From NCBI GenBank assembly GCA_026003175.1, contig BPGT01000002.1:372001-436000 (forward strand): a stretch of DNA of 64,000 nt. The letters are read 5' to 3'. Shown here piece after piece: positions 1 through 64,000 of the stretch. A program made the position numbers and the translations under genes. Within the stretch, counting starts at the first letter, position 1, and each line of letters begins with the position of its first letter. The notes beneath the pieces are model-generated. The model had not been told where the DNA came from. It saw only the letters and a program-made list of their open reading frames with translations, and did not search any database. This DNA is from Armatimonadota bacterium (GTDB taxonomy: Bacteria; Armatimonadota; HRBIN16).

Positions 1-51
1 CCGATGGCGGAATCCAGCCAGCGCGAGTGCGAAAGTCGCCAGTTGTTGCTG

Positions 52-204
52 ACCACCCGGCGACTGGAAGTCACGGGCAACGTGCACAAAACCTCCTTCG
101 GGGGTTGATAACCTGCGTGAGCAGGTTTCGTCCTCTGTTGCCCGCGACTTTCCATCGCTGGGGCAAAACCAACATCTTAAGGAAAGGGTTTGACAAAGCA
201 GTAC
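52..204 (+). repeat. Family A multi-hairpin repeat, copy 1
   Basis: First of three related elements in the window (others near 38.8 kb and 61.9 kb). Reading 5' to 3', there is a small hairpin around GACTGGAAGTC, then an outer stem CGGGCAAC (74-81) pairing with GTTGCCCG (137-144). That stem encloses two hairpins: a C-rich/G-rich one with a TTC loop (about 90-106), and AACCTGC/GCAGGTT (110-116 with 121-127). A further CGA...TCG hairpin and a conserved tail ending in TTTGACAAAGCAGTAC follow. The order resembles a cloverleaf. It lies downstream of the glycosidase gene. It could be a non-autonomous mobile element or a structured RNA or DNA repeat; the sequence alone does not decide. Confidence 0.8.
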
Positions 205-224
205 CACTCTGTCAAGGCTCCATC

Positions 225-297
225 CTCTGGAGGGCGAGGCTCCTGCCGAGCCGTTGTGGATGTGATGTTCGGCTCACCGGCATGTCGCCCTCCAGAG
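225..297 (+). repeat. Family B (GEAPAEP-type) palindromic repeat
   Basis: A perfect 13-bp inverted repeat, CTCTGGAGGGCGA at 225-237 with its reverse complement at 285-297, encloses the short hairpin GGCTCCTGCCGAGCC. The GGAGGGCGAGGCTCCTGCCGAGCC-like core recurs on either strand near 6.63, 15.09, 39.0 and 58.4-58.5 kb. One frame reads GEAPAEP. It is flanked on both sides by TTTGACARAG motifs (190-199 and 318-327) that also border family A copies. The rest of bases 1-334 outside this element and family A copy 1 holds nothing I recognise. Confidence 0.8.
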
Positions 298-334
298 TAT
301 CAGGGCGAAGATGCATGTTTGACAGAGTACTGCC

Positions 335-2479
335 TCAGTACCATTCTAACTGTAGACCACCCAACAGGTGTTCGCCCTCCAGCGTGCTTATAATGCCCTT
401 GTCCGTCAGGCTATACACCACCCAAGGCACCTCGCCCTTTTGCCAGTTTGCCAGAGGCAGCAGAGGCACGCGGCACGGATAGGGAGCGGTCTGGCGCAGG
501 CGTACTACGTTGCGCGTGCGGTCTATCTGCAGCCCACATAGCGCGAACAGGTAACCGATGGAGGTGATTCCGCGTGGGTAGAAGCAGAGGTTGTTGGTAA
601 AGTAGGTATCGATGAACCCCTTGTCCAGCCCTGCGGTGTTCATCAGCATCTCCATCGCCATGTAACGTGAAGAGTTATCGGGCAATCCTACGTCCAGATA
701 GGCGGCGATATAGTCGCGCCACAGGTTCTGCGACAGCCACACATTGCTCTTGTCTGCGCTGGTGTGGGTACAGCCGTATTCGGTGAGCGCGTGTCGGTAG
801 GCGTTGGCGATGTCCTGTTTCATGCGCGAGAGGTCTACCGGCGGCGTATGTCCGCTCATCAGCAGGTACAGCAAGCCATTGGCGGTGTAGATAGAGTAAG
901 CGTCCCAGCCGCCCAGCTCACCGTGCAACGGCTCACCGGTCCAGGGGTCTTTCAGTCCCTCGGCGGTGCGCTCCAGACACACCGCGTAGTGGTCGCCCAG
1001 CCACGCCTGCGCGTCCAGCGTTTCTCGAATGCGCATCACGATGCGCTCGCACTGCGTCTGCCATTCGCCATCTCCCAGAGCCTGCGCGATGTGCGCCGCA
1101 GCATAGCAGGCGGAGAGCGTCTTTACCGCCAGATATACCTGCTCACGAGCGTATTGCACCGCAGGCGAGGCGTCATCGATGGTGTTCGCCACGCCCTCGT
1201 TGGGAAAGCCGTTGCCAGTGGTGTCGCTGCGCTCGAAGTAGTCCACCAGCCGTCTGCACAGGGCATGGTGTCGGCGTGCTGGCTCCATGTTACCCGTCCA
1301 CCGCCAGTATGCGTGCAGCATCAGCAGATAGTTGGCGTTTTCTTCCACCTGCATCGGGTGCGGATACGCCTGCTTGCCGACCCTGGCGTGTGTGCCCATA
1401 TCGTGCGCGAGGTAGCTGCCCACCTCGTCCTGCATCTCGAAGCGCGCCCACTCGTCCAGCAGCTTTTCCAGCAGAGGCAGCCAGAAAGCGAAGTACACCA
1501 GCCCGTTGTTGTACTCCACGTCTATGGTGCTATGGAAGTAGCAGGAACCTTCCCATACGCTGAACCACTCCTCGCCCTGCTCGTCCACCACCCACCAGCT
1601 GTCCAGCAGGAAGTTCTGGAAGGAGAAGCGGATAAGGTCTAACTGCGATTTGCTCAGGCTGGCTTCGTCCAGCAAGCTTTCCACGAACTCCGTTTTGCGC
1701 AGCAGGGTATCTGCTTCTTCTCTGGCGAAACGGGCGACCTCTTCCACGTTCGCGAACCGGCGCGTGTACAGGAAGCGCATCGGCTTGCCGAACACCTTCA
1801 GCACGGGCGCATCCACGTAAGCGCACCACGCCCATTGTAGGCAGGCTTGCTCGTTCTGGGCGAGGTCAAACGGCAGCACCAGCCCGTTGTTCTCCACGAG
1901 GGTGCCCTCGGTCAAAGGCACGATACGCTCGTGTGCTATGGGTGGAGTATCCCCGACGATAAAATCGTTTATCGCAAATCGCTCATCGGCGACATGCGAC
2001 ACAGCGTATTCCAGTGCCAGTGTACCCTGCGAGGAGGTCATTTGTGTGCCTTCGCGTTGGAGGCACATGACCAGCTTGCCCTTCTGCACAGGGTTCTGGC
2101 AACTTGTCCAGAAGAGGCGGGGCTGGGGTTGCACCTTCACCGTGAAGTAGAACAGGGGCGCTGTGGAGACCACGGCATCGTGCGGGTAGAAGGGGGCGAT
2201 GATTTCCACCTCCAGCCGGACACCGTGTTGCACCGAGTGTGCCCGATACCGTACCCCACACAGGCGCAGTTCCTGCTCTACTGCGTCGAACATCTGTGCC
2301 TTACTGGTGAAGGGCAGGGCAATCACCTCGCCCTTCTCCGTCTCTATTCCGATGGTCAGCTCCATCGGCAGGTCTAGCCATCGCCCAAGGGCGGAGTGCA
2401 GCACATGCTTTGCATAAGGGTCCAGTACCAGCGTGAAGCGCGACCCCAATCGGCTCACAGCAGTAGCATGAAGGTTCAT
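335..2479 (-). CDS. GH52-like (alpha/alpha)6 glycoside hydrolase
   Basis: A 714-residue protein without a signal peptide, about the length of GH52 beta-xylosidases (around 700). The N-terminal 290 residues look like a beta-rich domain and the rest like a helical barrel. The segments VWEGSCYFHSTID (about 308-320), YLAHDMGTH and NGFPNEGVANTIDDAS (about 423-438) line up, from memory, with the GH52 regions around the catalytic Glu and Asp; Glu310 and Asp435 are candidates. GH116 or the DUF4965 group share this fold and are alternatives. The start follows a GAGGTG ribosome site. It lies 23 bases after the restriction gene stop, and its stop is next to repeat sequence. Together with the GH35 gene it suggests plant or microbial glycan breakdown. 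Confidence 0.6.
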   Translation of the reverse strand: MNLHATAVSRLGSRFTLVLDPYAKHVLHSALGRWLDLPMELTIGIETEKGEVIALPFTSKAQMFDAVEQELRLCGVRYRAHSVQHGVRLEVEIIAPFYPHDAVVSTAPLFYFTVKVQPQPRLFWTSCQNPVQKGKLVMCLQREGTQMTSSQGTLALEYAVSHVADERFAINDFIVGDTPPIAHERIVPLTEGTLVENNGLVLPFDLAQNEQACLQWAWCAYVDAPVLKVFGKPMRFLYTRRFANVEEVARFAREEADTLLRKTEFVESLLDEASLSKSQLDLIRFSFQNFLLDSWWVVDEQGEEWFSVWEGSCYFHSTIDVEYNNGLVYFAFWLPLLEKLLDEWARFEMQDEVGSYLAHDMGTHARVGKQAYPHPMQVEENANYLLMLHAYWRWTGNMEPARRHHALCRRLVDYFERSDTTGNGFPNEGVANTIDDASPAVQYAREQVYLAVKTLSACYAAAHIAQALGDGEWQTQCERIVMRIRETLDAQAWLGDHYAVCLERTAEGLKDPWTGEPLHGELGGWDAYSIYTANGLLYLLMSGHTPPVDLSRMKQDIANAYRHALTEYGCTHTSADKSNVWLSQNLWRDYIAAYLDVGLPDNSSRYMAMEMLMNTAGLDKGFIDTYFTNNLCFYPRGITSIGYLFALCGLQIDRTRNVVRLRQTAPYPCRVPLLPLANWQKGEVPWVVYSLTDKGIISTLEGEHLLGGLQLEWY

Positions 2480-2502
2480 ACGCTTTCACCTCAGAAATCG
2501 GT

Positions 2503-3585
2503 CTATGTTTGCAGGATTTGTTGCATTGCTTCATTCCACAGCATCTTGATAGTGGCAGAAGATTCGCTCATCAGATCAAGAAGCTCCTTAAGAAAAGCAT
2601 TTCTTCCATGCACTCCAGCAGTTGCCAGGTTGTCGTAAATCCAGTCACTTAAACGTACGAAGCCAACTTCATGCCCCTGTGCAAAGAGCGAATAAGCCCT
2701 CCGAAAAGCGTCTTCTGTCGGAGGGTCGTTGGCAAAAGCAAAAAGGTAATCGGTAACACTGAGTGCAGAGAGTTTGCTGTGGAAGACTGTTTCCACTCGT
2801 GCACCGTCTATCATCCGTTCCGTCACCTCTATGGCGATTCGTATGTGTTCACCTTCTCTGACTGTGATGTCTCCTGCTGCGCCGCTCGCGCTATCTGCGA
2901 CATGAATTCCTTGCCACTCTATTTTCCAATTCAGCCGATATGTGTTGGAAACAGCTTTGAGCAGTGCTACGCACAGAAGTAGAGGTATCAGACCACCACT
3001 TCTTCGGGACAGTAGATTGTCGACCAGTTGACGAATCTGTTCCAAACTGAGTCGAGGTAAGCGAACCAAGGAGATCGCGGAACGTTCACGCAACCCTACG
3101 AAGCGATATAGCAGATATCGTAAAAGATTTAGAGCCGTCTGTTCATCAGCTTGCATTAGTTCTTTCAGATATGCCAAGAACGCTTGGTAACCCTTCTTGT
3201 CCTTTAACCCTTTTGCGGTGTCGGTGGTGAAGCGGATGCTCCGCCGGAATACAGCGAGGTATGGTCCCTTGGAACAGGGTATACGCTTCGACACGAGGAA
3301 TGGATTGACGACCTTCTCATCCAAACTTCGTCCCGAGAAGGCGTTCTCTCCTTGGTCAGTGTAGGGCTGTGTGAGGTCAATCTGAGCATCTACGACTCGT
3401 GCAATGGCACACCCGAGCAGGGCTTCTCGGTATGACTGCACCCCGGTTTCAAACAGAGTATCTGCGGCTTCCTGCGCTCTTGCCGAAACAGGAGGGGGGG
3501 CAGTGTTGAGATAATCTTGCTCTGCACGTTCAAACTGCTCGCGAAGTATCTGTTCAGCCTTCTTAAAATCTATACTTCTCCCCAT
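2503..3585 (-). CDS. Probable type II restriction endonuclease
   Basis: A 360-residue protein with no signal or membrane segment. It is assigned mainly by context: the gene begins a few bases after a Dam-type adenine methyltransferase on the same strand, the usual arrangement of a type II restriction-modification pair. The stretch around YTDQGENAFSGRSLDEK (about 94-110) and a helical C-terminal half resemble what I remember of the SacI-type family, but I see no certain PD-(D/E)xK motif; VTVREGEHIRIAIEVTE (about 243) could supply an E-x-E strand. The coding sequence is more AT-rich than the flanking glycosidases, consistent with horizontal arrival. If the enzyme is active while the methylase is broken, another methylase must protect the host or the cut must be lost. 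Confidence 0.5.
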   Translation of the reverse strand: MGRSIDFKKAEQILREQFERAEQDYLNTAPPPVSARAQEAADTLFETGVQSYREALLGCAIARVVDAQIDLTQPYTDQGENAFSGRSLDEKVVNPFLVSKRIPCSKGPYLAVFRRSIRFTTDTAKGLKDKKGYQAFLAYLKELMQADEQTALNLLRYLLYRFVGLRERSAISLVRLPRLSLEQIRQLVDNLLSRRSGGLIPLLLCVALLKAVSNTYRLNWKIEWQGIHVADSASGAAGDITVREGEHIRIAIEVTERMIDGARVETVFHSKLSALSVTDYLFAFANDPPTEDAFRRAYSLFAQGHEVGFVRLSDWIYDNLATAGVHGRNAFLKELLDLMSESSATIKMLWNEAMQQILQT

Positions 3586-3591
3586 GTGAAC

Positions 3592-4391
3592 TTATATCCC
3601 TTGCTCAGGTATACTATAGTTCACCCAGAGTGCCTCTTGGCGCGGTTGCTTTACAGAATGCAAGTCTTCACTGGGGCAAGAATGCACTTCCAGTCACCGT
3701 ATAGTTCATCCATCAGATCACAGCGATATCCAGAGATAGCAACTTTGCCCTGACACGCATGCAGTACTTTCGCAAGTTCACGGTGCGAGGCTTCATCCAT
3801 CTCAAACCCATAGGCTTTTCTGTCTTTTCGCGCTTCTGGAGGGTAGGGTGGGTCGCAGTAGAAGAGGGTATTCGGTGAGTCATACAGTTTGATGACCTCA
3901 ATCGCCGGGCGATTTTCTATCTGCACCCGCAGCAGGCGTTCCGCAATCTCAGGGAGCATTTCGATGCCTCCTAGCCAGCGCGATACAACCCCTGACATGC
4001 CTCTACGTGAGGTATGGATGCAGTTAGCCCATCTGCCTAGAGTAGCAGTCTGCGCCAGCCCTGTGCGTGCTTGCCTGGCTCGCACATAGAACCGGCGAGC
4101 ACGTTTAACCACCTCTCCATCCAAATCGTTGTAGGTCTCTACGGGCGATGGGGCACGGTTCAACAGTACTGCTGCTGAGCCTCCGAAAGGTTCACAGTAA
4201 TGGTATGTTCGCGGTAGCAGAGGCAGCAACCAGTCCAGATGGGAATATTTGCCTCCGTACCAGCCGAAGGCGATCAGCTTGCGCGCGCGAGTCCGCCCTT
4301 GGCGCGTTACCACAGGAGCAGGTTTACGCCCACTCTGTGGAGGCGCAGTCAAAAAATAGTCCATGTTCTCCATGATATCGAACAGATCCAT
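3592..4391 (-). pseudogene. Dam-type adenine DNA methyltransferase, frameshifted and internally deleted
   Basis: The protein shows the D12-class N6-adenine methyltransferase landmarks in order: WYGGKYSHLDWL near residue 44, CEPFGGSAAVLLNR (SAM-binding motif I), YNDLDGEVV, and FYCDPPY (catalytic motif IV). Two defects are visible. Between DLDGEVV and RARRFYVRARQ, the roughly 40-60 residues of target-recognition region usual in the family are missing. Near base 3660 the frame ends early in TCIL, but the expected C-terminal sequence (HSVKQPRQEALWVNY) continues in another frame to a stop at 3592, as if one C had been lost. With the frame restored, the stop is 6 bases before the restriction gene start. 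The start ATG follows GAGAGGTGG. Confidence 0.75.
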
Positions 4392-4469
4392 CTATCCACC
4401 TCTCTTTTCGGAACCGTTTCGATTCTACTACTGATCCACTACTGATGTCTATGCCCTGTAAACTAACGC

Positions 4470-6563
4470 CTATATTCTCATACAGAGCCTCACCTGAGTC
4501 GGGTCGCCGCCCACCTCTTCGAAAAGCACCAGCACGTTCTGCTCGCGCAGCCAGTCGGTGGGCAGGTGGTAGTATCGCTGGGTGGGCAAGCCTTCGCCCT
4601 CTTGATACACCGCCTGCAGTAACCACCCTTCCGGTTTACCGGTGCCAGGAATCTGCCAGTAACGCCCGATACACCGTCCGTTCAGCCACACCATGCCTTT
4701 GGTCATACCGCTCACGTCCAGGGCAAGAGGAGCATTGGTCCTCGGGCGTTCAAAGGTGGTTTTCCACCAACAAAGGGGCTTGCCTCGTGCTACCTCGATA
4801 CTGCTTTCCCAGTGCACCAGCGCACTACCCTCGGCGTATATGCGACAGTGTTCGCCTTTAAGCCCTGCTTCGATGCGCCAGGGTGCTTCCAGCGGCTCGC
4901 CCCGCCAGAGCAGTTTGCCCCAGAAGCCCTTGCGCTCGTCCACCATGTTGCGTTCACCCAGCATCCAATCGCCCTTCACCAGCCCAAGCGCGCAGCACAG
5001 TATCGCCAGCGTGTGCTCGCCAGCGCTCAGGGTGAGTTCGAATCGCTGGGTGAAGCTCTGTGGGTCGTCCAGATTGCGGTTTTCGGGCAAGGGCGCAGGT
5101 GTGGTAGCGACAAATTGCCCGTCGAGGAAAAGATGCACCACATCCGCTACTCCTTGCAGTTCCAGCATGCCTCTGCCCTCTTGATGCGGTAGCACCATAA
5201 TTTTGGCGGTATACCAGCAATAGTCGGTCTCGTCGTGGGTGAACTGCAGTTGCTCCGCAGGCTTGTCGGAAAGCATCGGTGGATGCAGCGGTATCGGCTC
5301 GCCGTTCGGGAGCGGCTCCACCCACCACTGGAAGGGAGCAAGCTTCGGGTCGCAGACCTCCATGCGTCGTTCCACCACATATTGCGGCTCAACCTGTGCA
5401 GTGTTCATGAGCGGTTGTCCGTCGCCAAGAATAGTCACCGACTGCGGAGGCAGCTGGTAGCGACGCCCATCATAGGAGACCGATATCGCCTTCTGGGTAT
5501 CGTCGTTGCAGAGGAAAACCAGCGACCGCCCCTCGTGCTGGTAGGTATACACCAGCGCGCCCTCCGGCAGCGTTTCAGGCTGGACGCGTTCGCTCTCCAC
5601 CAGCACAGAAGCGTAATCCTGCAAGATGCGGTGCAGACGCGCCAGATGATACATCTTGGTGGTGGGCAAGCCAAACTCGTCTAACGGGGCGTCATAGTCG
5701 TAGCTGGTGGTTTGCAGGAACGAGCCGTCGCGGTCGAAGTTGGTGCCGCCGTGCCACATGTAGTAGTTCATACCCGTTCCACCTGCCGCGAAGAAACGTG
5801 CCGCCGCATACGCGACGTTTTCAGGAGTGCGTCGGTTGTGCGGATAGCCCCACAGGTCGTACCAGCCAGGCCAGTGCTCCGTCCACAGCGCGGGCTTATC
5901 GGGGTACTGTGTGAAGTATTCCTCCAGCAGGGGATGGGCGTAGAAGGCGTTGAGGGTCTCAATAGTGCCAGGGGCGCCCCCTTTACACATTACCCAGGGC
6001 ACGCCTACCTGGAGCGACTCCGCCATCTCCACGATGCGCTTCAGGTATCGCTCGCCCGCCTCGCCGTAGCGCCACGCGATATTGCCGTATTCGTTCTCAA
6101 TCTGCGCCAGGATGATGGGACCACCGTTGGGAGCGAAATAAGGGCGCACACAATCACAGAGCAGGCGCACCCATCTCTCCATCTCCCGCAGGAACGGTTC
6201 GTTATCGGTACGCATCTGGATGTCGGGCACGTCGCGCAGCCAGACGGGCAGTCCTCCGTAGTTGGTCTCTGCGCAGATGTAGGGACCGATGCGCAGGATG
6301 ACGTACAGTCCCAGTTCGTGCGCGATGTCCAGAAAGCGGCGGATATCCAACCTGTCGGAAAAGTCGTAAACGCCGCGACGACGTTCGTGCAGGTTCCAGA
6401 AGACGTAGGTTTCGATGGCGTTCAGTCCCGCCTCCTTGCTGTGTTCCATCAGCGAACACCACATGCCTGGCGTACTGCGCGGGTAATGTATCGCTCCGCT
6501 GAGGAGCAGGGTGCGTTTACCGTCTATCGTGACAGCACGATGGTCGTAACTCACATTGGGCAT
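4470..6563 (-). CDS. GH35 beta-galactosidase
   Basis: A 697-residue glycoside hydrolase of family 35, which removes terminal beta-galactosyl residues. The N-terminal TIM barrel carries AQIENEYG, with the acid/base Glu at about 158, and WTEHWPGWY, with the nucleophile Glu at about 229. Both are hallmark GH35 motifs, as is the early GAIHYPR. The C-terminal half (about 400-697) holds jelly-roll domains ending in a typical carbohydrate-binding module. No signal peptide is evident, so it probably acts in the cytoplasm or leaves by another route. The start follows GAGGAG. It is separated from the second glycosidase by the restriction-modification pair, whose first gene starts 78 bases after this stop. 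Confidence 0.93.
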   Translation of the reverse strand: MPNVSYDHRAVTIDGKRTLLLSGAIHYPRSTPGMWCSLMEHSKEAGLNAIETYVFWNLHERRRGVYDFSDRLDIRRFLDIAHELGLYVILRIGPYICAETNYGGLPVWLRDVPDIQMRTDNEPFLREMERWVRLLCDCVRPYFAPNGGPIILAQIENEYGNIAWRYGEAGERYLKRIVEMAESLQVGVPWVMCKGGAPGTIETLNAFYAHPLLEEYFTQYPDKPALWTEHWPGWYDLWGYPHNRRTPENVAYAAARFFAAGGTGMNYYMWHGGTNFDRDGSFLQTTSYDYDAPLDEFGLPTTKMYHLARLHRILQDYASVLVESERVQPETLPEGALVYTYQHEGRSLVFLCNDDTQKAISVSYDGRRYQLPPQSVTILGDGQPLMNTAQVEPQYVVERRMEVCDPKLAPFQWWVEPLPNGEPIPLHPPMLSDKPAEQLQFTHDETDYCWYTAKIMVLPHQEGRGMLELQGVADVVHLFLDGQFVATTPAPLPENRNLDDPQSFTQRFELTLSAGEHTLAILCCALGLVKGDWMLGERNMVDERKGFWGKLLWRGEPLEAPWRIEAGLKGEHCRIYAEGSALVHWESSIEVARGKPLCWWKTTFERPRTNAPLALDVSGMTKGMVWLNGRCIGRYWQIPGTGKPEGWLLQAVYQEGEGLPTQRYYHLPTDWLREQNVLVLFEEVGGDPTQVRLCMRI

Positions 6564-6628
6564 TGGTATCTCCTCTGTTTCGCCTTATCTCTTTATTTAT
6601 GAGTGCAAAAGGATAGTTCGTCCAGAAC

Positions 6629-6653
6629 GGCTCGGCGGGAGCCTCGCCCTCCA
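6629..6653 (-). repeat. Family B (GEAPAEP-type) repeat, partial
   Basis: Reverse-strand copy of the GGAGGGCGAGGCTCCCGCCGAGCC core, located between the GH35 start and the next upstream gene's stop. Only one arm of the long palindrome is present. Confidence 0.7.
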
Positions 6654-6670
6654 CAGGATTGCCCCCTTCG

Positions 6671-7090
6671 TTACTCCCTCCTCGGGGCGGGGCGATCCTC
6701 GAAGTAGTGCGGGTTCTCGCTTTCCAGCACGTGGTGCCGGAACGACTCAATGAGCTGCTCCGCTTCCGAGCGCAGTCGGAAAGTGCCCTTTACCTCGCCC
6801 TGCCACACGTCCTCTTGCACCCATTCGGGCACGGGCATAAAGACCACTGGCTCAGGGGTGTCTACCTCTACACACAGAATCAGCGGCGCGCCCGGGTTGT
6901 CGTGCAGGAACACAAACTCCAGAATCACGCTATGTGGCGTGTAGCGTGTGCCGCCCATCTGCACTTCGCGCATCTGCACCGCCTCCTCAAACGTCTTGCG
7001 GTCAAAGTGTCCGACGGGCGGCGCCTGCTTGTGCTGTAGCGCTTCCAGAACTTGTCTGCGGGTGGCGTTGGTGAACTCACGCAGGGTCAT
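6671..7090 (-). CDS. Hypothetical protein, 139 aa
   Basis: Family not recognised. The protein is soluble, starts MTLREFTNATRRQVLEALQ and has a predicted beta-rich centre (VQMREVQMGGTRYTPHSVILEFVF) and a helical end. The ATG at 7090 is preferred over the upstream GTG because GAGGTG sits at a proper distance. The gene begins just after the stop of the 200-residue gene upstream, so the two are probably cotranscribed with gatA. The last residues (RPAPRRE) derive from GC-rich sequence beside the family B repeat and may be an added tail. Confidence 0.6.
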   Translation of the reverse strand: MTLREFTNATRRQVLEALQHKQAPPVGHFDRKTFEEAVQMREVQMGGTRYTPHSVILEFVFLHDNPGAPLILCVEVDTPEPVVFMPVPEWVQEDVWQGEVKGTFRLRSEAEQLIESFRHHVLESENPHYFEDRPAPRRE

Positions 7091-7100
7091 TGCTATCACC

Positions 7101-7703
7101 TCACACCTGGCGATTATCTAACCACTCCTCCACCTCCTCGATACTCTGCTGGTAATACCCCACCTCCTGCTGCAGTTCTTGCAGTGCCTCCAGCAGACCT
7201 TCGGGCGGTTCGGGAGTAGTATACAGTTGAGAATGCAGCAGTAACACCCTATCGTGCAGCACATCCAGCGCTACCAGCCACTGAAGCACCTGCGCTTCCA
7301 TCTGGCGTGCAGCCAGCAGGGCACGATCTCGCTGACGACGCGCTTCCTCCAGCTGTTTCAGCGTCAGACGGTGTGTATTCGCCAGTTCGAACTCTCCGCG
7401 CTGTTTATGCCACCATGATAGTCCTGCGTACCACAATCGTTCAAACCACCGATTGGGGGGCAGGTGTATCAGGATGCGATCTTGCTGGAGCAGGTGTTCG
7501 TAGATGCCTGCCTGCAACCATTGCAGCCTTTCCGGCAGTTCGCGCAGACATTGCTTGCCGTGTTGCGGGAGGGAACGGTAGGCGTGCAGGATTTTCGCCA
7601 CGCGCTCTCGCGCCTGACGCCACAGCGCTTGCGTGCGCCCGTGCCGCAGTCGGCGTGCTTGCCACCGCTGCCATTTCTCCAGCCATGCACGCAAAATCAT
7701 CAT
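7101..7703 (-). CDS. Hypothetical coiled-coil protein, 200 aa
   Basis: Not recognised. The composition is rich in Arg, Gln, Leu and Trp with long amphipathic helices. Residues about 110-150 (LKQLEEARRQRDRALLAARQ) and 165-200 look like coiled coil. No signal peptide or clear membrane span is present. It starts 9 bases after the gatA stop and ends 10 bases before the next ORF's start, so gatA and these two hypotheticals form a tight transcription unit. A structural or scaffolding role is possible but is not shown by the sequence. Confidence 0.65.
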   Translation of the reverse strand: MMILRAWLEKWQRWQARRLRHGRTQALWRQARERVAKILHAYRSLPQHGKQCLRELPERLQWLQAGIYEHLLQQDRILIHLPPNRWFERLWYAGLSWWHKQRGEFELANTHRLTLKQLEEARRQRDRALLAARQMEAQVLQWLVALDVLHDRVLLLHSQLYTTPEPPEGLLEALQELQQEVGYYQQSIEEVEEWLDNRQV

Positions 7704-7712
7704 GGTTCCCTG

Positions 7713-9173
7713 TTATAACGACGGTTTATGCCGGTGCCAGTCGGTTGCCTGTTCGTAGGTGTATGCCACGCGCAGGATGGTCTCCTCGTCCCACGGCTTG
7801 CCGATAATTTGCAGCCCAACAGGAAGCCCATTCTGAAACCCACAAGGCATCGCCAGCGCAGGAAGCCCCGCGATATTGACAGGGATGGTGCATACATCCG
7901 CCAGCTTCATCGCCAGCGGGTCGCCTGCCTTTTCGCCAATGCGAAACGCTACCGTCGGCGAGGTAGGGGTAATCAGCACGTCGTATCGCTCGAACGCACG
8001 GTCAAAGTCGCGACGGATGAGGGTGCGCACCTGCTGTGCCTTCAAGTAGTAGGCATCGTAGTAACCGGCGGAGAGGGCGTATGTGCCAATCATGATGCGT
8101 TGCTTCACCTCCGCACCGAAGCCCTCACCGCGTGTCTTCTCCACCATGCCGATGTGCCCTGCCAGCTCTTGCGTGCGCCAGCCATACTTCACGCCATCAT
8201 AGCGGGCGAGGTTAGAACTCGCCTCCGCCGGCGCGAGGATGTAGTAACACGCCAATCCGTAATCGATGTAGGGCAGAGAGGTCTCCTCAGCTGTCGCGCC
8301 AAGGCTCTCCAGCAGGTGCACTGCCCGATATACTGCCTCTGCTACCTCCGGCGCGACGCCCTGCGCGAAGAACTCTTTTGGCACACCAATGCGCAAGCCT
8401 TTTACATCCGGCACCAGTGCGGCGGTGAAGTCAGGCACTGGCACATCTACGCTGGTAGAGTCACGCCGGTCTTTCCCACATATAGCATTGAGCAGGATGG
8501 CGCAGTCGGTCACATCTTTGGTAATGGGTCCTATCTGGTCCAGCGAGGAGGCATATGCCACCAATCCGTATCGGCTCACGCGCCCGTAAGTTGGTTTCAT
8601 TCCCACCACGCCGCACAGCGCGGCTGGCTGGCGGATAGAACCGCCTGTATCCGAACCCAGCGCGGCGATGCACATATCCGCTGCTACCGCCGCCGCCGAA
8701 CCGCCGCTACTGCCCCCCGGCACGCAGTGCAGATTCCATGGGTTGCGCGTGACGAAGAAGGCGGAGTTCTCAGTAGAGGAACCCATCGCGAACTCGTCCA
8801 TATTGGTTTTACCTGTGAACACCGCGTGCCGATAGCGCAACTGCTCTACCACATGCGCGTCGTAGGGAGGTACGAAGTTCTGTAGTATCTTCGAAGCGCA
8901 GGTGGTCAGCACGCCGCGTGTGCACAGGTTATCCTTTAGGGCGATAGGGATGCCGGTTAGCGTCTCTGCACCATCACCGGTTTGCAGTAGCCGGTCCGCC
9001 TCTTCCGCCTGTTGCAGCGCCAGCTCCGGCGTCAGGGTGATGTAGGCACGCACCGATGGCTCTATCGCCTCGATGCGCTCCAGTACCGCCTGCGTGAGTT
9101 CGCGGCTGCTGATTTCACGCTTGCGCAGCAGGTGGTGTGCCTCATGAATCGTCAGTTTCTGCAAATCACTCAT
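7713..9173 (-). CDS. gatA: Asp-tRNA(Asn)/Glu-tRNA(Gln) amidotransferase subunit A
   Basis: A 486-residue amidase-signature enzyme that releases ammonia from glutamine for GatB to convert misacylated Glu-tRNA(Gln) or Asp-tRNA(Asn). The signature [14 protein letters not shown] and [13 protein letters not shown] (about 150-185) supplies the Ser-cisSer-Lys triad, with the Lys in LKDNLC near residue 79. [23 protein letters not shown] is characteristic of GatA rather than other amidases. Length is normal. The start is behind GGGGAAG. gatB and gatC are not in the window, so the complex is encoded at separate loci. Confidence 0.95.
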
Positions 9174-9323
9174 CGCTTCCCCGTATTCCTGACCGTGACG
9201 ATATCTGTGAAAAGATATTTCACCGCTCTCACGCTCCCTGCGTCCTCAGCGGTTCGTTGGCACAGTGCCCTGAGGAATGTGCCAGTCCGACACACTCCAT
9301 TATACCGCCCTTTCGCGTGGCTG

Positions 9324-10559
9324 TCACCTGGTGAAGGCGCGCTGCACTTTGGCGATGGCGGTGGCGATGTCCGCCATATCCTCTGCGTTGCCCAGCAACA
9401 CGTTCTGGAACAGCCACACTGCCTCCTCGTAGCAGGCGCGTTCGCATACCGGACAGCGCACTTGCGAGTAGTCCTTCAACCTGCTCATCTGGCACAGGTC
9501 GTTGGAAGCAGGACGGTTAATGAATACGCGCTCCTTATAGAGCGGCACGTAACCTGCACTGCAGGGAATGCCTTCGGCGTTCAATGCCCGCAAGAACTCC
9601 TCGCGAGACCTTCCACCAAAAGCTTGCTTGTTGTACCGGAAGATGTACAGGTGATAGGCATGGCGCGTCACGCGCGGATCAGGGCACGGGGGACGGATGC
9701 CGGGTATCTGGCTAAGCAGCTCAGTAAGCTTCTGCGCGTTTCGGGTGCGTCTCTCAGTCTGTTCGGGCAGGCGTTGTAGCTGGCACAGCAGTATCGCCGC
9801 CTGGAACTCGGTCATACGGAAGTTGCTACCCAGCACATGGTGCTCATACCAGCGCCCACCGCGTATTCGCCCTACGTTATGCACCGACCACACCTGGTCT
9901 GCCCAGTGCGGGTTGTTGGTCAGCACTGCACCGCCCTCGCCAGCATTCAAATTCTTGCTTGCCTGAAAGCTGAAGCAGCCCATGTCGCCAATCGCTCCTA
10001 CTTTGGTACCTTTCCACTCGGCGGCGTGCGCCTGAGCGGCGTCTTCAATCACCAGCAGGTTGTGCTTGCGAGCGACCTCCAGCACGCCGTCCATGTTTGC
10101 GGGACAGCCTGCGATATGCACGGGAATAATAGCGCGGGTGCGGGGGGTGATGGCTTCTTCAATCTTGGCGGGGTCTATGTTCAGACTCTCCTCTTCCACG
10201 TCTACGAACACGGGCGTAGCCCCGACCGCCAGCACCGCGGTTGCGGTGGCGATAAAGGTGTAGGGAGGCACAATCACCTCATCTCCGCAGCCGATGTGCG
10301 CCGCTCGAAGAGCTACCTCCAGCGCGGCGGTCCCGTTGGTGACGCACACCGCAAACTGTGCATCCTGAAAGCGAGCGAACGCCTGCTCGAACTCGCGGAC
10401 CTTCGTGCCCTCCACCGACCACCACTTGCCGCTGCGCAAAACTTGCAGTATGGCTTGCTCTTCCGTTTCGTCAAAGACGGGCCACTGCGGCCAGGGACGT
10501 GTGCGTACGGGAGTGCCCCCGTCGATAGCCAGAACGTCTGCTGTGTTTGTTACAGCCAT
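9324..10559 (-). CDS. DegT/DnrJ/EryC1/StrS-family PLP aminotransferase
   Basis: A 411-residue fold-type I PLP enzyme of the sugar aminotransferase group, which transfers an amino group to a keto-sugar nucleotide or related substrate. Visible landmarks are NGTAALEVALRAA (cofactor phosphate), PPYTFIATATAVL, EDAAQAHAAEWKG (Asp near the pyridine) and SFQASKNLNAGEGG, with the Schiff-base Lys in SKNL. The start at 10559 is chosen because GGGAGGAG lies just upstream; the open frame extends another 113 codons into a repeat and has no support there. No sugar-nucleotide biosynthesis genes are adjacent, so the substrate is open; 3-amino-5-hydroxybenzoate synthase-like members are an alternative. Confidence 0.88.
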   Translation of the reverse strand: MAVTNTADVLAIDGGTPVRTRPWPQWPVFDETEEQAILQVLRSGKWWSVEGTKVREFEQAFARFQDAQFAVCVTNGTAALEVALRAAHIGCGDEVIVPPYTFIATATAVLAVGATPVFVDVEEESLNIDPAKIEEAITPRTRAIIPVHIAGCPANMDGVLEVARKHNLLVIEDAAQAHAAEWKGTKVGAIGDMGCFSFQASKNLNAGEGGAVLTNNPHWADQVWSVHNVGRIRGGRWYEHHVLGSNFRMTEFQAAILLCQLQRLPEQTERRTRNAQKLTELLSQIPGIRPPCPDPRVTRHAYHLYIFRYNKQAFGGRSREEFLRALNAEGIPCSAGYVPLYKERVFINRPASNDLCQMSRLKDYSQVRCPVCERACYEEAVWLFQNVLLGNAEDMADIATAIAKVQRAFTR

Positions 10560-10633
10560 GTCGCTGCTCCTCCCGAATGCGAGTTCAAAACCAGATTCCT
10601 CGCCTGACGAGCGTTTACCTGCTCGCCAGATAA

Positions 10634-10722
10634 ACCTAACCCCCGTCCCCATTCCCTGTGAGGGAAGGGGGTGTAGCGCACGCACTCCCCTCTCCTTGCA
10701 GGAGAGGGGGTGGGGGAGAGGT
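10634..10722. repeat. Twin GC-hairpin repeat related to the MITE core
   Basis: Two strong hairpins: CCCCATTCCCT with AGGGAAGGGG (about 10647-10670) and CCCCTCTCCT with AGGAGAGGGG (10687-10709). They are flanked by AACCTAACCCCC and GAGAGGTT. The same order appears inside the two 186-bp MITEs at 43.6 and 50.6 kb, but the MITE ends are absent here. It lies in the 248-base gap between the aminotransferase and the zinc-ribbon gene and could act as a terminator for the latter. Confidence 0.7.
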
Positions 10723-10807
10723 TGAACAAGCAGATGGGGAAGTGACGTTGTTTGACTTCGACGTGCTGATGAGTAACTTCGGTGCGATTGGGGAACGGTG
10801 AACCGGC

Positions 10808-11080
10808 TCAGAAGGGGAACCGGTATGAACGTCGGCGACGGTAATACCAGCGCTGCAGTTGTGTCCATACCCCTGAGAACCACGATCGCAGCAAGCACAG
10901 GGGGCTGTTCCGTCGCGCTGTCTCATGCATCTGTAATTTGCGTGCTGCCTCAATCACCGAGCGCACCTTCGCTGGTTCGGTGCTGAAGTGCCCGCGCCAG
11001 CCGCAGACGTGGCATTCGGTGTTCTCCATCAGGTTGGGAGCACCACACAGGTCGCAGATTTTGAGGCGTACGTCGTGCAT
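10808..11080 (-). CDS. Small zinc-ribbon protein
   Basis: A 90-residue protein beginning with CDLCGAPN and CHVCGWRG, two CxxC knuckles at about residues 9-12 and 24-27 that should bind one zinc. The C-terminal half is basic and aromatic (RWYYRRRRSYRFPF), suggesting contact with nucleic acid or membrane. It lies 38 bases downstream of the M28 peptidase gene on the same strand and probably belongs to the prfB operon. Its specific role is unknown. Confidence 0.7.
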   Translation of the reverse strand: MHDVRLKICDLCGAPNLMENTECHVCGWRGHFSTEPAKVRSVIEAARKLQMHETARRNSPLCLLRSWFSGVWTQLQRWYYRRRRSYRFPF

Positions 11081-11118
11081 GGCTGTACCCGCATGTTTGC
11101 CGATTCCTTCACTACAGA

Positions 11119-12042
11119 TTATGGCTTGGAGTCACGCTCGGAATAGACCACTGCAGCAAGCACCTCACCTACCACCTGCAGGGAGTTCGGACTGCACTTG
11201 TCTACCGTATCCTGCAGGGTATGCCAGTAAGGATAGTCGAAGTCTATCAGGTCGATACAGGGCACGCCAGCCTCGATCAAAGGCACGTGGTCGTCGGTTA
11301 TCGTGTACTTCTGGGCATCGGGGAAGTACTTGCGATAACCGAGCTCACCTGCGGTACGCCATACCCTCTCCACCACTTGGGGAGCGGCGTACACCGAGTT
11401 CGTCTCCTTATATATCTGCAGGTCTTTATCGCCCACCATGTCCAGCAGGATGCCGTATGTCGGACGCAGCTTACCCATGTTCCTGGCAAAGTAGCGCGAG
11501 CCGAGCAGCATCGTGTTCACGTCGGGTCCGTAGTCCTCGCCATCCCAGAAGGCGATGATAACGCCCACCTCCGGGCGTTTCAGCTTGAACTGCCTCGCCA
11601 GCTCCAGTAGTATCGCCACACCGGACGCGCCGTCGTTTGCGCCCGGAATGGGTTGCCTGCGTTTCGCTGGGTCAAGCTCTTCGTCGGCGGTAGGGCGAGT
11701 ATCCCAGTGTGCGCAGAGCATGATACGCTTGCTGGCGTTCTCGTTGAAGATGCCGAAGATGTTGTACAGGCGCAGGCTCTTGCCGTTCACCACTTGTGTG
11801 AAAGTTTGTACCTCCACGCGGTCGGCAACCTTCTCCATCTCACCCATCAGCCAGTCGCGACACTGCAGGTGTGCCTGTGTGCCCGGCACGCGCGGACCAA
11901 AAGAGACCTGCTTTTCAAGGTCGGCAAAGGCGCGTTTTGCATCGAAGGCAGGGCGTTCTGCCTGCACCGCGCCCGGCGCACACCCCCAGGAGAGAAAGAG
12001 GCTACCGAGGAAGAACAAGCCCAGCACTCTGTGTATACGCAA
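11119..12042 (-). CDS. M28-family zinc peptidase / glutaminyl cyclase-like lipoprotein
   Basis: 307 residues. The N-terminus (LGLFFLGSLFLSWGC) looks like a lipoprotein signal with Cys21 as the lipidated residue. The M28 metal ligands are seen in order: AHWDTRP (His), PGANDGASG (Asp), WDGEDYG (Glu), LLDMVGD (Asp) and YWHTLQDT (His). This set and the spacing match the glutaminyl-peptide cyclotransferase-like branch; aminopeptidase activity is equally possible. The start is a TTG, chosen because GGAG lies 8 bases before it and no ATG is available ahead of the signal peptide. It sits 19 bases after the preceding gene, in a likely prfB-led operon. Confidence 0.85.
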   Translation of the reverse strand: MRIHRVLGLFFLGSLFLSWGCAPGAVQAERPAFDAKRAFADLEKQVSFGPRVPGTQAHLQCRDWLMGEMEKVADRVEVQTFTQVVNGKSLRLYNIFGIFNENASKRIMLCAHWDTRPTADEELDPAKRRQPIPGANDGASGVAILLELARQFKLKRPEVGVIIAFWDGEDYGPDVNTMLLGSRYFARNMGKLRPTYGILLDMVGDKDLQIYKETNSVYAAPQVVERVWRTAGELGYRKYFPDAQKYTITDDHVPLIEAGVPCIDLIDFDYPYWHTLQDTVDKCSPNSLQVVGEVLAAVVYSERDSKP

Positions 12043-12061
12043 AAACCTGTCTCCTTTCCCT

Positions 12062-12715
12062 TTACGGTTTCATCGCCACGATACGCTCGGTGATGCCGGC
12101 AATCGGTTTACCTGCTTCCAGATAGGCTCGCAGGGCGTCGCCAACCGTTTTATCGGTTTCGCGTTCCACCGCCGAACGCTCCCATACCTTGAAGTAACCC
12201 AGTGCACCGTAAGCGAGCGTGGCAGAGGTTGCCACCCGATACTCTTTCTGAGGCTCTATATCTTGCTTATTCTCCGTGCCCACCTGCACGCGCACTAACC
12301 GCTCACCTGCGGGCTTTGCGGGGTCAAAGACGACATGTAGTCCGCTCACCTGCAGGAAGCCTGCGTTGGGCTGAGGATACAGCGTCAGCGCACGTTCCAA
12401 CGCCTGCTGAATCTGCGTGCCGGTGAGTTTGAGCACTACCACGCGGTCGTCTCGGTACGGCAATAGCTTGCTCACCATCTCGGCGGGTGGAGTATCGCGG
12501 CCAAGGGTGACCTCGTTGAACGCCGCCGCCGGGAGCCAGGCGATGTCCGCTCCGCTTGCGTCGCGTACGGCGTCCACCACCACGTTCGCCAGGTTGCTCT
12601 CTTCGGTGCGGACGTTTTTGGTGCTCAGTTCCTGTGCCCAGACGGTGACGCTTGTTATCAGCAGCAGAACCACTGTCCACAGGATGCTGTTAATTGCTCG
12701 ACTGCTTGTTTTCAT
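12062..12715 (-). CDS. Secreted stand-alone 5'-nucleotidase C-terminal domain protein
   Basis: 217 residues with a signal peptide (SILWTVVLLLITSVTVWAQ). The mature part matches the substrate-binding C-terminal domain of 5'-nucleotidases: ESNLANVVVDAVRDASGADIAWLP, then ALERALTLYPQPNAGFLQVSGL. The catalytic metallophosphoesterase domain that normally precedes it is absent and is not encoded nearby on this strand. It may bind nucleotides, pair with a separate catalytic protein, or be a remnant. The start at 12715 follows GGAGGGGGG and overlaps the end of prfB by 26 bases, implying translational coupling. Confidence 0.8.
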   Translation of the reverse strand: MKTSSRAINSILWTVVLLLITSVTVWAQELSTKNVRTEESNLANVVVDAVRDASGADIAWLPAAAFNEVTLGRDTPPAEMVSKLLPYRDDRVVVLKLTGTQIQQALERALTLYPQPNAGFLQVSGLHVVFDPAKPAGERLVRVQVGTENKQDIEPQKEYRVATSATLAYGALGYFKVWERSAVERETDKTVGDALRAYLEAGKPIAGITERIVAMKP

Positions 12716-13818
12716 TTTTTCGTGCCCCCCTCCATCGTAGATAGGCGTGGATGAACAGGTCGATATCACCGTCCATCACCCGAGGCACATCCCCCGTCTC
12801 CGCTTCTGTCCGGTGGTCTTTCACCATATAATACGGCTGAAACACGTAGGAGCGTATCTGATGCCCCCACTCGATGGGTGGAGGTTCTCCACGCAGAGCA
12901 GCGATACGCTCGGCGTTAGCACGTCGTTCCCGCTCCGCTAGCCTTGCCATTAAGACTCGCATCGCCAGCTCGCGGTTACGCTGTTGTGAACGCTCGTTCT
13001 GGCAGGTCACCACGATGCCCGTCGGGAGGTGCGTGATGCGCACCGCCGTCTCGTTCTTCTGCATATGTTGACCGCCTGCGCTGCCCGCACGGAAGGTCTC
13101 GATACGCAGTTCGTCCGGATTGATTTGAATCTCTTCACTCTCCGAAAGTTCCGGTATCACGTCTACCGAGGCGAAGGAGGTGTGCCTGCGCTTGTTGGCA
13201 TCAAAGGGTGAGATACGCACGAGACGGTGCACTCCGCGCTCCGACTCCAGCAAGCCGTAGGCATTGCGCCCTTCGACGCGTACCGTCACACTTTTCAGAC
13301 CGGCAACCTCGCCCGGAGTTTCGTCTAATATCTCGGTGCGGAAACCGTGTTCCTGCGCCCAGCGCAAGTACATCCGGAGCAGCATCTGCACCCAGTCGCA
13401 GGATTCGGTGCCTCCTGCCCCTGCGTTGATTTCCAGAATAGCGTTGCTGGCGTCGTGCTCGCCGCTGAGCAGGGTCTCCATCTCCACCTGGTCCAGCCTT
13501 TTCGCCAGCGTTTGCACTCCCTGCTCCAGCTCGTGCAACAGCTCCGGTTCCTCCTCTTCGGAAAGCAGTTCCGCCAGTGTGTGCAGTTCCTGCCATTGAT
13601 GCTCCAGCTCTTCCCATCCGGCGATACGCTGGCGCAGTGCGTTCAGCTGCTGGATGGTCTCCTGCGCCTGGCGCGGGTCGTCCCAGAAATCTGGCTGAGT
13701 GGTCTGTTCTTCGAGACGCGCAATCTCTTCTCGGACGCGAGGGACGTCAAAGATGCTCGCCCAGCGCGTCGATACGCTCACGGTAAGCCAGCAGGTCGCG
13801 GCTTAAAACCTCTAACAC
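12690..13818 (-). CDS. prfB: Peptide chain release factor 2, with programmed +1 frameshift
   Basis: Release factor for UGA and UAA stops. The first 23 codons start at a GTG (13818, behind AAGGAGGG) and read VLEVLSRDLLAYRERIDALG..., ending at CTT TGA C. Shifting forward by one base at that point continues as DVPRVREEIARLEEQ into the long frame, giving about 375 residues, the normal RF2 length. The peptidyl-tRNA hydrolysis motif GGQ is present in SAGGQHMQKNETAVR. The frameshift makes RF2 autoregulatory: high RF2 terminates at the in-frame UGA. The usual AGGGGG stimulator is only weakly represented by GGGCGAG. It leads a likely operon with the nucleotidase-domain and M28 genes. Confidence 0.95.
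13746..13763 (-). promoter_or_regulatory. prfB programmed frameshift site
   Basis: Reads GGC GAG CAT CTT TGA C on the coding strand, the conserved CUU-UGA-C slip used by bacterial prfB. The upstream purine-rich GGGCGAG is the only candidate for the internal Shine-Dalgarno stimulator and is weaker than in Escherichia coli. Confidence 0.9.
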
Positions 13819-14011
13819 GGGCTCCCTCCTTCTCTGGTGCTCACACAGAGTCATTGTACCACAGGAAAAAGCGACAATGTGTCCTTTGGACGCAACGCAT
13901 CTCAGAGCCTCACCCTGCTCGCCATAACAAACATACCACGACAGCAGGAGTCTCTTCACCTGCTTGCCAATAGTACTTTGCAATACCATTCCACTCGTTG
14001 AGGAGTTTGCG

Positions 14012-15058
14012 ATGCCAGCATCCAGAAAGAAGGTACGCGTCGGCGTGGTAGGCGTCGGCATTGGCAGTTTGCATATTCAGGGTTATCAGCGTCACCCCCA
14101 GGCGGAGGTGGTGGCGGTTTGCGATATCAACGAGGAGCGTGCACGGCAGGTAGCACAGGAGTACGGCGTGCCGCACGTGTTCACCGATTACAACGAGATG
14201 CTGGAGAAGGTCGAGCTAAACGCGGTGTCGGTGTGCACGCCCAATGCGCTTCACGCGCCCGTGGCGATAGCCGCGATGGAAGCAGGTTGTCACATCCTCT
14301 GCGAAAAACCGCTGGCGCACAACCTGCAGGACGCCGAGCGAATGCTTCAGGTAGCTCAGAAAACGGGTGTGCTGTTCATGATGGGCATGAACAATCGCTT
14401 CCGAGGCGACAGCCAGACGCTCAAACGGCACATCGATTCGGGCGACCTGGGCGAGATTTACTACGCCAAATGCGGGTGGCTCCGACGCAACGGCATCCCT
14501 GGCTTCGGAGGATGGTTTACCACCAAAGCACTGTCGGGTGGCGGACCCTTAATAGATATCGGCGTGCATGTGTTGGACCTGACGTGGTGGCTGATGGGTT
14601 GCCCGGAGCCTGAGGCGGTATTCGGAGCGACTTTCGCCAAGTTCGGTCCCTATGGGCGAGGCAGAGGGGGTTGGGGCGTTCCCCAAAAGGGCGGTACGTT
14701 TGACGTGGAGGACTTGGCGACGGGTCTGATTCGCTTCAAAAACGGCGCGGTGTGTCATTTGGATGCCTCGTGGGCGTCGTATGTTGAGCGCGACGTGTTC
14801 TACTCCCAGCTGATGGGCACGAAGGGCGGCGCAACGCTGGAACCCTTACGCATCTTCACCGACCGCCATGGCGTGCCGGAAGACTTTGTGCCTCACGCTC
14901 CCAACATTCCCGGTCACCTGGCGGAAATTGAGCACTTCGTGGACTGCATCCTGAAGCGCAAGCCCACCATCGCCCCCATCGAGCACGGTGTGGCGATCAT
15001 GCGCATCTTAGACGGCATCTACCGCTCCGCCGAGACGGGGGAACTGGTGAACGTATAG
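14012..15058 (+). CDS. Gfo/Idh/MocA-family NAD(P)-dependent oxidoreductase
   Basis: 348 residues. An N-terminal Rossmann fold begins VRVGVVGVGIGSLHIQGY with the glycine-rich NAD(P) loop. CEKPLAHNLQDAERML near residue 100 carries the conserved EKP, whose Lys takes part in catalysis. The C-terminal alpha/beta domain includes GGPLIDIGVHVLDLTWWLMG, the usual substrate-side motif. It oxidises or reduces a sugar or inositol derivative; the substrate is not evident. The start at 14012 (behind GAGGAG) is preferred over an upstream one. It is divergent from prfB, with 193 bases between for the promoters. Confidence 0.92.
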   Translation: MPASRKKVRVGVVGVGIGSLHIQGYQRHPQAEVVAVCDINEERARQVAQEYGVPHVFTDYNEMLEKVELNAVSVCTPNALHAPVAIAAMEAGCHILCEKPLAHNLQDAERMLQVAQKTGVLFMMGMNNRFRGDSQTLKRHIDSGDLGEIYYAKCGWLRRNGIPGFGGWFTTKALSGGGPLIDIGVHVLDLTWWLMGCPEPEAVFGATFAKFGPYGRGRGGWGVPQKGGTFDVEDLATGLIRFKNGAVCHLDASWASYVERDVFYSQLMGTKGGATLEPLRIFTDRHGVPEDFVPHAPNIPGHLAEIEHFVDCILKRKPTIAPIEHGVAIMRILDGIYRSAETGELVNV

Positions 15059-15080
15059 TAGTCTGTTAAGGTTCATTCTT

Positions 15081-15107
15081 CTGGAGGGCGAGGCTCCTGC
15101 CGAGCCG
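15081..15107 (+). repeat. Family B (GEAPAEP-type) repeat, single arm
   Basis: CTGGAGGGCGAGGCTCCTGC followed by CGAGCCG, the family B core, 22 bases after the oxidoreductase stop. The rest of the 333-base gap (15059-15391) before radC holds no gene, terminator or clear promoter that I can see. Confidence 0.75.
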
Positions 15108-15391
15108 TTGCGGGGTATCGGTTCAACGCGGAATGAGCCTTCCGACTCATGCTTCGCCGGTGCGGCTGCCAGCAAAGCCTCTTTTGCCCGCTCAGGTAAG
15201 TCTATAGGTACGAAGAGGGAGACGGGGTGGAGATACCCATCGGGTTTCATTATACCAGACCGTTTTTCTCTTTCTCCAAGCAGGGTGCTCTTCCCTTGCT
15301 GATTCGCTGGTGAATTTGGTAATATCGTGAACGAGTGCGACGGTAACGTGCAGCATACAATCTGAGTCACGATAGTCCGGTGTTATAAACG

Positions 15392-16105
15392 ATGAGTGCA
15401 CCCGAAGAGCGCGTTCTCAGTACTGTCAAATACACCATCAAAGAGCTACCCGAAGACGAGCGACCACGGGAGAGGCTGGTGCAGTTCGGGGCGGGCGCGC
15501 TCTCTAGTGCGGAACTGCTGGCGATTCTGCTGCGCACCGGCACCCCCGAGATGACCGCTGTGCAGCTGGCGCAACACCTGCTGACCACGATGGGCAGCCT
15601 GCGTGCGATTGCCCATTCCAAACCCTCGGAGCTGGCGCAGGTGAAGGGTATTGGTGTTGCCAAAGCAGCGCAACTGCTGGCGGCGGTGGAACTGGGAAGG
15701 CGCATCGCGCTGGAGCAGATGGGCGAGCAGCCTGCCATCACCCGTCCCGATGACGTGTACGCACTTCTGCACCCTCAATTGCGCGACGAGAAGCAGGAGC
15801 ACGTGGTAGTGCTGCTGCTCAACACCAAGAACCGCGTGATGCGTCAAACCACCGTGACCAAGGGCACACTGGACTCCAGCCTGCTACACCCGCGCGAGGT
15901 ATTTCGCGAAGCCATTCGCCACAGCGCCTCCTCTATCATCCTCGCGCACAATCATCCCAGCGGCGACCCTACCCCTAGCAGTGAGGACATCCAGATTACC
16001 CGACGCCTGCATCAGGCAGGGCAACTCATCGGTATTGAACTGCTGGACCACGTGATACTGGGCGACGGCAGATGGGTGAGCCTGAAGGCGCAGGGGGTCT
16101 TCTAG
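15392..16105 (+). CDS. radC: RadC-family JAB/MPN domain protein
   Basis: 237 residues. The N-terminal UPF0758 helical part (ELPEDERPRERLVQFGAGALSS and a helix-hairpin-helix-like VKGIGVAKAAQLLAAVELG) is followed by a JAMM metalloprotease-type domain. Its zinc motif AHNHPSGDPTPSSED (about 195-209) is complete, with the upstream Glu in PREVFREAI. The name comes from an old link to DNA repair that is not firmly established; a nuclease or isopeptidase-like activity has been suggested for the family. Length is typical. It stands alone on this strand. Confidence 0.93.
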   Translation: MSAPEERVLSTVKYTIKELPEDERPRERLVQFGAGALSSAELLAILLRTGTPEMTAVQLAQHLLTTMGSLRAIAHSKPSELAQVKGIGVAKAAQLLAAVELGRRIALEQMGEQPAITRPDDVYALLHPQLRDEKQEHVVVLLLNTKNRVMRQTTVTKGTLDSSLLHPREVFREAIRHSASSIILAHNHPSGDPTPSSEDIQITRRLHQAGQLIGIELLDHVILGDGRWVSLKAQGVF

Positions 16106-16195
16106 CTTTCAGACCGTTTCCATTTCGTCGGCGACGTGCTACAATATGAGTAGGAAAGACCAGCACCCTCTGCAGATGCAAAGGAGGGATGTACC

Positions 16196-16735
16196 ATGTC
16201 GTACCAATTCAAAGAACGCTGGCTGGACCGCGCCCTGCACCGTCGCCACTTCGAAGCCTTTGCGGTGTTCCTGATTATGCTGACCGTCATGGGCATGGTG
16301 TTGAACCTCTACGGTAGAAGTAGTGAATCCGCCAACCGCACCGTCTGCCGTTCTAACCTCCGCCATCTGGTGCAGGCGCTTCGGCTGTACGCCCAGGATT
16401 ACGACGACCAGTACCCCGTCCAGGCTCGCTGGGTGCGCCTTATCTCCGCGTATACCGACAGCCTGAACGTTTTCTTCTGTCCCTCAGATAACCGCCCACG
16501 TCCCCGACGCGAACGCGCGGAGATGGCTGTCTCCTACTGGTACAACCGTCCCCCATCCTCCGGTGACGAGAGCTCCATCAGCGTCTTCGGTGACGTGATG
16601 TACTCCAACTGGGTGGGCAACCACGAAGACGGCGGCAACGTAGCATACCTGGATGGACACGTGTCGTGGCGTAATGTGGAGCAGTGGCAGCAGGAGAACC
16701 TGCCGCTAGAGCCGCTGCTCAAGAGGCGCCGCTAG
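16196..16735 (+). CDS. H-x9-DG type pseudopilin-like membrane protein
   Basis: 179 residues. One N-terminal membrane helix (FAVFLIMLTVMGMVLNLYG, about 21-39) is preceded by a basic cytoplasmic stretch; there is no prepilin cleavage motif. The periplasmic part follows the DUF1559/H-x9-DG plan: CRSNLRHLVQALRLYAQDYDDQYP, a cysteine in FFCPSDNR, and HEDGGNVAYLDGHVSW. It resembles the two pseudopilins at 34.6 and 49.5 kb but is a non-cleaved variant. It probably sits in the inner membrane facing out. The start follows AAAGGAGGG. Confidence 0.8.
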   Translation: MSYQFKERWLDRALHRRHFEAFAVFLIMLTVMGMVLNLYGRSSESANRTVCRSNLRHLVQALRLYAQDYDDQYPVQARWVRLISAYTDSLNVFFCPSDNRPRPRRERAEMAVSYWYNRPPSSGDESSISVFGDVMYSNWVGNHEDGGNVAYLDGHVSWRNVEQWQQENLPLEPLLKRRR

Positions 16736-16738
16736 AGG

Positions 16739-18868
16739 CTATCGGTGGGGGCGTCTGCCGGACGGAGGCGGTGGAGAGGGATGTGCCTGCAGCGTCACGC
16801 TGAAATATACTACGGCGTCGCCACCAGGCTGCCCGTCTCCTGAAGGCAAAACCGCTTCGCGTGTCTCTCCGTCCAGTGCCAAGCCGGAATCCATAGCACG
16901 AACCGTGTCCTTGACCCGCAGGGTATAGAGGTCAGGCGGAAGAGGCTGCAGGAAGTCTAAAGTAGCTGTGCAGGTGTCAGGGTCATAGTGGAATATGAAC
17001 GGCTGAACGCCTTGTCGTTGCCCTCTCACCTCGAAGTCGCTTGCAGATGCGGTAACCGCCGTGTGGAAGGTTACTCGCAGCTGAGTTACCCCGTACGATA
17101 CGCGCGCGCCGGGATTGGGTGCGGTGGCTACAATGACCGGTGGTCCCGGTACATAGGGCACGTTTTGCACTTCGGTCGTCAGCAACCATCCGTCCTCGTC
17201 GAAAGTGACCGAGGAAGCAGGGGTAGATACGGGGAGAACATAATGCTGCATTCGGGCGTTGTTCCATATCGCTTGCGTCCATGTCTGTCCGTTTAACGTG
17301 GCGCGGATGTCTATCGGCATGGTGAATACGCCGTACGTATCCGGCTGGGTTTGCTGTATGCTGAGCAAGAGATAGTTCTTACCGTTCACCTGGCGGTTCG
17401 CCCACCCCCAGCGATAGGCAGGCGCGCCAATGCCGTATACCCATTCATCGAAGAACCATCTCAGGCTCCTGCCGTACACGCTTTCTGCTACTGTAATGAA
17501 ATCTTCTGTACTCGCGCTGTCATAGCGGTAGCGGTTGCGGTACTCGCGCAAGATAGTGAAGAAGAGGGCGTCACCCACCACATGGCGCAGTTGATGGAGC
17601 ACCCATGCCGCCTTGCGGTAGCTGAAGCTGGAGCTGAAGATGCGTTCGATGTCGCTGATGTCGTAACAGTAAACGCTGCCGTCCACTCTGGAAGGCTTCA
17701 GCGATTGCATCGCGCTGCGCAAGGCGGGTAGACCACTGCTGCCCGGTCTGTTCTCCACCCACAATGCCTGCGAGTAGGTCGCGAATCCCTCGTTCAGCCA
17801 GATGTCGTGCCATGTTTTGCACGTGACCATATCGCCCCACCACTGGTGTGCCAGCTCATGGGCGGTCACACCCTCCCAGAAACCACCCTGTCCTGTCATC
17901 GTTTGGTGTTCCATCCCGCCCGGAAAGCCAAACTGATAGATGCCGTACTTCTCTTCGATGAACGGGTATGTACCGAAAATCCGGCTGAATACGCTTAACA
18001 TCTCCACACATCTTTCCCATGCCGCACGATGCTCGGCGGTGTCATCCTCTGGAAAAATGAAAAACTGTACGGGCATCGTGCCGTTGGCGTGTTCGAAACC
18101 GACCGCCCACACGTTGTAATTAGTGGCTGCGAAGCTCACCAGATAGGGAGCAACGGGGTAGCGATGTACCCAGTGATAGCGCGTTTGCCCCTGTCCCGTA
18201 TTCTCCACCGATTGCAGTAGTCCGTTGGATGCCACCACCAACCCTTCAGGCACCGTCACCATAATGTCTGTGGTCGCCTTATCGGTATTGTCGTCTTTGC
18301 AGGGCCACCAGGTATACGAGAACCACGGCTCACTGAGCGTGTATACGTAGGGCGCGCCCGATGCCCGCACCCCGAAAACGACGGAACCGAAGCCCCCTGT
18401 TCGCGTGAATCCTTCATAGCCTACCGTCAGATCAAATATCTCTTCTGCACGATAGGTACGGTCAAACTCTGCCTGTACGGTAACGGGGTCTACGCGCGTG
18501 AAGGAGATAGGATGTCCGTCCAGTCGCAATGTGGTGATGATGAAGCTATCGGCGAGCTGAAAACGAAATGCTTTCAGGTCGTCGCGCAGACTGCGCACGG
18601 TCATTACGTTTTTGCCCGTCAGGTAAGGATTCGGCGGTTGAACCGTCAAACTGAGGCTATAGTGCAGCACGTCGGTATCGGAGAGGGCGGTTTGCTGGGG
18701 AAGCAGGGTAGGGGAGAGTCCGTGCATATAAGCCTGCCACAAGAGACGGCTCTTGCCGCACGGTTCCGCCATCTCCTCGCTGCCTGCGTAAACCGTGATA
18801 ATGCCGAACCAAAGGAGTATCAGCAGCCAGGATAAAGCTGCTATTTTAAATCGAGCACAAGATACCAT
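16739..18868 (-). CDS. Secreted M1-family zinc metallopeptidase
   Basis: 709 residues with an N-terminal signal peptide (IAALSWLLILLWFGIITVYAG). An aminopeptidase N-like beta domain is followed by the catalytic HELAHQWWGDMVTC...WLNEGFATY, the HExxH-x18-E zinc site of M1. The exopeptidase GAMEN motif appears as PGGMEHQTM. The C-terminal 130 residues (from about VIVATAPNPGARVSYG) form an Ig-like Big_5-type domain not found in classical M1 enzymes. It probably degrades peptides outside the cytoplasm. The start at 18868 follows GGGAGG; the longer frame upstream would overlap the divergent gene's leader. Its stop is 3 bases from the convergent pseudopilin gene. Confidence 0.92.
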   Translation of the reverse strand: MVSCARFKIAALSWLLILLWFGIITVYAGSEEMAEPCGKSRLLWQAYMHGLSPTLLPQQTALSDTDVLHYSLSLTVQPPNPYLTGKNVMTVRSLRDDLKAFRFQLADSFIITTLRLDGHPISFTRVDPVTVQAEFDRTYRAEEIFDLTVGYEGFTRTGGFGSVVFGVRASGAPYVYTLSEPWFSYTWWPCKDDNTDKATTDIMVTVPEGLVVASNGLLQSVENTGQGQTRYHWVHRYPVAPYLVSFAATNYNVWAVGFEHANGTMPVQFFIFPEDDTAEHRAAWERCVEMLSVFSRIFGTYPFIEEKYGIYQFGFPGGMEHQTMTGQGGFWEGVTAHELAHQWWGDMVTCKTWHDIWLNEGFATYSQALWVENRPGSSGLPALRSAMQSLKPSRVDGSVYCYDISDIERIFSSSFSYRKAAWVLHQLRHVVGDALFFTILREYRNRYRYDSASTEDFITVAESVYGRSLRWFFDEWVYGIGAPAYRWGWANRQVNGKNYLLLSIQQTQPDTYGVFTMPIDIRATLNGQTWTQAIWNNARMQHYVLPVSTPASSVTFDEDGWLLTTEVQNVPYVPGPPVIVATAPNPGARVSYGVTQLRVTFHTAVTASASDFEVRGQRQGVQPFIFHYDPDTCTATLDFLQPLPPDLYTLRVKDTVRAMDSGLALDGETREAVLPSGDGQPGGDAVVYFSVTLQAHPSPPPPSGRRPHR

Positions 18869-18986
18869 ACACTCTGACCTCCCATACACTCTCGCGCATA
18901 GTATAGTCGGAATGCAGGTAACAGGCAAGCTCTTTCTGCGAAAGGGTGTTACATGAGTATCCGCGAATAACCGGAGAGGAGGGGGC

Positions 18987-19631
18987 ATGATGAACGATCG
19001 CAAAGTTTCCTGCCCCGGCTGTGGGCGAGAAGTCTACCTTTCGGAGCGGGTGTGTCCGTTCTGCAACACGCCGCTTGCCCAGCCTTCCGGCAGCACCCCC
19101 TCTACAGTTCCACACCACATCCCGCCGTCGGACCTGCGTGAGCAGATACTGAACCTGCCGCTGTGGGTGGTAGCCGGTATCGTCGTCGTTGCGGGTGTTC
19201 TGGATGGAGTGGTGGTAGCAGCGGCGATGCGCAGCCTGCAGCGGGGTGTATTGGGGCAATACGATCTCCTTGCCCGGCTCGGTGCACTGGCGATACCGAT
19301 TATGATGGTGACCACCCTGGTCAGATGGCTGTTCGATACGCTCATCCTGTGGATAGGGGTACGGGTAACGGGTAGCATCGCGGGCGAGCCGTTTCAGGTA
19401 GGCTTTCTGGAAGGCTACCGCAACATGCTGGCAATTACGATGCTGATGGTGTTGAACTCTAGCATCGCCTTGCTGATAGCGTTGCTCACCGGATTCTGGT
19501 TGTTGCTCATCCTCGCGTGGTTTGTAGACCTGCTGATATTGCGCTACTTCCTCGAGATGGACTGGTACGAGATATTCCTGCTGAACGCCGTGCTGGGCTT
19601 CTTCAGCTGCGTGACCGGTGGGCTGTTGTAA
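18987..19631 (+). CDS. Zinc-ribbon plus Yip1-like multipass membrane protein
   Basis: 214 residues. The N-terminal zinc ribbon CPGCGREV...CPFCNTPL (about 9-30) is followed by a Pro/Ser linker and four or five hydrophobic helices (such as LWVVAGIVVVAGVLDGVVVA). The arrangement matches bacterial Yip1-domain proteins of unknown function. It is divergent from the M1 peptidase. Its stop codon is immediately followed by the stop of the convergent membrane protein gene, with no room for a separate terminator. Confidence 0.75.
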   Translation: MMNDRKVSCPGCGREVYLSERVCPFCNTPLAQPSGSTPSTVPHHIPPSDLREQILNLPLWVVAGIVVVAGVLDGVVVAAAMRSLQRGVLGQYDLLARLGALAIPIMMVTTLVRWLFDTLILWIGVRVTGSIAGEPFQVGFLEGYRNMLAITMLMVLNSSIALLIALLTGFWLLLILAWFVDLLILRYFLEMDWYEIFLLNAVLGFFSCVTGGLL

Positions 19632-21635
19632 CTACGGCCACGGGAAGGTAGGTGTGGGCAATTGCCAGAACCACGCGACAAGCGACCACATGCACGCCGC
19701 CAGAAACTCACCGAAAATTAAGCCTAGGAAGAAGGGACGAAGCAGGCGGAAGGTGCGCATCCCTCCGTAGCGCACCAGGGGTACCTTAATCAGCCACGCC
19801 GCCAGCATCGAGAACCAGAACACCACAATACCCCACGAAGGAGCCATCGCATACCCCAGCGGATGCAGGGGAAAACCTGCAATGCGCCAGCGCAGGTAAC
19901 TGAGTAAAGCGCACACGGTCGCTCCTATCACAGTGAACAGAGGACCGCTCGGATATTCCCTTTTGGTAGGAACACTCTCCATAAACGGTGCGTTCTCGCG
20001 GAAGAACTGTATACTGGCGCTGCTATACACATAGCTGTACAGGTTGATGCCTCCATAGCGGTAGGGCAGCCACATCTGGACAACCAATGCCACCAGTATG
20101 GCTACGCATACCCCTCCTAGCAACATCCAGAACACCTTCCTCGCCCGAAGGCGTGCCTGCTCGGTGACCTTCTGAGCGTCCAGCAGCCCCGTAAACAACA
20201 TCCCGCGAAGGTCGCGGGTGTGCATCCCATCCAGGAACGAAAGCATGGTGAGCTGGCGCGCGCCCAGCATCTGCCTCTCACCGAAGGTGTAGATGTCTAT
20301 TGGGGTAAAACAACCCTCAGTAATCAACAATCCGCCTTCTGCGGTGCAGCGAGCCATGATAATCGCCTGCACAAACAGGTATACGCCGAAGTGGAACAGC
20401 GCCACCTGCCATGTCATGCCGAAATAGTGCGCCCAGAGCAAAATCACCAGCAGGCTCGCCACCAGTCCCCACACTGCCACCCGATAGGAGAACATCTCAC
20501 GGTTTTCCGCCTCGTCAGGGGGAGCCGCACCTATCGCCCGGTGCCATACATAGCGCAGGTGATGCCTCGCACTGTACAAGGTAATCATTGCCAGCATCAC
20601 GAAAGCACCCGCTCCCTGATAAGCCACATGCGTGGAGAAGGCGGCGTGTTCAAAGGGTATGTTATCGGTATACATGCCGGCGATGAGCTCCTGCAACTTG
20701 CCCAGCAGGTAGAAGAACCAGAAGGAAAAGAGCAGGTCGGTGGGCATCAGGTAGAAGAAGCCAATGGCTGCAGGCGATATCCAGATAGCCCAGTAAGTAA
20801 GCTGGTTCCAGGGTCTCTGGGTGAATAGAGGGTTTAACTGAATGCTCAGCGTTACCTCTGGCACAGAGGGTATCCACTGGTGTAATCCGTTCACCAAAAA
20901 CAGTCCAAAGGACACTACAAACCCAGCCCACATCAGTTTGTTGCGCAAGAACGACTGCGGTTGTAGCATTATCTCCAGAGGCAGCTGAACCAGCGGGAAG
21001 GAAAGCTTCTCGCCCTCCACCCAGTGCCTGCGCAGGATAACGGTCATACAAAAGAAGGCGGCGTAGACAGCAACGATCAGGATGAACCATACCAGCAGGG
21101 GGACAATCCATTGTAACCAGGGTAGAGGGACACCAGCCGGTAGTCGCTCATAGAACCACACCGCCACCTCCTGCCTTGCTCCCTTGTTCGGATCCCAGGG
21201 TACCAGCGCGCGTGGAATATGCGGGAAGAAGAGCACATCCCAGCGGTTGCCGGGCGCGTAGTAGTTCACCCCCACCAACAGAGGCAACCAGCGTTCCATT
21301 AGCCCTCGCGAGGCAATCATGGGAGCGGGAATCATCAGAATGAAAGCCACCGCCAGCTCCGCAGGAGTCAGCTTTGCGCGGGGAAGTACCCTGCCTAGCG
21401 TCTGGTTGCCAGCCACTAATGCGAACAGCACTCCAACCAGCGCGGGAGCCAGCTGCATCATGCCAATCTGAATGTTTTTCGCAATCAGCTCGCCCGCGGA
21501 TACAATGACGCACAGCACAACAATCCCCACAAAACCTACCACCAGCGCACGCAGGCGCACAAGTGGGGTGAGGGAAGTGGGTTCGCCGGTCTCCCGGTTC
21601 GGTTCCGATGGGGCAATTGCCGATGCCTGCCGCAT
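19632..21635 (-). CDS. Large multipass membrane protein, DUF6785/OPT-like
   Basis: 667 residues with about 13-15 predicted membrane helices. The pattern (LRALVVGFVGIVVLCVIVSAGE, LTPAELAVAFILMIPAPMIASRG, HWVEGEKLSFPLVQLPLEIM, LFWAHYFGMTW-like segments) resembles the DUF6785/DUF6784 family found in Planctomycetes and Armatimonadota, itself similar in layout to oligopeptide (OPT) transporters. The family name is from memory. No ABC or other partner genes are adjacent, so if it is a transporter it should be a secondary one. The start follows CGGAGGAAG. Confidence 0.6.
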   Translation of the reverse strand: MRQASAIAPSEPNRETGEPTSLTPLVRLRALVVGFVGIVVLCVIVSAGELIAKNIQIGMMQLAPALVGVLFALVAGNQTLGRVLPRAKLTPAELAVAFILMIPAPMIASRGLMERWLPLLVGVNYYAPGNRWDVLFFPHIPRALVPWDPNKGARQEVAVWFYERLPAGVPLPWLQWIVPLLVWFILIVAVYAAFFCMTVILRRHWVEGEKLSFPLVQLPLEIMLQPQSFLRNKLMWAGFVVSFGLFLVNGLHQWIPSVPEVTLSIQLNPLFTQRPWNQLTYWAIWISPAAIGFFYLMPTDLLFSFWFFYLLGKLQELIAGMYTDNIPFEHAAFSTHVAYQGAGAFVMLAMITLYSARHHLRYVWHRAIGAAPPDEAENREMFSYRVAVWGLVASLLVILLWAHYFGMTWQVALFHFGVYLFVQAIIMARCTAEGGLLITEGCFTPIDIYTFGERQMLGARQLTMLSFLDGMHTRDLRGMLFTGLLDAQKVTEQARLRARKVFWMLLGGVCVAILVALVVQMWLPYRYGGINLYSYVYSSASIQFFRENAPFMESVPTKREYPSGPLFTVIGATVCALLSYLRWRIAGFPLHPLGYAMAPSWGIVVFWFSMLAAWLIKVPLVRYGGMRTFRLLRPFFLGLIFGEFLAACMWSLVAWFWQLPTPTFPWP

Positions 21636-21820
21636 AAACGAAGCTCTTCCTCCGATATATAACGCTTACTTAAATCAACTATAACGTTTTGAAAAGAGGG
21701 AACAAATCCCTGCCGTTTTCATTCTGCGAGGCGATAAAAGTTCCTGCCGAGGCGAGGCTCTGACGCAGGAATCGTTTGCCGTCTTGTGTAATGCCCCCTC
21801 GGAGGCAAAGGGGTGTAAAG

Positions 21821-23785
21821 ATGCGTGCTCAATGTCCACCCAACCTGTCGTTTACCCGCGACACGCTTCACCAGGTAGAATCTTCCTGTCGCAGGGAATG
21901 GCTGTTGACCAACGGCATCGGAGGCTTCGCGTGCAGTACCATCGCCGGATTGCGCACGCGACGCTATCATGGATTGCTTACTGCCGCTACGCCTCCGCCT
22001 ACCGGTAGAGTGCTGGTGCTAGCGGAGATAGAGGCTTGGGTGGAGACAGATTCCCAAACCTGCCCGATCTCCAGTCATCTATACCACGGCGCAATCCACC
22101 CGAACGGCATTCGCTACCTGCAGCGATTCAGCCTGCATCCTTGTCCTACCCATCTCTACATGGTGGGCAACGCCGTCATCCAGCGGCAGGTATGGCTGAT
22201 TCAGTATCACAACGCGGTCGCGGTGCGCTACACGCTTCTCTCGAAGCAGAGAAGAGTGCGGTTGCATCTGACCCCGCTGTTCGCCTGCCGCGATTACCAT
22301 GCGCTCACACGCGCCAACGACGCTCTGAACCCACACGCCAAGGAAGTAGCGCCCGGTGTATATCTGTTGACGCCGTACTCGGGTTTCCCAGCCGTTTACC
22401 TGCACGCCGGCGACGCCCATCTAGTCGCGCGTCCCGACTGGTACTACGCCTTCCGCTACCCTGTGGAAACCGAGCGCGGGCTGGACGATACGGAAGACCT
22501 ATGGACGCCCGGCACGCTGGTTTGCGACCTGCAGCGCGGTCAAAGCGTAACCGTTGCGGTATCGCTGGGGCCTTTTGTGGAGGTACCTGCAGAGCCGCCC
22601 CAGGAACAGGAGGTGCCGCCTCCGTTCTGTGAGCATCCGCTGGCGAGTGCGTTATGGTGCGCGGCGGAGCAGTTTGTCATCCGCCGCCCGCAGGGAACCA
22701 GCATCATCGCAGGATACCCCTGGTTCACCGACTGGGGGCGCGATACGATGATTTCGCTGCGCGGTATCCTGCTGGTGCGAAATCGTCACGAACAGGCGCG
22801 GGAGGTGCTGAGCCTCCTTGCTCGCTACATGCGCGGCGGGTTGGTACCCAACCGCTTCCCCGACGCGGGCGAAGAGCCGGAATACAACGCTGCTGATGCC
22901 ACGCTGTGGTTCGCCTGGATGGCGGACTGTTACCGGCAGGAAACCGGGGACGAAGCGTTCTTCAGGGAGGAGATATATCCCCGCTTGCGAGAGTGCCTGC
23001 AAGCTTATCGTGAAGGCACGCGCTTCGGTGTTCGGGTAGACCCTGCAGATGCCATCCTGCGCGTGGGCGAGCCCGGCTGGCAGGTAACATGGATGGACGC
23101 TAAAGTGGGGGACTGGGTGATCACTCCACGGGAGGGGAAGCCGGTGGAAATCGCTGCCCTGTGGTTGCAGTTCCTGCAAGTGCTCATGGAGGCGGCACGC
23201 CGCTACGGAGATACTGCCATCGCCTGGGAAGCTGATGACCTGTTGAGACGAGCACGTGAGGCGTTCATGGGCATGTTCTGGATAGCCGAGCTACAGTACC
23301 TCGCCGACGTGGTGGATGATCAAGGCAGGCAAGACCCGCGCTTGCGCCCGAACCAGCTGATTGCCCTGGCAATACCACAGCCCCCCGTTCCGCGCGAGTT
23401 GGCGAGGCAGATAGTGCGCACAGTGGAACGCCATCTGCTCACTCCCTACGGATTACGGACGCTGGCTCCTTTTGACCCCGAGTATCGGGGGCATTATGAA
23501 GGCGATGTTGTCGCCCGTGATAGCGCGTACCATCAGGGTACGGTGTGGACCTGGCTGTTGGGACCCTACGCAGACGCTCTGCTTTTCACCGCAGGCAGGA
23601 CGCCGGCGACCCTTTCGCACCTGCGCAGTTTACTGAAGCCTTTCGAGAAGCACCTGCGCGATGCCGGGTTGGGCACGGTATCCGAAATCTTTGACGGCGA
23701 CCCACCTCATCACCCTCGCGGCTGTTTCGCGCAGGCGTGGAGCGTCGCGGAGTTGCTTCGGATATGGCGGATGGCATACCCTTAG
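21821..23785 (+). CDS. Glycogen debranching enzyme (amylo-alpha-1,6-glucosidase)
   Basis: 654 residues. The N-terminal GDE_N-type domain contains REWLLTNGIGGFACSTIAG and TRRYHGLLTA. The C-terminal (alpha/alpha)6 catalytic domain of the GH133 type contains GYPWFTDWGRDTMISLRG, PNRFPDAGEEPEYNAADATLW and DSAYHQGTVWTWLLGPYADA. It removes alpha-1,6 branches during glycogen breakdown, or processes related alpha-glucans, in the cytoplasm. The ATG at 21821 is chosen because AAAGGGGTG lies just upstream; a TTG at 21776 is the only longer option. Its end overlaps the stop of the convergent CofE-like gene by 4 bases. Confidence 0.92.
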   Translation: MRAQCPPNLSFTRDTLHQVESSCRREWLLTNGIGGFACSTIAGLRTRRYHGLLTAATPPPTGRVLVLAEIEAWVETDSQTCPISSHLYHGAIHPNGIRYLQRFSLHPCPTHLYMVGNAVIQRQVWLIQYHNAVAVRYTLLSKQRRVRLHLTPLFACRDYHALTRANDALNPHAKEVAPGVYLLTPYSGFPAVYLHAGDAHLVARPDWYYAFRYPVETERGLDDTEDLWTPGTLVCDLQRGQSVTVAVSLGPFVEVPAEPPQEQEVPPPFCEHPLASALWCAAEQFVIRRPQGTSIIAGYPWFTDWGRDTMISLRGILLVRNRHEQAREVLSLLARYMRGGLVPNRFPDAGEEPEYNAADATLWFAWMADCYRQETGDEAFFREEIYPRLRECLQAYREGTRFGVRVDPADAILRVGEPGWQVTWMDAKVGDWVITPREGKPVEIAALWLQFLQVLMEAARRYGDTAIAWEADDLLRRAREAFMGMFWIAELQYLADVVDDQGRQDPRLRPNQLIALAIPQPPVPRELARQIVRTVERHLLTPYGLRTLAPFDPEYRGHYEGDVVARDSAYHQGTVWTWLLGPYADALLFTAGRTPATLSHLRSLLKPFEKHLRDAGLGTVSEIFDGDPPHHPRGCFAQAWSVAELLRIWRMAYP

Positions 23786-24474
23786 CTCAGTCGCCGCAGG
23801 ATGCACAGTGGCGTCTGCTGGCTACCCTGTCCCAGCGGGTTATCGCGAAACAGCTCTATGACCAACGCGCGGTTCAACCCACGACTGGCGCCCAGCACCT
23901 CCACGCCCAAATCGTTGGCATCCACAATCGCCACCGGCACGCCCAACTGGTCGGCAAGCGACTGGGCTACCCTGTCAGGATTCTTCGGAGCCAGCGACGC
24001 ATAGCGGTTATAAGGCGGCAGGGTGTAGGGTGTGGGACCGTCTATCGCCGCCACGCTGCGCCCCGCGATGCGGTAGAACACGCCACGAATACCCAGTGGT
24101 TTGGTTATTGCTGCAATTGCCGCCGCTAGCAGAATGCGCCATACCCCTGCCTCGCGCAGCGCCAGCTCCATCGTCACCGGACTGCCGATGCCGATACCAT
24201 GCGGCGTTTTGGTGACGTAACGGCTGAGCCACCGGGCGAGTGGACGCGGCTGAAGTTCCTCTACAGGGAATGCCCGCCTCTGGCATATCGCCACCACCTT
24301 CTCGCTTATCGCCAGAACGTCGCCCGGCTGCAGGTGCGATGCAGCATATTGTCGGACGACCTCTGCGATGTCCTCGCCCGGCTGCACCACGTGCGTGTGC
24401 ACCGGGTAGCGTGCCCATTGCTGTCCTTCAAACAGGCGCGTAAGCTCTTTGCCGGGGTTGGGTGACCACTGCAT
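23782..24474 (-). CDS. CofE-like (F420-0:gamma-glutamyl ligase family) protein
   Basis: 230 residues with the PF01996-type layout: PGEDIAEVVRQYA, LQPGDVLAISEKVVAICQRR, then TPHGIGIGSPVTMELALREAG and PVAIVDANDLGVEVLGAS. Family members add glutamate to coenzyme F420-0, but several bacterial homologues have no known link to F420 and no other F420 genes lie nearby. The specific activity is therefore open. The start at 24474 is behind GAGGTGG; the longer frame runs into the opposite promoter region. Confidence 0.75.
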   Translation of the reverse strand: MQWSPNPGKELTRLFEGQQWARYPVHTHVVQPGEDIAEVVRQYAASHLQPGDVLAISEKVVAICQRRAFPVEELQPRPLARWLSRYVTKTPHGIGIGSPVTMELALREAGVWRILLAAAIAAITKPLGIRGVFYRIAGRSVAAIDGPTPYTLPPYNRYASLAPKNPDRVAQSLADQLGVPVAIVDANDLGVEVLGASRGLNRALVIELFRDNPLGQGSQQTPLCILRRLS

Positions 24475-24726
24475 GTTGACCACCTCACTGACCTTTTGTG
24501 TCGCGCGCTCCTCAGTATTTCCAAACACAAACGGAACTTACTCCATCGGTTTGACATCTATGTATAATGAATTGTCACTGGCACGTCGTTTCCGCCTGCG
24601 GTGTGCCCCTCGTGACATTACCAGTTTGCATCTGGCACGCGCAAAAGTGCTGTGAAACAGGCACAGATTATGGAATATTCCCTCTGGAGGCGGCGCGAAA
24701 AACGGAAAGGAGCTAAAAAGGAGCAG

Positions 24727-25002
24727 ATGAGTACCATGGCTACACCGAAGCATAAAGGTTCTGATGAGCGCTCGGTTAAGCTGACAAAGCGCGAGATTGA
24801 GGTGCTGTCGCTGATTATCGAGGGTCGCTCCAGCAAGGAGGTCGCCGACCTTCTGTTCGTCAGCAAGCGCACCGTAGATTTCCATCTCGCCAACATTTAC
24901 GACAAGCTGCAGGTATCGAACCGTGTTCAGGCTTTCCGGCGTGCCGCCAGCCTCGGTTTGATACCCTTTGATACCCAAAAACCACCTTACGCCGAGTCCT
25001 GA
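24727..25002 (+). CDS. Single-domain LuxR/GerE-type DNA-binding protein
   Basis: 91 residues, almost entirely one helix-turn-helix domain: LTKREIEVLSLIIEGRSSKEVADLLFVSKRTVDFHLANIYDKL, the GerE/LuxR fold with the recognition helix at KRTVDFHLANIY. No receiver or ligand domain is attached, so it may act as a constitutive regulator or partner of another protein. The ATG at 24727 is preferred because AAAAAGGAG precedes it; upstream ATG codons at 24670 and 24652 would add up to 25 residues. No response-regulator partner is adjacent. Confidence 0.8.
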   Translation: MSTMATPKHKGSDERSVKLTKREIEVLSLIIEGRSSKEVADLLFVSKRTVDFHLANIYDKLQVSNRVQAFRRAASLGLIPFDTQKPPYAES

Positions 25003-25034
25003 GAATCTCCATCGCAGTAGCCTGTTGGCAAAGC

Positions 25035-25062
25035 AGTGACCGGTTCTGTCGCGCCGGTCACT
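25035..25062. terminator. Convergent hairpin terminator
   Basis: AGTGACCGG (25035-25043) pairs with CCGGTCACT (25054-25062), between the convergent LuxR-type gene and pdxT, and overlaps the pdxT stop. On the plus strand it is followed by GTTGCTTTC. Confidence 0.65.
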
Positions 25063-25666
25063 GTTGCTTTCGATACGCAAGCGCCATCTGCACGAAATAC
25101 TCATGTAGCCGTAAGTCGTCCGTTAGCTCCGGGTGGAACGCGCCGCCCAGCAGGTTTCCTTGCTGTACCAGTACAATCTTACCATCCAGACTCGCCAGCA
25201 CTTCCACGTTCTCACCGGCGCGGGTAATGTAAGGCGCACGGATAAAGACCGCCCGCAACGGCGGCTCGCCCAGCTTCGGCACGGGCAGGTCTATCTCGAA
25301 ACTGTCCACCTGTCTACCGAAAGCGTTTCGCGCTACCGCCACATCCAGCAAGCCCAGGCGAGGCTGCTGGGGGTAGCCTTCGATATCCCTTGCCATCACA
25401 ATCAGCCCTGCGCAGGTTCCGTACACGGGCATCCCTTGCTGTGCCCGTTGCCGAAGGATTTCATCCAGCCCGTAGCGCTGCATCAGCTTGATGATAGTGG
25501 TGCTCTCACCGCCTGGAATGATTAAGCCGTCCACCTCTTGCAGCTGCTGTACCGTACGCACCTCTTGTGCCTGCACACCGCATCGTTGCAGCATGCGCAG
25601 GTGCGCCTCAAAGTCCCCTTGTAGGGCGAGTACGCCGATGGTTAAAGGTAAATCGTGCGCTTCCAT
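25058..25666 (-). CDS. pdxT: Pyridoxal 5'-phosphate synthase glutaminase subunit
   Basis: 202 residues. PdxT hydrolyses glutamine and passes ammonia to PdxS to make pyridoxal phosphate. Landmarks are IGVLALQGDFEAH, PGGESTT (oxyanion region), YGTCAGLIVMA with the nucleophile Cys, and GAFHPELTDD with the His-Glu pair. Length is typical. pdxS is not in the window, whereas many bacteria keep pdxS and pdxT together. It follows the CcrM-like methylase by 27 bases on the same strand, so it is probably cotranscribed with it and the esterase gene. Confidence 0.95.
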   Translation of the reverse strand: MEAHDLPLTIGVLALQGDFEAHLRMLQRCGVQAQEVRTVQQLQEVDGLIIPGGESTTIIKLMQRYGLDEILRQRAQQGMPVYGTCAGLIVMARDIEGYPQQPRLGLLDVAVARNAFGRQVDSFEIDLPVPKLGEPPLRAVFIRAPYITRAGENVEVLASLDGKIVLVQQGNLLGGAFHPELTDDLRLHEYFVQMALAYRKQQ

Positions 25667-25693
25667 ACCTTTGGTTCCCGTTCCACAGCAAGA

Positions 25694-26803
25694 TTAGAGT
25701 CTGAGTGGTTCGGCTTGGACCTCCGCTGTATCGCGCAGGAATCGCTTCCGCAGCACATCCAGAGGGATCAGCCTTTGCTCCTGTCTGTCGAAGACGTACC
25801 AGTACTCCCATCCGTTGCAGGGCAAGCCAGTGATCAGCCGCCCTATCTGGTGAATAGAACCCTCCGCTTCACCCATTCGAATGTGTCCGCTTGCCAGGAC
25901 GGTTGCCTGCCATTCTCTCTTTGCCTGGAAGAACAACTTCTCGCCAGGCTCGATATAGCCCTGTTCTACAAGCATCCCAAATGGTACCTTTCTCCTTTTA
26001 CGTGGCGATGTAGCGGTTGCCTGTACGGCGTCCATCAGAGCCGGCACTACCCGGGCAATACGCTCTCTGGCGATAGCCACGTAACGCGGGTCACGCTCAA
26101 TACCTATCCAGTTCCGGTGCAACCTTTTGGCAACCGCTCCCGTTGTGCCCGTGCCGAAGAACGGGTCTAGCACCACGTCGCCCACGTTGGTACTGGAGAG
26201 GATCACCCGATATAGCAGTGCCTCTGGCTTTTGGGTAGAATGCGCCTTCTCTCCGTTGATGCGAACGCGCTCACGCCCGGTGCATATCGGCAGGTACCAG
26301 TCGCTGCGCATCTGCAGGTCGTCGTTCAACGCCTTCATGTCGTGGTAGTTGAAAGTATACTTAGCTCCCTTCACCTTCTGCGCCCAGATAAGGGTTTCAT
26401 GTGCGTTCGCGAAACGCACACCTCGAAATTGAGGCATCGGGTTGGTTTTAATCCACACGATGTCGTTGAGTATCCAGAAGCCCAGATCCATCAGGATCTT
26501 GCCGATGCGATAGATATTGTGGTAGGTTCCGATGACCCAGAGTGTGCCCGTGTCTTTCAACACGCGCCGTGCCGCGGATAGCCATGTTTCGGTGAAGCGG
26601 TCATAGTCGGCAAGGTCCTGGAACCTGTCCCATTCGTCGTCGACGCCGTCCACCAGAGTCATGTTGGGACGATAAAGCTGCTGGTGGATCTGCAGGTTGT
26701 AAGGTGGGTCGGCAAATATCATATCTACCGACCGCTCTGGCAACTGATGCATTATCTGCACGCAGTCACCCACGAGTATCTGGTTGAGTGGTAGATCCAT
26801 CAT
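25694..26803 (-). CDS. CcrM/HinfI-like DNA methyltransferase with RAMA domain
   Basis: 369 residues. A beta-class N6-adenine methylase order is visible: motif IV FADPPYN near residue 33, then the target region, then motif I DPFFGTGTTGAVAKRL near residue 207. GEKAHSTQKPEALLYRVI and IGIERDPRYVAIA are typical of the CcrM/HinfI branch, which modifies GANTC. The C-terminal 100 residues (from about VPFGMLVEQGYIEPGE) form the RAMA domain of CcrM-type enzymes. No restriction gene is adjacent, so it is an orphan methylase, possibly regulatory or protective. Specificity is inferred, not shown. Confidence 0.85.
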   Translation of the reverse strand: MMDLPLNQILVGDCVQIMHQLPERSVDMIFADPPYNLQIHQQLYRPNMTLVDGVDDEWDRFQDLADYDRFTETWLSAARRVLKDTGTLWVIGTYHNIYRIGKILMDLGFWILNDIVWIKTNPMPQFRGVRFANAHETLIWAQKVKGAKYTFNYHDMKALNDDLQMRSDWYLPICTGRERVRINGEKAHSTQKPEALLYRVILSSTNVGDVVLDPFFGTGTTGAVAKRLHRNWIGIERDPRYVAIARERIARVVPALMDAVQATATSPRKRRKVPFGMLVEQGYIEPGEKLFFQAKREWQATVLASGHIRMGEAEGSIHQIGRLITGLPCNGWEYWYVFDRQEQRLIPLDVLRKRFLRDTAEVQAEPLRL

Positions 26804-26859
26804 CACCTTTTGGCAGGGCTACTCCTATCTGTATTGATGATACCCCACAAACAGTCCTG

Positions 26860-28257
26860 TTAGCGACCGATAGGCACCGGACCAAACACCGGCACCGCCA
26901 TATCTGCCTCGTCCACCAGGTTGCAGTACGGGTCAATACCAAAGCCATACCACAGGAAAGCGTTCTGTGGACACGGTTCGGTGAGGTGCAGCAACACGTC
27001 GGTCGGCGAGGCTTTATCCACCTCCATCTTGTAGATGATGCGATAGGGGTGATGCTGTGCGGTGCGGATGGAAAAGCCGGACAGCCTGCCAGCGGAGGTA
27101 AGCTGGCCATTGACATCTGTAAACCGCACGCGGATGCGAGTGCCGTCCGGGTTGTCCACAAACGCCCCTACCAGACGAGGTCCCGTCTGAATGTCGCTTC
27201 GCCCGAACAGCTCCCTCAACGCGATATTTGCCAGACGCTTCCCCAACCGCTTCAGCCCCTGCGTGCCGATGTGGATGAGGTCGTCCAGCTCTAGGTCCAC
27301 CGACGCTACGACCGCCGAGTTCGGTATCTCGTCAGCAAGGCGACGCTGGGTATCCTGCACTTGATTCCACGCAAGCTCCCCTTCTGTCGGCATCGCCACC
27401 ACGAATCGCCCGATTTGCACGGTGTAGAAGGGCAAGTGCTGGTTGCCGAAATCGGCGCGCACACGCTCTACAAATCGAGTAAACCGTTCCGCAAACAAAG
27501 GGGCGTCGTTGGGGTTGGCATCGCTCTCTCCCTGATACCAGAGCAAACCTTTTACCTTACCACCGACCACCTTGACGCGCCTGAGCATAGAGCCGTACAG
27601 CGAGCCGCCGCCGAGGTGTGCTAAATCGGGGCTCCATTGCGACATGGACGTGCCGCCGTGTGCGCAGGGGACCAGCCCTACTGGCACGCCGGTTGCCTCC
27701 ACCATCGCTTTCGCGAACGGCAAACCTAACCCGGCTCCCTTGTTGCGCGTGCGGTGCCATTCGGCATGTTGCTCGTCGCCGGGGATAACGCCGTTTGGGT
27801 TATGGACGGAATCGATGGAACAGCACAGCCAGTGCAACGGCTCCTGTGCCACTTCCCAGCTCTCCGCCATTGTATAGCTGTGTACCAAAGGATGGGGCGT
27901 TTCCACGTCCACCAAGTCGCCCACACCTTCCATGTTCGATTGCCCGGCGAGCACCCACAGGTCGCCCACCAGAACCTCTCTCACCGTAACAACTTGCTCC
28001 GGGTGACTGCGCAGGCGAAAGTGTAGAGTATAGGGTCCACCCGTTTGCAGGCGGACAGAAGCCTGCCATCGCCCATTTTCCGTTACGCCCGCCTCAGTCC
28101 AGTCCTGAAGCAGGCTATCAGCCTTTTCCATCCGTGCTTCTACAACGCCCACCGCGCCTGTAATACACAATCCGTCGACCTTTACAACTGCTTCATCGCG
28201 TCCATCGCGCTGAAACACCTGATAATCGGTTGCACCATGCGTTATCCTCAACTTCAT
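26860..28257 (-). CDS. Sialate O-acetylesterase-like SGNH esterase
   Basis: 465 residues of the SASA family. LAGQSNMEGVG (about residue 106) holds the nucleophile Ser, and DLIHIGTQGLKRLGKRLA carries the Asp-x-x-His pair near the C-terminal part of the domain. The N-terminal 95 residues form a beta domain typical of this family. It removes acetyl groups from sugars such as sialic acid or decorated plant polysaccharides. No signal peptide is evident. The start at 28257 follows AGGAGG. It is first of a three-gene unit with the CcrM-like methylase and pdxT. The 257 bases upstream (28258-28514) hold no recognisable gene. Confidence 0.88.
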   Translation of the reverse strand: MKLRITHGATDYQVFQRDGRDEAVVKVDGLCITGAVGVVEARMEKADSLLQDWTEAGVTENGRWQASVRLQTGGPYTLHFRLRSHPEQVVTVREVLVGDLWVLAGQSNMEGVGDLVDVETPHPLVHSYTMAESWEVAQEPLHWLCCSIDSVHNPNGVIPGDEQHAEWHRTRNKGAGLGLPFAKAMVEATGVPVGLVPCAHGGTSMSQWSPDLAHLGGGSLYGSMLRRVKVVGGKVKGLLWYQGESDANPNDAPLFAERFTRFVERVRADFGNQHLPFYTVQIGRFVVAMPTEGELAWNQVQDTQRRLADEIPNSAVVASVDLELDDLIHIGTQGLKRLGKRLANIALRELFGRSDIQTGPRLVGAFVDNPDGTRIRVRFTDVNGQLTSAGRLSGFSIRTAQHHPYRIIYKMEVDKASPTDVLLHLTEPCPQNAFLWYGFGIDPYCNLVDEADMAVPVFGPVPIGR

Positions 28258-28514
28258 CTCCTCCTGATGCGGGTTTTGTGCTTTTCTTGATAGCAAACGG
28301 CACCGCATCTTGTTTCCTCAAGCACCAGCGATATACCTGCCAGCTTGACGCAGGGCAATGAACCGAGTAGTCTCGTTAGAGAGGGGGCTTGAGCATGGTT
28401 GAGGGTACTCTGCAGAAGACAGGCGATGGGCGCGGGAACTGCTGCGCGGGTACATCACCCAGATAGAGCGGTAAGGTGCTTAGCCCGCGCCGCTGGAATC
28501 TGCAATTGTCCCGG

Positions 28515-29213
28515 TTATCCCTGTAGCGTGCGTTTCAAGAAGTTCAGGGTGATTTGCCATGCCTTCTGCGCTGCTTGCTGGTTGTAACCCCGCTGGTTGT
28601 TGGGATTGGCAAAGGCGTGACCTGCGCCCGCGAAAATGTGTATCTCCACCTGTTTGCGCAGACGTTTCATTTCGCTCTCGAACGCCCGTACCAGCTCAAC
28701 AGGAATGCCTCTGTCGCTGTCTCCAAAGATGCCGAGCACGGGACACGCAATACGTTTAAGCACAGGCTGCTCAGTAAGCAGCCGTCCGTAGTAGATAACA
28801 CAGGCGGAGAGGCGCGGTTCATGGATAGCCAGCGTCAACGACCAGCCTCCTCCCATACACCAGCCGATAACGCCCAGCTTTTTCCCGCGCGTCTGGGGCA
28901 GGCGACGAAGATACTCAAAGCCCGCCTTCAGGTCGCGCAGGGCACGGTCTTCGGGCAGAGCACGGCTTAGCTCGTGCGCCTCCATCGGGTCGGTGGTTGC
29001 TCTGCCGCGGTACAGGTCTACTGCTAGTGCCACATACCCCTGTGTTGCCAGCGCAGCCGCCTGCTGTTTCACCCAGTCGTTCAGGCCCCACCACTCGTGA
29101 ATCACCACGATGCCGGGGAACACGCCTCTTTGTTGAGGGGAGGCGAGGTACGCCTGTACCGTATCTGCACCGCTCCTGAAACCGACTGTACGGATTTCGA
29201 TCTCATAAGGCAT
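28515..29213 (-). CDS. Dienelactone hydrolase-family protein
   Basis: 232 residues, alpha/beta hydrolase. The signature set is HEWWGLNDWVKQQAAALA near the N-terminus, GVIGWCMGGGWSLTLA with the catalytic Cys, FGDSDRGIP with the Asp, and AGHAFANPNN with the His. In characterised members it opens dienelactones of aromatic catabolism, but most homologues have unknown ester substrates. The ATG at 29213 is preferred over an upstream GTG because AAAGGAGTG is at a better distance. No aromatic degradation genes are nearby. Confidence 0.9.
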   Translation of the reverse strand: MPYEIEIRTVGFRSGADTVQAYLASPQQRGVFPGIVVIHEWWGLNDWVKQQAAALATQGYVALAVDLYRGRATTDPMEAHELSRALPEDRALRDLKAGFEYLRRLPQTRGKKLGVIGWCMGGGWSLTLAIHEPRLSACVIYYGRLLTEQPVLKRIACPVLGIFGDSDRGIPVELVRAFESEMKRLRKQVEIHIFAGAGHAFANPNNQRGYNQQAAQKAWQITLNFLKRTLQG

Positions 29214-29357
29214 GATGATTCTCACTCCTTTCTAGGACTAAATTTTGCGCAGCATCTGAAACTTCCTGCATCGTCATGTGGCGTGCATGGCAGGAGAACA
29301 AGGAGTGGAAGCGGGAATCCTTACAGAGCTTCAATTTTGCAGAAGGGTCGAATCGGT

Positions 29358-29933
29358 ATGGCAGGTTTCTGGCGTCGGTGGATGGGGCGTAAGCAGATTA
29401 CACTCTCTTTAGGTGAGGATGCGGAGCTTCGCCAGCTCACGATGCAGGATGCCCCGGCGTTGTTTGAACTCACCATCCGCAACCGCGAACGCTTGCGACG
29501 CTGGATGATCTGGGTGGACCTCGTGCACAGCGAGGACGATACACGCGGCTTTATCCGCGAATCGTTGCACAACTTTCGCGCAGGACGTAGTCTGCAAATG
29601 GGGATATGGTGGAACGGCGTGCTGGTAGGCACAATAGGGCTTTTTCGCACCGCCAGAGAGGAGCCGGAGGCGGAAATCGGCTACTGGATTGACGAAGCGG
29701 CGGAGGGGCAGGGGTTGGTGACCCGCGCCACACGGCGGATGGCTCAATATGCTTTTGAACACTGGCGGGTGCCGACAGTGCGCATCCGCGTGGAACCCGA
29801 AAACATGCGCAGCCGCGCTATCCCCGAACGGTTGGGATTCCACTTGCGCGGCGAGATTGAGGAAAACTGGGCAGACGGTAGTCGCCACACTCTGCTGGTT
29901 TATGTAATGTATATGTCAGATTTTGACAGTTAG
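29358..29933 (+). CDS. GNAT N-acetyltransferase, RimJ/RimL-like
   Basis: 191 residues. The GNAT fold is recognised by RQLTMQDAPALFELTIRNRERLRRWM, the beta-strand region VLVGTIGLFR, EAEIGYWIDEAAEGQGLVTRATRRMAQYAF (acetyl-CoA pyrophosphate loop G-x-G) and RIRVEPENMRSRAIPERLGF. This matches the ribosomal-protein serine acetyltransferase branch, but the substrate is not certain. The start at 29358 is chosen because the domain begins there; upstream codons have no support. It is divergent from the dienelactone hydrolase gene. Confidence 0.88.
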   Translation: MAGFWRRWMGRKQITLSLGEDAELRQLTMQDAPALFELTIRNRERLRRWMIWVDLVHSEDDTRGFIRESLHNFRAGRSLQMGIWWNGVLVGTIGLFRTAREEPEAEIGYWIDEAAEGQGLVTRATRRMAQYAFEHWRVPTVRIRVEPENMRSRAIPERLGFHLRGEIEENWADGSRHTLLVYVMYMSDFDS

Positions 29934-29969
29934 ATTGCCAGAAGAGTGAACCCGCAATATATTTTGACC

Positions 29970-29999
29970 TTGAAAATACCGGCTTCGCTGGGGTATACT
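29970..29999 (+). promoter_or_regulatory. Probable promoter of the superoxide dismutase gene
   Basis: TTGAAA (29970-29975) and TATACT (29994-29999) are separated by 18 bases, close to the sigma-70 consensus, and lie about 20-30 bases before the ribosome-binding site of the downstream gene. Confidence 0.6.
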
Positions 30000-30021
30000 G
30001 GGAACACCAGGCAAACAGGAG

Positions 30022-30816
30022 GTGTTCGCTATCGCACGCGCAGCACACGAACACAACGAGGGACGCAGACGCTTCCTCAAAGCCTCGGCGCTGGGCATCG
30101 CTGCGATTATCAGCGGTTTGCCTGCTATCGAGAGCTTGGCAGAGACGACAGAAAACGTTTCCGGAACCAACAGGAGGACAGGAGAGATGGAAGTGGTGAA
30201 AATCGTGGCGAAGCCGCTACCGGAGAAGGTGTATAACACCGAGAGTGCGGGCATTTCCCGCAAGACACATGATGAACACTACAAGCTGTATCAGGGTTAC
30301 GTGAACAAGGCGAACGAGATTCGCGAGAAGCTGGCTGCGCTGGACAAGGACCCAGCAAAGGCGAATCAGACCTACTCGGACATCCGCGTGCTGAAGGTGG
30401 AGTATACCTTCGCCCTGGGCGGCGTAAAGAACCACGAACTGTATTTCGACATTCTGGGCGGTAAAGGGGGTGCGCCCACCGGTCCGGTCGCGGAGGCGAT
30501 TAACAAGCACTTTGGCTCGTACGAGGCATGGGCGCAGGACCTGAAGGCGACCGGCATTGCCGCGCGCGGGTGGGTTTGGCTCGCGCTGGATCATGACGAT
30601 GGCAGTCTGTTCAACTACATCGGCGACGCGCAGAACACCTTCCCGATATGGAACGCCACCCCCATTCTTGCGTTGGATACTTACGAGCACGCCTACTATT
30701 ATGACTTCCAGACCGCTCGCGCCAAGTACATCGACGCCTTCTTACAGGTGATCGATTGGGATGCGGTGAACGCGAGGCTGGAACAGGCGTTGAAAATGTA
30801 CAACGCTGGGCGATAA
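30022..30816 (+). CDS. Iron/manganese superoxide dismutase with Tat signal
   Basis: Up to 264 residues. The N-terminus has a twin-arginine signal (GRRRFLKASALGIAAI), unusual for this family. The dismutase domain follows, with metal ligands in HDEHYKLYQGYVNKANEI, VKNHELYF and LALDTYEHAYYYDF (Asp and His). It converts superoxide to peroxide and oxygen, here probably outside the cytoplasmic membrane. The start is uncertain: AGGAGG (30017-30022) overlaps the GTG at 30022, while an ATC at 30031 has ideal spacing; an internal ATG at 30187, behind AGGAGAG, would give a leaderless cytoplasmic form. It has its own promoter. Confidence 0.88.
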   Translation: MFAIARAAHEHNEGRRRFLKASALGIAAIISGLPAIESLAETTENVSGTNRRTGEMEVVKIVAKPLPEKVYNTESAGISRKTHDEHYKLYQGYVNKANEIREKLAALDKDPAKANQTYSDIRVLKVEYTFALGGVKNHELYFDILGGKGGAPTGPVAEAINKHFGSYEAWAQDLKATGIAARGWVWLALDHDDGSLFNYIGDAQNTFPIWNATPILALDTYEHAYYYDFQTARAKYIDAFLQVIDWDAVNARLEQALKMYNAGR

Positions 30817-30821
30817 GATTT

Positions 30822-30846
30822 GGGGCGGCTCTCATGGAGCCGCTCC
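30822..30846. terminator. Convergent hairpin terminator
   Basis: GCGGCTC (30825-30831) pairs with GAGCCGC (30837-30843), extended by G-C and G-U pairs on each side, between the convergent dismutase and DUF1080 genes. There is no long T-run. Confidence 0.6.
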
Positions 30847-30858
30847 ACTCACAACACG

Positions 30859-31542
30859 CTAGTCTTTCAGAGGGCGTATCCAGATGTTGCGGTACTTGAC
30901 CGGGTTACCATGATCCTGCAGCAGGATGGGTCCCGTTTTGCGCATCTTGTCGCTGATGCCGCCCGCGGTGATGTGCGGTATCTCTACATTATCGTGAACC
31001 AGCACACCGTTCCATCGCAGAGTCACACGCGGGTTGGCAATCACGTTGCCTGCATCATCGAACCTCGGCGCGATGAAGATGATGTCGTAGGTTTGCCACT
31101 GCCCCGGCGGTCGAGCGACGTTTTTGTCGGGGTCTTTGATGCCATAGATAGCAGCGCAGCCGCCTTTCGCGTAGGTTTCGTTCTGGTACGAATCGAGTAC
31201 CTGTATTTCATACAGTCCGTGCAGGTACACACCGCTGTTGCCTCGTCCCTGTCCGCTAGCTTGCGGCATGGCGGGGATATTGAACTCGATGTGCAGCTGG
31301 AAGCTGCCGAACTCATCGCGTGTCATGATGTCGCCGGTACCCGCCTTAACCTGCATCGCGCCATCCGGCGTAATCTCCCATCGCGCAGGCGATTTGCCGT
31401 CTCGTGATACCCATTTGGACAGGTCTTTGCCGTCAAAAAGCACAATAGATCCGCGCGGCGGTTTGACAGGCTTCTCCTGAGCAAGGCACACTGCTGCCAC
31501 CGCTACCGCGAGGAGTAACACGCCGATCGTTCTCCACCACAT
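30859..31542 (-). CDS. Secreted DUF1080 (3-keto-disaccharide hydrolase-like) protein
   Basis: 227 residues with a signal peptide (TIGVLLLAVAVAAVCLAQ). The concanavalin-like beta-sandwich shows IVLFDGKDLSKWVSRDGK, FGSFQLHIEFNIP, GRGNSGVYLHGLYEIQVLDSY and WQTYDIIFIAPRFD, all standard for DUF1080. Some family members act on 3-keto-glycosides; others are uncharacterised. The ATG at 31542 is taken rather than the TTG at 31551 because AGGAGG would be too close to the TTG. It lies 46 bases after the CehA-type gene and probably shares its transcript. A paralogue is at 35.5 kb. Confidence 0.88.
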   Translation of the reverse strand: MWWRTIGVLLLAVAVAAVCLAQEKPVKPPRGSIVLFDGKDLSKWVSRDGKSPARWEITPDGAMQVKAGTGDIMTRDEFGSFQLHIEFNIPAMPQASGQGRGNSGVYLHGLYEIQVLDSYQNETYAKGGCAAIYGIKDPDKNVARPPGQWQTYDIIFIAPRFDDAGNVIANPRVTLRWNGVLVHDNVEIPHITAGGISDKMRKTGPILLQDHGNPVKYRNIWIRPLKD

Positions 31543-31588
31543 CGTAGCCAACTACCTCCTCCTGTTTCAGGTGTGGTTCAGAAAGAGC

Positions 31589-34201
31589 TTACGGTATCGC
31601 GAAAGGAAGTTCCTGCCTGCGAGGTGGCTGCCAGCCGTTTCCGTCCACGTCGATGTAAATCGGGTTGGTAAAGGAGGTGGGGCGAACGCCCGGGTACAGC
31701 GCAGTGAATCCCTCGCCTTCCGCCAGCACCACCAACCACGAATCCTTCTCCACCCGCAGCGGTATGGTCTGCTGCCAGTTCAACGGCTTGTCCTGCGGAT
31801 GGTCTACAGGCAGTTCTTGCGCTACGGAACCGTTGACGTAAAGCTTAACCCGGTTTACTCGCACCCATGATGGCGCCGCCAGCCGTATCTGTACCTGCAC
31901 CATGCCCTCGCTGGCTGCCACGGTAGAGCCCACAGGCTGTCCGCCTTGTGCTTTTACCTCTATCAAAGGTCCGCCGCACACCAGCACGTTACCGCTGCGG
32001 ATTGCCTGCGCTACCTGCTGGGGTGTCACACGTTGCACTTGCTCATGCCCGAAGTAGAGGTAGGTACGCGGGAAACCGGGCTCCAGTCGGTAAGCGTGGT
32101 GACTATCCGTGTTGCCGATGGCGATGTAGCGGTGCCCTGTGTTCAGGAAATAGAACCAGTCGGGCAGGGTTTGCTCCAGCTGCCCGCTGTCTATGCCGTT
32201 GTACACCTCTATTGCGTCGAAATTGGGTGAGAACTGCTCCGGACGGGAGATTGTACCTTCAGCCGGATTCAATCCTACCCAGCGGAAGTATCCCGCATCT
32301 CCGCTGCGCGGGTGGTTGATTTGCACAATGGTGTCACCGTCGTTGTTCGCACGGGCAGCGGCGAATATCTGCTCGGCAGTGAGGTCGTACCATTCTATGG
32401 CGCCGTTATTGGGCTTTGAGGGGTCATAGCGCTGAGGGTAGGCGTTGAAATGCCCAAGCCCGAAGTTCGGCGAAATCTCGCATCCCACCACCGAGGTAAT
32501 CCACCTCTGTACTCCCAGAGCACGGATTACCGGTTGATAGTCGGTCAACACGTCGTGGTCGGTGGCAGTCAGTATTTGCACTCCCATTGCCGCATATGCC
32601 TTGACTTTATCTGCCAGCGGGTCGTTGGAGTCGGGTGAGGGCAGGGCGTGTACATGGAAATCTCCCGACAGGTAGCCGGGAAGTCGTGCTGTGCGTGCCA
32701 GCGTTGCCTGCCAGAAGGTTCTGGCGTCTGGCTGTAAATCCAGTTCGCGCTGTTCTATCTCGTATTCAAACCCGCGCGTCAGGGTGATGCGATATCGCCC
32801 CGGCTCTACCGGAAGAGTCTCGTTGCCGGACAGGCTATAATATACGCGGTCAAACCGTCCGTAGTCGCCTTGCTCACCGTAACGCACGCGCTCGCTGTTG
32901 GGCAACGCGCTGGACAGGCGTTCGAATACCAGCGTGCAGGGGAGAAACCTTTGCTGTTCGTCTCTGACTGCAATCTGTAGATGCGCCGGCGGCTGGAGTG
33001 TGATGTCCGTTTTCTTTTTGAGCAATACGTCGGCTGGCGCATAGCCATCAGCAAACACCACCGCTCGATACTCGCCCGGAGGAACCTTCGCCTCAAAACG
33101 CCCCTGGCTGTCGGTGCGGGTGACCGTGTGCATTTGCCCGTCCCCGTCGCCCTGCTGAATCAGGTACACGCGCGCATCCGCCACAGGGCGATTACCAGTG
33201 GTTATCACCCTGCCGTGCACGATGGAAAGGGGATCGGACTGCTTGCGCAGACGGCGCATCTGCGCCCGAAGAGGCTCCATATCGCCGTCACTGACGGAAA
33301 GAGCCAGCGGGATTTGTGTCTTCTGGCCGGCGGGGAGGCTGAGTGGGCGTCCTATCATCATCAGGTAGATGTTGGATGCGTTCATCACCTGCGAAATCGG
33401 CTCTTGTTGGGCGATAAAGCCGTACGCCAGACGCGACCCTATCGCCGACACCATGGAGATAGGACCGGGCAGCGTTTGCACCAGCCCCATGAGAGGGGGA
33501 CCTCCTGCTTTCTGAAACGCATAGTCCACGCTGCCCCATGGCGCGATGTAGGTCGCTAACCCGTCGCCCAGAATCTGCCCCCAGAAAAGGGAATATACCT
33601 TCGCCTGCTGGGTGGTGTTGTTCAACGTGCAGACGATTTGCAACGTGGGACTATCGGGAGGCAGGATATAATCAATGGTAACCTGTAATCCCTGCGGACT
33701 GCTGGGTATGCGGATGGTGGTGTCCACAATGGGGAAGCGGTCATCCACCGTGTGAACGCGCAGATGCGCTGGCTTTCCTTTGCCTCCCGCCGAGAGGATC
33801 TCCGCTTGCACCGCCCGCAATACGCGCAGATTCAGCAGGCTTTTCTCGTCGGCGGTAGCGAGGAAGATTTCGCCCAACATATCCTCATCATGCCCAGCTT
33901 CATTCAGCACCGCGTCCAACACACGCCCGCCATAGCGCGAGTAACCACCTGCCATGCGCGGCGCCGCCACTACGAAGGTCGCCTCGTGGTTCCTCAGCAC
34001 GTAGTCTCCGGGCTTACCCTGCGCTTTTGCGCCACCGGGCAGGTCGCGCGCAGTAGCTACCACACATTGCGCTGAACCCGGTTCGGGGATGGGCATCTGG
34101 GGATTGCGCAGCTTGCCGATTTCGTGTGGGAAAGCAGTGGTGAGGGTGAACAGGACGACACCTGCAATCAGACAAAGGGTGGCTCTCATGCTTGTCCGCA
34201 T
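31589..34201 (-). CDS. Secreted CehA/McbA-type PHP-domain metallohydrolase
   Basis: 870 residues with a signal peptide (ATLCLIAGVVLFTLTTAFP). The N-terminal half is beta-rich. The middle (about 335-400) is a carboxypeptidase-regulatory-like fold (VHGRVITTGNRPVADARVYL). The C-terminal catalytic PHP domain starts at about 500 with GDFHVHALPSPDS, TATDHDVLTDY and VGCEISPNFGLGHFN, and ends with IGNTDSHHAYRLEPG: metal-binding His/Asp/Glu clusters. Family members hydrolyse carbamates or phosphoesters; the substrate is unknown here. The start follows AAGGAGAAG. Together with DUF1080 it forms a secreted hydrolase pair. Confidence 0.85.
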   Translation of the reverse strand: MRTSMRATLCLIAGVVLFTLTTAFPHEIGKLRNPQMPIPEPGSAQCVVATARDLPGGAKAQGKPGDYVLRNHEATFVVAAPRMAGGYSRYGGRVLDAVLNEAGHDEDMLGEIFLATADEKSLLNLRVLRAVQAEILSAGGKGKPAHLRVHTVDDRFPIVDTTIRIPSSPQGLQVTIDYILPPDSPTLQIVCTLNNTTQQAKVYSLFWGQILGDGLATYIAPWGSVDYAFQKAGGPPLMGLVQTLPGPISMVSAIGSRLAYGFIAQQEPISQVMNASNIYLMMIGRPLSLPAGQKTQIPLALSVSDGDMEPLRAQMRRLRKQSDPLSIVHGRVITTGNRPVADARVYLIQQGDGDGQMHTVTRTDSQGRFEAKVPPGEYRAVVFADGYAPADVLLKKKTDITLQPPAHLQIAVRDEQQRFLPCTLVFERLSSALPNSERVRYGEQGDYGRFDRVYYSLSGNETLPVEPGRYRITLTRGFEYEIEQRELDLQPDARTFWQATLARTARLPGYLSGDFHVHALPSPDSNDPLADKVKAYAAMGVQILTATDHDVLTDYQPVIRALGVQRWITSVVGCEISPNFGLGHFNAYPQRYDPSKPNNGAIEWYDLTAEQIFAAARANNDGDTIVQINHPRSGDAGYFRWVGLNPAEGTISRPEQFSPNFDAIEVYNGIDSGQLEQTLPDWFYFLNTGHRYIAIGNTDSHHAYRLEPGFPRTYLYFGHEQVQRVTPQQVAQAIRSGNVLVCGGPLIEVKAQGGQPVGSTVAASEGMVQVQIRLAAPSWVRVNRVKLYVNGSVAQELPVDHPQDKPLNWQQTIPLRVEKDSWLVVLAEGEGFTALYPGVRPTSFTNPIYIDVDGNGWQPPRRQELPFAIP

Positions 34202-34323
34202 TCAACTTCTCCTTCCTCTGGCATCTGTTTCGTTTGTAGAGGTGCGCTTTTTTGCGAGCGTGATCGAAATATCTCCACGCTACACAGGGGCGAAGTAATT
34301 CCCCCCGCGATGCAAGGAACACC

Positions 34324-34355
34324 TGATAGGGCAGACCTGTGTATCTGCCCTATCA
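34324..34355 (-). terminator. Strong hairpin terminator of the pseudopilin unit
   Basis: A perfect 12-bp stem, TGATAGGGCAGA (34324-34335) with TCTGCCCTATCA (34344-34355), sits 19 bases after the small membrane protein stop on the minus strand. The T-run after it is weak. Confidence 0.7.
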
Positions 34356-34374
34356 GTATACGTATCTGTCCGCT

Positions 34375-34599
34375 CTACTTGTTTGCATGTTCCGCCCGGT
34401 CGCGAGCGAGCAGCTCCTGCACTTCCTTCTGGAACTGCGCCGGGTCTTTGGTTGCCTTGCTGAGGTCCAGGTCACTCTGTCTGCGTCCCTGCCCCGGCGG
34501 CACGCTCTGTGGCAGGTTCTTCCACATAATCGCTCCCACAATGGCGACAAACGCCACGATGATGATTATCGCCAGCACCGGGTTGATTTGCTTGTTCAT
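34375..34599 (-). CDS. Small single-pass membrane protein
   Basis: 74 residues. A hydrophobic helix at about 7-26 (PVLAIIIIVAFVAIVGAIMW) is followed by a short hydrophilic tail rich in charged residues (KDPAQFQKEVQELLARDRAE). It starts behind AAGGAGG, 10 bases after the pseudopilin stop, so the two are translated from one message. It may assist pseudopilin assembly or be an unrelated passenger; no family recognised. Confidence 0.75.
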   Translation of the reverse strand: MNKQINPVLAIIIIVAFVAIVGAIMWKNLPQSVPPGQGRRQSDLDLSKATKDPAQFQKEVQELLARDRAEHANK

Positions 34600-34609
34600 G
34601 TTTGCCTCC

Positions 34610-35395
34610 TTACTGGTGCAGAGGCTCCATCGCCAGGCGCACCAGGTCCAGGAACTTACCCTTCTTGTACACGGCGTGTCCGTCCACCATCACTGCATAG
34701 GTAGCGCCAACCGCCTCTTTGCCGTTGCCGCCGAAGACTGCTGGCACCACGTCCGAGTCGGTATAGCCTTCATGGTAACCGTACGAGTTGCAGAAGGCGA
34801 TGATAGACTTAGCAGGCGAACCAACTACCGACAGCGGCTGTCCGGCGATATAAAAGTCCTGCGGGTTGTTGGTGTTATAGGGTGGACCGAGAATGGGTCC
34901 CAGAATGCGCACGAACAGCTCCAGCGGGGTCATGCGTGGTGAAGGAACCTGTCCTACCCCCCCGTACGCATAGCCGTACGAGCCAAACTGATTGAGCGGT
35001 AGCCCGTCGGGACCGAGGCGCACTGGGTCCGACCCCAGCGTTGGGCAGGAAAACAGCCCGTGGTTCTTAATGTAGGGGTAGAAGGCGTACTCCATGAACA
35101 GTCCCCGCTTGTTGTTCAGGTCTACCGACCAGTTGGGTGGACCGCTGGGCATTCCGCGGCTAAGACCTGTGTTGTCGTCGTTGTTGCGCCCGTCCTGCAT
35201 CAGCCAGGGGAAGGTCTCGTCGTAGTCCTGAACGTACATGAGCGCCGCCGTGCCAATCTGCTTCAGGTTGGACAAGCAGGTGGTCTTGCGTGCCTGCTCG
35301 CGAGCGCGAGCAAACACTGGGAACAGAATCGCTGCCAGTATCGCGATAATCGCGATAACCACCAGCAGCTCAATCAGCGTAAAAGCGCGTTTCAT
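34610..35395 (-). CDS. DUF1559-type prepilin-like protein
   Basis: 261 residues. The N-terminus [21 protein letters not shown] is a type IV prepilin/pseudopilin segment, followed by [24 protein letters not shown] and a DYDETFPW motif. The C-terminal [14 protein letters not shown] is a divergent DGH signature of the H-x9-DG group. The residue before FTLIELL is Ala rather than the usual Gly, so processing by prepilin peptidase may be altered. Such proteins are numerous in Planctomycetes and Armatimonadota; their role is not established. It has a near-consensus promoter and is followed by a small membrane protein. Confidence 0.85.
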
Positions 35396-35448
35396 CCTTC
35401 GTTCGCCTCCGTAGTTGTTGATTATTCGCTTAAGTGAAGCGCACTGCT

Positions 35449-35477
35449 ATTATAAAGATACACATGGTATACGTCAA
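35449..35477 (-). promoter_or_regulatory. Near-consensus promoter of the pseudopilin gene
   Basis: Minus-strand TTGACG (35472-35477) and TATAAT (35449-35454) with a 17-base spacer, 54 bases upstream of the start codon. Just downstream, in the leader, CGCTT/AAGCG (35427-35431 with 35437-35441) can form a small hairpin. Confidence 0.75.
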
Positions 35478-35521
35478 TCCGTATTTTTGCGCGTGCAACC
35501 ACCGCAAGCCGGGCACAAGGT

Positions 35522-36199
35522 TCATTTCAAGATAGGTATCAGCCGGATGTTGCGAAAATGTATCTCTGCTCCTTCGGACTGCAGGCAGATTTTGCCGGGC
35601 ACCACCTCTGCTCCTGTGCCTTCGTTGACGATTTGCCCGTTAATCTTCAGCACCACATGGTCGCCGTCCACGATAATCTCGTACTCGTTCCACTCGCCGA
35701 TAGGCTTCTCTGCCATCTTCGCCTTGATGCGATTGGTCGGTGCGTTGCGGTTGACGCGGGCGGGGTCGGTATCCAGCTTCACACCGTCGATCAGCCAGAA
35801 ATCGCCCGCGCTGCCGCTCATCAGCTGCGCTTCGATGGATTTGGGCCAGATTTTGTCTTCGCCCCGCATCCGCAGCAGCACGCCGCTGTTGCGTCCACCC
35901 TTATCCTCCGGTGCCCAACGCCATTCCAGCTTGAGGATATAGTTGGTGAAATCCGCCACCGTGCGGATGTAGCCTACCGGTCTGCCCTTACATATCAGGA
36001 TGCCTCTGTCGCCGTCGATGCTCCACACATCCTCCATCTTCACATTTGGGTCAGCGAGGAAGTATGTCCAACCACAGAAGTCCTTGCCGTTAAACAGCAG
36101 TATCTCCTTGCCCAGTTTGCCCTCTATTTTCACCTTCTGTGCCGATGCTGACAGGGCACACACCGCCAGAATCAGTGCCACACACCACTTTGCTCTCAT
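35522..36199 (-). CDS. Secreted DUF1080 protein
   Basis: 225 residues with a signal peptide (WCVALILAVCALSASAQ). The DUF1080 fold is marked by EILLFNGKDFCGWTYFLADP, YILKLEWRWAPEDKGGRNSGVLLRM and WNEYEIIVDGDHVVLKINGQ. It is a divergent relative of the protein at 30.9-31.5 kb. Function is probably on extracellular sugars, as in the 3-keto-glycoside hydrolases of the family, but is not proven. The start follows AGGAGGG. The 226 bases upstream to 36425 hold only a terminator hairpin. Confidence 0.87.
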   Translation of the reverse strand: MRAKWCVALILAVCALSASAQKVKIEGKLGKEILLFNGKDFCGWTYFLADPNVKMEDVWSIDGDRGILICKGRPVGYIRTVADFTNYILKLEWRWAPEDKGGRNSGVLLRMRGEDKIWPKSIEAQLMSGSAGDFWLIDGVKLDTDPARVNRNAPTNRIKAKMAEKPIGEWNEYEIIVDGDHVVLKINGQIVNEGTGAEVVPGKICLQSEGAEIHFRNIRLIPILK

Positions 36200-36372
36200 C
36201 GTTCCCTCCTGGACTCTACAGTGTCAGAATAATCCTTCGCGATAGAGAAGCGGTTTCCTGCTAAGTAGGGATGCAAGGAGGATTCGGCGTGCAAAGTTGC
36301 CTTTGTCCAGCTACTCTCGCGTTATGGCGGGATACAAGGCGGCGATGCAACTCTTGCGCTGGAGGTAAGTGT

Positions 36373-36400
36373 CTTGTGGCGGGGCAATCCCCGCCACAAG
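36373..36400 (-). terminator. Perfect hairpin terminator
   Basis: CTTGTGGCGGGG (36373-36384) pairs exactly with CCCCGCCACAAG (36389-36400) across a 4-base loop, 25 bases after the stop of the membrane protein gene on the minus strand. No T-run is seen. Confidence 0.7.
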
Positions 36401-36425
36401 ATCGGTCAGGAGGGTCTTCGAGGCG

Positions 36426-38357
36426 TCACTCACTGACCTGTTGAAGGAGACTCATCTCGCCGTGTTTGATCATCTGGTCTAGATAAGCGTGTTGCTGGGC
36501 GCGCGCAGGCAGACTGGCGTATCCCAGAATGGCGTACAGCCACAGCCCGAATATCGCCAGTATCAGCGCGGACATGCCGAAGCGATACACGGTACGTTGC
36601 GTCTCGGCGCGGGCATCTTCAGGCAGGCTTCTGCCCCATATCAGCCATAGCAGTAGTCCGGCAGCTAGCCAGAGAGCGGTTTCGGTCAGAAAACCTGTCC
36701 ATGCGACTATCGACGCCAGACCCCAGAGCGCGGCGATTCCCCCGCGAAGCGGTTCAGGAAGCGATTTGTGCAGCACAAAGGCGTAAAACGGCGAAGCAAT
36801 CAGACCTGCTATTCCCCACACACCTGCAGCAATCGCCAGCGCGGCAAGAACCATATTGTTGTAGCCTGCGTTTCCCGTGCTCTGTATCACCCCTGCGGAC
36901 ACTACCGATAATGCCAGCAATATTCCCAGCGCCACAAGCCAAGCCAGCGACGGGCGCCTTGTGATTCTACTTGCGTGAAGAAGGGGAAGGGTAAAGCCGA
37001 CCGCCGTCTGTGCACATAATATCGCGCAGGTGCTTGCGTGCAGTATCGTGAAATGCTTCTCTGCGAACAAAAGGGATGGTATCCTTTCGCCCAGCATGTG
37101 TTGCTCCAGCCAGTCCGTGCCTATACTGCGGAATCCATCCAGCGCGAACGCACCACCCACCGCTACCGCCACAAAGACCCCGGACACCACCAGCGAAGAG
37201 GTCACTGGCGCTATAGTGTCCCTATCGGCTTCACCGTTTTTCCACAGGGGAGAGAGCATCAGACTGGCGCCCAGCAGGAACGCCATCGCGAACGACCACA
37301 GCAGCAACATCATGCCCGCCATACGCATACTCATCATGCGCTGAAGGGGCGCCAGCCATCCTACCTGCAGCAAGTCATCCTGCCGCGAGTACGCCATCGC
37401 TTTGCGCATAGTCTCCTGGCTGAGAGCGGCTTCGTGCATGGCTTTTTGTGCCAGGTCGGCGCGCCCGTGCAAGCGTGCATAGTCCGCAAACCGTGAAGCT
37501 ATGGTGAGCAGCTGTTCGCTTTGGCTGTCCTCTTGAGAGGAGGCGGAGGGTACCTGACCGTTCCACGCTACCCTTTGCAAATAAATGCCTACCAGCGCCG
37601 TTACCAGCGAACCGCGAGAGACGCGCATCTTCGTTCCCACCTCAGCCACCGCCTCTCGCAGGGCAAGGGCGCGAGTGTGCTGCCCCTTCTTCTGCTGTTG
37701 GTGTGCGAGAGAGACCAGATGGAGGGCAGTTTCGCGGAAGCACGACAGGTGAGGCAGAATCACACTGGCGATTAATAGCGTGCGTTCTTCCGCGCTTAAC
37801 GACGGAGAAGCCAGCACGCGCGACCAGTCCGCGATGTAATCCTCGTAACGGGAGCAAGCGGCTGCGTCCAGAAAGCTCGCTATTGCCTTCTCGTCCTGCC
37901 CCAGGGCGAAGAGGGCGCACGCCTTGATCAGGTGTGGGAAAGAGTTGTCCGAATCTATAGCGAGCATTTCGTCTGCGATGGAAAGTAACTGTTGCGCCAT
38001 CTGGCGAGTTCGTTCGTCGCTTTCAGGGGATGCAAGCGTTCTGTCTGAACGCGGATAGATGCGAAATTGCATGCCTGCACGCAATGCGGCAGCGTACAGG
38101 TAGGGCTGGCGTGCCTCGCGTGCCATAAGAGCATACTGCCGTACGCGCTGCCATGTGCCTGCTTCACCTGGTATGTTCTCCAGACGCAGAATCTCTTGTC
38201 GTTCGGCGATATCGTTTGGCAGCGTATGTAATCCGACGGTTCCACCGAAGAGGGTGAGAATATCCTGTCTTGCCACTCGCCTCAACTCGGGATGCACGAT
38301 GACCGCCACCACAGGCAGAAGGGCAAGAACGAACGCGACGAGGAGCCGTCTTGCCAT
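36426..38357 (-). CDS. Large membrane protein with TPR-like periplasmic domain
   Basis: 643 residues. One helix at the N-terminus (LLVAFVLALLPVVAVIVHPE) is followed by a soluble helical region (about 40-330) with TPR-like character (HLIKACALFALGQDEKAIASFLDAAA). About eight membrane helices follow, from MAGMMLLLWSFAMAFLLGASL to the end. The family is not recognised. It starts 76 bases inside the anti-sigma gene, behind AAGGAGGG, so it is translationally linked to the sigma/anti-sigma pair and may be its effector or part of the signal path. Confidence 0.7.
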   Translation of the reverse strand: MARRLLVAFVLALLPVVAVIVHPELRRVARQDILTLFGGTVGLHTLPNDIAERQEILRLENIPGEAGTWQRVRQYALMAREARQPYLYAAALRAGMQFRIYPRSDRTLASPESDERTRQMAQQLLSIADEMLAIDSDNSFPHLIKACALFALGQDEKAIASFLDAAACSRYEDYIADWSRVLASPSLSAEERTLLIASVILPHLSCFRETALHLVSLAHQQQKKGQHTRALALREAVAEVGTKMRVSRGSLVTALVGIYLQRVAWNGQVPSASSQEDSQSEQLLTIASRFADYARLHGRADLAQKAMHEAALSQETMRKAMAYSRQDDLLQVGWLAPLQRMMSMRMAGMMLLLWSFAMAFLLGASLMLSPLWKNGEADRDTIAPVTSSLVVSGVFVAVAVGGAFALDGFRSIGTDWLEQHMLGERIPSLLFAEKHFTILHASTCAILCAQTAVGFTLPLLHASRITRRPSLAWLVALGILLALSVVSAGVIQSTGNAGYNNMVLAALAIAAGVWGIAGLIASPFYAFVLHKSLPEPLRGGIAALWGLASIVAWTGFLTETALWLAAGLLLWLIWGRSLPEDARAETQRTVYRFGMSALILAIFGLWLYAILGYASLPARAQQHAYLDQMIKHGEMSLLQQVSE

Positions 38358-38779
38358 GTGCCTTTCCCTCCTTCCGTTCCCAGCAGAATCTGCGCCCACT
38401 CCATTGCCTCGCGACCGCCTAGCCACAGCATCGGTGAGGGGGCGCGATCACGCGGCGTGTTCAGCCACATCACCACCAGCAGGATGATGGCTACCAACAT
38501 CCCTGTCGCCGCGGAGGTGGCTATTCGCATTAGCGGCGAGGACGTCCATGATGGTTGTTGTCTTTGTGCTATCGCCTGCCACACGCGGACGTCAAAGTCG
38601 GGAGCGGGAGTGATAGCGGGGTAGGAGCGTAACGTCTCACGGGCGCGGATCCACTGCTCCGCCAGATGGCGACACTGCGGGCAGGAGTCCAGGTGCTGTT
38701 GCAGTTGCGCCTGCTGGTCAACACCCAGCTCGTCGTCCAGCCAGAGGTTTATCCATTGTTGTGCTTGTCGGCAACGCAT
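38282..38779 (-). CDS. Zinc-finger anti-sigma factor
   Basis: 165 residues. The N-terminal CRQAQQWINLWLDDELGVDQQAQLQQHLDSCPQCRHLAEQW contains the H-x3-C-x2-C anti-sigma zinc motif (HLDSCPQC). A single membrane helix at about 98-118 (IATSAATGMLVAIILLVVMWL) is followed by a short outer tail. It should hold the adjacent ECF sigma factor at the membrane. The ATG lies exactly where family A copy 2 ends, and no good ribosome site is present outside the repeat, so translation may depend on repeat sequence. Its end overlaps the next gene. Confidence 0.82.
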   Translation of the reverse strand: MRCRQAQQWINLWLDDELGVDQQAQLQQHLDSCPQCRHLAEQWIRARETLRSYPAITPAPDFDVRVWQAIAQRQQPSWTSSPLMRIATSAATGMLVAIILLVVMWLNTPRDRAPSPMLWLGGREAMEWAQILLGTEGGKGTWQDGSSSRSFLPFCLWWRSSCIPS

Positions 38780-38930
38780 AGTACTTTGTCGAACCTTTTC
38801 CTTAAGATGTTGGTATTGTCCCTGCGATTGAAAATCGCGGGCAATGGGCAACGAAACCTGCTCACGCAGGTTATCAGCCCCCGAAGGGGGTTTTGTGGTT
38901 GTTGCCCGCGAGTTCCAGTCGCCGGGTGGT
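38780..38930 (-). repeat. Family A multi-hairpin repeat, copy 2
   Basis: Inverted relative to copy 1 and similar to it over about 150 bases. The outer stem CGGGCAA (38838-38844) pairs with TTGCCCG (38902-38908). Inside are AACCTGC/GCAGGTT (38855-38861 with 38866-38872) and a CCCCC-GAA-GGGGG hairpin. On the minus strand it ends in CATCTTAAGGAAAAGG and CGACAAAGTACT, directly joined to the anti-sigma ATG. It occupies most of the gap between the sigma and anti-sigma genes. Confidence 0.85.
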
Positions 38931-38981
38931 GCATAACAACATGCTTCGGCCTGCGCATGAAAAGGCAGCGTAACCTGGAGG

Positions 38982-39548
38982 TTACGGATACGGATCGGCC
39001 GGAGCCTCACCCTCCATTTGCTTCCACAGCTCGGCAAACCGCTGGCGGGCAGCAAACAGGCGCGAGCGCACCGTGCCCACTGGTATCTGCAGCACCTGTG
39101 CTATCTCCTCGTAGCTCAGCTCGTGCATCTCGCGCAGGATAAGCACCTCGCGCAACGGATCGGGCAACCGGCACAGCACCTCATCCACCTGTTGCTTCAA
39201 CACCCATGCCCGCTCATCAAACCCCGCATCCTCAGGGTGCTGCACGTCGGACAGGGGCAGGGGACGATGCTTTCGCTGGCGCATCCGACAGGCATTGACC
39301 GCAATCCGATAGAGCCAGGTGAACAGGCTGGATTGTCCGCGAAATCTGTTCAGATGCAGGAACGCCTGCACGAAGGTTTCCTGAGCAACGTCCTCCGCTT
39401 CGTCACGGTCGCCGAGCAATTGGTAGGCGAGATTCACTATGGGATTGCGGTAGCGACGCAGCAGCTGCGCGAAGAACTGCTCGGTGTCTTCTTCGCAGTG
39501 CGACTGCTGGTGTTCGTCGCTGGATGTCTCGCCGCGCACGTCGCCCAC
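38982..39548 (-). CDS. ECF RNA polymerase sigma factor
   Basis: 188 residues. Sigma region 2 (LAYQLLGDRDEAEDVAQETFVQAFLHLNRFRGQSSLFTWLYRIAVNACRM) recognises the -10 element and region 4 (LREVLILREMHELSYEEIAQVLQIPVGTVRSRLFAARQ) the -35. The pair with the downstream anti-sigma is standard for envelope-stress type signalling. The start is a GTG without a strong ribosome site. The C-terminal tail KQMEGEAPADPYP is encoded by a family B repeat, so the repeat has replaced or extended the natural end. Upstream in the same direction lies the lamin-tail-like gene. Confidence 0.93.
   Translation of the reverse strand: MGDVRGETSSDEHQQSHCEEDTEQFFAQLLRRYRNPIVNLAYQLLGDRDEAEDVAQETFVQAFLHLNRFRGQSSLFTWLYRIAVNACRMRQRKHRPLPLSDVQHPEDAGFDERAWVLKQQVDEVLCRLPDPLREVLILREMHELSYEEIAQVLQIPVGTVRSRLFAARQRFAELWKQMEGEAPADPYP
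38997..39016 (-). repeat. Family B repeat forming the sigma factor C-terminus
   Basis: The minus-strand core TGGAGGGTGAGGCTCCGGCC encodes EGEAPA in the sigma frame. It is a degenerate arm of the GEAPAEP palindrome. Confidence 0.7.
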
Positions 39549-39616
39549 CTTGCTCGTGTCGTTCCATCAGTTGGATGCATCAGGAAGGGGAAAAGTTCAG
39601 TTGGAGGCAGACTTAT

Positions 39617-40000
39617 CTACCTGGCTGTCTGCAATCGCTGCGGCATCACGGTAGAAGGAGCCACATGCGCTACCTGTATCAGCATCACGCGCTGGCTATC
39701 GCGCCAGATGCATCGCTCTTTGCCCCAGTAGACCACGTACACGTTGCGTCCGTCCGCCGCGCGTGTCCAGTGGTTTTCACCAACGCCGGTGCACAGGGCG
39801 ATGTATGCGCCCGGTTCTACCATCAGGTCATCGCGGAAGATGTAGAGCCGTTCCGCCAGCGTGCACGGGTCGGCGCAGAAGTAGCTTTCATCGGTCACTG
39901 CCCAGCCACGCAGGTTCTCATAACGCAGAGACTGATTGCGAATAACCACAAACTCTCTACGCGGGTGGTCCCCCGTTTCCACTCCAATCACGCGAAACAT
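39617..40000 (-). CDS. Lamin-tail-domain-like protein
   Basis: 127 residues. FVVIRNQSLRYENLRGWAVTDESYF and LYIFRDDLMVEPGAYIALCTGVGEN follow the LTD pattern (a strand, G-W-x-(L/V)-x-D, then a glycine-rich turn), as found in bacterial secreted or nuclease-linked proteins. There is no signal peptide, so this version is probably cytoplasmic. The ATG at 40000 follows GGGAGGTG; the longer frame runs back through the nrdJ terminator and is not credible. Function unknown. Confidence 0.7.
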   Translation of the reverse strand: MFRVIGVETGDHPRREFVVIRNQSLRYENLRGWAVTDESYFCADPCTLAERLYIFRDDLMVEPGAYIALCTGVGENHWTRAADGRNVYVVYWGKERCIWRDSQRVMLIQVAHVAPSTVMPQRLQTAR

Positions 40001-40025
40001 GAGACACCTCCCCGAAGGAAAAAGG

Positions 40026-40055
40026 GGTTGCGAGGGTGCCGCCACCCTCGCAACC
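40026..40055 (-). terminator. Rho-independent terminator of nrdJ
   Basis: GGTTGCGAGGGTG (40026-40038) pairs with CACCCTCGCAACC (40043-40055). On the minus strand it is followed by CCCCTTTTTCC, a T-rich tract 18-30 bases after the nrdJ stop. Confidence 0.85.
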
Positions 40056-40073
40056 AATGTGGCAGCCCGGTTA

Positions 40074-42854
40074 TTAAGAGCATCCCGAAGTTGCGCCACA
40101 GTTCAGGCACTTATAACATGCGCCATTACGCACCATGATAGAGCCGCATTCCGGGCAGGGCGGTGCGTCTGCCTGTAGCTGGAAGACCAACTGCTCTGCC
40201 TCGCGCAGTGTTCGGGCGGGTTCAGACGCCTTTTCGGCGAGACCGGTGTGGTTTTCGATAGACGCCGCCTCGCCCGCAGGCTGCTGCTCCGGCGGGAGGA
40301 ACTTGAGCGCAAGCCAGCGGAAGATGTAGTCCATGATGGACTTGGCAAAGCGTATCTGCGGGTTATTGGTCACGCCGGACGGCTCGAAGCGCATGTGCGC
40401 GAACTTGTTGACCAGCGTCTCCAGCGGCACACCGTATTGCAGCGCCAGCGAGATGGCGGTGGCGAAGCTGTCCATCAGTCCTGATACCACCGAGCCTTCT
40501 TTGCTCATCGTGATAAATATCTCGCCGGGTGTGCCGTCCGGGTAAAGCCCGACGGTGATATAGCCCTCGTGTCCGCCCACGCTGAACTTGTGGGTGATGC
40601 TCTGTCGTTCATCGGGCAGTTTGCGGCGTACCGGGCGTGCCTCCTGCACGGGTTGCTTCTCCAGCTGTTCGCTCGTCTTCTTCGTGCTGAGCGGCTGTGT
40701 GCGCTTGGAGCCGTCGCGGTAGATAGCGATGGCTTTCACGCCCAGCTTCCACGCCGCGATGTATGCCTCCATGATGTCTTCAACGGTGGCGTCGTTGGGC
40801 ATGTTCACCGTCTTGGAAATCGCGCCCGAAAGGAACGGCTGCACCGCGCCCATCATCTTGATATGCCCCATGTAGTGGATACTGCGCTGACCGTTGGCGG
40901 GCTTGAAGGCGCAGTCGAACACAGGCAGGTGTTCGGGTTTGAGGTGCGGCGCACCTTCGATGGTATCGGTGCGTTCGATGTACGCCATGATATCTTCAAT
41001 CTGTTCCTGCGAGTAGCCCAGCCGCTGCAATGCTTCCGGCACGGTGCGATTCACAATCTTCATCATGCCGCCGCCGACCAGCGTTTTGTACTTCACCAGC
41101 GCGATGTCAGGTTCCACGCCGGTGGTGTCGCAGTCCATCATGAAGGCAATGGTTCCGGTAGGGGCAAGCACGGTCACCTGCGCGTTGCGGTAGCCGTACT
41201 GCTCGCCCAGCGCGAGGGCGTTGTCCCAGCACTCGGTGGCAGCGTGCAGCAGGTCGGGCGGCACGGTTTCTTTGGCCTCGATTTTGTCCACATGCGCGCG
41301 GTGCATCCGAATCACGTCCAGCATCGGCTCGCGGTTGCGGGCGTAACCCGGGAAGGGACCGCCACAGTCGCGTGCGATGACGGCGGACTGCGTGTACGCT
41401 TCGCCGGTCATGACGGCGGTAATTGCGGCGGCGTAGGCGCGCCCCTGGTCGCTATCGTAGGGCAGTCCGCGAGCCATCAGCAGCGCGCCCAGATTCGCAT
41501 AGCCCAGTCCAAGTGGCCGGTAGTCATGGCTGTTCTGGGTGATTTTGGGCGTGGGATATGCGGCGTTGTCCACGATGATCTCCTGTGCGGTAATCATGAT
41601 GCGCACCGCGTGTCGGAACGCTTCGATGTCGAACTCGCCATCAGGCTTGCGGAACGCCATCAGATTCAGACTCGCGAGGTTACAGGATGTGTCGTCGAGA
41701 AAGACGAACTCGGAGCAAGGGTTACTTGCATATATTCTATCAGTATTCTTACAGGTATGCCACTTATTGATGGTATCGTCATACTGTAAGCCGGGATCAC
41801 CGCAAATCCATGTGGCTTCGGCGATTTCGCGCAGCAGGTCGCGGGCGTTGTAGGTGTCTGCGACCTCGCCGGTGGTGATGTAACGTGTCTGCCAGGGCAA
41901 TCCTTTGATGGCTGCTTCCATGAAGGCGTCGGACACCCGCACCGAGTGGTTGGCATTCTGGTAGGAGACGCTATCGTATGCACCGCCGGGCACGTTGAAG
42001 TTGCCGTCATATCCGGCTTCTATCAGCGCCCACGCTTTCTTCTCCTCCTCTGCTTTACTGCGGATGAACGCCAGGATGTCGGGATGGTCAGCGTTCAGGA
42101 TGACCATCTTGGCGGCGCGGCGCGTCTTGCCACCGCTCTTGATAACGCCAGCAAAAGCGTCGAAGCCACGCATAAACGAGACGGGACCGGAAGCGGTGCC
42201 TCCGCCCTGCAAATGCTCGCGCGAGGAGCGCAAGCGCGAGAAGTTGGTGCCTGTGCCTGAACCGTACTTGAACAGCATGCCCTCGGTTTTCACCAGGTCC
42301 AGGATGCTCTCCATGCTGTCCTGTACGGAGTTGATGAAGCATGCGCTGGCTTGCGGTCGTTCGCCGGGCACGCCTACGTTGAACCACACAGGGCTGTTGA
42401 AGGAAGCCTTTTGCATCAGCAAGAGGTGGATGAGTTCCTTGTGAAAGGTATCCGCGTCCTCTTCGGTAGCGAAGTAGCCATCTTTGCGTCCCCACGCAGC
42501 GATGGTATCGGCGACACGGGAGATCAGTTGTCGCACGCTGCGTTCCCGCTGTGGACTGCCGAGTTGACCGCGGAAATATTTGGAAGCCACCACGTTGGTA
42601 GCCAGCTGGCTCCAGAACTCCGGCACTTCCACATCTTTCTGTTCGAAAATCACCTCACCACGTTCGCCCGTGATGGAGGCGGTACGCAGTTCCCAGCGTA
42701 CCTCGTCGAAGGGGTGTACGCCGGGGCGGGTGAAATACCGCTCGAAGCGCAAGCCGGGTGCAGGCTTCTCCCGAACGGTAGTCGTCACGTCCTCTGCCGG
42801 CGGGGAAGTTTCCTCGACAATCTCCAGTTCGAAGTGTTCCTTCGTCGGTTCCAT
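40074..42854 (-). CDS. nrdJ: Adenosylcobalamin-dependent (class II) ribonucleotide reductase
   Basis: 926 residues. It makes deoxyribonucleotides using coenzyme B12 and does not need oxygen. Visible features: LLLMQKASFNSPVWFNVG, ASACFINSVQDSM, the substrate region SNPCSEFVFLDDTSCNLASLNL with the N-x-C-x-E-type active site, and PTGTIAFMMDCDTTGVEPD. The C-terminal tail has a zinc ribbon (CPECGSIMVRNGACYKCLNCGA) that in this subclass carries the reducing cysteines. It lies 43 bases after nrdR on the same strand. The start is an ATG behind AAGGAGGAG. It ends with a clear terminator. Confidence 0.95.
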   Translation of the reverse strand: MEPTKEHFELEIVEETSPPAEDVTTTVREKPAPGLRFERYFTRPGVHPFDEVRWELRTASITGERGEVIFEQKDVEVPEFWSQLATNVVASKYFRGQLGSPQRERSVRQLISRVADTIAAWGRKDGYFATEEDADTFHKELIHLLLMQKASFNSPVWFNVGVPGERPQASACFINSVQDSMESILDLVKTEGMLFKYGSGTGTNFSRLRSSREHLQGGGTASGPVSFMRGFDAFAGVIKSGGKTRRAAKMVILNADHPDILAFIRSKAEEEKKAWALIEAGYDGNFNVPGGAYDSVSYQNANHSVRVSDAFMEAAIKGLPWQTRYITTGEVADTYNARDLLREIAEATWICGDPGLQYDDTINKWHTCKNTDRIYASNPCSEFVFLDDTSCNLASLNLMAFRKPDGEFDIEAFRHAVRIMITAQEIIVDNAAYPTPKITQNSHDYRPLGLGYANLGALLMARGLPYDSDQGRAYAAAITAVMTGEAYTQSAVIARDCGGPFPGYARNREPMLDVIRMHRAHVDKIEAKETVPPDLLHAATECWDNALALGEQYGYRNAQVTVLAPTGTIAFMMDCDTTGVEPDIALVKYKTLVGGGMMKIVNRTVPEALQRLGYSQEQIEDIMAYIERTDTIEGAPHLKPEHLPVFDCAFKPANGQRSIHYMGHIKMMGAVQPFLSGAISKTVNMPNDATVEDIMEAYIAAWKLGVKAIAIYRDGSKRTQPLSTKKTSEQLEKQPVQEARPVRRKLPDERQSITHKFSVGGHEGYITVGLYPDGTPGEIFITMSKEGSVVSGLMDSFATAISLALQYGVPLETLVNKFAHMRFEPSGVTNNPQIRFAKSIMDYIFRWLALKFLPPEQQPAGEAASIENHTGLAEKASEPARTLREAEQLVFQLQADAPPCPECGSIMVRNGACYKCLNCGATSGCS

Positions 42855-42897
42855 GGATAAAACGCTCCTCCTTGTAAAATAAGCATCTGGTGCGACG

Positions 42898-43362
42898 CTA
42901 TTTTTGCCGCCGCTGGCGAGTGAGCATGTTCACCAGCTCGCGGAACTGCGTGGCGTCCTCGAATTGGCGATACACTGAGGCGAAGCGCACATACGCTACC
43001 TGATCCAGTTGCTTCAGCCGTTCCATCACCAGTTCCCCGATTTCCGAGGACTTCACCTCGCGCTCTCCGCGGTTGATGAGAACCTGCTCGATGTCGTTGG
43101 CGATCTCCTCGAGGGCGTCGATAGAGATAGGGCGCTTTTCGCAGGCGACCTGCATCCCTCGCAGCACCTTGTTGCGGTCAAACGGCTCACGCCGTCCGTC
43201 GTTTTTGACCACCATCAGTTTCAGCTCTTCAATCTCCTCGAAGGTGGTAAAACGCCGACCGCACGCTAGGCACTCTCGCCGTCGCTTAATCGCCTCGCCA
43301 TCGCGTATCGGACGCGAATCCAGCACCCTGTCCTCGGGGTGACCGCAATATGGGCACTTCAC
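42898..43362 (-). CDS. nrdR: Transcriptional repressor NrdR
   Basis: 154 residues. The zinc ribbon VKCPYCGHPEDRVLDSRP...CLACGRRFTTFEE is followed by an ATP-cone (VVKNDGRREPFDRNKVLRGMQVACEKRPIS). It senses ATP/dATP and represses ribonucleotide reductase genes, here nrdJ directly downstream. The start is a GTG (the first residue of VKCPYC), behind AAGGGGG. Its own promoter region contains NrdR-box-like sequence, so it probably regulates the operon itself. Confidence 0.95.
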   Translation of the reverse strand: MKCPYCGHPEDRVLDSRPIRDGEAIKRRRECLACGRRFTTFEEIEELKLMVVKNDGRREPFDRNKVLRGMQVACEKRPISIDALEEIANDIEQVLINRGEREVKSSEIGELVMERLKQLDQVAYVRFASVYRQFEDATQFRELVNMLTRQRRQK

Positions 43363-43417
43363 GTTGTTATTCCCCCTTGCCGGCAGTGGGGTATTGCCCA
43401 GATATTGAGCACTTTCA

Positions 43418-43447
43418 TTTATATCATACAAGATATAGGGGTGTCAA
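43418..43447 (-). promoter_or_regulatory. nrdR-nrdJ promoter with candidate NrdR boxes
   Basis: On the minus strand TTGACA (43442-43447) and TATAAA (43418-43423) are 18 bases apart. The spacer contains ACACCCCTATATCTTGTAT, which agrees at about 12 of 16 positions with the NrdR box as I remember it. A second AT-rich half-site lies in the ATATAAATGAAAG region that covers the -10. A repressor bound there would block the polymerase. Confidence 0.6.
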
Positions 43448-43550
43448 GGGGTTAGACGGGGATTTTGAAAAAATTATTCCCCACAGGGGCACCACGTACG
43501 GGCGAAGCAGAAAGGCTATACGGCTTTTGCTTTTTCTCTTTTCACCCTCT

Positions 43551-43736
43551 GAGGGTGTTCGAGAATTGTTGAGAAGTTGGTTGTAGCGCAAGGAGAGAGG
43601 CGTTCTTGCTATCCCTGCCTTACCTCACCCCCGTCCCCTCTCCTACGAGGAGAGGGGCGTTCCCCCTTCCCTTGCAGGGAAGGGGGCAAGGGGGTTAGGT
43701 TATCTATCCATTCAACCAGCAATTTCGAACACCCTC
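43551..43736 (+). mobile_element. 186-bp MITE with 9-bp target duplication, copy 1
   Basis: Terminal inverted repeats GAGGGTGTTCGAGAATTG and its near-complement ending CAATTTCGAACACCCTC bound a 186-bp element. It is flanked by the direct repeat TCACCCTCT (43542-43550 and 43737-43745), a 9-bp target duplication. Inside are two strong GC hairpins (CCCCTCTCCT/AGGAGAGGGG and CCCCCTTCCC/GGGAAGGGGG). No transposase gene is present, so movement needs an enzyme elsewhere. The near-identical partner lies inverted at 50491-50676. It inserted just upstream of tRNA-Asn. Confidence 0.92.
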
Positions 43737-43787
43737 TCACCCTCTTGACAAAAGGGGGGATTTCTGGTAGATTCTTATGCGCAAGGT

Positions 43788-43863
43788 TCCCCGGTAGCTC
43801 AGTCGGCAGAGCGGGTGGCTGTTAACCACTAGGTCGCAGGTTCGAGTCCTGCCCGGGGAGCCA
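43788..43863 (+). tRNA. tRNA-Asn (anticodon GTT)
   Basis: The acceptor stem TCCCCGG pairs with CCGGGGA, the D arm is GCTC...GAGC, the anticodon loop CTGTTAA carries GTT, and the T arm is GCAGG-TTCGAGT-CCTGC. The CCA end is encoded (43861-43863). Its 3' side leads into an AT-rich accessory islet, a common integration context. Confidence 0.96.
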
Positions 43864-43880
43864 GAATATACAAAATATAC

Positions 43881-43920
43881 AAAAGGTAGAACCCCTCTTG
43901 TAAGTGGTTCTGCCCTTTTT
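43881..43920 (+). terminator. Terminator after tRNA-Asn
   Basis: AAAAGG(T)AGAACC pairs with GGTTCT(GC)CCTTTT, giving a hairpin directly followed by a T-run. Confidence 0.7.
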
Positions 43921-44133
43921 GTTTCCAAGGGGGTAGTGTAGTTAATAACCACCTGGGCGGATTGACCTCGATGCGCTTCGCGAGGGAGTAGACAGCCGAT
44001 ACGATGGCTATGCTACTGCAGCCGGTTAAGACCTTCCGCAATGGAGTGCAAATAGTTCATTATGGACATCCCCGGCAATGAGAAGCAGAAGACAAAGCGT
44101 TTGAAAGATTTCAGCAATGGGAGGTTGATGAAG

Positions 44134-44967
44134 ATGTGCAGACTGTTTGGTGTAATTGCGAATAAAGCTGTTGATGTCGAGTTTTCATTGCTTAGAGCGG
44201 ATAAACCGTTTAAAGCACTCGGTGCTGACAACCCTGATGGATGGGGAATTGGCTGGTATGATGACGGGCCGAGAATTTATAAAGAAGACATATCTGCCGT
44301 ACAATCCGAACAGCTTCCAGGCAGGGTGAAGGAGGTTAGATCCCCTGTAATCATAGCTCACGTCAGACGTGGTACGGGGGCGCCTCCGGCGAAGGAGAAT
44401 AGTCACCCGTTTTCACACGACAATTTTATATTTGCTCATAATGGCTCTGTTGATAAACAGCGTCTGTGTTGCCTCCTACGTGAAGAACTTAAACAGGAAC
44501 TTAAAGGCCAAACTGATTCAGAGGTTTTTTTCTTTTGGCTTGTGCAGAAAATTAGAGATAAGAATGATATAGTTGCAGGTGTGCGCTCAGCAGTAAGTAA
44601 AGTTCTAAGATATAATCACACAGGTCTCAACTTTTTGCTGTCGGATGGTAATGTTTTGTACGCTTTCAGATATTCTAAAGGCAATACGTGTTACTATTCT
44701 CTGTATTATTTGGTGAGGGAGCCAAATGAGAGAGGACCTCTTAGCCTAAAGTCAAAAGAAACTTGGATGCTTCTCGAGTCGAAGTCGTTGAATAACGAAA
44801 GGGCTGTTTTGGTTTGCTCGGAGAAGCTGACAGAAGAAAACTGGCTTGAAATACCGCCGGGCAATATGCTTATCGCTGACAGTAACTTATCCACACGGTT
44901 GGAACAAATATGCCAACTGGTTGACAAGGATCGACAGGAGCAGGAGAAGAAGCATGGCAAGAAATAA
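44134..44967 (+). CDS. Class II glutamine amidotransferase domain protein
   Basis: 277 residues. The start MCRLFGVIANK puts the catalytic Cys at position 2 after Met removal, as in Ntn-type amidotransferases. GADNPDGWGIGWYDDG, IAHVRRGTGAPPAKENSHPF and FIFAHNGSVDK match the GATase_6 (YafJ/EgtC-like) family. It hydrolyses glutamine or a related gamma-glutamyl amide; no synthase partner is attached. The start follows GGGAGG. Its base composition is clearly more AT-rich than neighbouring genes, it lies just past tRNA-Asn, and its end overlaps a decayed methyltransferase gene, all suggesting horizontal gain. Confidence 0.88.
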   Translation: MCRLFGVIANKAVDVEFSLLRADKPFKALGADNPDGWGIGWYDDGPRIYKEDISAVQSEQLPGRVKEVRSPVIIAHVRRGTGAPPAKENSHPFSHDNFIFAHNGSVDKQRLCCLLREELKQELKGQTDSEVFFFWLVQKIRDKNDIVAGVRSAVSKVLRYNHTGLNFLLSDGNVLYAFRYSKGNTCYYSLYYLVREPNERGPLSLKSKETWMLLESKSLNNERAVLVCSEKLTEENWLEIPPGNMLIADSNLSTRLEQICQLVDKDRQEQEKKHGKK

Positions 44968-45208
44968 TCGGGTCAATCGGCCCGAGCTTTACTGGCCTGG
45001 AAAGAGAACCGAGGTGGAAAGGGTCATCCTGCCCTTTCAGGTTGTGGAAACGGTCAATGAGTCGAAGGCGGATAGAGATGCGCTGACCCTGTTCAGGCAA
45101 AGGGGCGAGCCTGCCCGGGTTGGCAGAACAAACTTATCTAGGGCGACAACAAATACATCATGTCAAGCCTCTTACCTGAATTTGCCGGCAAGATAAACCT
45201 CATCTATA
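44954..45208 (+). pseudogene. Remnant of a Mod-like site-specific DNA methyltransferase
   Basis: The first frame reads MARNNRVNRPELYWPGKRTEVERV..., and the following frame continues GWQNKLI, a TAG at 45139-45141, then GDNKYIMSSLLPEFAGKINLIY. In intact relatives, as I remember them, this is one run (LIWGDNKYIM...INLIYIDPPF) leading to the catalytic DPPF. Here there is a frameshift, a Trp-to-stop change, and loss of everything from the catalytic motif onward. It overlaps the amidotransferase stop by 14 bases. Confidence 0.75.
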
Positions 45209-45258
45209 AGGAATTCGTCATCTCCAATCCAGACGAACAAACTTCTAGAGGTGAAGGC

Positions 45259-45402
45259 ATGAAAGGCAAAACAAAGAGCAAAACACCCGAGATTATCCTG
45301 CGGGATGGCGAGCCAGTGGCGGTGATCGCTGGAGGACTTCTTGAAGGAGTATCCACCGAGTGTATGAGGTTTATCTTGAACGGGCGGCGGAACGGGATCT
45401 GA
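45259..45402 (+). pseudogene. Truncated type II antitoxin remnant
   Basis: A 47-codon frame starting KGKTKSKTPEIILRDGEPVAVI, like the N-terminus of a Phd/YefM-type antitoxin, then diverging into AGGLLEGVSTECM where the family would continue with a helix. The deletion joins it directly to the toxin's ribosome site. It lies next to a toxin remnant, as in the intact operon order. Confidence 0.6.
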
Positions 45403-45440
45403 GAAAGCTTTCTGCGGAGGATTTCCACCGTATCGATTGA
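45360..45440 (+). pseudogene. RelE/ParE-type toxin N-terminal fragment
   Basis: A GTG start behind GAAGGAG gives VYEVYLERAAERDLRKLSAEDFHRID and then a stop. The first 24 residues are those of RelE/ParE toxins (YEVYLERAAERDLRKL), and the rest of the roughly 85-residue protein, including the catalytic part, is missing. The 130 bases after it (45441-45571) hold nothing recognisable. Confidence 0.65.
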
Positions 45441-45571
45441 ACTTCCAAAGATGATGTATGGGGAGAGAGACCTGATGAAGGTTCTATCTTTTAACTTGCT
45501 TGGGGAGCCGTTTTATTGTACTGGGGTTGCACTACCTGAGACACCCGGCGCTAGCCCCGGATAGAGAGCAG

Positions 45572-46702
45572 TCAGTTGGAGTGCTGTGCAATGCGCTGGA
45601 TTACAGGATAGGGGGCGTCTGTTTTGAACCCGGCGGTTTCGAAATGGGTACGCGAGGCGACATACCCTTCCTGGCGCAGCTGCTGCACTATCGCATCCAC
45701 AGGCGGCAGTTGAGCGAGGCGGGCACGCTTGCCCAGCTCCGGCGCCGCGTAGTAGCCCGCCGGGGAGTCCGCTTCGTCCGTCATCAGCCTCAACAGCCTG
45801 AGTACCGCTTGATGTGCCGCTTTGCGCGCTTCCACGCTCATCAGATGCAGGAACTCTGCATTATAGAGCGTTCCTGTCCACAGCGGCCCTGCCCACTGCA
45901 CATCTTCGCTGTCGCACACACGGCACCTGCCTACCGTCACGTGAAGGGGCAGGGTGGTCTGGCTAAAACAGCTTGTGCACTTCGCCAGCCAGCCGATGTG
46001 TTGCACGGGAAATTCGGAAGCGCCGTAGCGTAGCCGAACGGCAATCCGCATCGCATAGCCTTCGTCCAGCACAAAGAGAGGCTCATAGTATAGTCCACGT
46101 TCGCCTGCGCTTTGCTGTAACGCGCCGATGAGCACCCTTGCTCCGATTTCGTCGGCACACTCCCATGGGCGGGGCACAGCTCCGTAGTGACGTATGGCTG
46201 GCTCGCGCAGCTTGCCACACAGCGCCGCCATGTCGGTCGCGGTGAGATACAGTACGCCATCCCAGCGGGGAACCAGCGAGGCGGCGTGCCAGTAGACGGA
46301 GGGGCTGCCGAAAGCGTCCAGGTCCACCCAGTCGAAGCGTTCATCACGCAGGCGAATAGCATAACAGAGGCGGTGTACCTGCTCGCAAACCGTCTCTACC
46401 TGTACATCAGGGGGAATGGCGTTGAGCTCCAGATTGTGGCGTATCGCTTCTACTGCCGCCGGATTGCCATCGTTCAGCACGATGCGCTCTACCGGCGCCT
46501 CCAATGCATAGCGGATACCGCGCGTGCCGATGCCTGCCATGAGGTCAATCACGTGTAACCGCCGTTCCTGCAGGTCTGCCTCCGCACGCAGCGCCAGCAC
46601 GCCGAAATCACGGGCGAGACGGGCGCGGGGATTGAAGAACAGCTCTTGAGGTACAACAAAGCGAGCCTGTCCTTCCTGCAACTCTACATGCTCTTCGTTC
46701 AT
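45572..46702 (-). CDS. trm1: Trm1-type tRNA (guanine-N2) dimethyltransferase
   Basis: 376 residues. A SAM-binding motif HVIDLMAGIGTRGIRYALE is followed by IVLNDGNPAAVEAIRHNLELN and DWVDLDAFGSPSVYW (motif IV, D-x-F-G). A zinc-like cluster CTSCFSQTTLPL...CRVCDSED sits in the C-terminal part, as in archaeal and Aquifex Trm1. It methylates G26 (and sometimes G27) of tRNA. The family is mainly archaeal and eukaryotic. Its ATG overlaps the hemW stop (ATGA), so translation is coupled. The start at 46702 is favoured over an upstream one by this overlap. Confidence 0.85.
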   Translation of the reverse strand: MNEEHVELQEGQARFVVPQELFFNPRARLARDFGVLALRAEADLQERRLHVIDLMAGIGTRGIRYALEAPVERIVLNDGNPAAVEAIRHNLELNAIPPDVQVETVCEQVHRLCYAIRLRDERFDWVDLDAFGSPSVYWHAASLVPRWDGVLYLTATDMAALCGKLREPAIRHYGAVPRPWECADEIGARVLIGALQQSAGERGLYYEPLFVLDEGYAMRIAVRLRYGASEFPVQHIGWLAKCTSCFSQTTLPLHVTVGRCRVCDSEDVQWAGPLWTGTLYNAEFLHLMSVEARKAAHQAVLRLLRLMTDEADSPAGYYAAPELGKRARLAQLPPVDAIVQQLRQEGYVASRTHFETAGFKTDAPYPVIQRIAQHSN

Positions 46703-47835
46703 ACCAGAAACTCCGCGCATACTGAGTTGGCTATCGGCAGTCCTTTGGGAGTGATGCGCCAGTAGTCTGGGGTGACCTCCAGCAGGTGCAGGCGTTGCAG
46801 TCGGTTCAGCTGGTGTGCATAGCGTTGTGCCAGGTTCACGCCGTATCGTTTCTCTACCGCCTTCACGTCTACACCGTCCCGCAGACGAAGCATCAACATG
46901 ATAGTTTCACCCAGGGAAGCCTCGGCACCCAGGCGATCCTCTTCCTCCACCAGCAAGTGCCCCTCACGTACAGCCTTCACATAGCGGCGTGGGTTGCTCA
47001 GGCACTTCCAGCGCACGCCGTGCCGATAGGATACCGCTCCCGGACCGAACCCCAGATACGGCTCGTTGCGCCAGTACACCATGTTGTGCCGGCAGCGGTA
47101 GCCCGGTCGGGCGAAGTTGGAGATTTCGTAGTGCTCGTAGCCTGCACGAGTGAGAGCGCGAATAGTGTACAGATACATGCGCAGCTCGGTGTCCTCGTCG
47201 GGCAGGTTCAATTGCCCCTGCTGATGCATCATGTAGTAGGGGGTATGCGGTTCGATGGTGAGTGCATAGCAGGAGAGGTGTTCGGGTTGCAGGCTTACCG
47301 CTATGCGCAGGGTTTGCCTCCACTGACGCATGGTCTGGTCGGGCAGGGCGAACATCAGGTCTATGTTGATGTTCTCAAATCCAGCCGCCCGCGCTGCTTC
47401 ATAGGAGCGTATCGCCTCGTTGGAAGAGTGTATCCGTCCCAATACCTTCAGCAAGTGGTCGTCAAACGCCTGCACGCCCATGCTGAGCCGATTGAAACCA
47501 GCCTGACGCAGCACCGCGAAGCGTGAGCGGTCTACCGTGCCCGGGTTTGCTTCGATACTGATTTCGGCGTCGGGCAGCACGTGGAATCGGGAGCGGATGG
47601 TGTTCAGGATACGGATAATGAGTTCGGGGTCCGGGAACGATGGCGTGCCGCCGCCGAAGAAGATGGTGGGCACTACAACATCGTCGGCATCAGTGGATTC
47701 AATGTGGGCACATATCGCCTCCAGTGTGTCGCGCACGATACCGCCGCGCCATGCATAGGTGTTGAAGTCGCAGTAGGCGCACCGTCTGGCGCAGAAGGGT
47801 ATATGCACATATATGGAGACGCGCTGAAGGCTCAT
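46699..47835 (-). CDS. hemW: HemW-like radical SAM protein
   Basis: 378 residues. The radical SAM cluster is CARRCAYC (C-x3-C-x2-C) near residue 15, followed by FFGGGTPSF and ISIEANPGTVDRSRFAVLRQAGFNRLSMGVQAFDD. The C-terminal HemN-type domain is normal in length. Homologues described as oxygen-independent coproporphyrinogen oxidases are mostly HemW, a haem chaperone; that assignment is preferred because HemN has an extra N-terminal region. A TATAAT at 47854-47859 (minus strand) lies about 20 bases before the start and may be its -10. It is coupled to trm1 downstream. Confidence 0.9.
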   Translation of the reverse strand: MSLQRVSIYVHIPFCARRCAYCDFNTYAWRGGIVRDTLEAICAHIESTDADDVVVPTIFFGGGTPSFPDPELIIRILNTIRSRFHVLPDAEISIEANPGTVDRSRFAVLRQAGFNRLSMGVQAFDDHLLKVLGRIHSSNEAIRSYEAARAAGFENINIDLMFALPDQTMRQWRQTLRIAVSLQPEHLSCYALTIEPHTPYYMMHQQGQLNLPDEDTELRMYLYTIRALTRAGYEHYEISNFARPGYRCRHNMVYWRNEPYLGFGPGAVSYRHGVRWKCLSNPRRYVKAVREGHLLVEEEDRLGAEASLGETIMLMLRLRDGVDVKAVEKRYGVNLAQRYAHQLNRLQRLHLLEVTPDYWRITPKGLPIANSVCAEFLV

Positions 47836-47871
47836 GGTGCTTTCCACAACGGAATTATATCACACAAAAGA

Positions 47872-47895
47872 GGTTGGGGGACAATGCCCCCAACC
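47872..47895 (-). terminator. Rho-independent terminator of the peroxide operon
   Basis: GGTTGGGGG (47872-47880) pairs with CCCCCAACC (47887-47895). On the minus strand it is followed by TCTTTTGTG, directly after the thioredoxin-like stop at 47900. Confidence 0.85.
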
Positions 47896-47899
47896 GGCT

Positions 47900-48349
47900 T
47901 TACTGCGTTTCGAAGAGGCGTTTCAACGCATTTTCCAGCATCGACAACCCCGCGTATCCGGCGGTTCGCCCTCGCAACTGCCCCTCGCGGTCAAAGAGGT
48001 AGTAGGCGGGAACCCATTGGTTCTCGTACGCCTCTGCTACTTTGTGCAGGTTGTCGATGCCGCAGGGGTGGGTGATGCCCAGCTCCGCCGCCTTCTGCCG
48101 AACCGTTTCCACATCGGTTTCCCATTCGGCGCGAGGCGTATGGATAGCAATGACCTTCAACCCCGCGGAGGCGTAAGCATCACGCCACTGAAGCACCTTC
48201 GGCATATTCTCATGGCAGATGTGGCAGCTCACCGACCAGAAGTGAACCAGCACCGGGTGGCTTTTCAGATGCTGCCAGTCGGGTTCACCGTTAAGCCATT
48301 CGGTGACGCCGCGCAGGTCAGGCATCGGCGTGTCTAAGCGTAGAGGCAT
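47900..48349 (-). CDS. TlpA/AhpC-like thioredoxin-fold protein
   Basis: 149 residues. FWSVSCHICHENMPKVLQWRDAY places a CHIC redox pair at about residues 42-45, and VPAYYLFDREGQLRGRTAGY is the conserved cis-Pro region. It has no signal peptide, unlike classical TlpA, so it probably works in the cytoplasm. It starts 3 bases after the peroxiredoxin stop on the same strand, and may reduce the peroxiredoxin or another stress target. Confidence 0.85.
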   Translation of the reverse strand: MPLRLDTPMPDLRGVTEWLNGEPDWQHLKSHPVLVHFWSVSCHICHENMPKVLQWRDAYASAGLKVIAIHTPRAEWETDVETVRQKAAELGITHPCGIDNLHKVAEAYENQWVPAYYLFDREGQLRGRTAGYAGLSMLENALKRLFETQ

Positions 48350-48352
48350 CGT

Positions 48353-48928
48353 TTACCCTCCCGGCGTCAGCGTCTTTTGACCGGGCTTCCAGTCGGCAGG
48401 GCACAAGCCACCGGTTTGCAATGCTTCCAGTACACGCAGGGTCTCGTCCACGCTGCGCCCAACGTTCAGGTTGTGGATTACTGCGTACTGCAGGATGCCA
48501 TCGGGGTCGATGATGAACAACCCGCGCAGGGCAACGCCCTCTTCTTCCACCAGCACGCCATAGTCGCGCGAAACTTGCTTGGTGATGTCGGACGCCAGCG
48601 GGAACTTCAGCCCAGCCAGACCATTCTTCTCGCGCGGGGTGTTAATCCACGCCCTGTGCGAGTACACGGAGTCCACCGAGACACCCAGTACGTCCGCACC
48701 CAGCTCTACGAACTCCTCATAGCGGTCGGAAAGAGCCAGAATCTCGGTGGGACACACGAAGGTAAAATCCAGCGGGTAGAAGAACAACACCAGCCACTTG
48801 CCGCGATAGTCTGACAGCGAAACCTTGGACTGGAGCTTATCCATATCGGCAGTGGTGAACATGGTGAAGTCCGGGGCAGGCTTGCCCACTTTTGCCTTAC
48901 TGCAGTACAGGGTTGTGTTTTCGGACAT
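48353..48928 (-). CDS. ahpC: Typical 2-Cys peroxiredoxin (AhpC/TSA)
   Basis: 191 residues. The peroxidatic Cys is in FTFVCPTEI (about 59) and the resolving Cys in GGLCPADW (about 176). The GVSVDSVYSHRAWINTP and GLFIIDPDGILQY segments are standard for the AhpC branch. It reduces hydrogen and organic peroxides in the cytoplasm. It follows perR by 45 bases, an arrangement that points to peroxide-dependent control, and is followed by a thioredoxin-like gene. Confidence 0.95.
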   Translation of the reverse strand: MSENTTLYCSKAKVGKPAPDFTMFTTADMDKLQSKVSLSDYRGKWLVLFFYPLDFTFVCPTEILALSDRYEEFVELGADVLGVSVDSVYSHRAWINTPREKNGLAGLKFPLASDITKQVSRDYGVLVEEEGVALRGLFIIDPDGILQYAVIHNLNVGRSVDETLRVLEALQTGGLCPADWKPGQKTLTPGG

Positions 48929-48973
48929 GTTCTCCCTCCTGAAAATAAGATTAGATAAGATTCCTTAGAGGCA

Positions 48974-49351
48974 TTATGTCCCCTGGCACTGCGGACAGAT
49001 CCCATACCACTCTACACGGTGTGCGCTGACACGATAACCGGTGAGATGTTGGATGCGCTCTGTCGCCACCGTGTCTATTACGTCGGGTACGTCGGCTATT
49101 CGTCCGCAACGCTCGCACACGATGTGTTGATGAGGCCCCGGCTGTCCGTCGAAACGGCTCTTGCGGGAACCGGCTTCCAGTTGTACCACCAGTCCCTCCT
49201 CCTGGAGACGCCCTAACAGACGATACACCGTCCCCAGGCTGATGTTTGGAATAATCTTTCGCGCCTGTTCGTACACCCAGTCTGCCGTGGGGTGGGTGTC
49301 AGTGTTGCGTACGATGTCCAGCACGACCTGTCGTTGCCTTGTGTTACGCAT
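48974..49351 (-). CDS. perR: Fur-family peroxide-type regulator
   Basis: 125 residues. The winged helix (TRQRQVVLDIVRNTDTHPTADWVYEQARKIIPNISLGTVYRLLGRLQEEGLV) is followed by the metal-sensing domain with HQHIVCERCG and CPQC zinc ligands. The PerR assignment, rather than Fur or Zur, rests on the adjacent peroxiredoxin gene; the residues seen do not decide it. A palindrome overlaps its promoter region. The length is short but within the family range. Confidence 0.85.
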   Translation of the reverse strand: MRNTRQRQVVLDIVRNTDTHPTADWVYEQARKIIPNISLGTVYRLLGRLQEEGLVVQLEAGSRKSRFDGQPGPHQHIVCERCGRIADVPDVIDTVATERIQHLTGYRVSAHRVEWYGICPQCQGT

Positions 49352-49370
49352 CCGATTATCGCCAACCTCG

Positions 49371-49394
49371 TAATGAGAATAGTATTCGTTCTTA
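49371..49394. promoter_or_regulatory. Candidate Fur/PerR operator upstream of perR
   Basis: An imperfect palindrome around GAATAGTATTC (odd centre), within TAATGAGAATAGTATTCG, about 20 bases upstream of the perR start. Size and AT-rich character suit a Fur-family box. Confidence 0.5.
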
Positions 49395-49447
49395 TTTTCA
49401 CATGTAGTATACCAGACAACCGCACAGCTGTCAAGAGGGAAAAGTAG

Positions 49448-49475
49448 GGCGAAGCCCCGGTGGGAGCTTCGCCCA
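49448..49475 (-). terminator. Rho-independent terminator after the pseudopilin gene
   Basis: GGGCGAAGC (49448-49456) pairs with GCTTCGCCC (49467-49475). On the minus strand it is followed by TACTTTTCCC, beside the stop at 49481. Confidence 0.8.
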
Positions 49476-49480
49476 TCAGA

Positions 49481-50316
49481 TTACTGTGTATACGCGCATA
49501 CCGGGTTCGGATTAGGATAGGGACGTGCCGGTACGTCCTCTCCCCACATTTCCGGGTCGTTCAGGAAGCGCTTGTAGTTAGTCCATTTGGCATGACCGTC
49601 GGCGAAGATGACGTTCATACCGTCGGTGTGTCGGCGTGCGCCAGCCACATTGTACCAGCGGGTTTTATCCCCGCAGTTCCCGCCAACCCCGGAGTTGGTG
49701 TCTGGGGTACCGTCGGGGTCGCAATCGGTGTCGAACGGCCACTCCATTGGGCTATAGAACAGCAGGGAGCCGTTCGAGTCCGCAAAGGCAGCGACACTTG
49801 CCGGGCGGGGAATCTCCGGCAAGGAGGCGGAGTTGAGCAGCGAACCGTTCACGCAAGCGATGCGTATAAGCCCCCGCGACACACCATAGTTTGCGGCGAC
49901 TGCCATGTTACAGAACGGCCCACCGGTAGCGCTTGGGCAGGGGAATACATAAGGACCCGAGTAGCTGGGACAGCGGAAAATCTGCGTGTTCTTGATATAG
50001 GGCTGCAGTAGACCGGGCCATCGGCAGGTGTGCAGAGGACAGTTCACCAGCACGTTCGGGTCGTCGTAGCTTGGCATACGCAGGCGGGAATAGGGAAATC
50101 CCCAGGCGAACGGAACCAGCTGCTCGTCGTAGTCCTGCGCATACTGCGCCAGTGCCAAACCAGCTGACGCATATGCGACAGACATTGCGTCTGACGGGCT
50201 TTCTCGCGCGCCCGCGAGAACACAGGGAACAGAATCGCTGCCAGTATCGCGATAATCGCGATGACCACAAGCAGCTCAATGAGGGTGAACCCTCGCCAAG
50301 AAGAGTTTTTGTGCAT
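49481..50316 (-). pseudogene. DUF1559-type prepilin-like gene, frameshifted
   Basis: The first frame starts [21 protein letters not shown] with the Gly-Phe prepilin processing site, then [23 protein letters not shown]. At about 50158-50161 the frame is lost, but the next frame continues [18 protein letters not shown]... to the H-x9-DG end (ARRHTDGMNVIFADGHAKW). One extra G (CTGGGTTT rather than CTGGTTT) would restore a 278-codon gene. Either a sequencing error or a recent inactivation. A strong promoter lies upstream and a MITE abuts it. Confidence 0.8.
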
Positions 50317-50453
50317 GTCACTAACCTCCTTCAGGGTTTGTTGGGTATTGGATAGCGAGTATCGCCATGTCAGGTCTGCTGTCTGGGGTATCTGCGCAAC
50401 CAGTCTGTCAAGCGTTCATTCACGTCTAAGAAACAAACCACTGGTTACGCTAT

Positions 50454-50482
50454 ATTATATAATCTCGTACCAGACGAGTCAA
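50454..50482 (-). promoter_or_regulatory. Near-consensus promoter of the 49.5-50.3 kb pseudopilin gene
   Basis: Minus-strand TTGACT (50477-50482) and TATAAT (50454-50459) with a 17-base spacer, 138 bases upstream of the start. The -35 overlaps the first base of the MITE target duplication. Confidence 0.75.
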
Positions 50483-50490
50483 GTATCGGT

Positions 50491-50676
50491 GAGGGTGTTC
50501 GAAATTGCTGGTTGAATGGATAGATAACCTAACCCCCTTGCCCCCTTCCCTGCAAGGGAAGGGGGAACGCCCCTCTCCTCGTAGGAGAGGGGACGGGGGT
50601 GAGGTAAGGCAGGGATAGCAAGAACGCCTCTCTCCTTGCGCTACAACCAACTTCTCAACAATTCTCGAAAACCCTC
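50491..50676 (-). mobile_element. 186-bp MITE with 9-bp target duplication, copy 2
   Basis: Inverted copy of the element at 43551-43736: same length, ends and internal twin hairpins, with only a few differences at the tips. It is flanked by AGTATCGGT at 50482-50490 and again at 50677-50685, an exact 9-bp duplication that indicates recent insertion. It lies between the pseudopilin promoter and the MFS gene. The rest of the 470-base gap (50317-50786) holds only the promoter and short leader sequences. Confidence 0.92.
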
Positions 50677-50786
50677 AGTATCGGTATGATATCGGCTGGT
50701 ATAACCGTAAGGACAGCTCTTGCCCTCGCTAAGCATTCTGGGGTACGATTCCGGCGTGCTGCTATCTCTACATGGAGGAGTTACTC

Positions 50787-51986
50787 GTGCCTGACCGGTT
50801 GAGATCTGCAAAACAGGTAGTTGTGTTCACCATCTTCCTGGACCTGCTTGGTTTTGGGCTTATCATCCCTCAATTGCAGTACTACGCGGATGCTTTCCAC
50901 GCTACCCCCGCCTTTATCGGCATGATTCAGGCTATTTACTCGCTGATGCAGTTTCTGTTTGCGCCCTTCTGGGGCAGATTGTCGGACAAAGTGGGGCGAC
51001 GGCCGGTGCTGCTGGTGAGCATTGCAGGGTCGGCGGTGTCGTACGTGCTGTTTGCACTGGCGCGGGACGCCCAGATGATATTCTTCTCTCGCCTGCTGGC
51101 GGGTATCACCGCTGCGAACCTTTCTACCGCGCAGGCATACATCTCTGATATCACTCCACCGCAAGAGCGCACCCGAGCGATGGGGCTAATCGGCGCGGCT
51201 TTCGGTGTGGGCTTTATCCTGGGACCAGCGGTGGGCGGCGTGCTGGGGGCATGGGGAGGCAACTTCGCCATCGGCATGGGAGGTGCGGTACTGGCGGCAG
51301 CGAACTGGTTGAGCGCGTTCTTGCGGCTGCCTGAAAGCTTGCCCGCTGAAAATCGACGACAGGCGGGCGAGTGGTACACCTTTCCTCTGCGCGACCTGCC
51401 ACGTGTGCTGGCAATACCGCATGTGGGCTTGCTGGCTCTGGTGCTGTTTACCGCCATCTTCGCGATTGCCAACCTCGAATCGACCTTCGTGCTGCTGGCG
51501 AAGCACCGCTACGGCTTAGACCAGCGGCAGTGTGGCTATCTGTTTGCCTATTTGGGCGTGATGGGCGCGGTGGTGCAAGGCGGTTTGATCGGTAAGCTGA
51601 GCGCACGCTTCGGCGAGACTCGTTTGCTGCTGAGCGGTTACTTGCTGCAGGTACCCGCTTTGCTGCTCATACCGCTGGTGCCGTCCACAGGCTGGCTGAT
51701 GGTGGTGCTGGCGGTGATGGCGATGGGCGGAGGCGTTGCTGGACCCAGCCTGAACGGGTTACTTTCCAGACTCGCGCCTGCCGACCGCCGCGGTGAGGTG
51801 TTCGGCGTTACACAGTCGCTGGGTAGCCTGGCTCGGGTGGTGGGACCCGCATGGGGCGGATGGAGTTTCGGGCATTTGGGTATGAGCGCACCCTACATGA
51901 CCGCGGCGATGTTGATGCTGGTCGCAGCTGCAATGGTGGCGTGGTGGACGGCCAGCCTGGTGTCTGCGGTATCGGCGTCGGAGTAA
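50787..51986 (+). CDS. MFS drug/tetracycline-type efflux transporter
   Basis: 399 residues with 12 predicted membrane helices. Motif A, GRLSDKVGRRPVLL, lies between helices 2 and 3, with an antiporter-like motif GFILGPAVGGVLG in helix 5. The N-terminal LDLLGFGLIIPQLQYYA is typical of the TetA-like proton antiporter branch. Substrates are not predictable. The GTG at 50787 is chosen because GGAGGAG is placed exactly before it; the ATG at 50772 contains that ribosome site. No regulator gene is adjacent. Confidence 0.88.
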   Translation: MPDRLRSAKQVVVFTIFLDLLGFGLIIPQLQYYADAFHATPAFIGMIQAIYSLMQFLFAPFWGRLSDKVGRRPVLLVSIAGSAVSYVLFALARDAQMIFFSRLLAGITAANLSTAQAYISDITPPQERTRAMGLIGAAFGVGFILGPAVGGVLGAWGGNFAIGMGGAVLAAANWLSAFLRLPESLPAENRRQAGEWYTFPLRDLPRVLAIPHVGLLALVLFTAIFAIANLESTFVLLAKHRYGLDQRQCGYLFAYLGVMGAVVQGGLIGKLSARFGETRLLLSGYLLQVPALLLIPLVPSTGWLMVVLAVMAMGGGVAGPSLNGLLSRLAPADRRGEVFGVTQSLGSLARVVGPAWGGWSFGHLGMSAPYMTAAMLMLVAAAMVAWWTASLVSAVSASE

Positions 51987-52123
51987 CATCGGTTGCGTTT
52001 TCATACAGCACATACTATAATAGATTTGCTAGACCCCTTGCAGAGCACGCCTGAGTAGAGGAAGCAGCTTTCCCGTATCGTGCAGGTTAGTGCATCCCAG
52101 CACACACGAAAGGGGGGCTTACC

Positions 52124-52501
52124 ATGCCGAAGGCGAAAGACATCATGACCACCGATGTGGTCACCGTCCAGGGTACTGCCACCGTAGCGGAAGCGGTTGC
52201 GTTGATGAAGCAGAGGGGCTTGCGCTCGTTGATCGTGGACCGACGTAGCGAGGACGATGCCTACGGCATCATCACGCAGCGCGACATCGTGTACAAGGTA
52301 GTAGCCAAGGGGCTCGACCCGAACTCGGTGCAGGTGCACGAGATTATGTCCAAGCCGCTGGTGGTAGTTAATCCCAATCTGGACGTGAAGTACGTGGCGC
52401 GACTGCTGGCGAACACTGGCTTGTCGCGTGCCCCGGTCATCGGGGAGCACCGGCTGATGGGGGTGGTGTCGCTGAGCGACATCGTGAACAAAGCGATGTA
52501 G
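52124..52501 (+). CDS. Two-CBS-domain protein
   Basis: 125 residues made of two CBS repeats: AKDIMTTDVVTVQGTATVAEAVALMKQRG at about 4-32 and VHEIMSKPLVVVNPNLDVKYVARLLANTG at about 70-98. Such stand-alone pairs bind adenine nucleotides and sense energy state, usually acting on a partner that is not obvious here. The start follows AAAGGGGGG. It is separated from the convergent coiled-coil nuclease gene by a bidirectional terminator. Confidence 0.92.
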   Translation: MPKAKDIMTTDVVTVQGTATVAEAVALMKQRGLRSLIVDRRSEDDAYGIITQRDIVYKVVAKGLDPNSVQVHEIMSKPLVVVNPNLDVKYVARLLANTGLSRAPVIGEHRLMGVVSLSDIVNKAM

Positions 52502-52513
52502 CGATAGCGGGAC

Positions 52514-52541
52514 GGGGCAGACCGCCCGGTCTGCCCCTTTT
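52514..52541. terminator. Bidirectional terminator
   Basis: GGGGCAGACC (52514-52523) pairs with GGTCTGCCCC (52528-52537) and is followed by TTTT on the plus strand; it overlaps the stop of the convergent gene. Confidence 0.88.
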
Positions 52542-53730
52542 AGAACTCGTACGAGTAGAACACTGCCACACCAAGGCGGCGCGCATAATCCTCTGCATCT
52601 GGCTCCGAGGTGATGTGTGTGACGACGAGAGGCAGGATGTTCGGATAGACCTCGCGCAGAGCATCCACCGTACGCCGCAGGAAGCGATCGATATCGTTTT
52701 TGGAAAGCTGTGATTTGCTTTCCCCTATGAGGATGACCTGCTCCCCATTGCGTGTGGCTATGCCGAAAATGTTCACCTCGATGTAGCGCCCTGCGCTGTC
52801 TTGCACGTACTGGCGTTTTAGCCTGCCCTCCACCCGCAGACCGTAGTCGCGCAGGAGCAGATCGGGCAGAGCCTTCATCGCCTCGTTTTCCAGCACGTAT
52901 CCCACGGTCTGTGATAGACCTCCGACCTGTTTCTGCAGGTCCTTCACCGTTAAGGCGAGGTCGCGCAGAGCCTCCTGGGTCTGGCGCACCGTCTCAGCCA
53001 GTTCACGGAACCGCTCGTCTGTCTGCTTGCGATACTCCTGGAACTCGGCATACATCTGCTGCTGTGCTTCTCGCAGTTCACGGAACCGCTCGTCTGTCTG
53101 CTTGCGATACTCCTGGAACTCGGCATACATCTGCTGCTGTGCTTCTCGCAGTTCACGGAACCGCTCGTCTGTCTGCTTGCGATACTCCTGGAACTCGGCA
53201 TACATCTGCTGCTGTGCTTCTCGCAGTTCACGGAACCGCTCGTCTGTCTGCTTGCGATACTCCTGGAACTCGGCATACATCTGCTGCTGTGCTTCTCGCA
53301 GTTCACGGAACCGCTCGTCTGTCTGCTTGCGATACTCCTGGAACTCGGCATACATCTGCTGCTGTGCTTCTCGCAGTTCACGGAACCGCTCGTCTGTCTG
53401 CTTGCGATACTCCTGGAACTCGGCATACATCTGCTGCTGGAACCGTGCGAGTTCTTCAACGCGCTGCTCGGTGCGTCTCTGTGCCTCCGCCAGTTTACGG
53501 AACCGCTCGTCTGTCTGCTTGCGATACTCCTGGAACTCGGCATACATCTGCTGCTGTGCCTCTGTTAGGCGGTTGACGGCACTCTCCAGCGATTCCAGTC
53601 GCTTGAGCACCAGGTTCTCCAGCAGCCGCTCGTATACAGTAACGATAGCCTGTGCCAGTTTCTCGGCGACTGGCTTGTCCACAGCAGCGCTCAGCTCGTC
53701 TACCAGTTCAGAAAACAGTGTCGTGTTCAT
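52540..53730 (-). CDS. Coiled-coil protein with tandem 25-residue repeats and PD-(D/E)xK nuclease-like end
   Basis: 396 residues. An N-terminal helix (about 1-55) is followed by seven copies of a MYAEFQEYRKQTDERFR heptad-rich unit, six in exact tandem, forming a long coiled coil. The C-terminal 110 residues (GRYIEVNIFGIATRNGEQVILIGESKSQ...) show a strand, then E-x-K in GESKSQ, the PD-(D/E)xK pattern seen in DUF3782-like proteins. The nuclease role is inferred. The 75-bp repeats could change copy number. The gene stands alone, between the CBS and gyrA genes. Confidence 0.8.
   Translation of the reverse strand: MNTTLFSELVDELSAAVDKPVAEKLAQAIVTVYERLLENLVLKRLESLESAVNRLTEAQQQMYAEFQEYRKQTDERFRKLAEAQRRTEQRVEELARFQQQMYAEFQEYRKQTDERFRELREAQQQMYAEFQEYRKQTDERFRELREAQQQMYAEFQEYRKQTDERFRELREAQQQMYAEFQEYRKQTDERFRELREAQQQMYAEFQEYRKQTDERFRELREAQQQMYAEFQEYRKQTDERFRELAETVRQTQEALRDLALTVKDLQKQVGGLSQTVGYVLENEAMKALPDLLLRDYGLRVEGRLKRQYVQDSAGRYIEVNIFGIATRNGEQVILIGESKSQLSKNDIDRFLRRTVDALREVYPNILPLVVTHITSEPDAEDYARRLGVAVFYSYEF
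53001..53450 (-). repeat. Six exact 75-bp tandem repeats inside the coiled-coil gene
   Basis: Units begin with GTTCACGGAACCGCTCG (plus strand) at 53001, 53076, 53151, 53226, 53301 and 53376 and look identical within each unit. A seventh, separated and slightly diverged, starts near 53493. The 75-bp length keeps the frame, so gain or loss only changes protein length. Confidence 0.92.
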
Positions 53731-53779
53731 CGCTCCTCTCCTGTATTATACTCCGAAAGCGCACGGTAGACAATCATGG

Positions 53780-53808
53780 TTGCCACACTTTTTACCTTCT
53801 GATATAAT
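53780..53808 (+). promoter_or_regulatory. gyrA promoter
   Basis: TTGCCA (53780-53785) and TATAAT (53803-53808) with a 17-base spacer, 53 bases upstream of the gyrA start. Confidence 0.8.
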
Positions 53809-53861
53809 ATCGTGGTAGCTTCTGTTTACCATATCTTGTCCGCAGGAGAGGAAACCCGCGA

Positions 53862-56336
53862 ATGCCTGAAGAGATTGCCGAACGACAGCCGGAGATTGAA
53901 ATCGTACCGTTGGAGGAAGAATTAAGCCGCTCGTACCTCGGGTATGCGATGAGCACCATCATCGCGCGCGCCCTGCCCGACGTGCGCGATGGATTGAAGC
54001 CTGTGCAACGGCGTATCCTCTACGCCATGCGCGAAATGGGCGTCACCCCCAACAGTGCCCACGTGAAGTGCGCTGCCGTTTGCGGAGAGACTATGAAACG
54101 ATTCCACCCGCACGGCAACGAGGCGTTGTACGCAACCCTCGTGCGCATGGCTCAGGACTTCAGCATGCGCTACCCGCTGATTGATGGGCAGGGCAACTTT
54201 GGTAGTGTAGATGGCGACCCACCCGCGGCGATGCGCTACACCGAGTGCCGTCTCTCCCCGCTGGCGATGGAGATGATGGAGGATATTGATAAGGAGACGG
54301 TGGATTGGCAGCCCAACTACGACCAGTCTACCGTGGAGCCGATGGTGCTGCCTGGCAAGTTCCCCAACTTCATTTGCAACGGGGGAAGCGGTATCGCCGT
54401 CGGTATGGCTACCAATGTGCCCCCGCACAACCTGCGAGAGGTGGTAGACGCCATCACGCATCTGATTGACCATCCGCAGGCGTCCATCTCCGAGCTGATG
54501 AAGTACCTGCCCGGACCTGATTTTCCTACCGCTGGCTTGATTCTGGGCACAAAAGGCATTCGCGAGGCGTACGAAACCGGGCGCGGGCAGATTATCATGC
54601 AGGCAAAGACACAAATCGAGCCGATGGACGGTGGCAAGCAAGCCATCGTTATCACCGAACTGCCCTATCAGGTAAACAAGGCGAAGCTTATCGAGCAGAT
54701 AGCCAACCTGGTGAAAGGCAAGCGCGTGGACGGCATCACCGCCATCGACGACTTTACCGACCGCACGGGGATGCGTGTGGTTATCGAACTGCGACGCGAT
54801 GTCAACCCCCACAAGATACTCAACTTCTTGTTAAAGCATACGCCCATGCGTCTGTCGTTCGGCGTCATTATGCTTGCGCTGGAGGACGGCGTGCCGCGCG
54901 TGCTCAACCTCAAACAGGTGCTTCAGAACTACATCAACCATCGGCGCGAGGTCATCGTCCGGCGTACGCGCTACGAGCTGTACCGTGCCCAGCAACGTGC
55001 CCATATCCTGGAAGGGCTGCAGGTCGTAGTGCGCTTCTTGGACGAAATCATTCGCATTATTCGGCAATCGGAGAACAGTGAGGTAGCAAGACGCGCCCTC
55101 ATGCGCCGGTTCGGCTTCACCCAGATACAGGCGGAAGCCATTCTCTCCATGCAGCTGCGCCAGCTGACCGCGTTGGAACAACAACGCCTGGAGGATGAAT
55201 ACAAAAACCTGCTGCAGGAAATCGCCTATCTGGAAGACATTCTGGTGGACGAGAGGCGCGTGGCGCAGATTATCAAGCAGGAACTAAAGGAGCTCAAAGA
55301 CAAATACGGCGACGACCGACGTACCCGCATCATCGCGCGTGAGGCGGAAGAGATTGGCGAAGAGGATATGATTCCCGAAGAGGAGATGCTGGTGACCATC
55401 ACGCGCGATGGCTACATCAAGCGTCTGCCTCTGGATACCTACCGCAGTCAGCGACGTGGTGGCAAGGGGGTTATTGCCACTACCACTAAAGAGGAGGACA
55501 CACTGGAGCATATCTTCCAGGTCAGCACGCACCACTATATCCTCTTCTTCACCGACCGCGGGCGCGTGTACCGTCTGAAGGCGTATGAAGTTCCTCAGGC
55601 GACGAGGCAAGCGCGCGGTACGGCAATTATCAACCTCATTCGCATCGAGCCGGGTGAGAAAATCACAGCAACCGTTTCCGTCGCCGACTTCTCGCCCGAC
55701 AAGTACCTCGTTATGGGTACGCGCCAGGGCGAGGTGAAACGCATTGCGCTCTCCGAGTTTGCCAACCTGCGTGCGAACGGATTGTTCGCTTTTGACCTGG
55801 AGGAGGGCGATGAGCTCGGCTGGGTGCAGGTCACGTCGGGTAATGATGAGCTGGTTCTCGTCACCCGCAAGGGCATGAGCCTGCGCTTCCACGAGTCGGA
55901 TGTGCGCTCGATGGGCAGGGCGGCGGGTGGCGTGCGAGGCATCCAGCTCGCCAAGGATGACGTAGTAGTGGCGATGGTGAAGGCATACAAAGATCGCGAC
56001 CTGCTGGTGATTTCCGAAAAGGGCTATGGCAAGCGCACTCCGTTTAGCGAGTATCGCTTGCAGGGACGCGGTGGAAAAGGTATCATCACCTTCAATGTCA
56101 CCCAGCGAACGGGCATGCTGGTGGATGCGAAGGGAGTGTTGCCCGACGACCGCATCATCGCCGTTACCGCCCAGGGCAAAGCAATTCGTGTGCCGGTATC
56201 GCAAATTCGGCGTACGGGACGGGCGGCACAAGGCGTGCGCATCATGACTCCTGATAATGGCGACTACGTGAACGCTCTGGCGCGTATCGTACAACGCATT
56301 GACGATGAAGGCGTGGAGGAGAATGGAGAAAAGTGA
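53862..56336 (+). CDS. gyrA: DNA gyrase subunit A
   Basis: 824 residues. The breakage-reunion domain includes AAAMRYTE-like PAAMRYTE with the catalytic Tyr126. The C-terminal six-bladed beta-pinwheel carries the GyrA box QRRGGKG near residue 528, which separates it from ParC. In the quinolone-binding region HPHGNEALYATLV, the positions equal to Ser83 and Asp87 of Escherichia coli are Glu87 and Ala91, so the water-metal bridge used by fluoroquinolones is missing one acidic and one hydroxyl contact. gyrB is not in the window. Its stop overlaps the start of the next frame. Confidence 0.96.
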   Translation: MPEEIAERQPEIEIVPLEEELSRSYLGYAMSTIIARALPDVRDGLKPVQRRILYAMREMGVTPNSAHVKCAAVCGETMKRFHPHGNEALYATLVRMAQDFSMRYPLIDGQGNFGSVDGDPPAAMRYTECRLSPLAMEMMEDIDKETVDWQPNYDQSTVEPMVLPGKFPNFICNGGSGIAVGMATNVPPHNLREVVDAITHLIDHPQASISELMKYLPGPDFPTAGLILGTKGIREAYETGRGQIIMQAKTQIEPMDGGKQAIVITELPYQVNKAKLIEQIANLVKGKRVDGITAIDDFTDRTGMRVVIELRRDVNPHKILNFLLKHTPMRLSFGVIMLALEDGVPRVLNLKQVLQNYINHRREVIVRRTRYELYRAQQRAHILEGLQVVVRFLDEIIRIIRQSENSEVARRALMRRFGFTQIQAEAILSMQLRQLTALEQQRLEDEYKNLLQEIAYLEDILVDERRVAQIIKQELKELKDKYGDDRRTRIIAREAEEIGEEDMIPEEEMLVTITRDGYIKRLPLDTYRSQRRGGKGVIATTTKEEDTLEHIFQVSTHHYILFFTDRGRVYRLKAYEVPQATRQARGTAIINLIRIEPGEKITATVSVADFSPDKYLVMGTRQGEVKRIALSEFANLRANGLFAFDLEEGDELGWVQVTSGNDELVLVTRKGMSLRFHESDVRSMGRAAGGVRGIQLAKDDVVVAMVKAYKDRDLLVISEKGYGKRTPFSEYRLQGRGGKGIITFNVTQRTGMLVDAKGVLPDDRIIAVTAQGKAIRVPVSQIRRTGRAAQGVRIMTPDNGDYVNALARIVQRIDDEGVEENGEK

Positions 56337-56714
56337 GGCGCCCTCAGGACTGGCTGAAGCAGGTGTTGTACTCCGATACGCTCGAGAAGCTATCCAATCG
56401 TCCTCGCTTTAAGGACTTCCGTCTTACTATACAACGCATCATCGCCGAGCGGGGCGATGAGATCGCTTTTTCTGGTACTCTTTGGCTCAATGGCGAAAGG
56501 AACGTGGTTGCCCTGTAGCGATTACGACCTACTTATCGGCCTCAATGACGATGATGGCAAGCGATTCATCGACCGTATCGGGGAGTTTCAACGTCTTTTT
56601 CATACCAACGCCGATGTCTTCCCTTACAGCCGCAGCGAGCGGCAGAAAATGTTTCGCGACTTTCACCTCCTGATGCTTGAGGCGTTGGAAAGCGGAGTAG
56701 TGCTGGGTAGATGA
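56333..56714 (+). pseudogene. Nucleotidyltransferase-domain gene, frameshifted
   Basis: The first frame (GTG at 56333, overlapping the gyrA stop as GTGA) reads RRPQDWLKQVLYSDTLEKL...IIAERGDEIAF. At about 56466-56470 a T5 run breaks the frame; the next frame continues LVLFGSMAKGTWLPCSDYDLLIGLNDDDG, the GSxAxG and SDxDLL motif of minimal nucleotidyltransferases (MNT/AntA type). Removing one T joins the two into about 126 residues. The intact form would be coupled to gyrA translation. Often such proteins pair with a HEPN partner; none is seen. Confidence 0.75.
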
Positions 56715-56800
56715 CGGCAGCTTTGCGCAAATGCGCCAACAGTTTGAGGAGTGCGTTATCCAGCGCAGAGAGCGTGGATGGAAGCTGAAAGTGGGGTAGG

Positions 56801-56824
56801 GCGCAGAGCGTCGCGGCTCTGCGC
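56801..56824. terminator. Convergent hairpin terminator
   Basis: GCGCAGAGC (56801-56809) pairs with GCTCTGCGC (56816-56824), between the gyrA unit and the VWA gene; no T-run. Confidence 0.65.
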
Positions 56825-56838
56825 GGTCACGCTTTATA

Positions 56839-58290
56839 TTAAGGGTTTGCCTGCCGAATCAGTTCCTCCACTTCTTGCGCAGTAATGGGAGAAGGTAGAA
56901 CCTTCACACGACGCCCGATGCGTTTCTCCAGTTCACCATGCAGAAAACCGTCGCGCCAGTGAGGAGTAAGCACCACCACGTAACCGGGGCGTACAGTCAC
57001 AGGTACCATCTGCCACTGGATCCATTCTTCTGCTGGCATCAGGGAGAAAGCATCGAGGTCTACCCGGTAGTTGCGGAGCCTATCGTCCAACGAGCGATAC
57101 TCAGACAGATTGTACTGCGCTGCAAAGTCCTCATCGGCTTCGCTGAAGCTGTCGTATATCGGGTGTTGCAGAAAAAGTGCGGTGGCATAGCTGCGCTTGC
57201 GGAAGTGCGAGGCAGATCTGGGGTCGTAGAACGTCGCAAGCTGTTGCAGTTGCTGGTATGAGGTGTGCAAAATGGTGCGGATGTTAGCGAGCAGCGGTTC
57301 GTCCGCTAGCGGATGATTGGTCATCTGCAGCAGCAGATGGCGCATGGGGTGTAACAGCTCCACTGCCATCGCGTGATGATGCACCTCGCCCGCGCGGTCC
57401 AGCAGGTCGCGCGCTTGCATGACCAGATAGTGTGCGGTGACCTCGTCACTGGTGCCGAATTGGGAAGGGGCTGGTATCGTCAATCGTGCCTCCTCGCCAT
57501 TGCTGATCACAGTGAAGTAGAGCGTTACCTCTTGGGGAAGCTCCTCAATGGGGATAACGATATTTTGCTTTTCACCTGCGAGCATGTCCCCGATAAGGTG
57601 CGACTCGATACCAATACGCGCTATCACCTGGCTGAGCGCGCGGTTCGCCACCGCCCAGCGCTGGCTGCTGAATGCGCGCATGATGTCGTCAACGCTTCGA
57701 GCGAAGTAGTGTGTTCCGCCGCCCGCTCGCGCCATGCCCGACATCAGGCGTTCGTCATAGTCGTTGCCGACGCCGATAGTTGTGGTGGTGATTTTGTAAT
57801 GGTGATAGCTGATGCTCGCGTGGTGGCTGAGAGTTTCCGCGTCGGTGTATCGTCCCACATTCGCCAGCCCATCGGATAACAGCACAACGTGACCGCCGGG
57901 TTTGAGCATCTTTGCGCCACGCACCCATCCGCCATACAGGTTGGTGCTTCCCCCGGGCTCGATACGAGCGACTACGTCTGCCAGCGGTTCGGACGGCGGT
58001 GCAGGGGGAGAAAGCACTTCTACCTTGTCGTCGTAGATGACCACACCGACCCGATCTGTCGGGCGCAGCGAACGGATCAGGCGCGCCGCAGCTTCGCGGG
58101 TAATTGCCAGCTTCTGTCCGCTCATGGAGCCGCTGCGGTCGAGCACCAGAGCGAGCTGGATGGGAGGCTCTTCATCTTCACACGGAATGTCAGCGGCGGT
58201 CAACTCCAGCATCAGCAGCTTCTGCGTCTCGTCAGCGTGCGCTACGAGGCGAGCGACCAACCAGGGCGACTCATAAGTGGTTGTATTCAT
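56839..58290 (-). CDS. VWA-domain protein
   Basis: 483 residues. The von Willebrand A domain begins at about 44 with the MIDAS motif LVLDRSGSMSG, the Thr in EPGGSTNLYGGW and the Asp in LLSDGLANVG. The remaining part has helical and beta segments like other Ca-activated/VWA cytosolic proteins (HHHAMAVELLHPMRHLL). No signal peptide or membrane helix, so it is probably cytoplasmic. It follows a broken MerR-like gene in the same direction. The start is behind AAGGAGG. A palindrome sits in its leader. Confidence 0.85.
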   Translation of the reverse strand: MNTTTYESPWLVARLVAHADETQKLLMLELTAADIPCEDEEPPIQLALVLDRSGSMSGQKLAITREAAARLIRSLRPTDRVGVVIYDDKVEVLSPPAPPSEPLADVVARIEPGGSTNLYGGWVRGAKMLKPGGHVVLLSDGLANVGRYTDAETLSHHASISYHHYKITTTTIGVGNDYDERLMSGMARAGGGTHYFARSVDDIMRAFSSQRWAVANRALSQVIARIGIESHLIGDMLAGEKQNIVIPIEELPQEVTLYFTVISNGEEARLTIPAPSQFGTSDEVTAHYLVMQARDLLDRAGEVHHHAMAVELLHPMRHLLLQMTNHPLADEPLLANIRTILHTSYQQLQQLATFYDPRSASHFRKRSYATALFLQHPIYDSFSEADEDFAAQYNLSEYRSLDDRLRNYRVDLDAFSLMPAEEWIQWQMVPVTVRPGYVVVLTPHWRDGFLHGELEKRIGRRVKVLPSPITAQEVEELIRQANP

Positions 58291-58307
58291 GGCTATATCC
58301 TCCTTAA

Positions 58308-58322
58308 AACATTATTAATGTT
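58308..58322. promoter_or_regulatory. Palindromic operator candidate upstream of the VWA gene
   Basis: AACATTA-T-TAATGTT is a perfect 7-1-7 palindrome 18-32 bases before the VWA start codon, in an AT-rich leader. A MerR-type regulator gene lies next upstream. Confidence 0.55.
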
Positions 58323-58413
58323 GTAACAGTAATAGTGTATCATAAACAGCCTGAAAAAGTCAATAGGGGAGGTCTGCTAGACGCGATGGAGCGCACCCAG
58401 TGCAGGCGTGCGT

Positions 58414-58531
58414 GAGGCAAGGCTCTTGCCGAGCTGTGGGGGAACGTGGCATGCAGCTCACCCGGAGGTTCGCCCTCCAGCCCTGTTCACGGAACCGCCC
58501 CCTTGGAGGGCGAGGCTCCCGCCGAGCCGCC
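58414..58531 (+). repeat. Family B repeat pair
   Basis: Two family B cores, one degenerate (AAGGCTCTTGCCGAGC near 58417) and one good (TTGGAGGGCGAGGCTCCCGC followed by CGAGCC, 58503-58528). They are separated by GGTTCGCCCTCCAG, an arm of the longer palindrome. They fill the 305-base gap between the VWA and MerR-like genes, which otherwise holds only the operator. Confidence 0.7.
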
Positions 58532-58595
58532 GTTTCGAGCGCGACGAAAGGCATCCCTCCAAGCACGTCCCTGAGGTAAGGGCGAAGACTTGAAT

Positions 58596-59214
58596 TCAGG
58601 AAGTGCGCCCAAGCAGCTTCTTTATCTTGTAATAAGCCTCCAGCAGCACCATCTGTAGCGGCTTTTCCTCGTTGAACTCCAGAGCAATATCAGGCGTCAA
58701 CTGAAGGCGTATGGTCTTTTTTGCTGGCTGTGCCTGAGACGGCTTCTGATGCAGAGCTGATAGGGGGGAGGCCAAATACAGTGGTTGCATATGCAGGGCG
58801 AAAAGGTCTTCGAAGTGCTGGTCGGCGACACGGTCTTCAAATGCCGTGTCGTGTTGTTCAGCTACTGCATACCGCGACTTCTGCATCTTGTCCAGATACT
58901 GCTGGACAGTTTCTGCCAATTTTTCAATGCCCTCGGCACGCCGGGCGCGAATGACCTCTTCAATCAGGTCTAATTTCATACCGAGGTATTTGAAAAGGCG
59001 CAGGGCAACCAGGATGACCAGATGCTCGTAACGGTATTGCGCTTTACTGCGCGGCCCCCTCGGGGGGAGGGAGCAATCCTTGAGAGGAGTAAAAACGCAG
59101 GGTCCGTTTTTGCAGTTGCGCTTCGGGGATGTGACGCAACAAAGCGTTGGCATTCTGGATCAATTCGTCCGCCGAGAAGGGTGCTAATGTTTCGTAATCT
59201 TTTAGTCTGGGCAT
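58596..59214 (-). pseudogene. MerR-like regulator gene, frameshifted in a C6 run
   Basis: The first frame (ATG at 59214) reads PRLKDYETLAPFSADELIQNANALLRHIPEAQLQKRTLRFYSSQGLLPPP, then breaks in a run of six C. The other frame continues RGPRSKAQYRYEHLVILVALRLFKYLGMKLDLIEEVI. Together they form the MerR winged helix (TLRFYSSQGLLPPPRGPRSKAQYRYEHL) and a helical tail. Removing one C restores about 205 codons. A real indel, a sequencing error or phase variation all fit. It would regulate the VWA gene downstream. Confidence 0.75.
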
Positions 59215-59387
59215 TGGTGTCCATGTGCTTTCAATGAATTTTTTCTCTTACCCCCTTGAAAACGTCCCCTTTTTGAACGCTATCATTATAGGGTGATTGT
59301 GCAATTTTGGCAAGTCTCCATGAGAAGGATACGCCCCGACGGGCAGATCTCGTTTCTGGTATGCTAATAGTATGGAGGGGAGAAGCA

Positions 59388-59822
59388 ATGGGCGAACACA
59401 CAGGCTACGAGATTCTGGAGCACACCGCCGACAAGGGCGTGCGTGCATGGGGCAGAACGTTAGAGGAACTTTTCGAGAACGCCTCGCGCGGTATGTATCG
59501 GCTGGTGATAGACCCAGAGGGGAAGCAGGCAGATGTCTCCATACCTGTATCTGTAGAAGTGCCAGACCCCATAGACCGTTCAGACCTGTTGGTGAAATGG
59601 CTGCGCGAGCTGATATACCTGACCGACGTGCAGAAGGTGGTTTTTACCGATTTCACCGTGCATCGGGTGACGGACACCATAGCAGAAGGCGAGGCACGAG
59701 GACTGGTTGTGGAGGACAATTCCATACTGGACGGCGCTCCGGTGAAAGCGGTCACGTATCACGGACTGCGTCTGGAGCAGAAGCCAGGAGGATGGGAAGC
59801 AGAGTTCTACGTGGATGTGTAA
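59388..59822 (+). CDS. Archease
   Basis: 144 residues. The motif GYEILEHTADKGVRAWGRTLEELFENASRGM near the N-terminus and LKWLRELIYLTD-like DLLVKWLRELIYLTDVQK in the middle are diagnostic. Archease binds calcium and helps RtcB RNA ligase through its guanylylation cycles. No rtcB gene is in the window. The ATG at 59388 follows GGAGGGG and is preferred to a start 27 codons earlier. The next gene begins 45 bases later on the same strand. Confidence 0.92.
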   Translation: MGEHTGYEILEHTADKGVRAWGRTLEELFENASRGMYRLVIDPEGKQADVSIPVSVEVPDPIDRSDLLVKWLRELIYLTDVQKVVFTDFTVHRVTDTIAEGEARGLVVEDNSILDGAPVKAVTYHGLRLEQKPGGWEAEFYVDV

Positions 59823-59867
59823 AGGAGTTTCGAGTGCTGTGTGGAAACGAAGGACGGATAACCGCTT

Positions 59868-60980
59868 ATGAAAGATTTTGCTTACATCGTTTGTCCCGGT
59901 GTGGAGCGATACAGCTTCTCGGCGTATCATCCTCTGCGTCCGGAGCGGGTAACGCTCTCGCAGGAGCTGGCGCGGATGCTAGGCGTACTGCGTGATGAAG
60001 ACGTCGTGCAAGCATCGCCAGCTTCCCCTGACCTGGTCGCCGAGGTGCACTCGTTACGCTACGTGCAGGTGGTGCAGGCGTTGAGCGAGGGCAAACATGT
60101 GCCCGGCTACCATCAGTTCGGCTTTGCCAGCGGAGACAACCCGCCGTTTCGCGGTATGTTCGAAGCCTCTTTAGCGGTGGCAGGAGCATCGGTGGCGGCG
60201 GCACAGGCGGTGATGGATGGGGCGCGAGTAGCGGTGAATCTGGCTGGCGGTCTGCACCATGCTCGCTATGAAGAAGCGGCTGGTTTCTGCATTTTCAACG
60301 ATCCCGCTATTGCTATCCATGTGCTGAAACAAAAATACCGTCGGATTGTCTATTTGGACATAGACGTGCACCACGGCGACGGCGTGCAGTGGCTGTATTA
60401 CCGTGACCCGCAAGTGTTGACGATATCGATACATGAATCGGGGCGGTTCCTGTTCCCCGGCACCGGACACCCCGATGAGATTGGAGAAGAGGAAGGGCGC
60501 GGGTATTGTGCCAATATCGCGTTGGGACGTTATGCGGATGACGAAGTCTGGTGGTGGGCATTTCAGCAGGTAGTCCCACCGTTGTTCCGCTGGTTTCAAC
60601 CCGAGGTGGTAGTGTTGCAGATGGGTGCAGACCCACACTATACCGACCCGCTGGCGCATGTGTCTTTAACCACGCAGGGCTGGTTGCGAGCGGTACAGTG
60701 GGTAGTAGAGCAGGGCATCCCTGTTATGGCAACCGGCGGTGGGGGCTATTCGCTGACGGCGGTTACGCGCATGTGGACGCTCGCTCTATCCACATTAAAA
60801 GGCGTACCGGTGCCCGATCAAATACCTCCGCAATTCGCCCTGTATGATGAGGTTCGCACCCTGCACGACCCGGAGCCTCCCACAGTGCCAGAGCGATGGC
60901 GCGAAACCACCAGGCAGTTCACCGAGCAATCGGTGAGCGAACTGAAGCATTACTTGCGACCGTACGTGCAATGGGAGTGA
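59868..60980 (+). CDS. Histone deacetylase-family (AcuC-like) metal-dependent deacetylase
   Basis: 370 residues. The arginase/deacetylase fold is marked by GLHHARYEEAAGFCIFND (catalytic His pair), VYLDIDVHHGDGVQWLYY (metal Asp and His), LQMGADPHYTDPLAHVSLT (metal Asp) and ATGGGGYS (transition-state Tyr). It probably removes acetyl groups from lysines of proteins or from small amines; AcuC of acetoin metabolism is the closest named bacterial member. Its stop overlaps the start of the next gene (TGATG). Confidence 0.92.
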   Translation: MKDFAYIVCPGVERYSFSAYHPLRPERVTLSQELARMLGVLRDEDVVQASPASPDLVAEVHSLRYVQVVQALSEGKHVPGYHQFGFASGDNPPFRGMFEASLAVAGASVAAAQAVMDGARVAVNLAGGLHHARYEEAAGFCIFNDPAIAIHVLKQKYRRIVYLDIDVHHGDGVQWLYYRDPQVLTISIHESGRFLFPGTGHPDEIGEEEGRGYCANIALGRYADDEVWWWAFQQVVPPLFRWFQPEVVVLQMGADPHYTDPLAHVSLTTQGWLRAVQWVVEQGIPVMATGGGGYSLTAVTRMWTLALSTLKGVPVPDQIPPQFALYDEVRTLHDPEPPTVPERWRETTRQFTEQSVSELKHYLRPYVQWE

Positions 60981-61903
60981 TGCACATGAGGAGAATGAAA
61001 AGTCTGGCTCGACACGTTCAGGAAATCTTGCAGATTAGCAAAGAGCTGTCTACCGACGAGGTGCGCGAACTTACCGACAAAGGGTTCCGTATCGCTTTGG
61101 TAGGCAGTGTGATGCGCACGCATGACGTAGCCGAACAACTGCTGGAAGGCTTGCCTTTGCCCGAGCGTGAGAGGTCGCGGGCGTTTCTGGTGTGTTCTTC
61201 CACAGTGCCTTCGGAGCCGGTAGACATCCTTATCGATTGCGGTGGAGCAGACGAATCCCTGCTGGGCGAGCATTACACCTGGTTGCTGCCGGAGCACGGT
61301 TCCGCTGTGGCGAGGCGCATCGTGGGTGACCTGCCCGGCCTGGCGGTTGCGCTGGCAAGGCGGTTTCCCATCTTCCGCGAGCCAGCAATAGAGTACTTGA
61401 TTCGAGAGGCGTCGCGGGTGAACGGACAGATCGCCATGCTTTCGGCGATACCCGGCATCATCCCCGTCGCCAGCGTATTTCTGCCACCGGCAGCGGTTGC
61501 GGACATCGTGATGTTAACCAAAAACCAGATCCTGCTCCTGCTCAAAATCGCCGCCGCGCTGGGGCTCTCTTACCACACGCGCGACCGGTTGAAAGAGATT
61601 GTGCCCGTGGTAGCAGGAGCGATGGGCTGGCGTTCGCTAGCGCGAGAGTTTGTGGGTATTGTGCCGGGCGGGGTAGGGGTGCTGGTAAAGGGCGCGATCG
61701 CCTACGCGGGCACGTATGTGGTGGGCAAAAGCGCATACTGGTTCTGGACAACAGGCGAACACCTCAGCCGAAAGCAAAAGGAGAAGCTGTACCGTCAGAT
61801 GCTGGAAGAAGCGACCCGCATGTTAACACCGCCCGCGGCAGGGAATATGCCGAACACCGAACAGGAGGAAACATCCGCCCCGGACCATCGCGAGGAAGTG
61901 TAG
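60980..61903 (+). CDS. DUF697/YcjF-like membrane protein
   Basis: 307 residues. The N-terminal half is soluble (DKGFRIALVGSVMRTHDVAEQLLEG). The C-terminal half has the DUF697 pattern of two or three hydrophobic segments (IAMLSAIPGIIPVASVFLPPAAVADIVMLTKNQILLLLKIAAALGL and GVGVLVKGAIAYAGTYVVGKSAYWF). DUF697 is usually fused to or next to a GTPase; none is visible here. The ATG at 60980 overlaps the previous stop by one base, so the genes are coupled; other ATG codons at 60971 and 60986 are possible. Confidence 0.75.
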   Translation: MHMRRMKSLARHVQEILQISKELSTDEVRELTDKGFRIALVGSVMRTHDVAEQLLEGLPLPERERSRAFLVCSSTVPSEPVDILIDCGGADESLLGEHYTWLLPEHGSAVARRIVGDLPGLAVALARRFPIFREPAIEYLIREASRVNGQIAMLSAIPGIIPVASVFLPPAAVADIVMLTKNQILLLLKIAAALGLSYHTRDRLKEIVPVVAGAMGWRSLAREFVGIVPGGVGVLVKGAIAYAGTYVVGKSAYWFWTTGEHLSRKQKEKLYRQMLEEATRMLTPPAAGNMPNTEQEETSAPDHREEV

Positions 61904-61910
61904 CGCCCCA

Positions 61911-62025
61911 CGTTGTCCCGACGATTGAAAATCGTAGAACAGCCAACGAAACCTGCGTGAGCAGGTTGTCAACCCCCGAAGGGGGTTTTGTCCACGTTGT
62001 CTGCGACTTCCAGTCGCCAAGTGGT
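61911..62025 (-). repeat. Family A multi-hairpin repeat, copy 3
   Basis: Minus-strand copy between the convergent DUF697 and beta-helix genes. It retains the CGATT/AATCG hairpin (61922-61934), AACCTGC/GCAGGTT, CCCCC/GGGGG and the GACTGGAAGTCGC end. The outer stem is degenerate (AGACAAC opposite GTTCTAC, only 4 of 7 pairs), and the tail CATCTTAAGG is missing. It is followed at 62044 by TTGACAGAGTATT, the same flank motif as copy 1. Confidence 0.82.
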
Positions 62026-62054
62026 CTGTAACAACATTTAGCCTTGACAGAGTA

Positions 62055-64000
62055 TTACTCGTCTCCTATCCCCCCAAAATAGCGTACTAGGATGCTGAAG
62101 TCGAACAGTGTCACCTCGCCGTCGCCGTCCAGGTCTGCATTGGGATTCCAGTTCTCGTCGCCCGGCAGGGAACCAAACGCCTGCACCAGCTGTCCGAAGT
62201 CGAAGAGACTGACTTCGTTATCACCATCGATATCGCCGTTCGTCAAGTCTATTTCTATCCCCAACACGCTTCCCGCAGAGGTATCTACCTCTACTGTCCG
62301 CCTCAGCCAGTGGGAGGGTTTTGTAGAAAGAGAAAACACTCCGGTTGGCGCGGAAGGTAGGGTAAAGGAGCCATCTGTGCCCAACCAGAGGCTGCGAATC
62401 TCCGACGCCGTACCCAGCCGCACCTCCATGTCCAGAACAGGGGGCAGCATTCCGTTGTAGTCGCTGAAGACGACCATACCGTTCGCCGTTGGTGGAACGA
62501 ACTCGTCCGCGCCAATGTCCACCCTGCCATCCACAATGCGTGGTTCGCCATCGAGATCCTGCCAGGCACTATTCGCGAAGCCGTTCTCTCCTGCGTTGAT
62601 GCAGGGCGAACCCGGCAGGAGATGCCCATTACGTCCAGTCAGCAACGGGTTCACGGAGATATTGCCATTCGTGCCCGTCGGGTCGGTGATGCCTTTGTAA
62701 TTATAGTTGGTGTTGCCGTACACACAGTTGTAACGGAGCGTGGGAGATCCTCCCGACCGGAAGATGCCCGAAGTATTGAATGCCACGATCGTGTTACTTA
62801 CCGAAGGCGAGGAGCCATAGGTATAGATACCGCCACCCTGATTGGGCGCTGTGTTGAAGGCGAAGGTGCAGTTGGTAATGGTAGGGGTGCATTCCCTGTA
62901 AATATACATTCCTCCCCCGTACCGCTGGGCAGTGTTGTTTACAATCAGGCTGTTCAGCACCTGCGGAGAGGATTGCCATTCACAGTAAACACCGCCGCCG
63001 TAGTAGTCCGCACTGTTGCCCGAGATCATGCTGTATAGCATGACTGGCGAGGAGTTGTAGACGTAAATGCCCGCGCCCGAGTTCCTTGCTGTATTGTAGC
63101 TTATGGCGCAGCGGGTCAATTCAGCAGAGGCGTTATCCAGCAGGTAAACGCCCCCACCGTTGTTTTCGGAGGTGTTGCACGATATGGTGCATTCCTGAAG
63201 CGATATCGTGCTATCGGACTTTACCAGGACCCCCGCCCCGTCTCTTACTGCGTAGTTATTGCTGATGGTTGACCCAATAACAGTCGGCGATGCATACGTC
63301 GTAGCATACAGCCCTGCCCCACTGTCTAAGGTGCGATTGCGGGTGATAAGGCATTGCTCAATGGTTGGAGCGCCGCCATCCGAACAGATCACCCCACCGC
63401 CAACCCGCCATGCGAAGTTGTCTGAGATGACGCAGCGCAGTATGTGAGGGCTACTTTCCCAATAACAGCCTACTCCCGCGCCATCTCCTTTCGCAGTGTT
63501 GTGCGCGATAGTACAATCCACAATTCGAGGGTGCCGCCCCTTGGTTGCACAAAATACCCCCGCCGTACCCGGCTGTGTTGTTGGCGATGGTGCACATTTC
63601 AATCACTTGGTGCCCTCCAGGCAGGATATAAAAACCGCCACCCCAGTTGCTGGCTTCGTTGTGTATGATATCGCAACCGGTGACGGTTATTGTGCTTACC
63701 ACCGCTAATGCAGCACCGGCGCTCGCGGTATTGCGAGTGAAAAGACAGCTAGTCACCTCTCCTGCGTCGCCGGCGAAGTACAAGCCGCCTCCATACTCGC
63801 TAGCCTCGTTCGCAACGAATCGACAGCGCGAGAAAGTAGCAATGGTATACGAGTAGACATAAGCGCCCCCGCCTCTTCCGCCGATGTTCGCGGAGATTTC
63901 GCAGTCCTCCACTTTGCCTTTTCGATGCAGAAGTATCCCTCCCGAGTTTTGGGTGATAATGCAGTGTCGTACAGTGACATCGCCTGAAGAGTGCACCCCT
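62055..64000 (-). pseudogene. Secreted beta-helix protein with dockerin-like tail; frameshifted and partial at the window edge
   Basis: The 5' end lies outside the window. Repeated right-handed beta-helix rungs of about 22 residues (such as CTISCNTSENNGGGVYL) give a Parallel beta-helix/polymorphic outer-membrane-type structure. At about 63533-63547 the frame is broken: one frame reads GGGILCNQGAAP and the other RIVDCTIAHNT; one base less in a G4 or C3 run joins them. The C-terminus has two calcium-loop repeats, DIDGDNEVSLFDFGQLVQ and DLDGDGEVTLFDFSILVR, separated by about 20 residues, like a dockerin type I module. It is probably a cell-surface or secreted protein. Confidence 0.85.

Follow-up and report, generated by a model that had tools for sequence, protein, structure and literature searches.

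The window analysed here, 64,000 nucleotides of a contig from an Armatimonadota bacterium of the HRBIN16 lineage, holds two short elements in opposite orientation, and it raises the question of what moved them and how their landing sites were chosen. A sequence-only reading of the window had described the pair as inverted 186-bp MITEs with perfect 9-bp target duplications, and this description was borne out at every position given (Table 1). The two copies formed the arms of the window's longest inverted repeat. The 12-bp terminal inverted repeats of copy 1 were perfect, and the sole mismatch between the copies lay within an end, where copy 2 carried GAGGGTTTTCGA in place of GAGGGTGTTCGA. What that reading had overlooked, and what became our main finding, was that insertion targets the -35 box of promoters, together with what this entails.

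Table 1. Features of the two MITE copies and of their insertion sites, in window positions.
Feature	Position	Strand	Remark
MITE copy 1	43551..43736	+	186 bp, ends GAGGGTGTTCGA...TCGAACACCCTC; among 50 identical copies of 104 read
MITE copy 2	50491..50676	-	186 bp, inverted, single mismatch in one end
Left target duplication of copy 1, TCACCCTCT	43542..43550	+	
Right target duplication of copy 1, TCACCCTCT	43737..43745	+	final T is base 1 of the -35 hexamer
Left target duplication of copy 2, AGTATCGGT	50482..50490	+	first A is complementary to base 1 (T) of the minus-strand -35 hexamer
Right target duplication of copy 2, AGTATCGGT	50677..50685	+	
-35 box TTGACA of tRNA-Asn promoter, target motif	43745..43750	+	element-free promoter in G001 and G003
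-10 box TAGATT beside copy 1, 17-bp spacing	43768..43773	+	
tRNA-Asn gene 3' of the promoter targeted by copy 1	43788..43863	+	
-35 box TTGACT beside copy 2, target motif	50477..50482	-	empty site in G003 (L274) with the same promoter
-10 box TATAAT beside copy 2, 17-bp spacing	50454..50459	-	
GC-rich double-hairpin core of copy 1	43622..43701	+	separate dispersed repeat of the genus, carried by the MITE
GC-rich double-hairpin core of copy 2	50526..50605	-	

The host genome (4.1 Mb, 7 contigs) carried the exact 12-bp end GAGGGTGTTCGA 213 times, against a single occurrence of a reversed-pattern control, so the family extends far beyond chance. It amounted to ~105 copies, of which 104 were read together with their flanks. 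Length was 186 nt in 93 of these; 50 copies were identical to window copy 1, and 28 further 186-nt copies showed a one-base difference. Exact target duplications flanked 77 of the 104 copies and measured 9 bp (61 copies), 10 bp (11), 11 bp (4), or 12 bp (1). Both the identical copies and the exact duplications upheld the earlier claim of recent transposition, and the family has the appearance of a recent burst. The seemingly mismatched duplications of the other 27 copies were mostly explained by stacks, composite units, and one-base changes, with a true reciprocal exchange at L093 and L067. Assignment to the MITEs agreed with the terminal inverted repeats, target duplications, short length, high copy number, and autonomous partner, with the lack of a transposase gene, and with orthologous sites that were empty in relatives.

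Folded as a single strand, the MITE was much more stable than its shuffles (z ~ -8), largely because of its paired ends and GC-rich double-hairpin core. An Rfam search matched tRNA only, indicating that this hairpin-rich element is not a described RNA family. The core was a genus-wide dispersed repeat that occurred at many sites without MITE ends, sometimes in tandem, with 21 matches in 464 kb of this genome; it was also seen at window positions 10633-10722, and five tandem copies ~102 bp apart lay at L286:12632-13130. Origin of the MITE as an internally deleted IS was considered and rejected, as only the ends are held in common and the core belongs to another dispersed repeat.

Exact duplications had led to the expectation that the genome would carry, at another place, a transposase with matching ends, and it was found in an IS with the same 12-bp ends as the MITE; four copies of this IS, each 1,012 bp long, had kept the 323-aa reading frame intact. 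The encoded protein scored 30.9 bits against DDE_Tnp_1 (PF01609), above the Pfam cut-off of 23; five of its seven aligned relatives also matched this domain, and VDGTG, LLVGD, and RYRIEQVFGSVK blocks, assigned by inspection, were compatible with a DDE triad. The best NCBIfam match was the IS5-family model NF033579, at 39.1 bits, below the cut-off of 140, and we therefore named the element IS5-like rather than a member of the IS5 family. Traits of the IS903 group were present in the mainly 9-bp duplications and in IS lengths of ~1,010-1,040 bp in the genus and its relatives. In the copies read, the transposase frame extended past the IS end, with its stop codon in flanking DNA. An initial contig scan with the transposase returned no relative, while whole-genome searches did find relatives, among 291 genomes of the phylum only in this genus and one other family. 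Nothing relevant was matched among solved structures, and the predicted structure (mean pLDDT 42.6) was too poor for inferring target reading. The transposase of this IS probably mobilises the MITE in trans, for which the joint MITE-IS units described below provide indirect support. A 989-bp form of the IS, present as five copies, was frameshifted by a 23-bp deletion; as seen at L062-L066, it had multiplied without an intact transposase of its own, mostly within MITE-IS units, and seems likewise to have been moved in trans.

The landing sites of the MITE followed a fixed register. In 59 of the 77 copies with exact duplications, TTGAC overlapped the last duplication base by its first T, where ~0.15 would be expected by chance. 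The register was the same for 9-, 10-, 11-, and 12-bp duplications, indicating a fixed cut at T|TGAC and a second cut of variable position; chance as the source of the longer duplications was rejected, as TTGAC shifts along with duplication length. Measured outward, TTGAC started at offset 8 in 56 of 200 ends of this genome and at offsets 0-7 in none. Among the aligned sites, which had been pre-selected for at least 3/5 matches, the G of TTGAC was present in 58/58 and the C in 57/58. Even a 4/5 match was missing at the register in 12 of the 77 copies, some of them inner members of stacks. An ordinary MITE burst without target choice would be in line with the intergenic placement of many bacterial MITEs (PMC10969869), but this explanation is refuted by the fixed register, which recurred in four relatives, and we give it next to no chance of being correct. 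As read from these sites, the element adjoins the -35 box and leaves the promoter sequence whole. In own-genome copies, it was more commonly the right end of the MITE that faced the promoter (39, vs 19 for the left end; p = 0.012).

Several observations indicated that the motif belongs to a promoter. The spacing of -10 boxes peaked at 17-18 bp downstream of TTGAC, and a box with at least 5/6 of TATAAT was present at 16-18 bp in 51/75 sites, as opposed to 2/75 at a control distance of 30-32 bp. A same-direction ORF of at least 120 aa started within 300 bp in 63/67 promoter-side flanks and in 59/94 other-side flanks. In six promoter-side flanks, tRNA genes were located 48-58 bp from the element, as expected of a real promoter. 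The target, by these measures, proved to have the make-up of a sigma70-type promoter, with TTGACA-like and TATAAT-like hexamers 16-18 bp apart and then a gene. The promoter beside copy 2 (TTGACT-17-TATAAT, minus strand) faced a pilin-like gene at 49481-50316 (-), which was split into two overlapping frames (50316-50044 and 50185-49481) by either a frameshift or a sequencing error.

A promoter-rich set of sites could also arise if the transposase read only TTGAC[AT] and promoters were simply where insertions survive, those within genes having been lost. Insertions in essential genes would indeed be purged, and the TTGAC signal in the pre-selected sites was very strong. Under such selection, however, an intergenic TTGAC[AT] without a -10 box should be harmless, yet a -10 box (at least 5/6, at 16-18 bp) accompanied 48/71 inserted sites and 11/48 unoccupied intergenic sites (Fisher p = 2e-6), against 4/112 coding sites, with the intergenic class approximate because the gene caller was crude, and with comparison stretches picked between known copies. 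The many identical copies also left little time for selection. Selection for harmless sites, the main rival to promoter targeting, does not easily fit the intergenic comparison, and we consider it unlikely. About one-third of inserted TTGAC[AT] sites lacked a -10 box of at least 5/6, and 9/71 lacked even 4/6. In terms of promoter targeting, the strength of the TTGAC signal suggests that the transposition complex reads TTGAC directly, and the excess of -10 boxes at inserted over unoccupied intergenic sites points to a further contribution from some feature of the working promoter (the -10 region or its melting, or else RNA polymerase bound there). Guidance of the complex by the transcription machinery, whether promoter-bound RNA polymerase, a sigma factor, or the melted promoter, is a possibility that we put forward tentatively.

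Orthologous sites in relatives gave the order of events. G001 and G003 had the tRNA-Asn promoter but no element beside it, and the copy-2 site was empty in G003; as the empty sites carry the promoter, the promoter predates the insertion. An orthologous site bearing the duplication without the element, or the lack of any element with matching ends, had been named beforehand as what would speak against the sequence-only reading; the copy-2 site in G003 held a single target copy, and the matching-end element exists. The constant distance of TTGACA from the ends might have meant that the -35 box is carried by the element as a mobile promoter. However, TTGACA lay outside the duplicated 9-mer, and on one side only in nearly all copies, and the element-free promoters of G001 and G003 refute a mobile promoter at the sites examined, leaving it a vanishingly small probability.

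Because the -35 motif lies just outside the duplication, an insertion restores its own target, which can be struck again. At L068, an IS and a MITE occupied one site, with three copies of AGAGATTCAAG, one between the two elements and one on either side; at L078, a degraded IS and two MITEs had GGTTGCTAG between and beside the elements. L051 and L054 each held two MITEs with one repeated spacer, and L047 held four MITE units with shortened junctions. Stacks with equal spacers could instead have been produced by slippage or unequal recombination between short duplications, and L047 does resemble the amplification of one unit. Slippage cannot introduce a different element, however, and the mixed stacks at L068 and L078 count against it, so that we judge it quite improbable as the source of the stacks. 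Repeated insertion was followed by movement of the stacked units, as inner spacers matched those of another locus. A MITE-AGATGGAAC-MITE unit lay inside new duplications at L050 and L065 and is best derived from L047, where GTTCCATCT adjoins TTGACA; IS-AGGGGGTGG-MITE, native to L065, was found again at L066, and MITE-TCGAGCTCT-IS was repeated at L063, L064, and L067. Judged by these spacers, stacked units moved jointly to new promoters.

It had also been proposed that the inverted pair could invert the segment between its copies by recombination. In the window pair, both duplications matched, which places the 43.7-50.5 kb segment in parental orientation in this assembly. Recombination between copies was apparent elsewhere, as L093 (contig 1) and L067 (contig 3) had swapped flanks, with duplications AAGGCACCT and AGAGGCTAT that match only across the two loci. 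The rejoined first site was contiguous in G003 (591 nt at 86%) and lay ahead of a gene recognised as murA-like on inspecting the start of its translation. One reciprocal recombination could thus be reconstructed, and recombination between copies is real.

The same habit was seen beyond this genome. Ends in G004, G002, G201, and G209 had TTGAC at the same offset, together with -10 boxes, and the MITEs of these genomes differed from the window MITE in interior and length; promoter targeting is a habit shared by relatives from two families of the Armatimonadota. When 257 billion bases were scanned for the end followed by 7N and CTTGACA, 56 stretches were returned, nearly all from Armatimonadota/Fimbriimonadales records (including HRbin15 and KatS3mg016) or unnamed bacterial bins. 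The pattern was also present in one contig each labelled WOR-3 and Anaerolineae (L309, L317), which reflect either misbinned contigs or transfer. In relatives, some elements (L124, L158, L200, L213, L257, L260, and others, from HRbin15, KatS3mg016, and G002) adjoined a -35 box at either end, each with its -10 box, and their 9-mers were unequal, perhaps from two insertions at a divergent promoter pair that collapsed into one.

Taken as a whole, a recently amplified MITE mobilised in trans by an IS5-like transposase, aimed at sigma70 promoters, restoring its targets, and moving in joint units is an account that we hold with considerable confidence. The MITE would be mobilised by the DDE_Tnp_1 (IS5-like) transposase of the 1,012-bp IS with the same 12-bp ends, in a transposition complex that would pick sigma70-type promoters. 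One cut would be fixed between bases 1 and 2 of the -35 box (T|TGAC), with the other staggered 9 (sometimes 10-12) bp upstream. Gap repair would duplicate the staggered stretch, so that the promoter would retain its -35 box, spacer, and -10 box with the element directly upstream. Re-use of the restored target would yield head-to-tail stacks with identical 9-11-bp spacers, and a MITE-MITE or MITE-IS stack that transposed by its outermost ends would be carried as a whole to a new promoter. The element anatomy, the same-end partner, the register, the promoter preference, the restored targets, the unit movement, the conservation, and the empty sites are the parts of this account that can be read off the compared genomes.

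The element resembles known systems in part. IS903 prefers a symmetric 21-bp target, whereas the target here was a -35 box with one half-site. According to a table in PMC3281130, the IS903 group of the IS5 family has a length of ~1,050 bp, 15-27-bp ends, and 9-bp duplications; the IS described here shared the DDE_Tnp_1 domain, the length (1,012 bp), the 9-bp duplications, and an IS5-family model as best NCBIfam match, but differed in its score (39 bits vs 140) and its 12-bp shared ends GAGGGTGTTCGA. For the Correia, BrickBuilt, MITEAba12, and QMITE elements, an intergenic location and MITE-borne promoters have been described (review PMC10969869). Like these, our MITE is short, non-coding, and intergenic, with inverted ends and duplications; unlike them, it keeps and adjoins a host promoter. 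ISs that target REP sequences also have a specific intergenic target and avoid genes, but there the target is an extragenic palindrome (PMC1525189) and here a functional promoter. Stacked elements acting jointly recall IS30-type tandem units and dimers, in which the transposase joins the ends as an intermediate (PMC9333248), whereas here each spacer was a complete target duplication, for which repeated insertion at a restored target is the best explanation. The section on insertion preferences in the review PMC10969869 named no promoter-box target. Our literature search, partial in coverage, turned up no IS or MITE described as targeting a promoter box and no earlier report in bacteria of exact insertion against a promoter -35 box.

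The base-exact choice of a promoter that is left intact shows a route by which an element can reach >100 copies while doing little harm to a compact genome. Yeast Ty1/Ty3 and others insert upstream of Pol III genes, tRNA genes included, and spare the host. Insertion here was likewise just upstream of transcription units, tRNA genes included, with the host spared; Ty1/Ty3 are, however, retroelements guided by transcription factors, whereas such guidance is here a tentative proposal. If the transcription machinery does guide the complex, this system would be the bacterial equivalent of those yeast elements that track Pol III factors and, in two Armatimonadota families, a strategy of harmless insertion common to the whole element family. 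It is now testable by what means a small DDE transposase locates promoters and whether the machinery of transcription participates. Unoccupied strict promoter-like sites numbered 15 in 464 kb; scaled to the whole genome and set against ~48 occupied sites, this gives a rough estimate that ~1/4 of the strong promoters of this kind have a copy beside them. For many genes, regulatory input from upstream may thus have been severed or insulated. The insertion sites also provide a promoter map for uncultured bacteria, and the inner spacers serve as barcodes of jump order. Elsewhere in the window, a gene at 52540-53730 (-) contained approximately seven 75-bp tandem repeats (52924-53563) with a coiled-coil-like unit, QQMYAEFQEYRKQTDERFRELREA.
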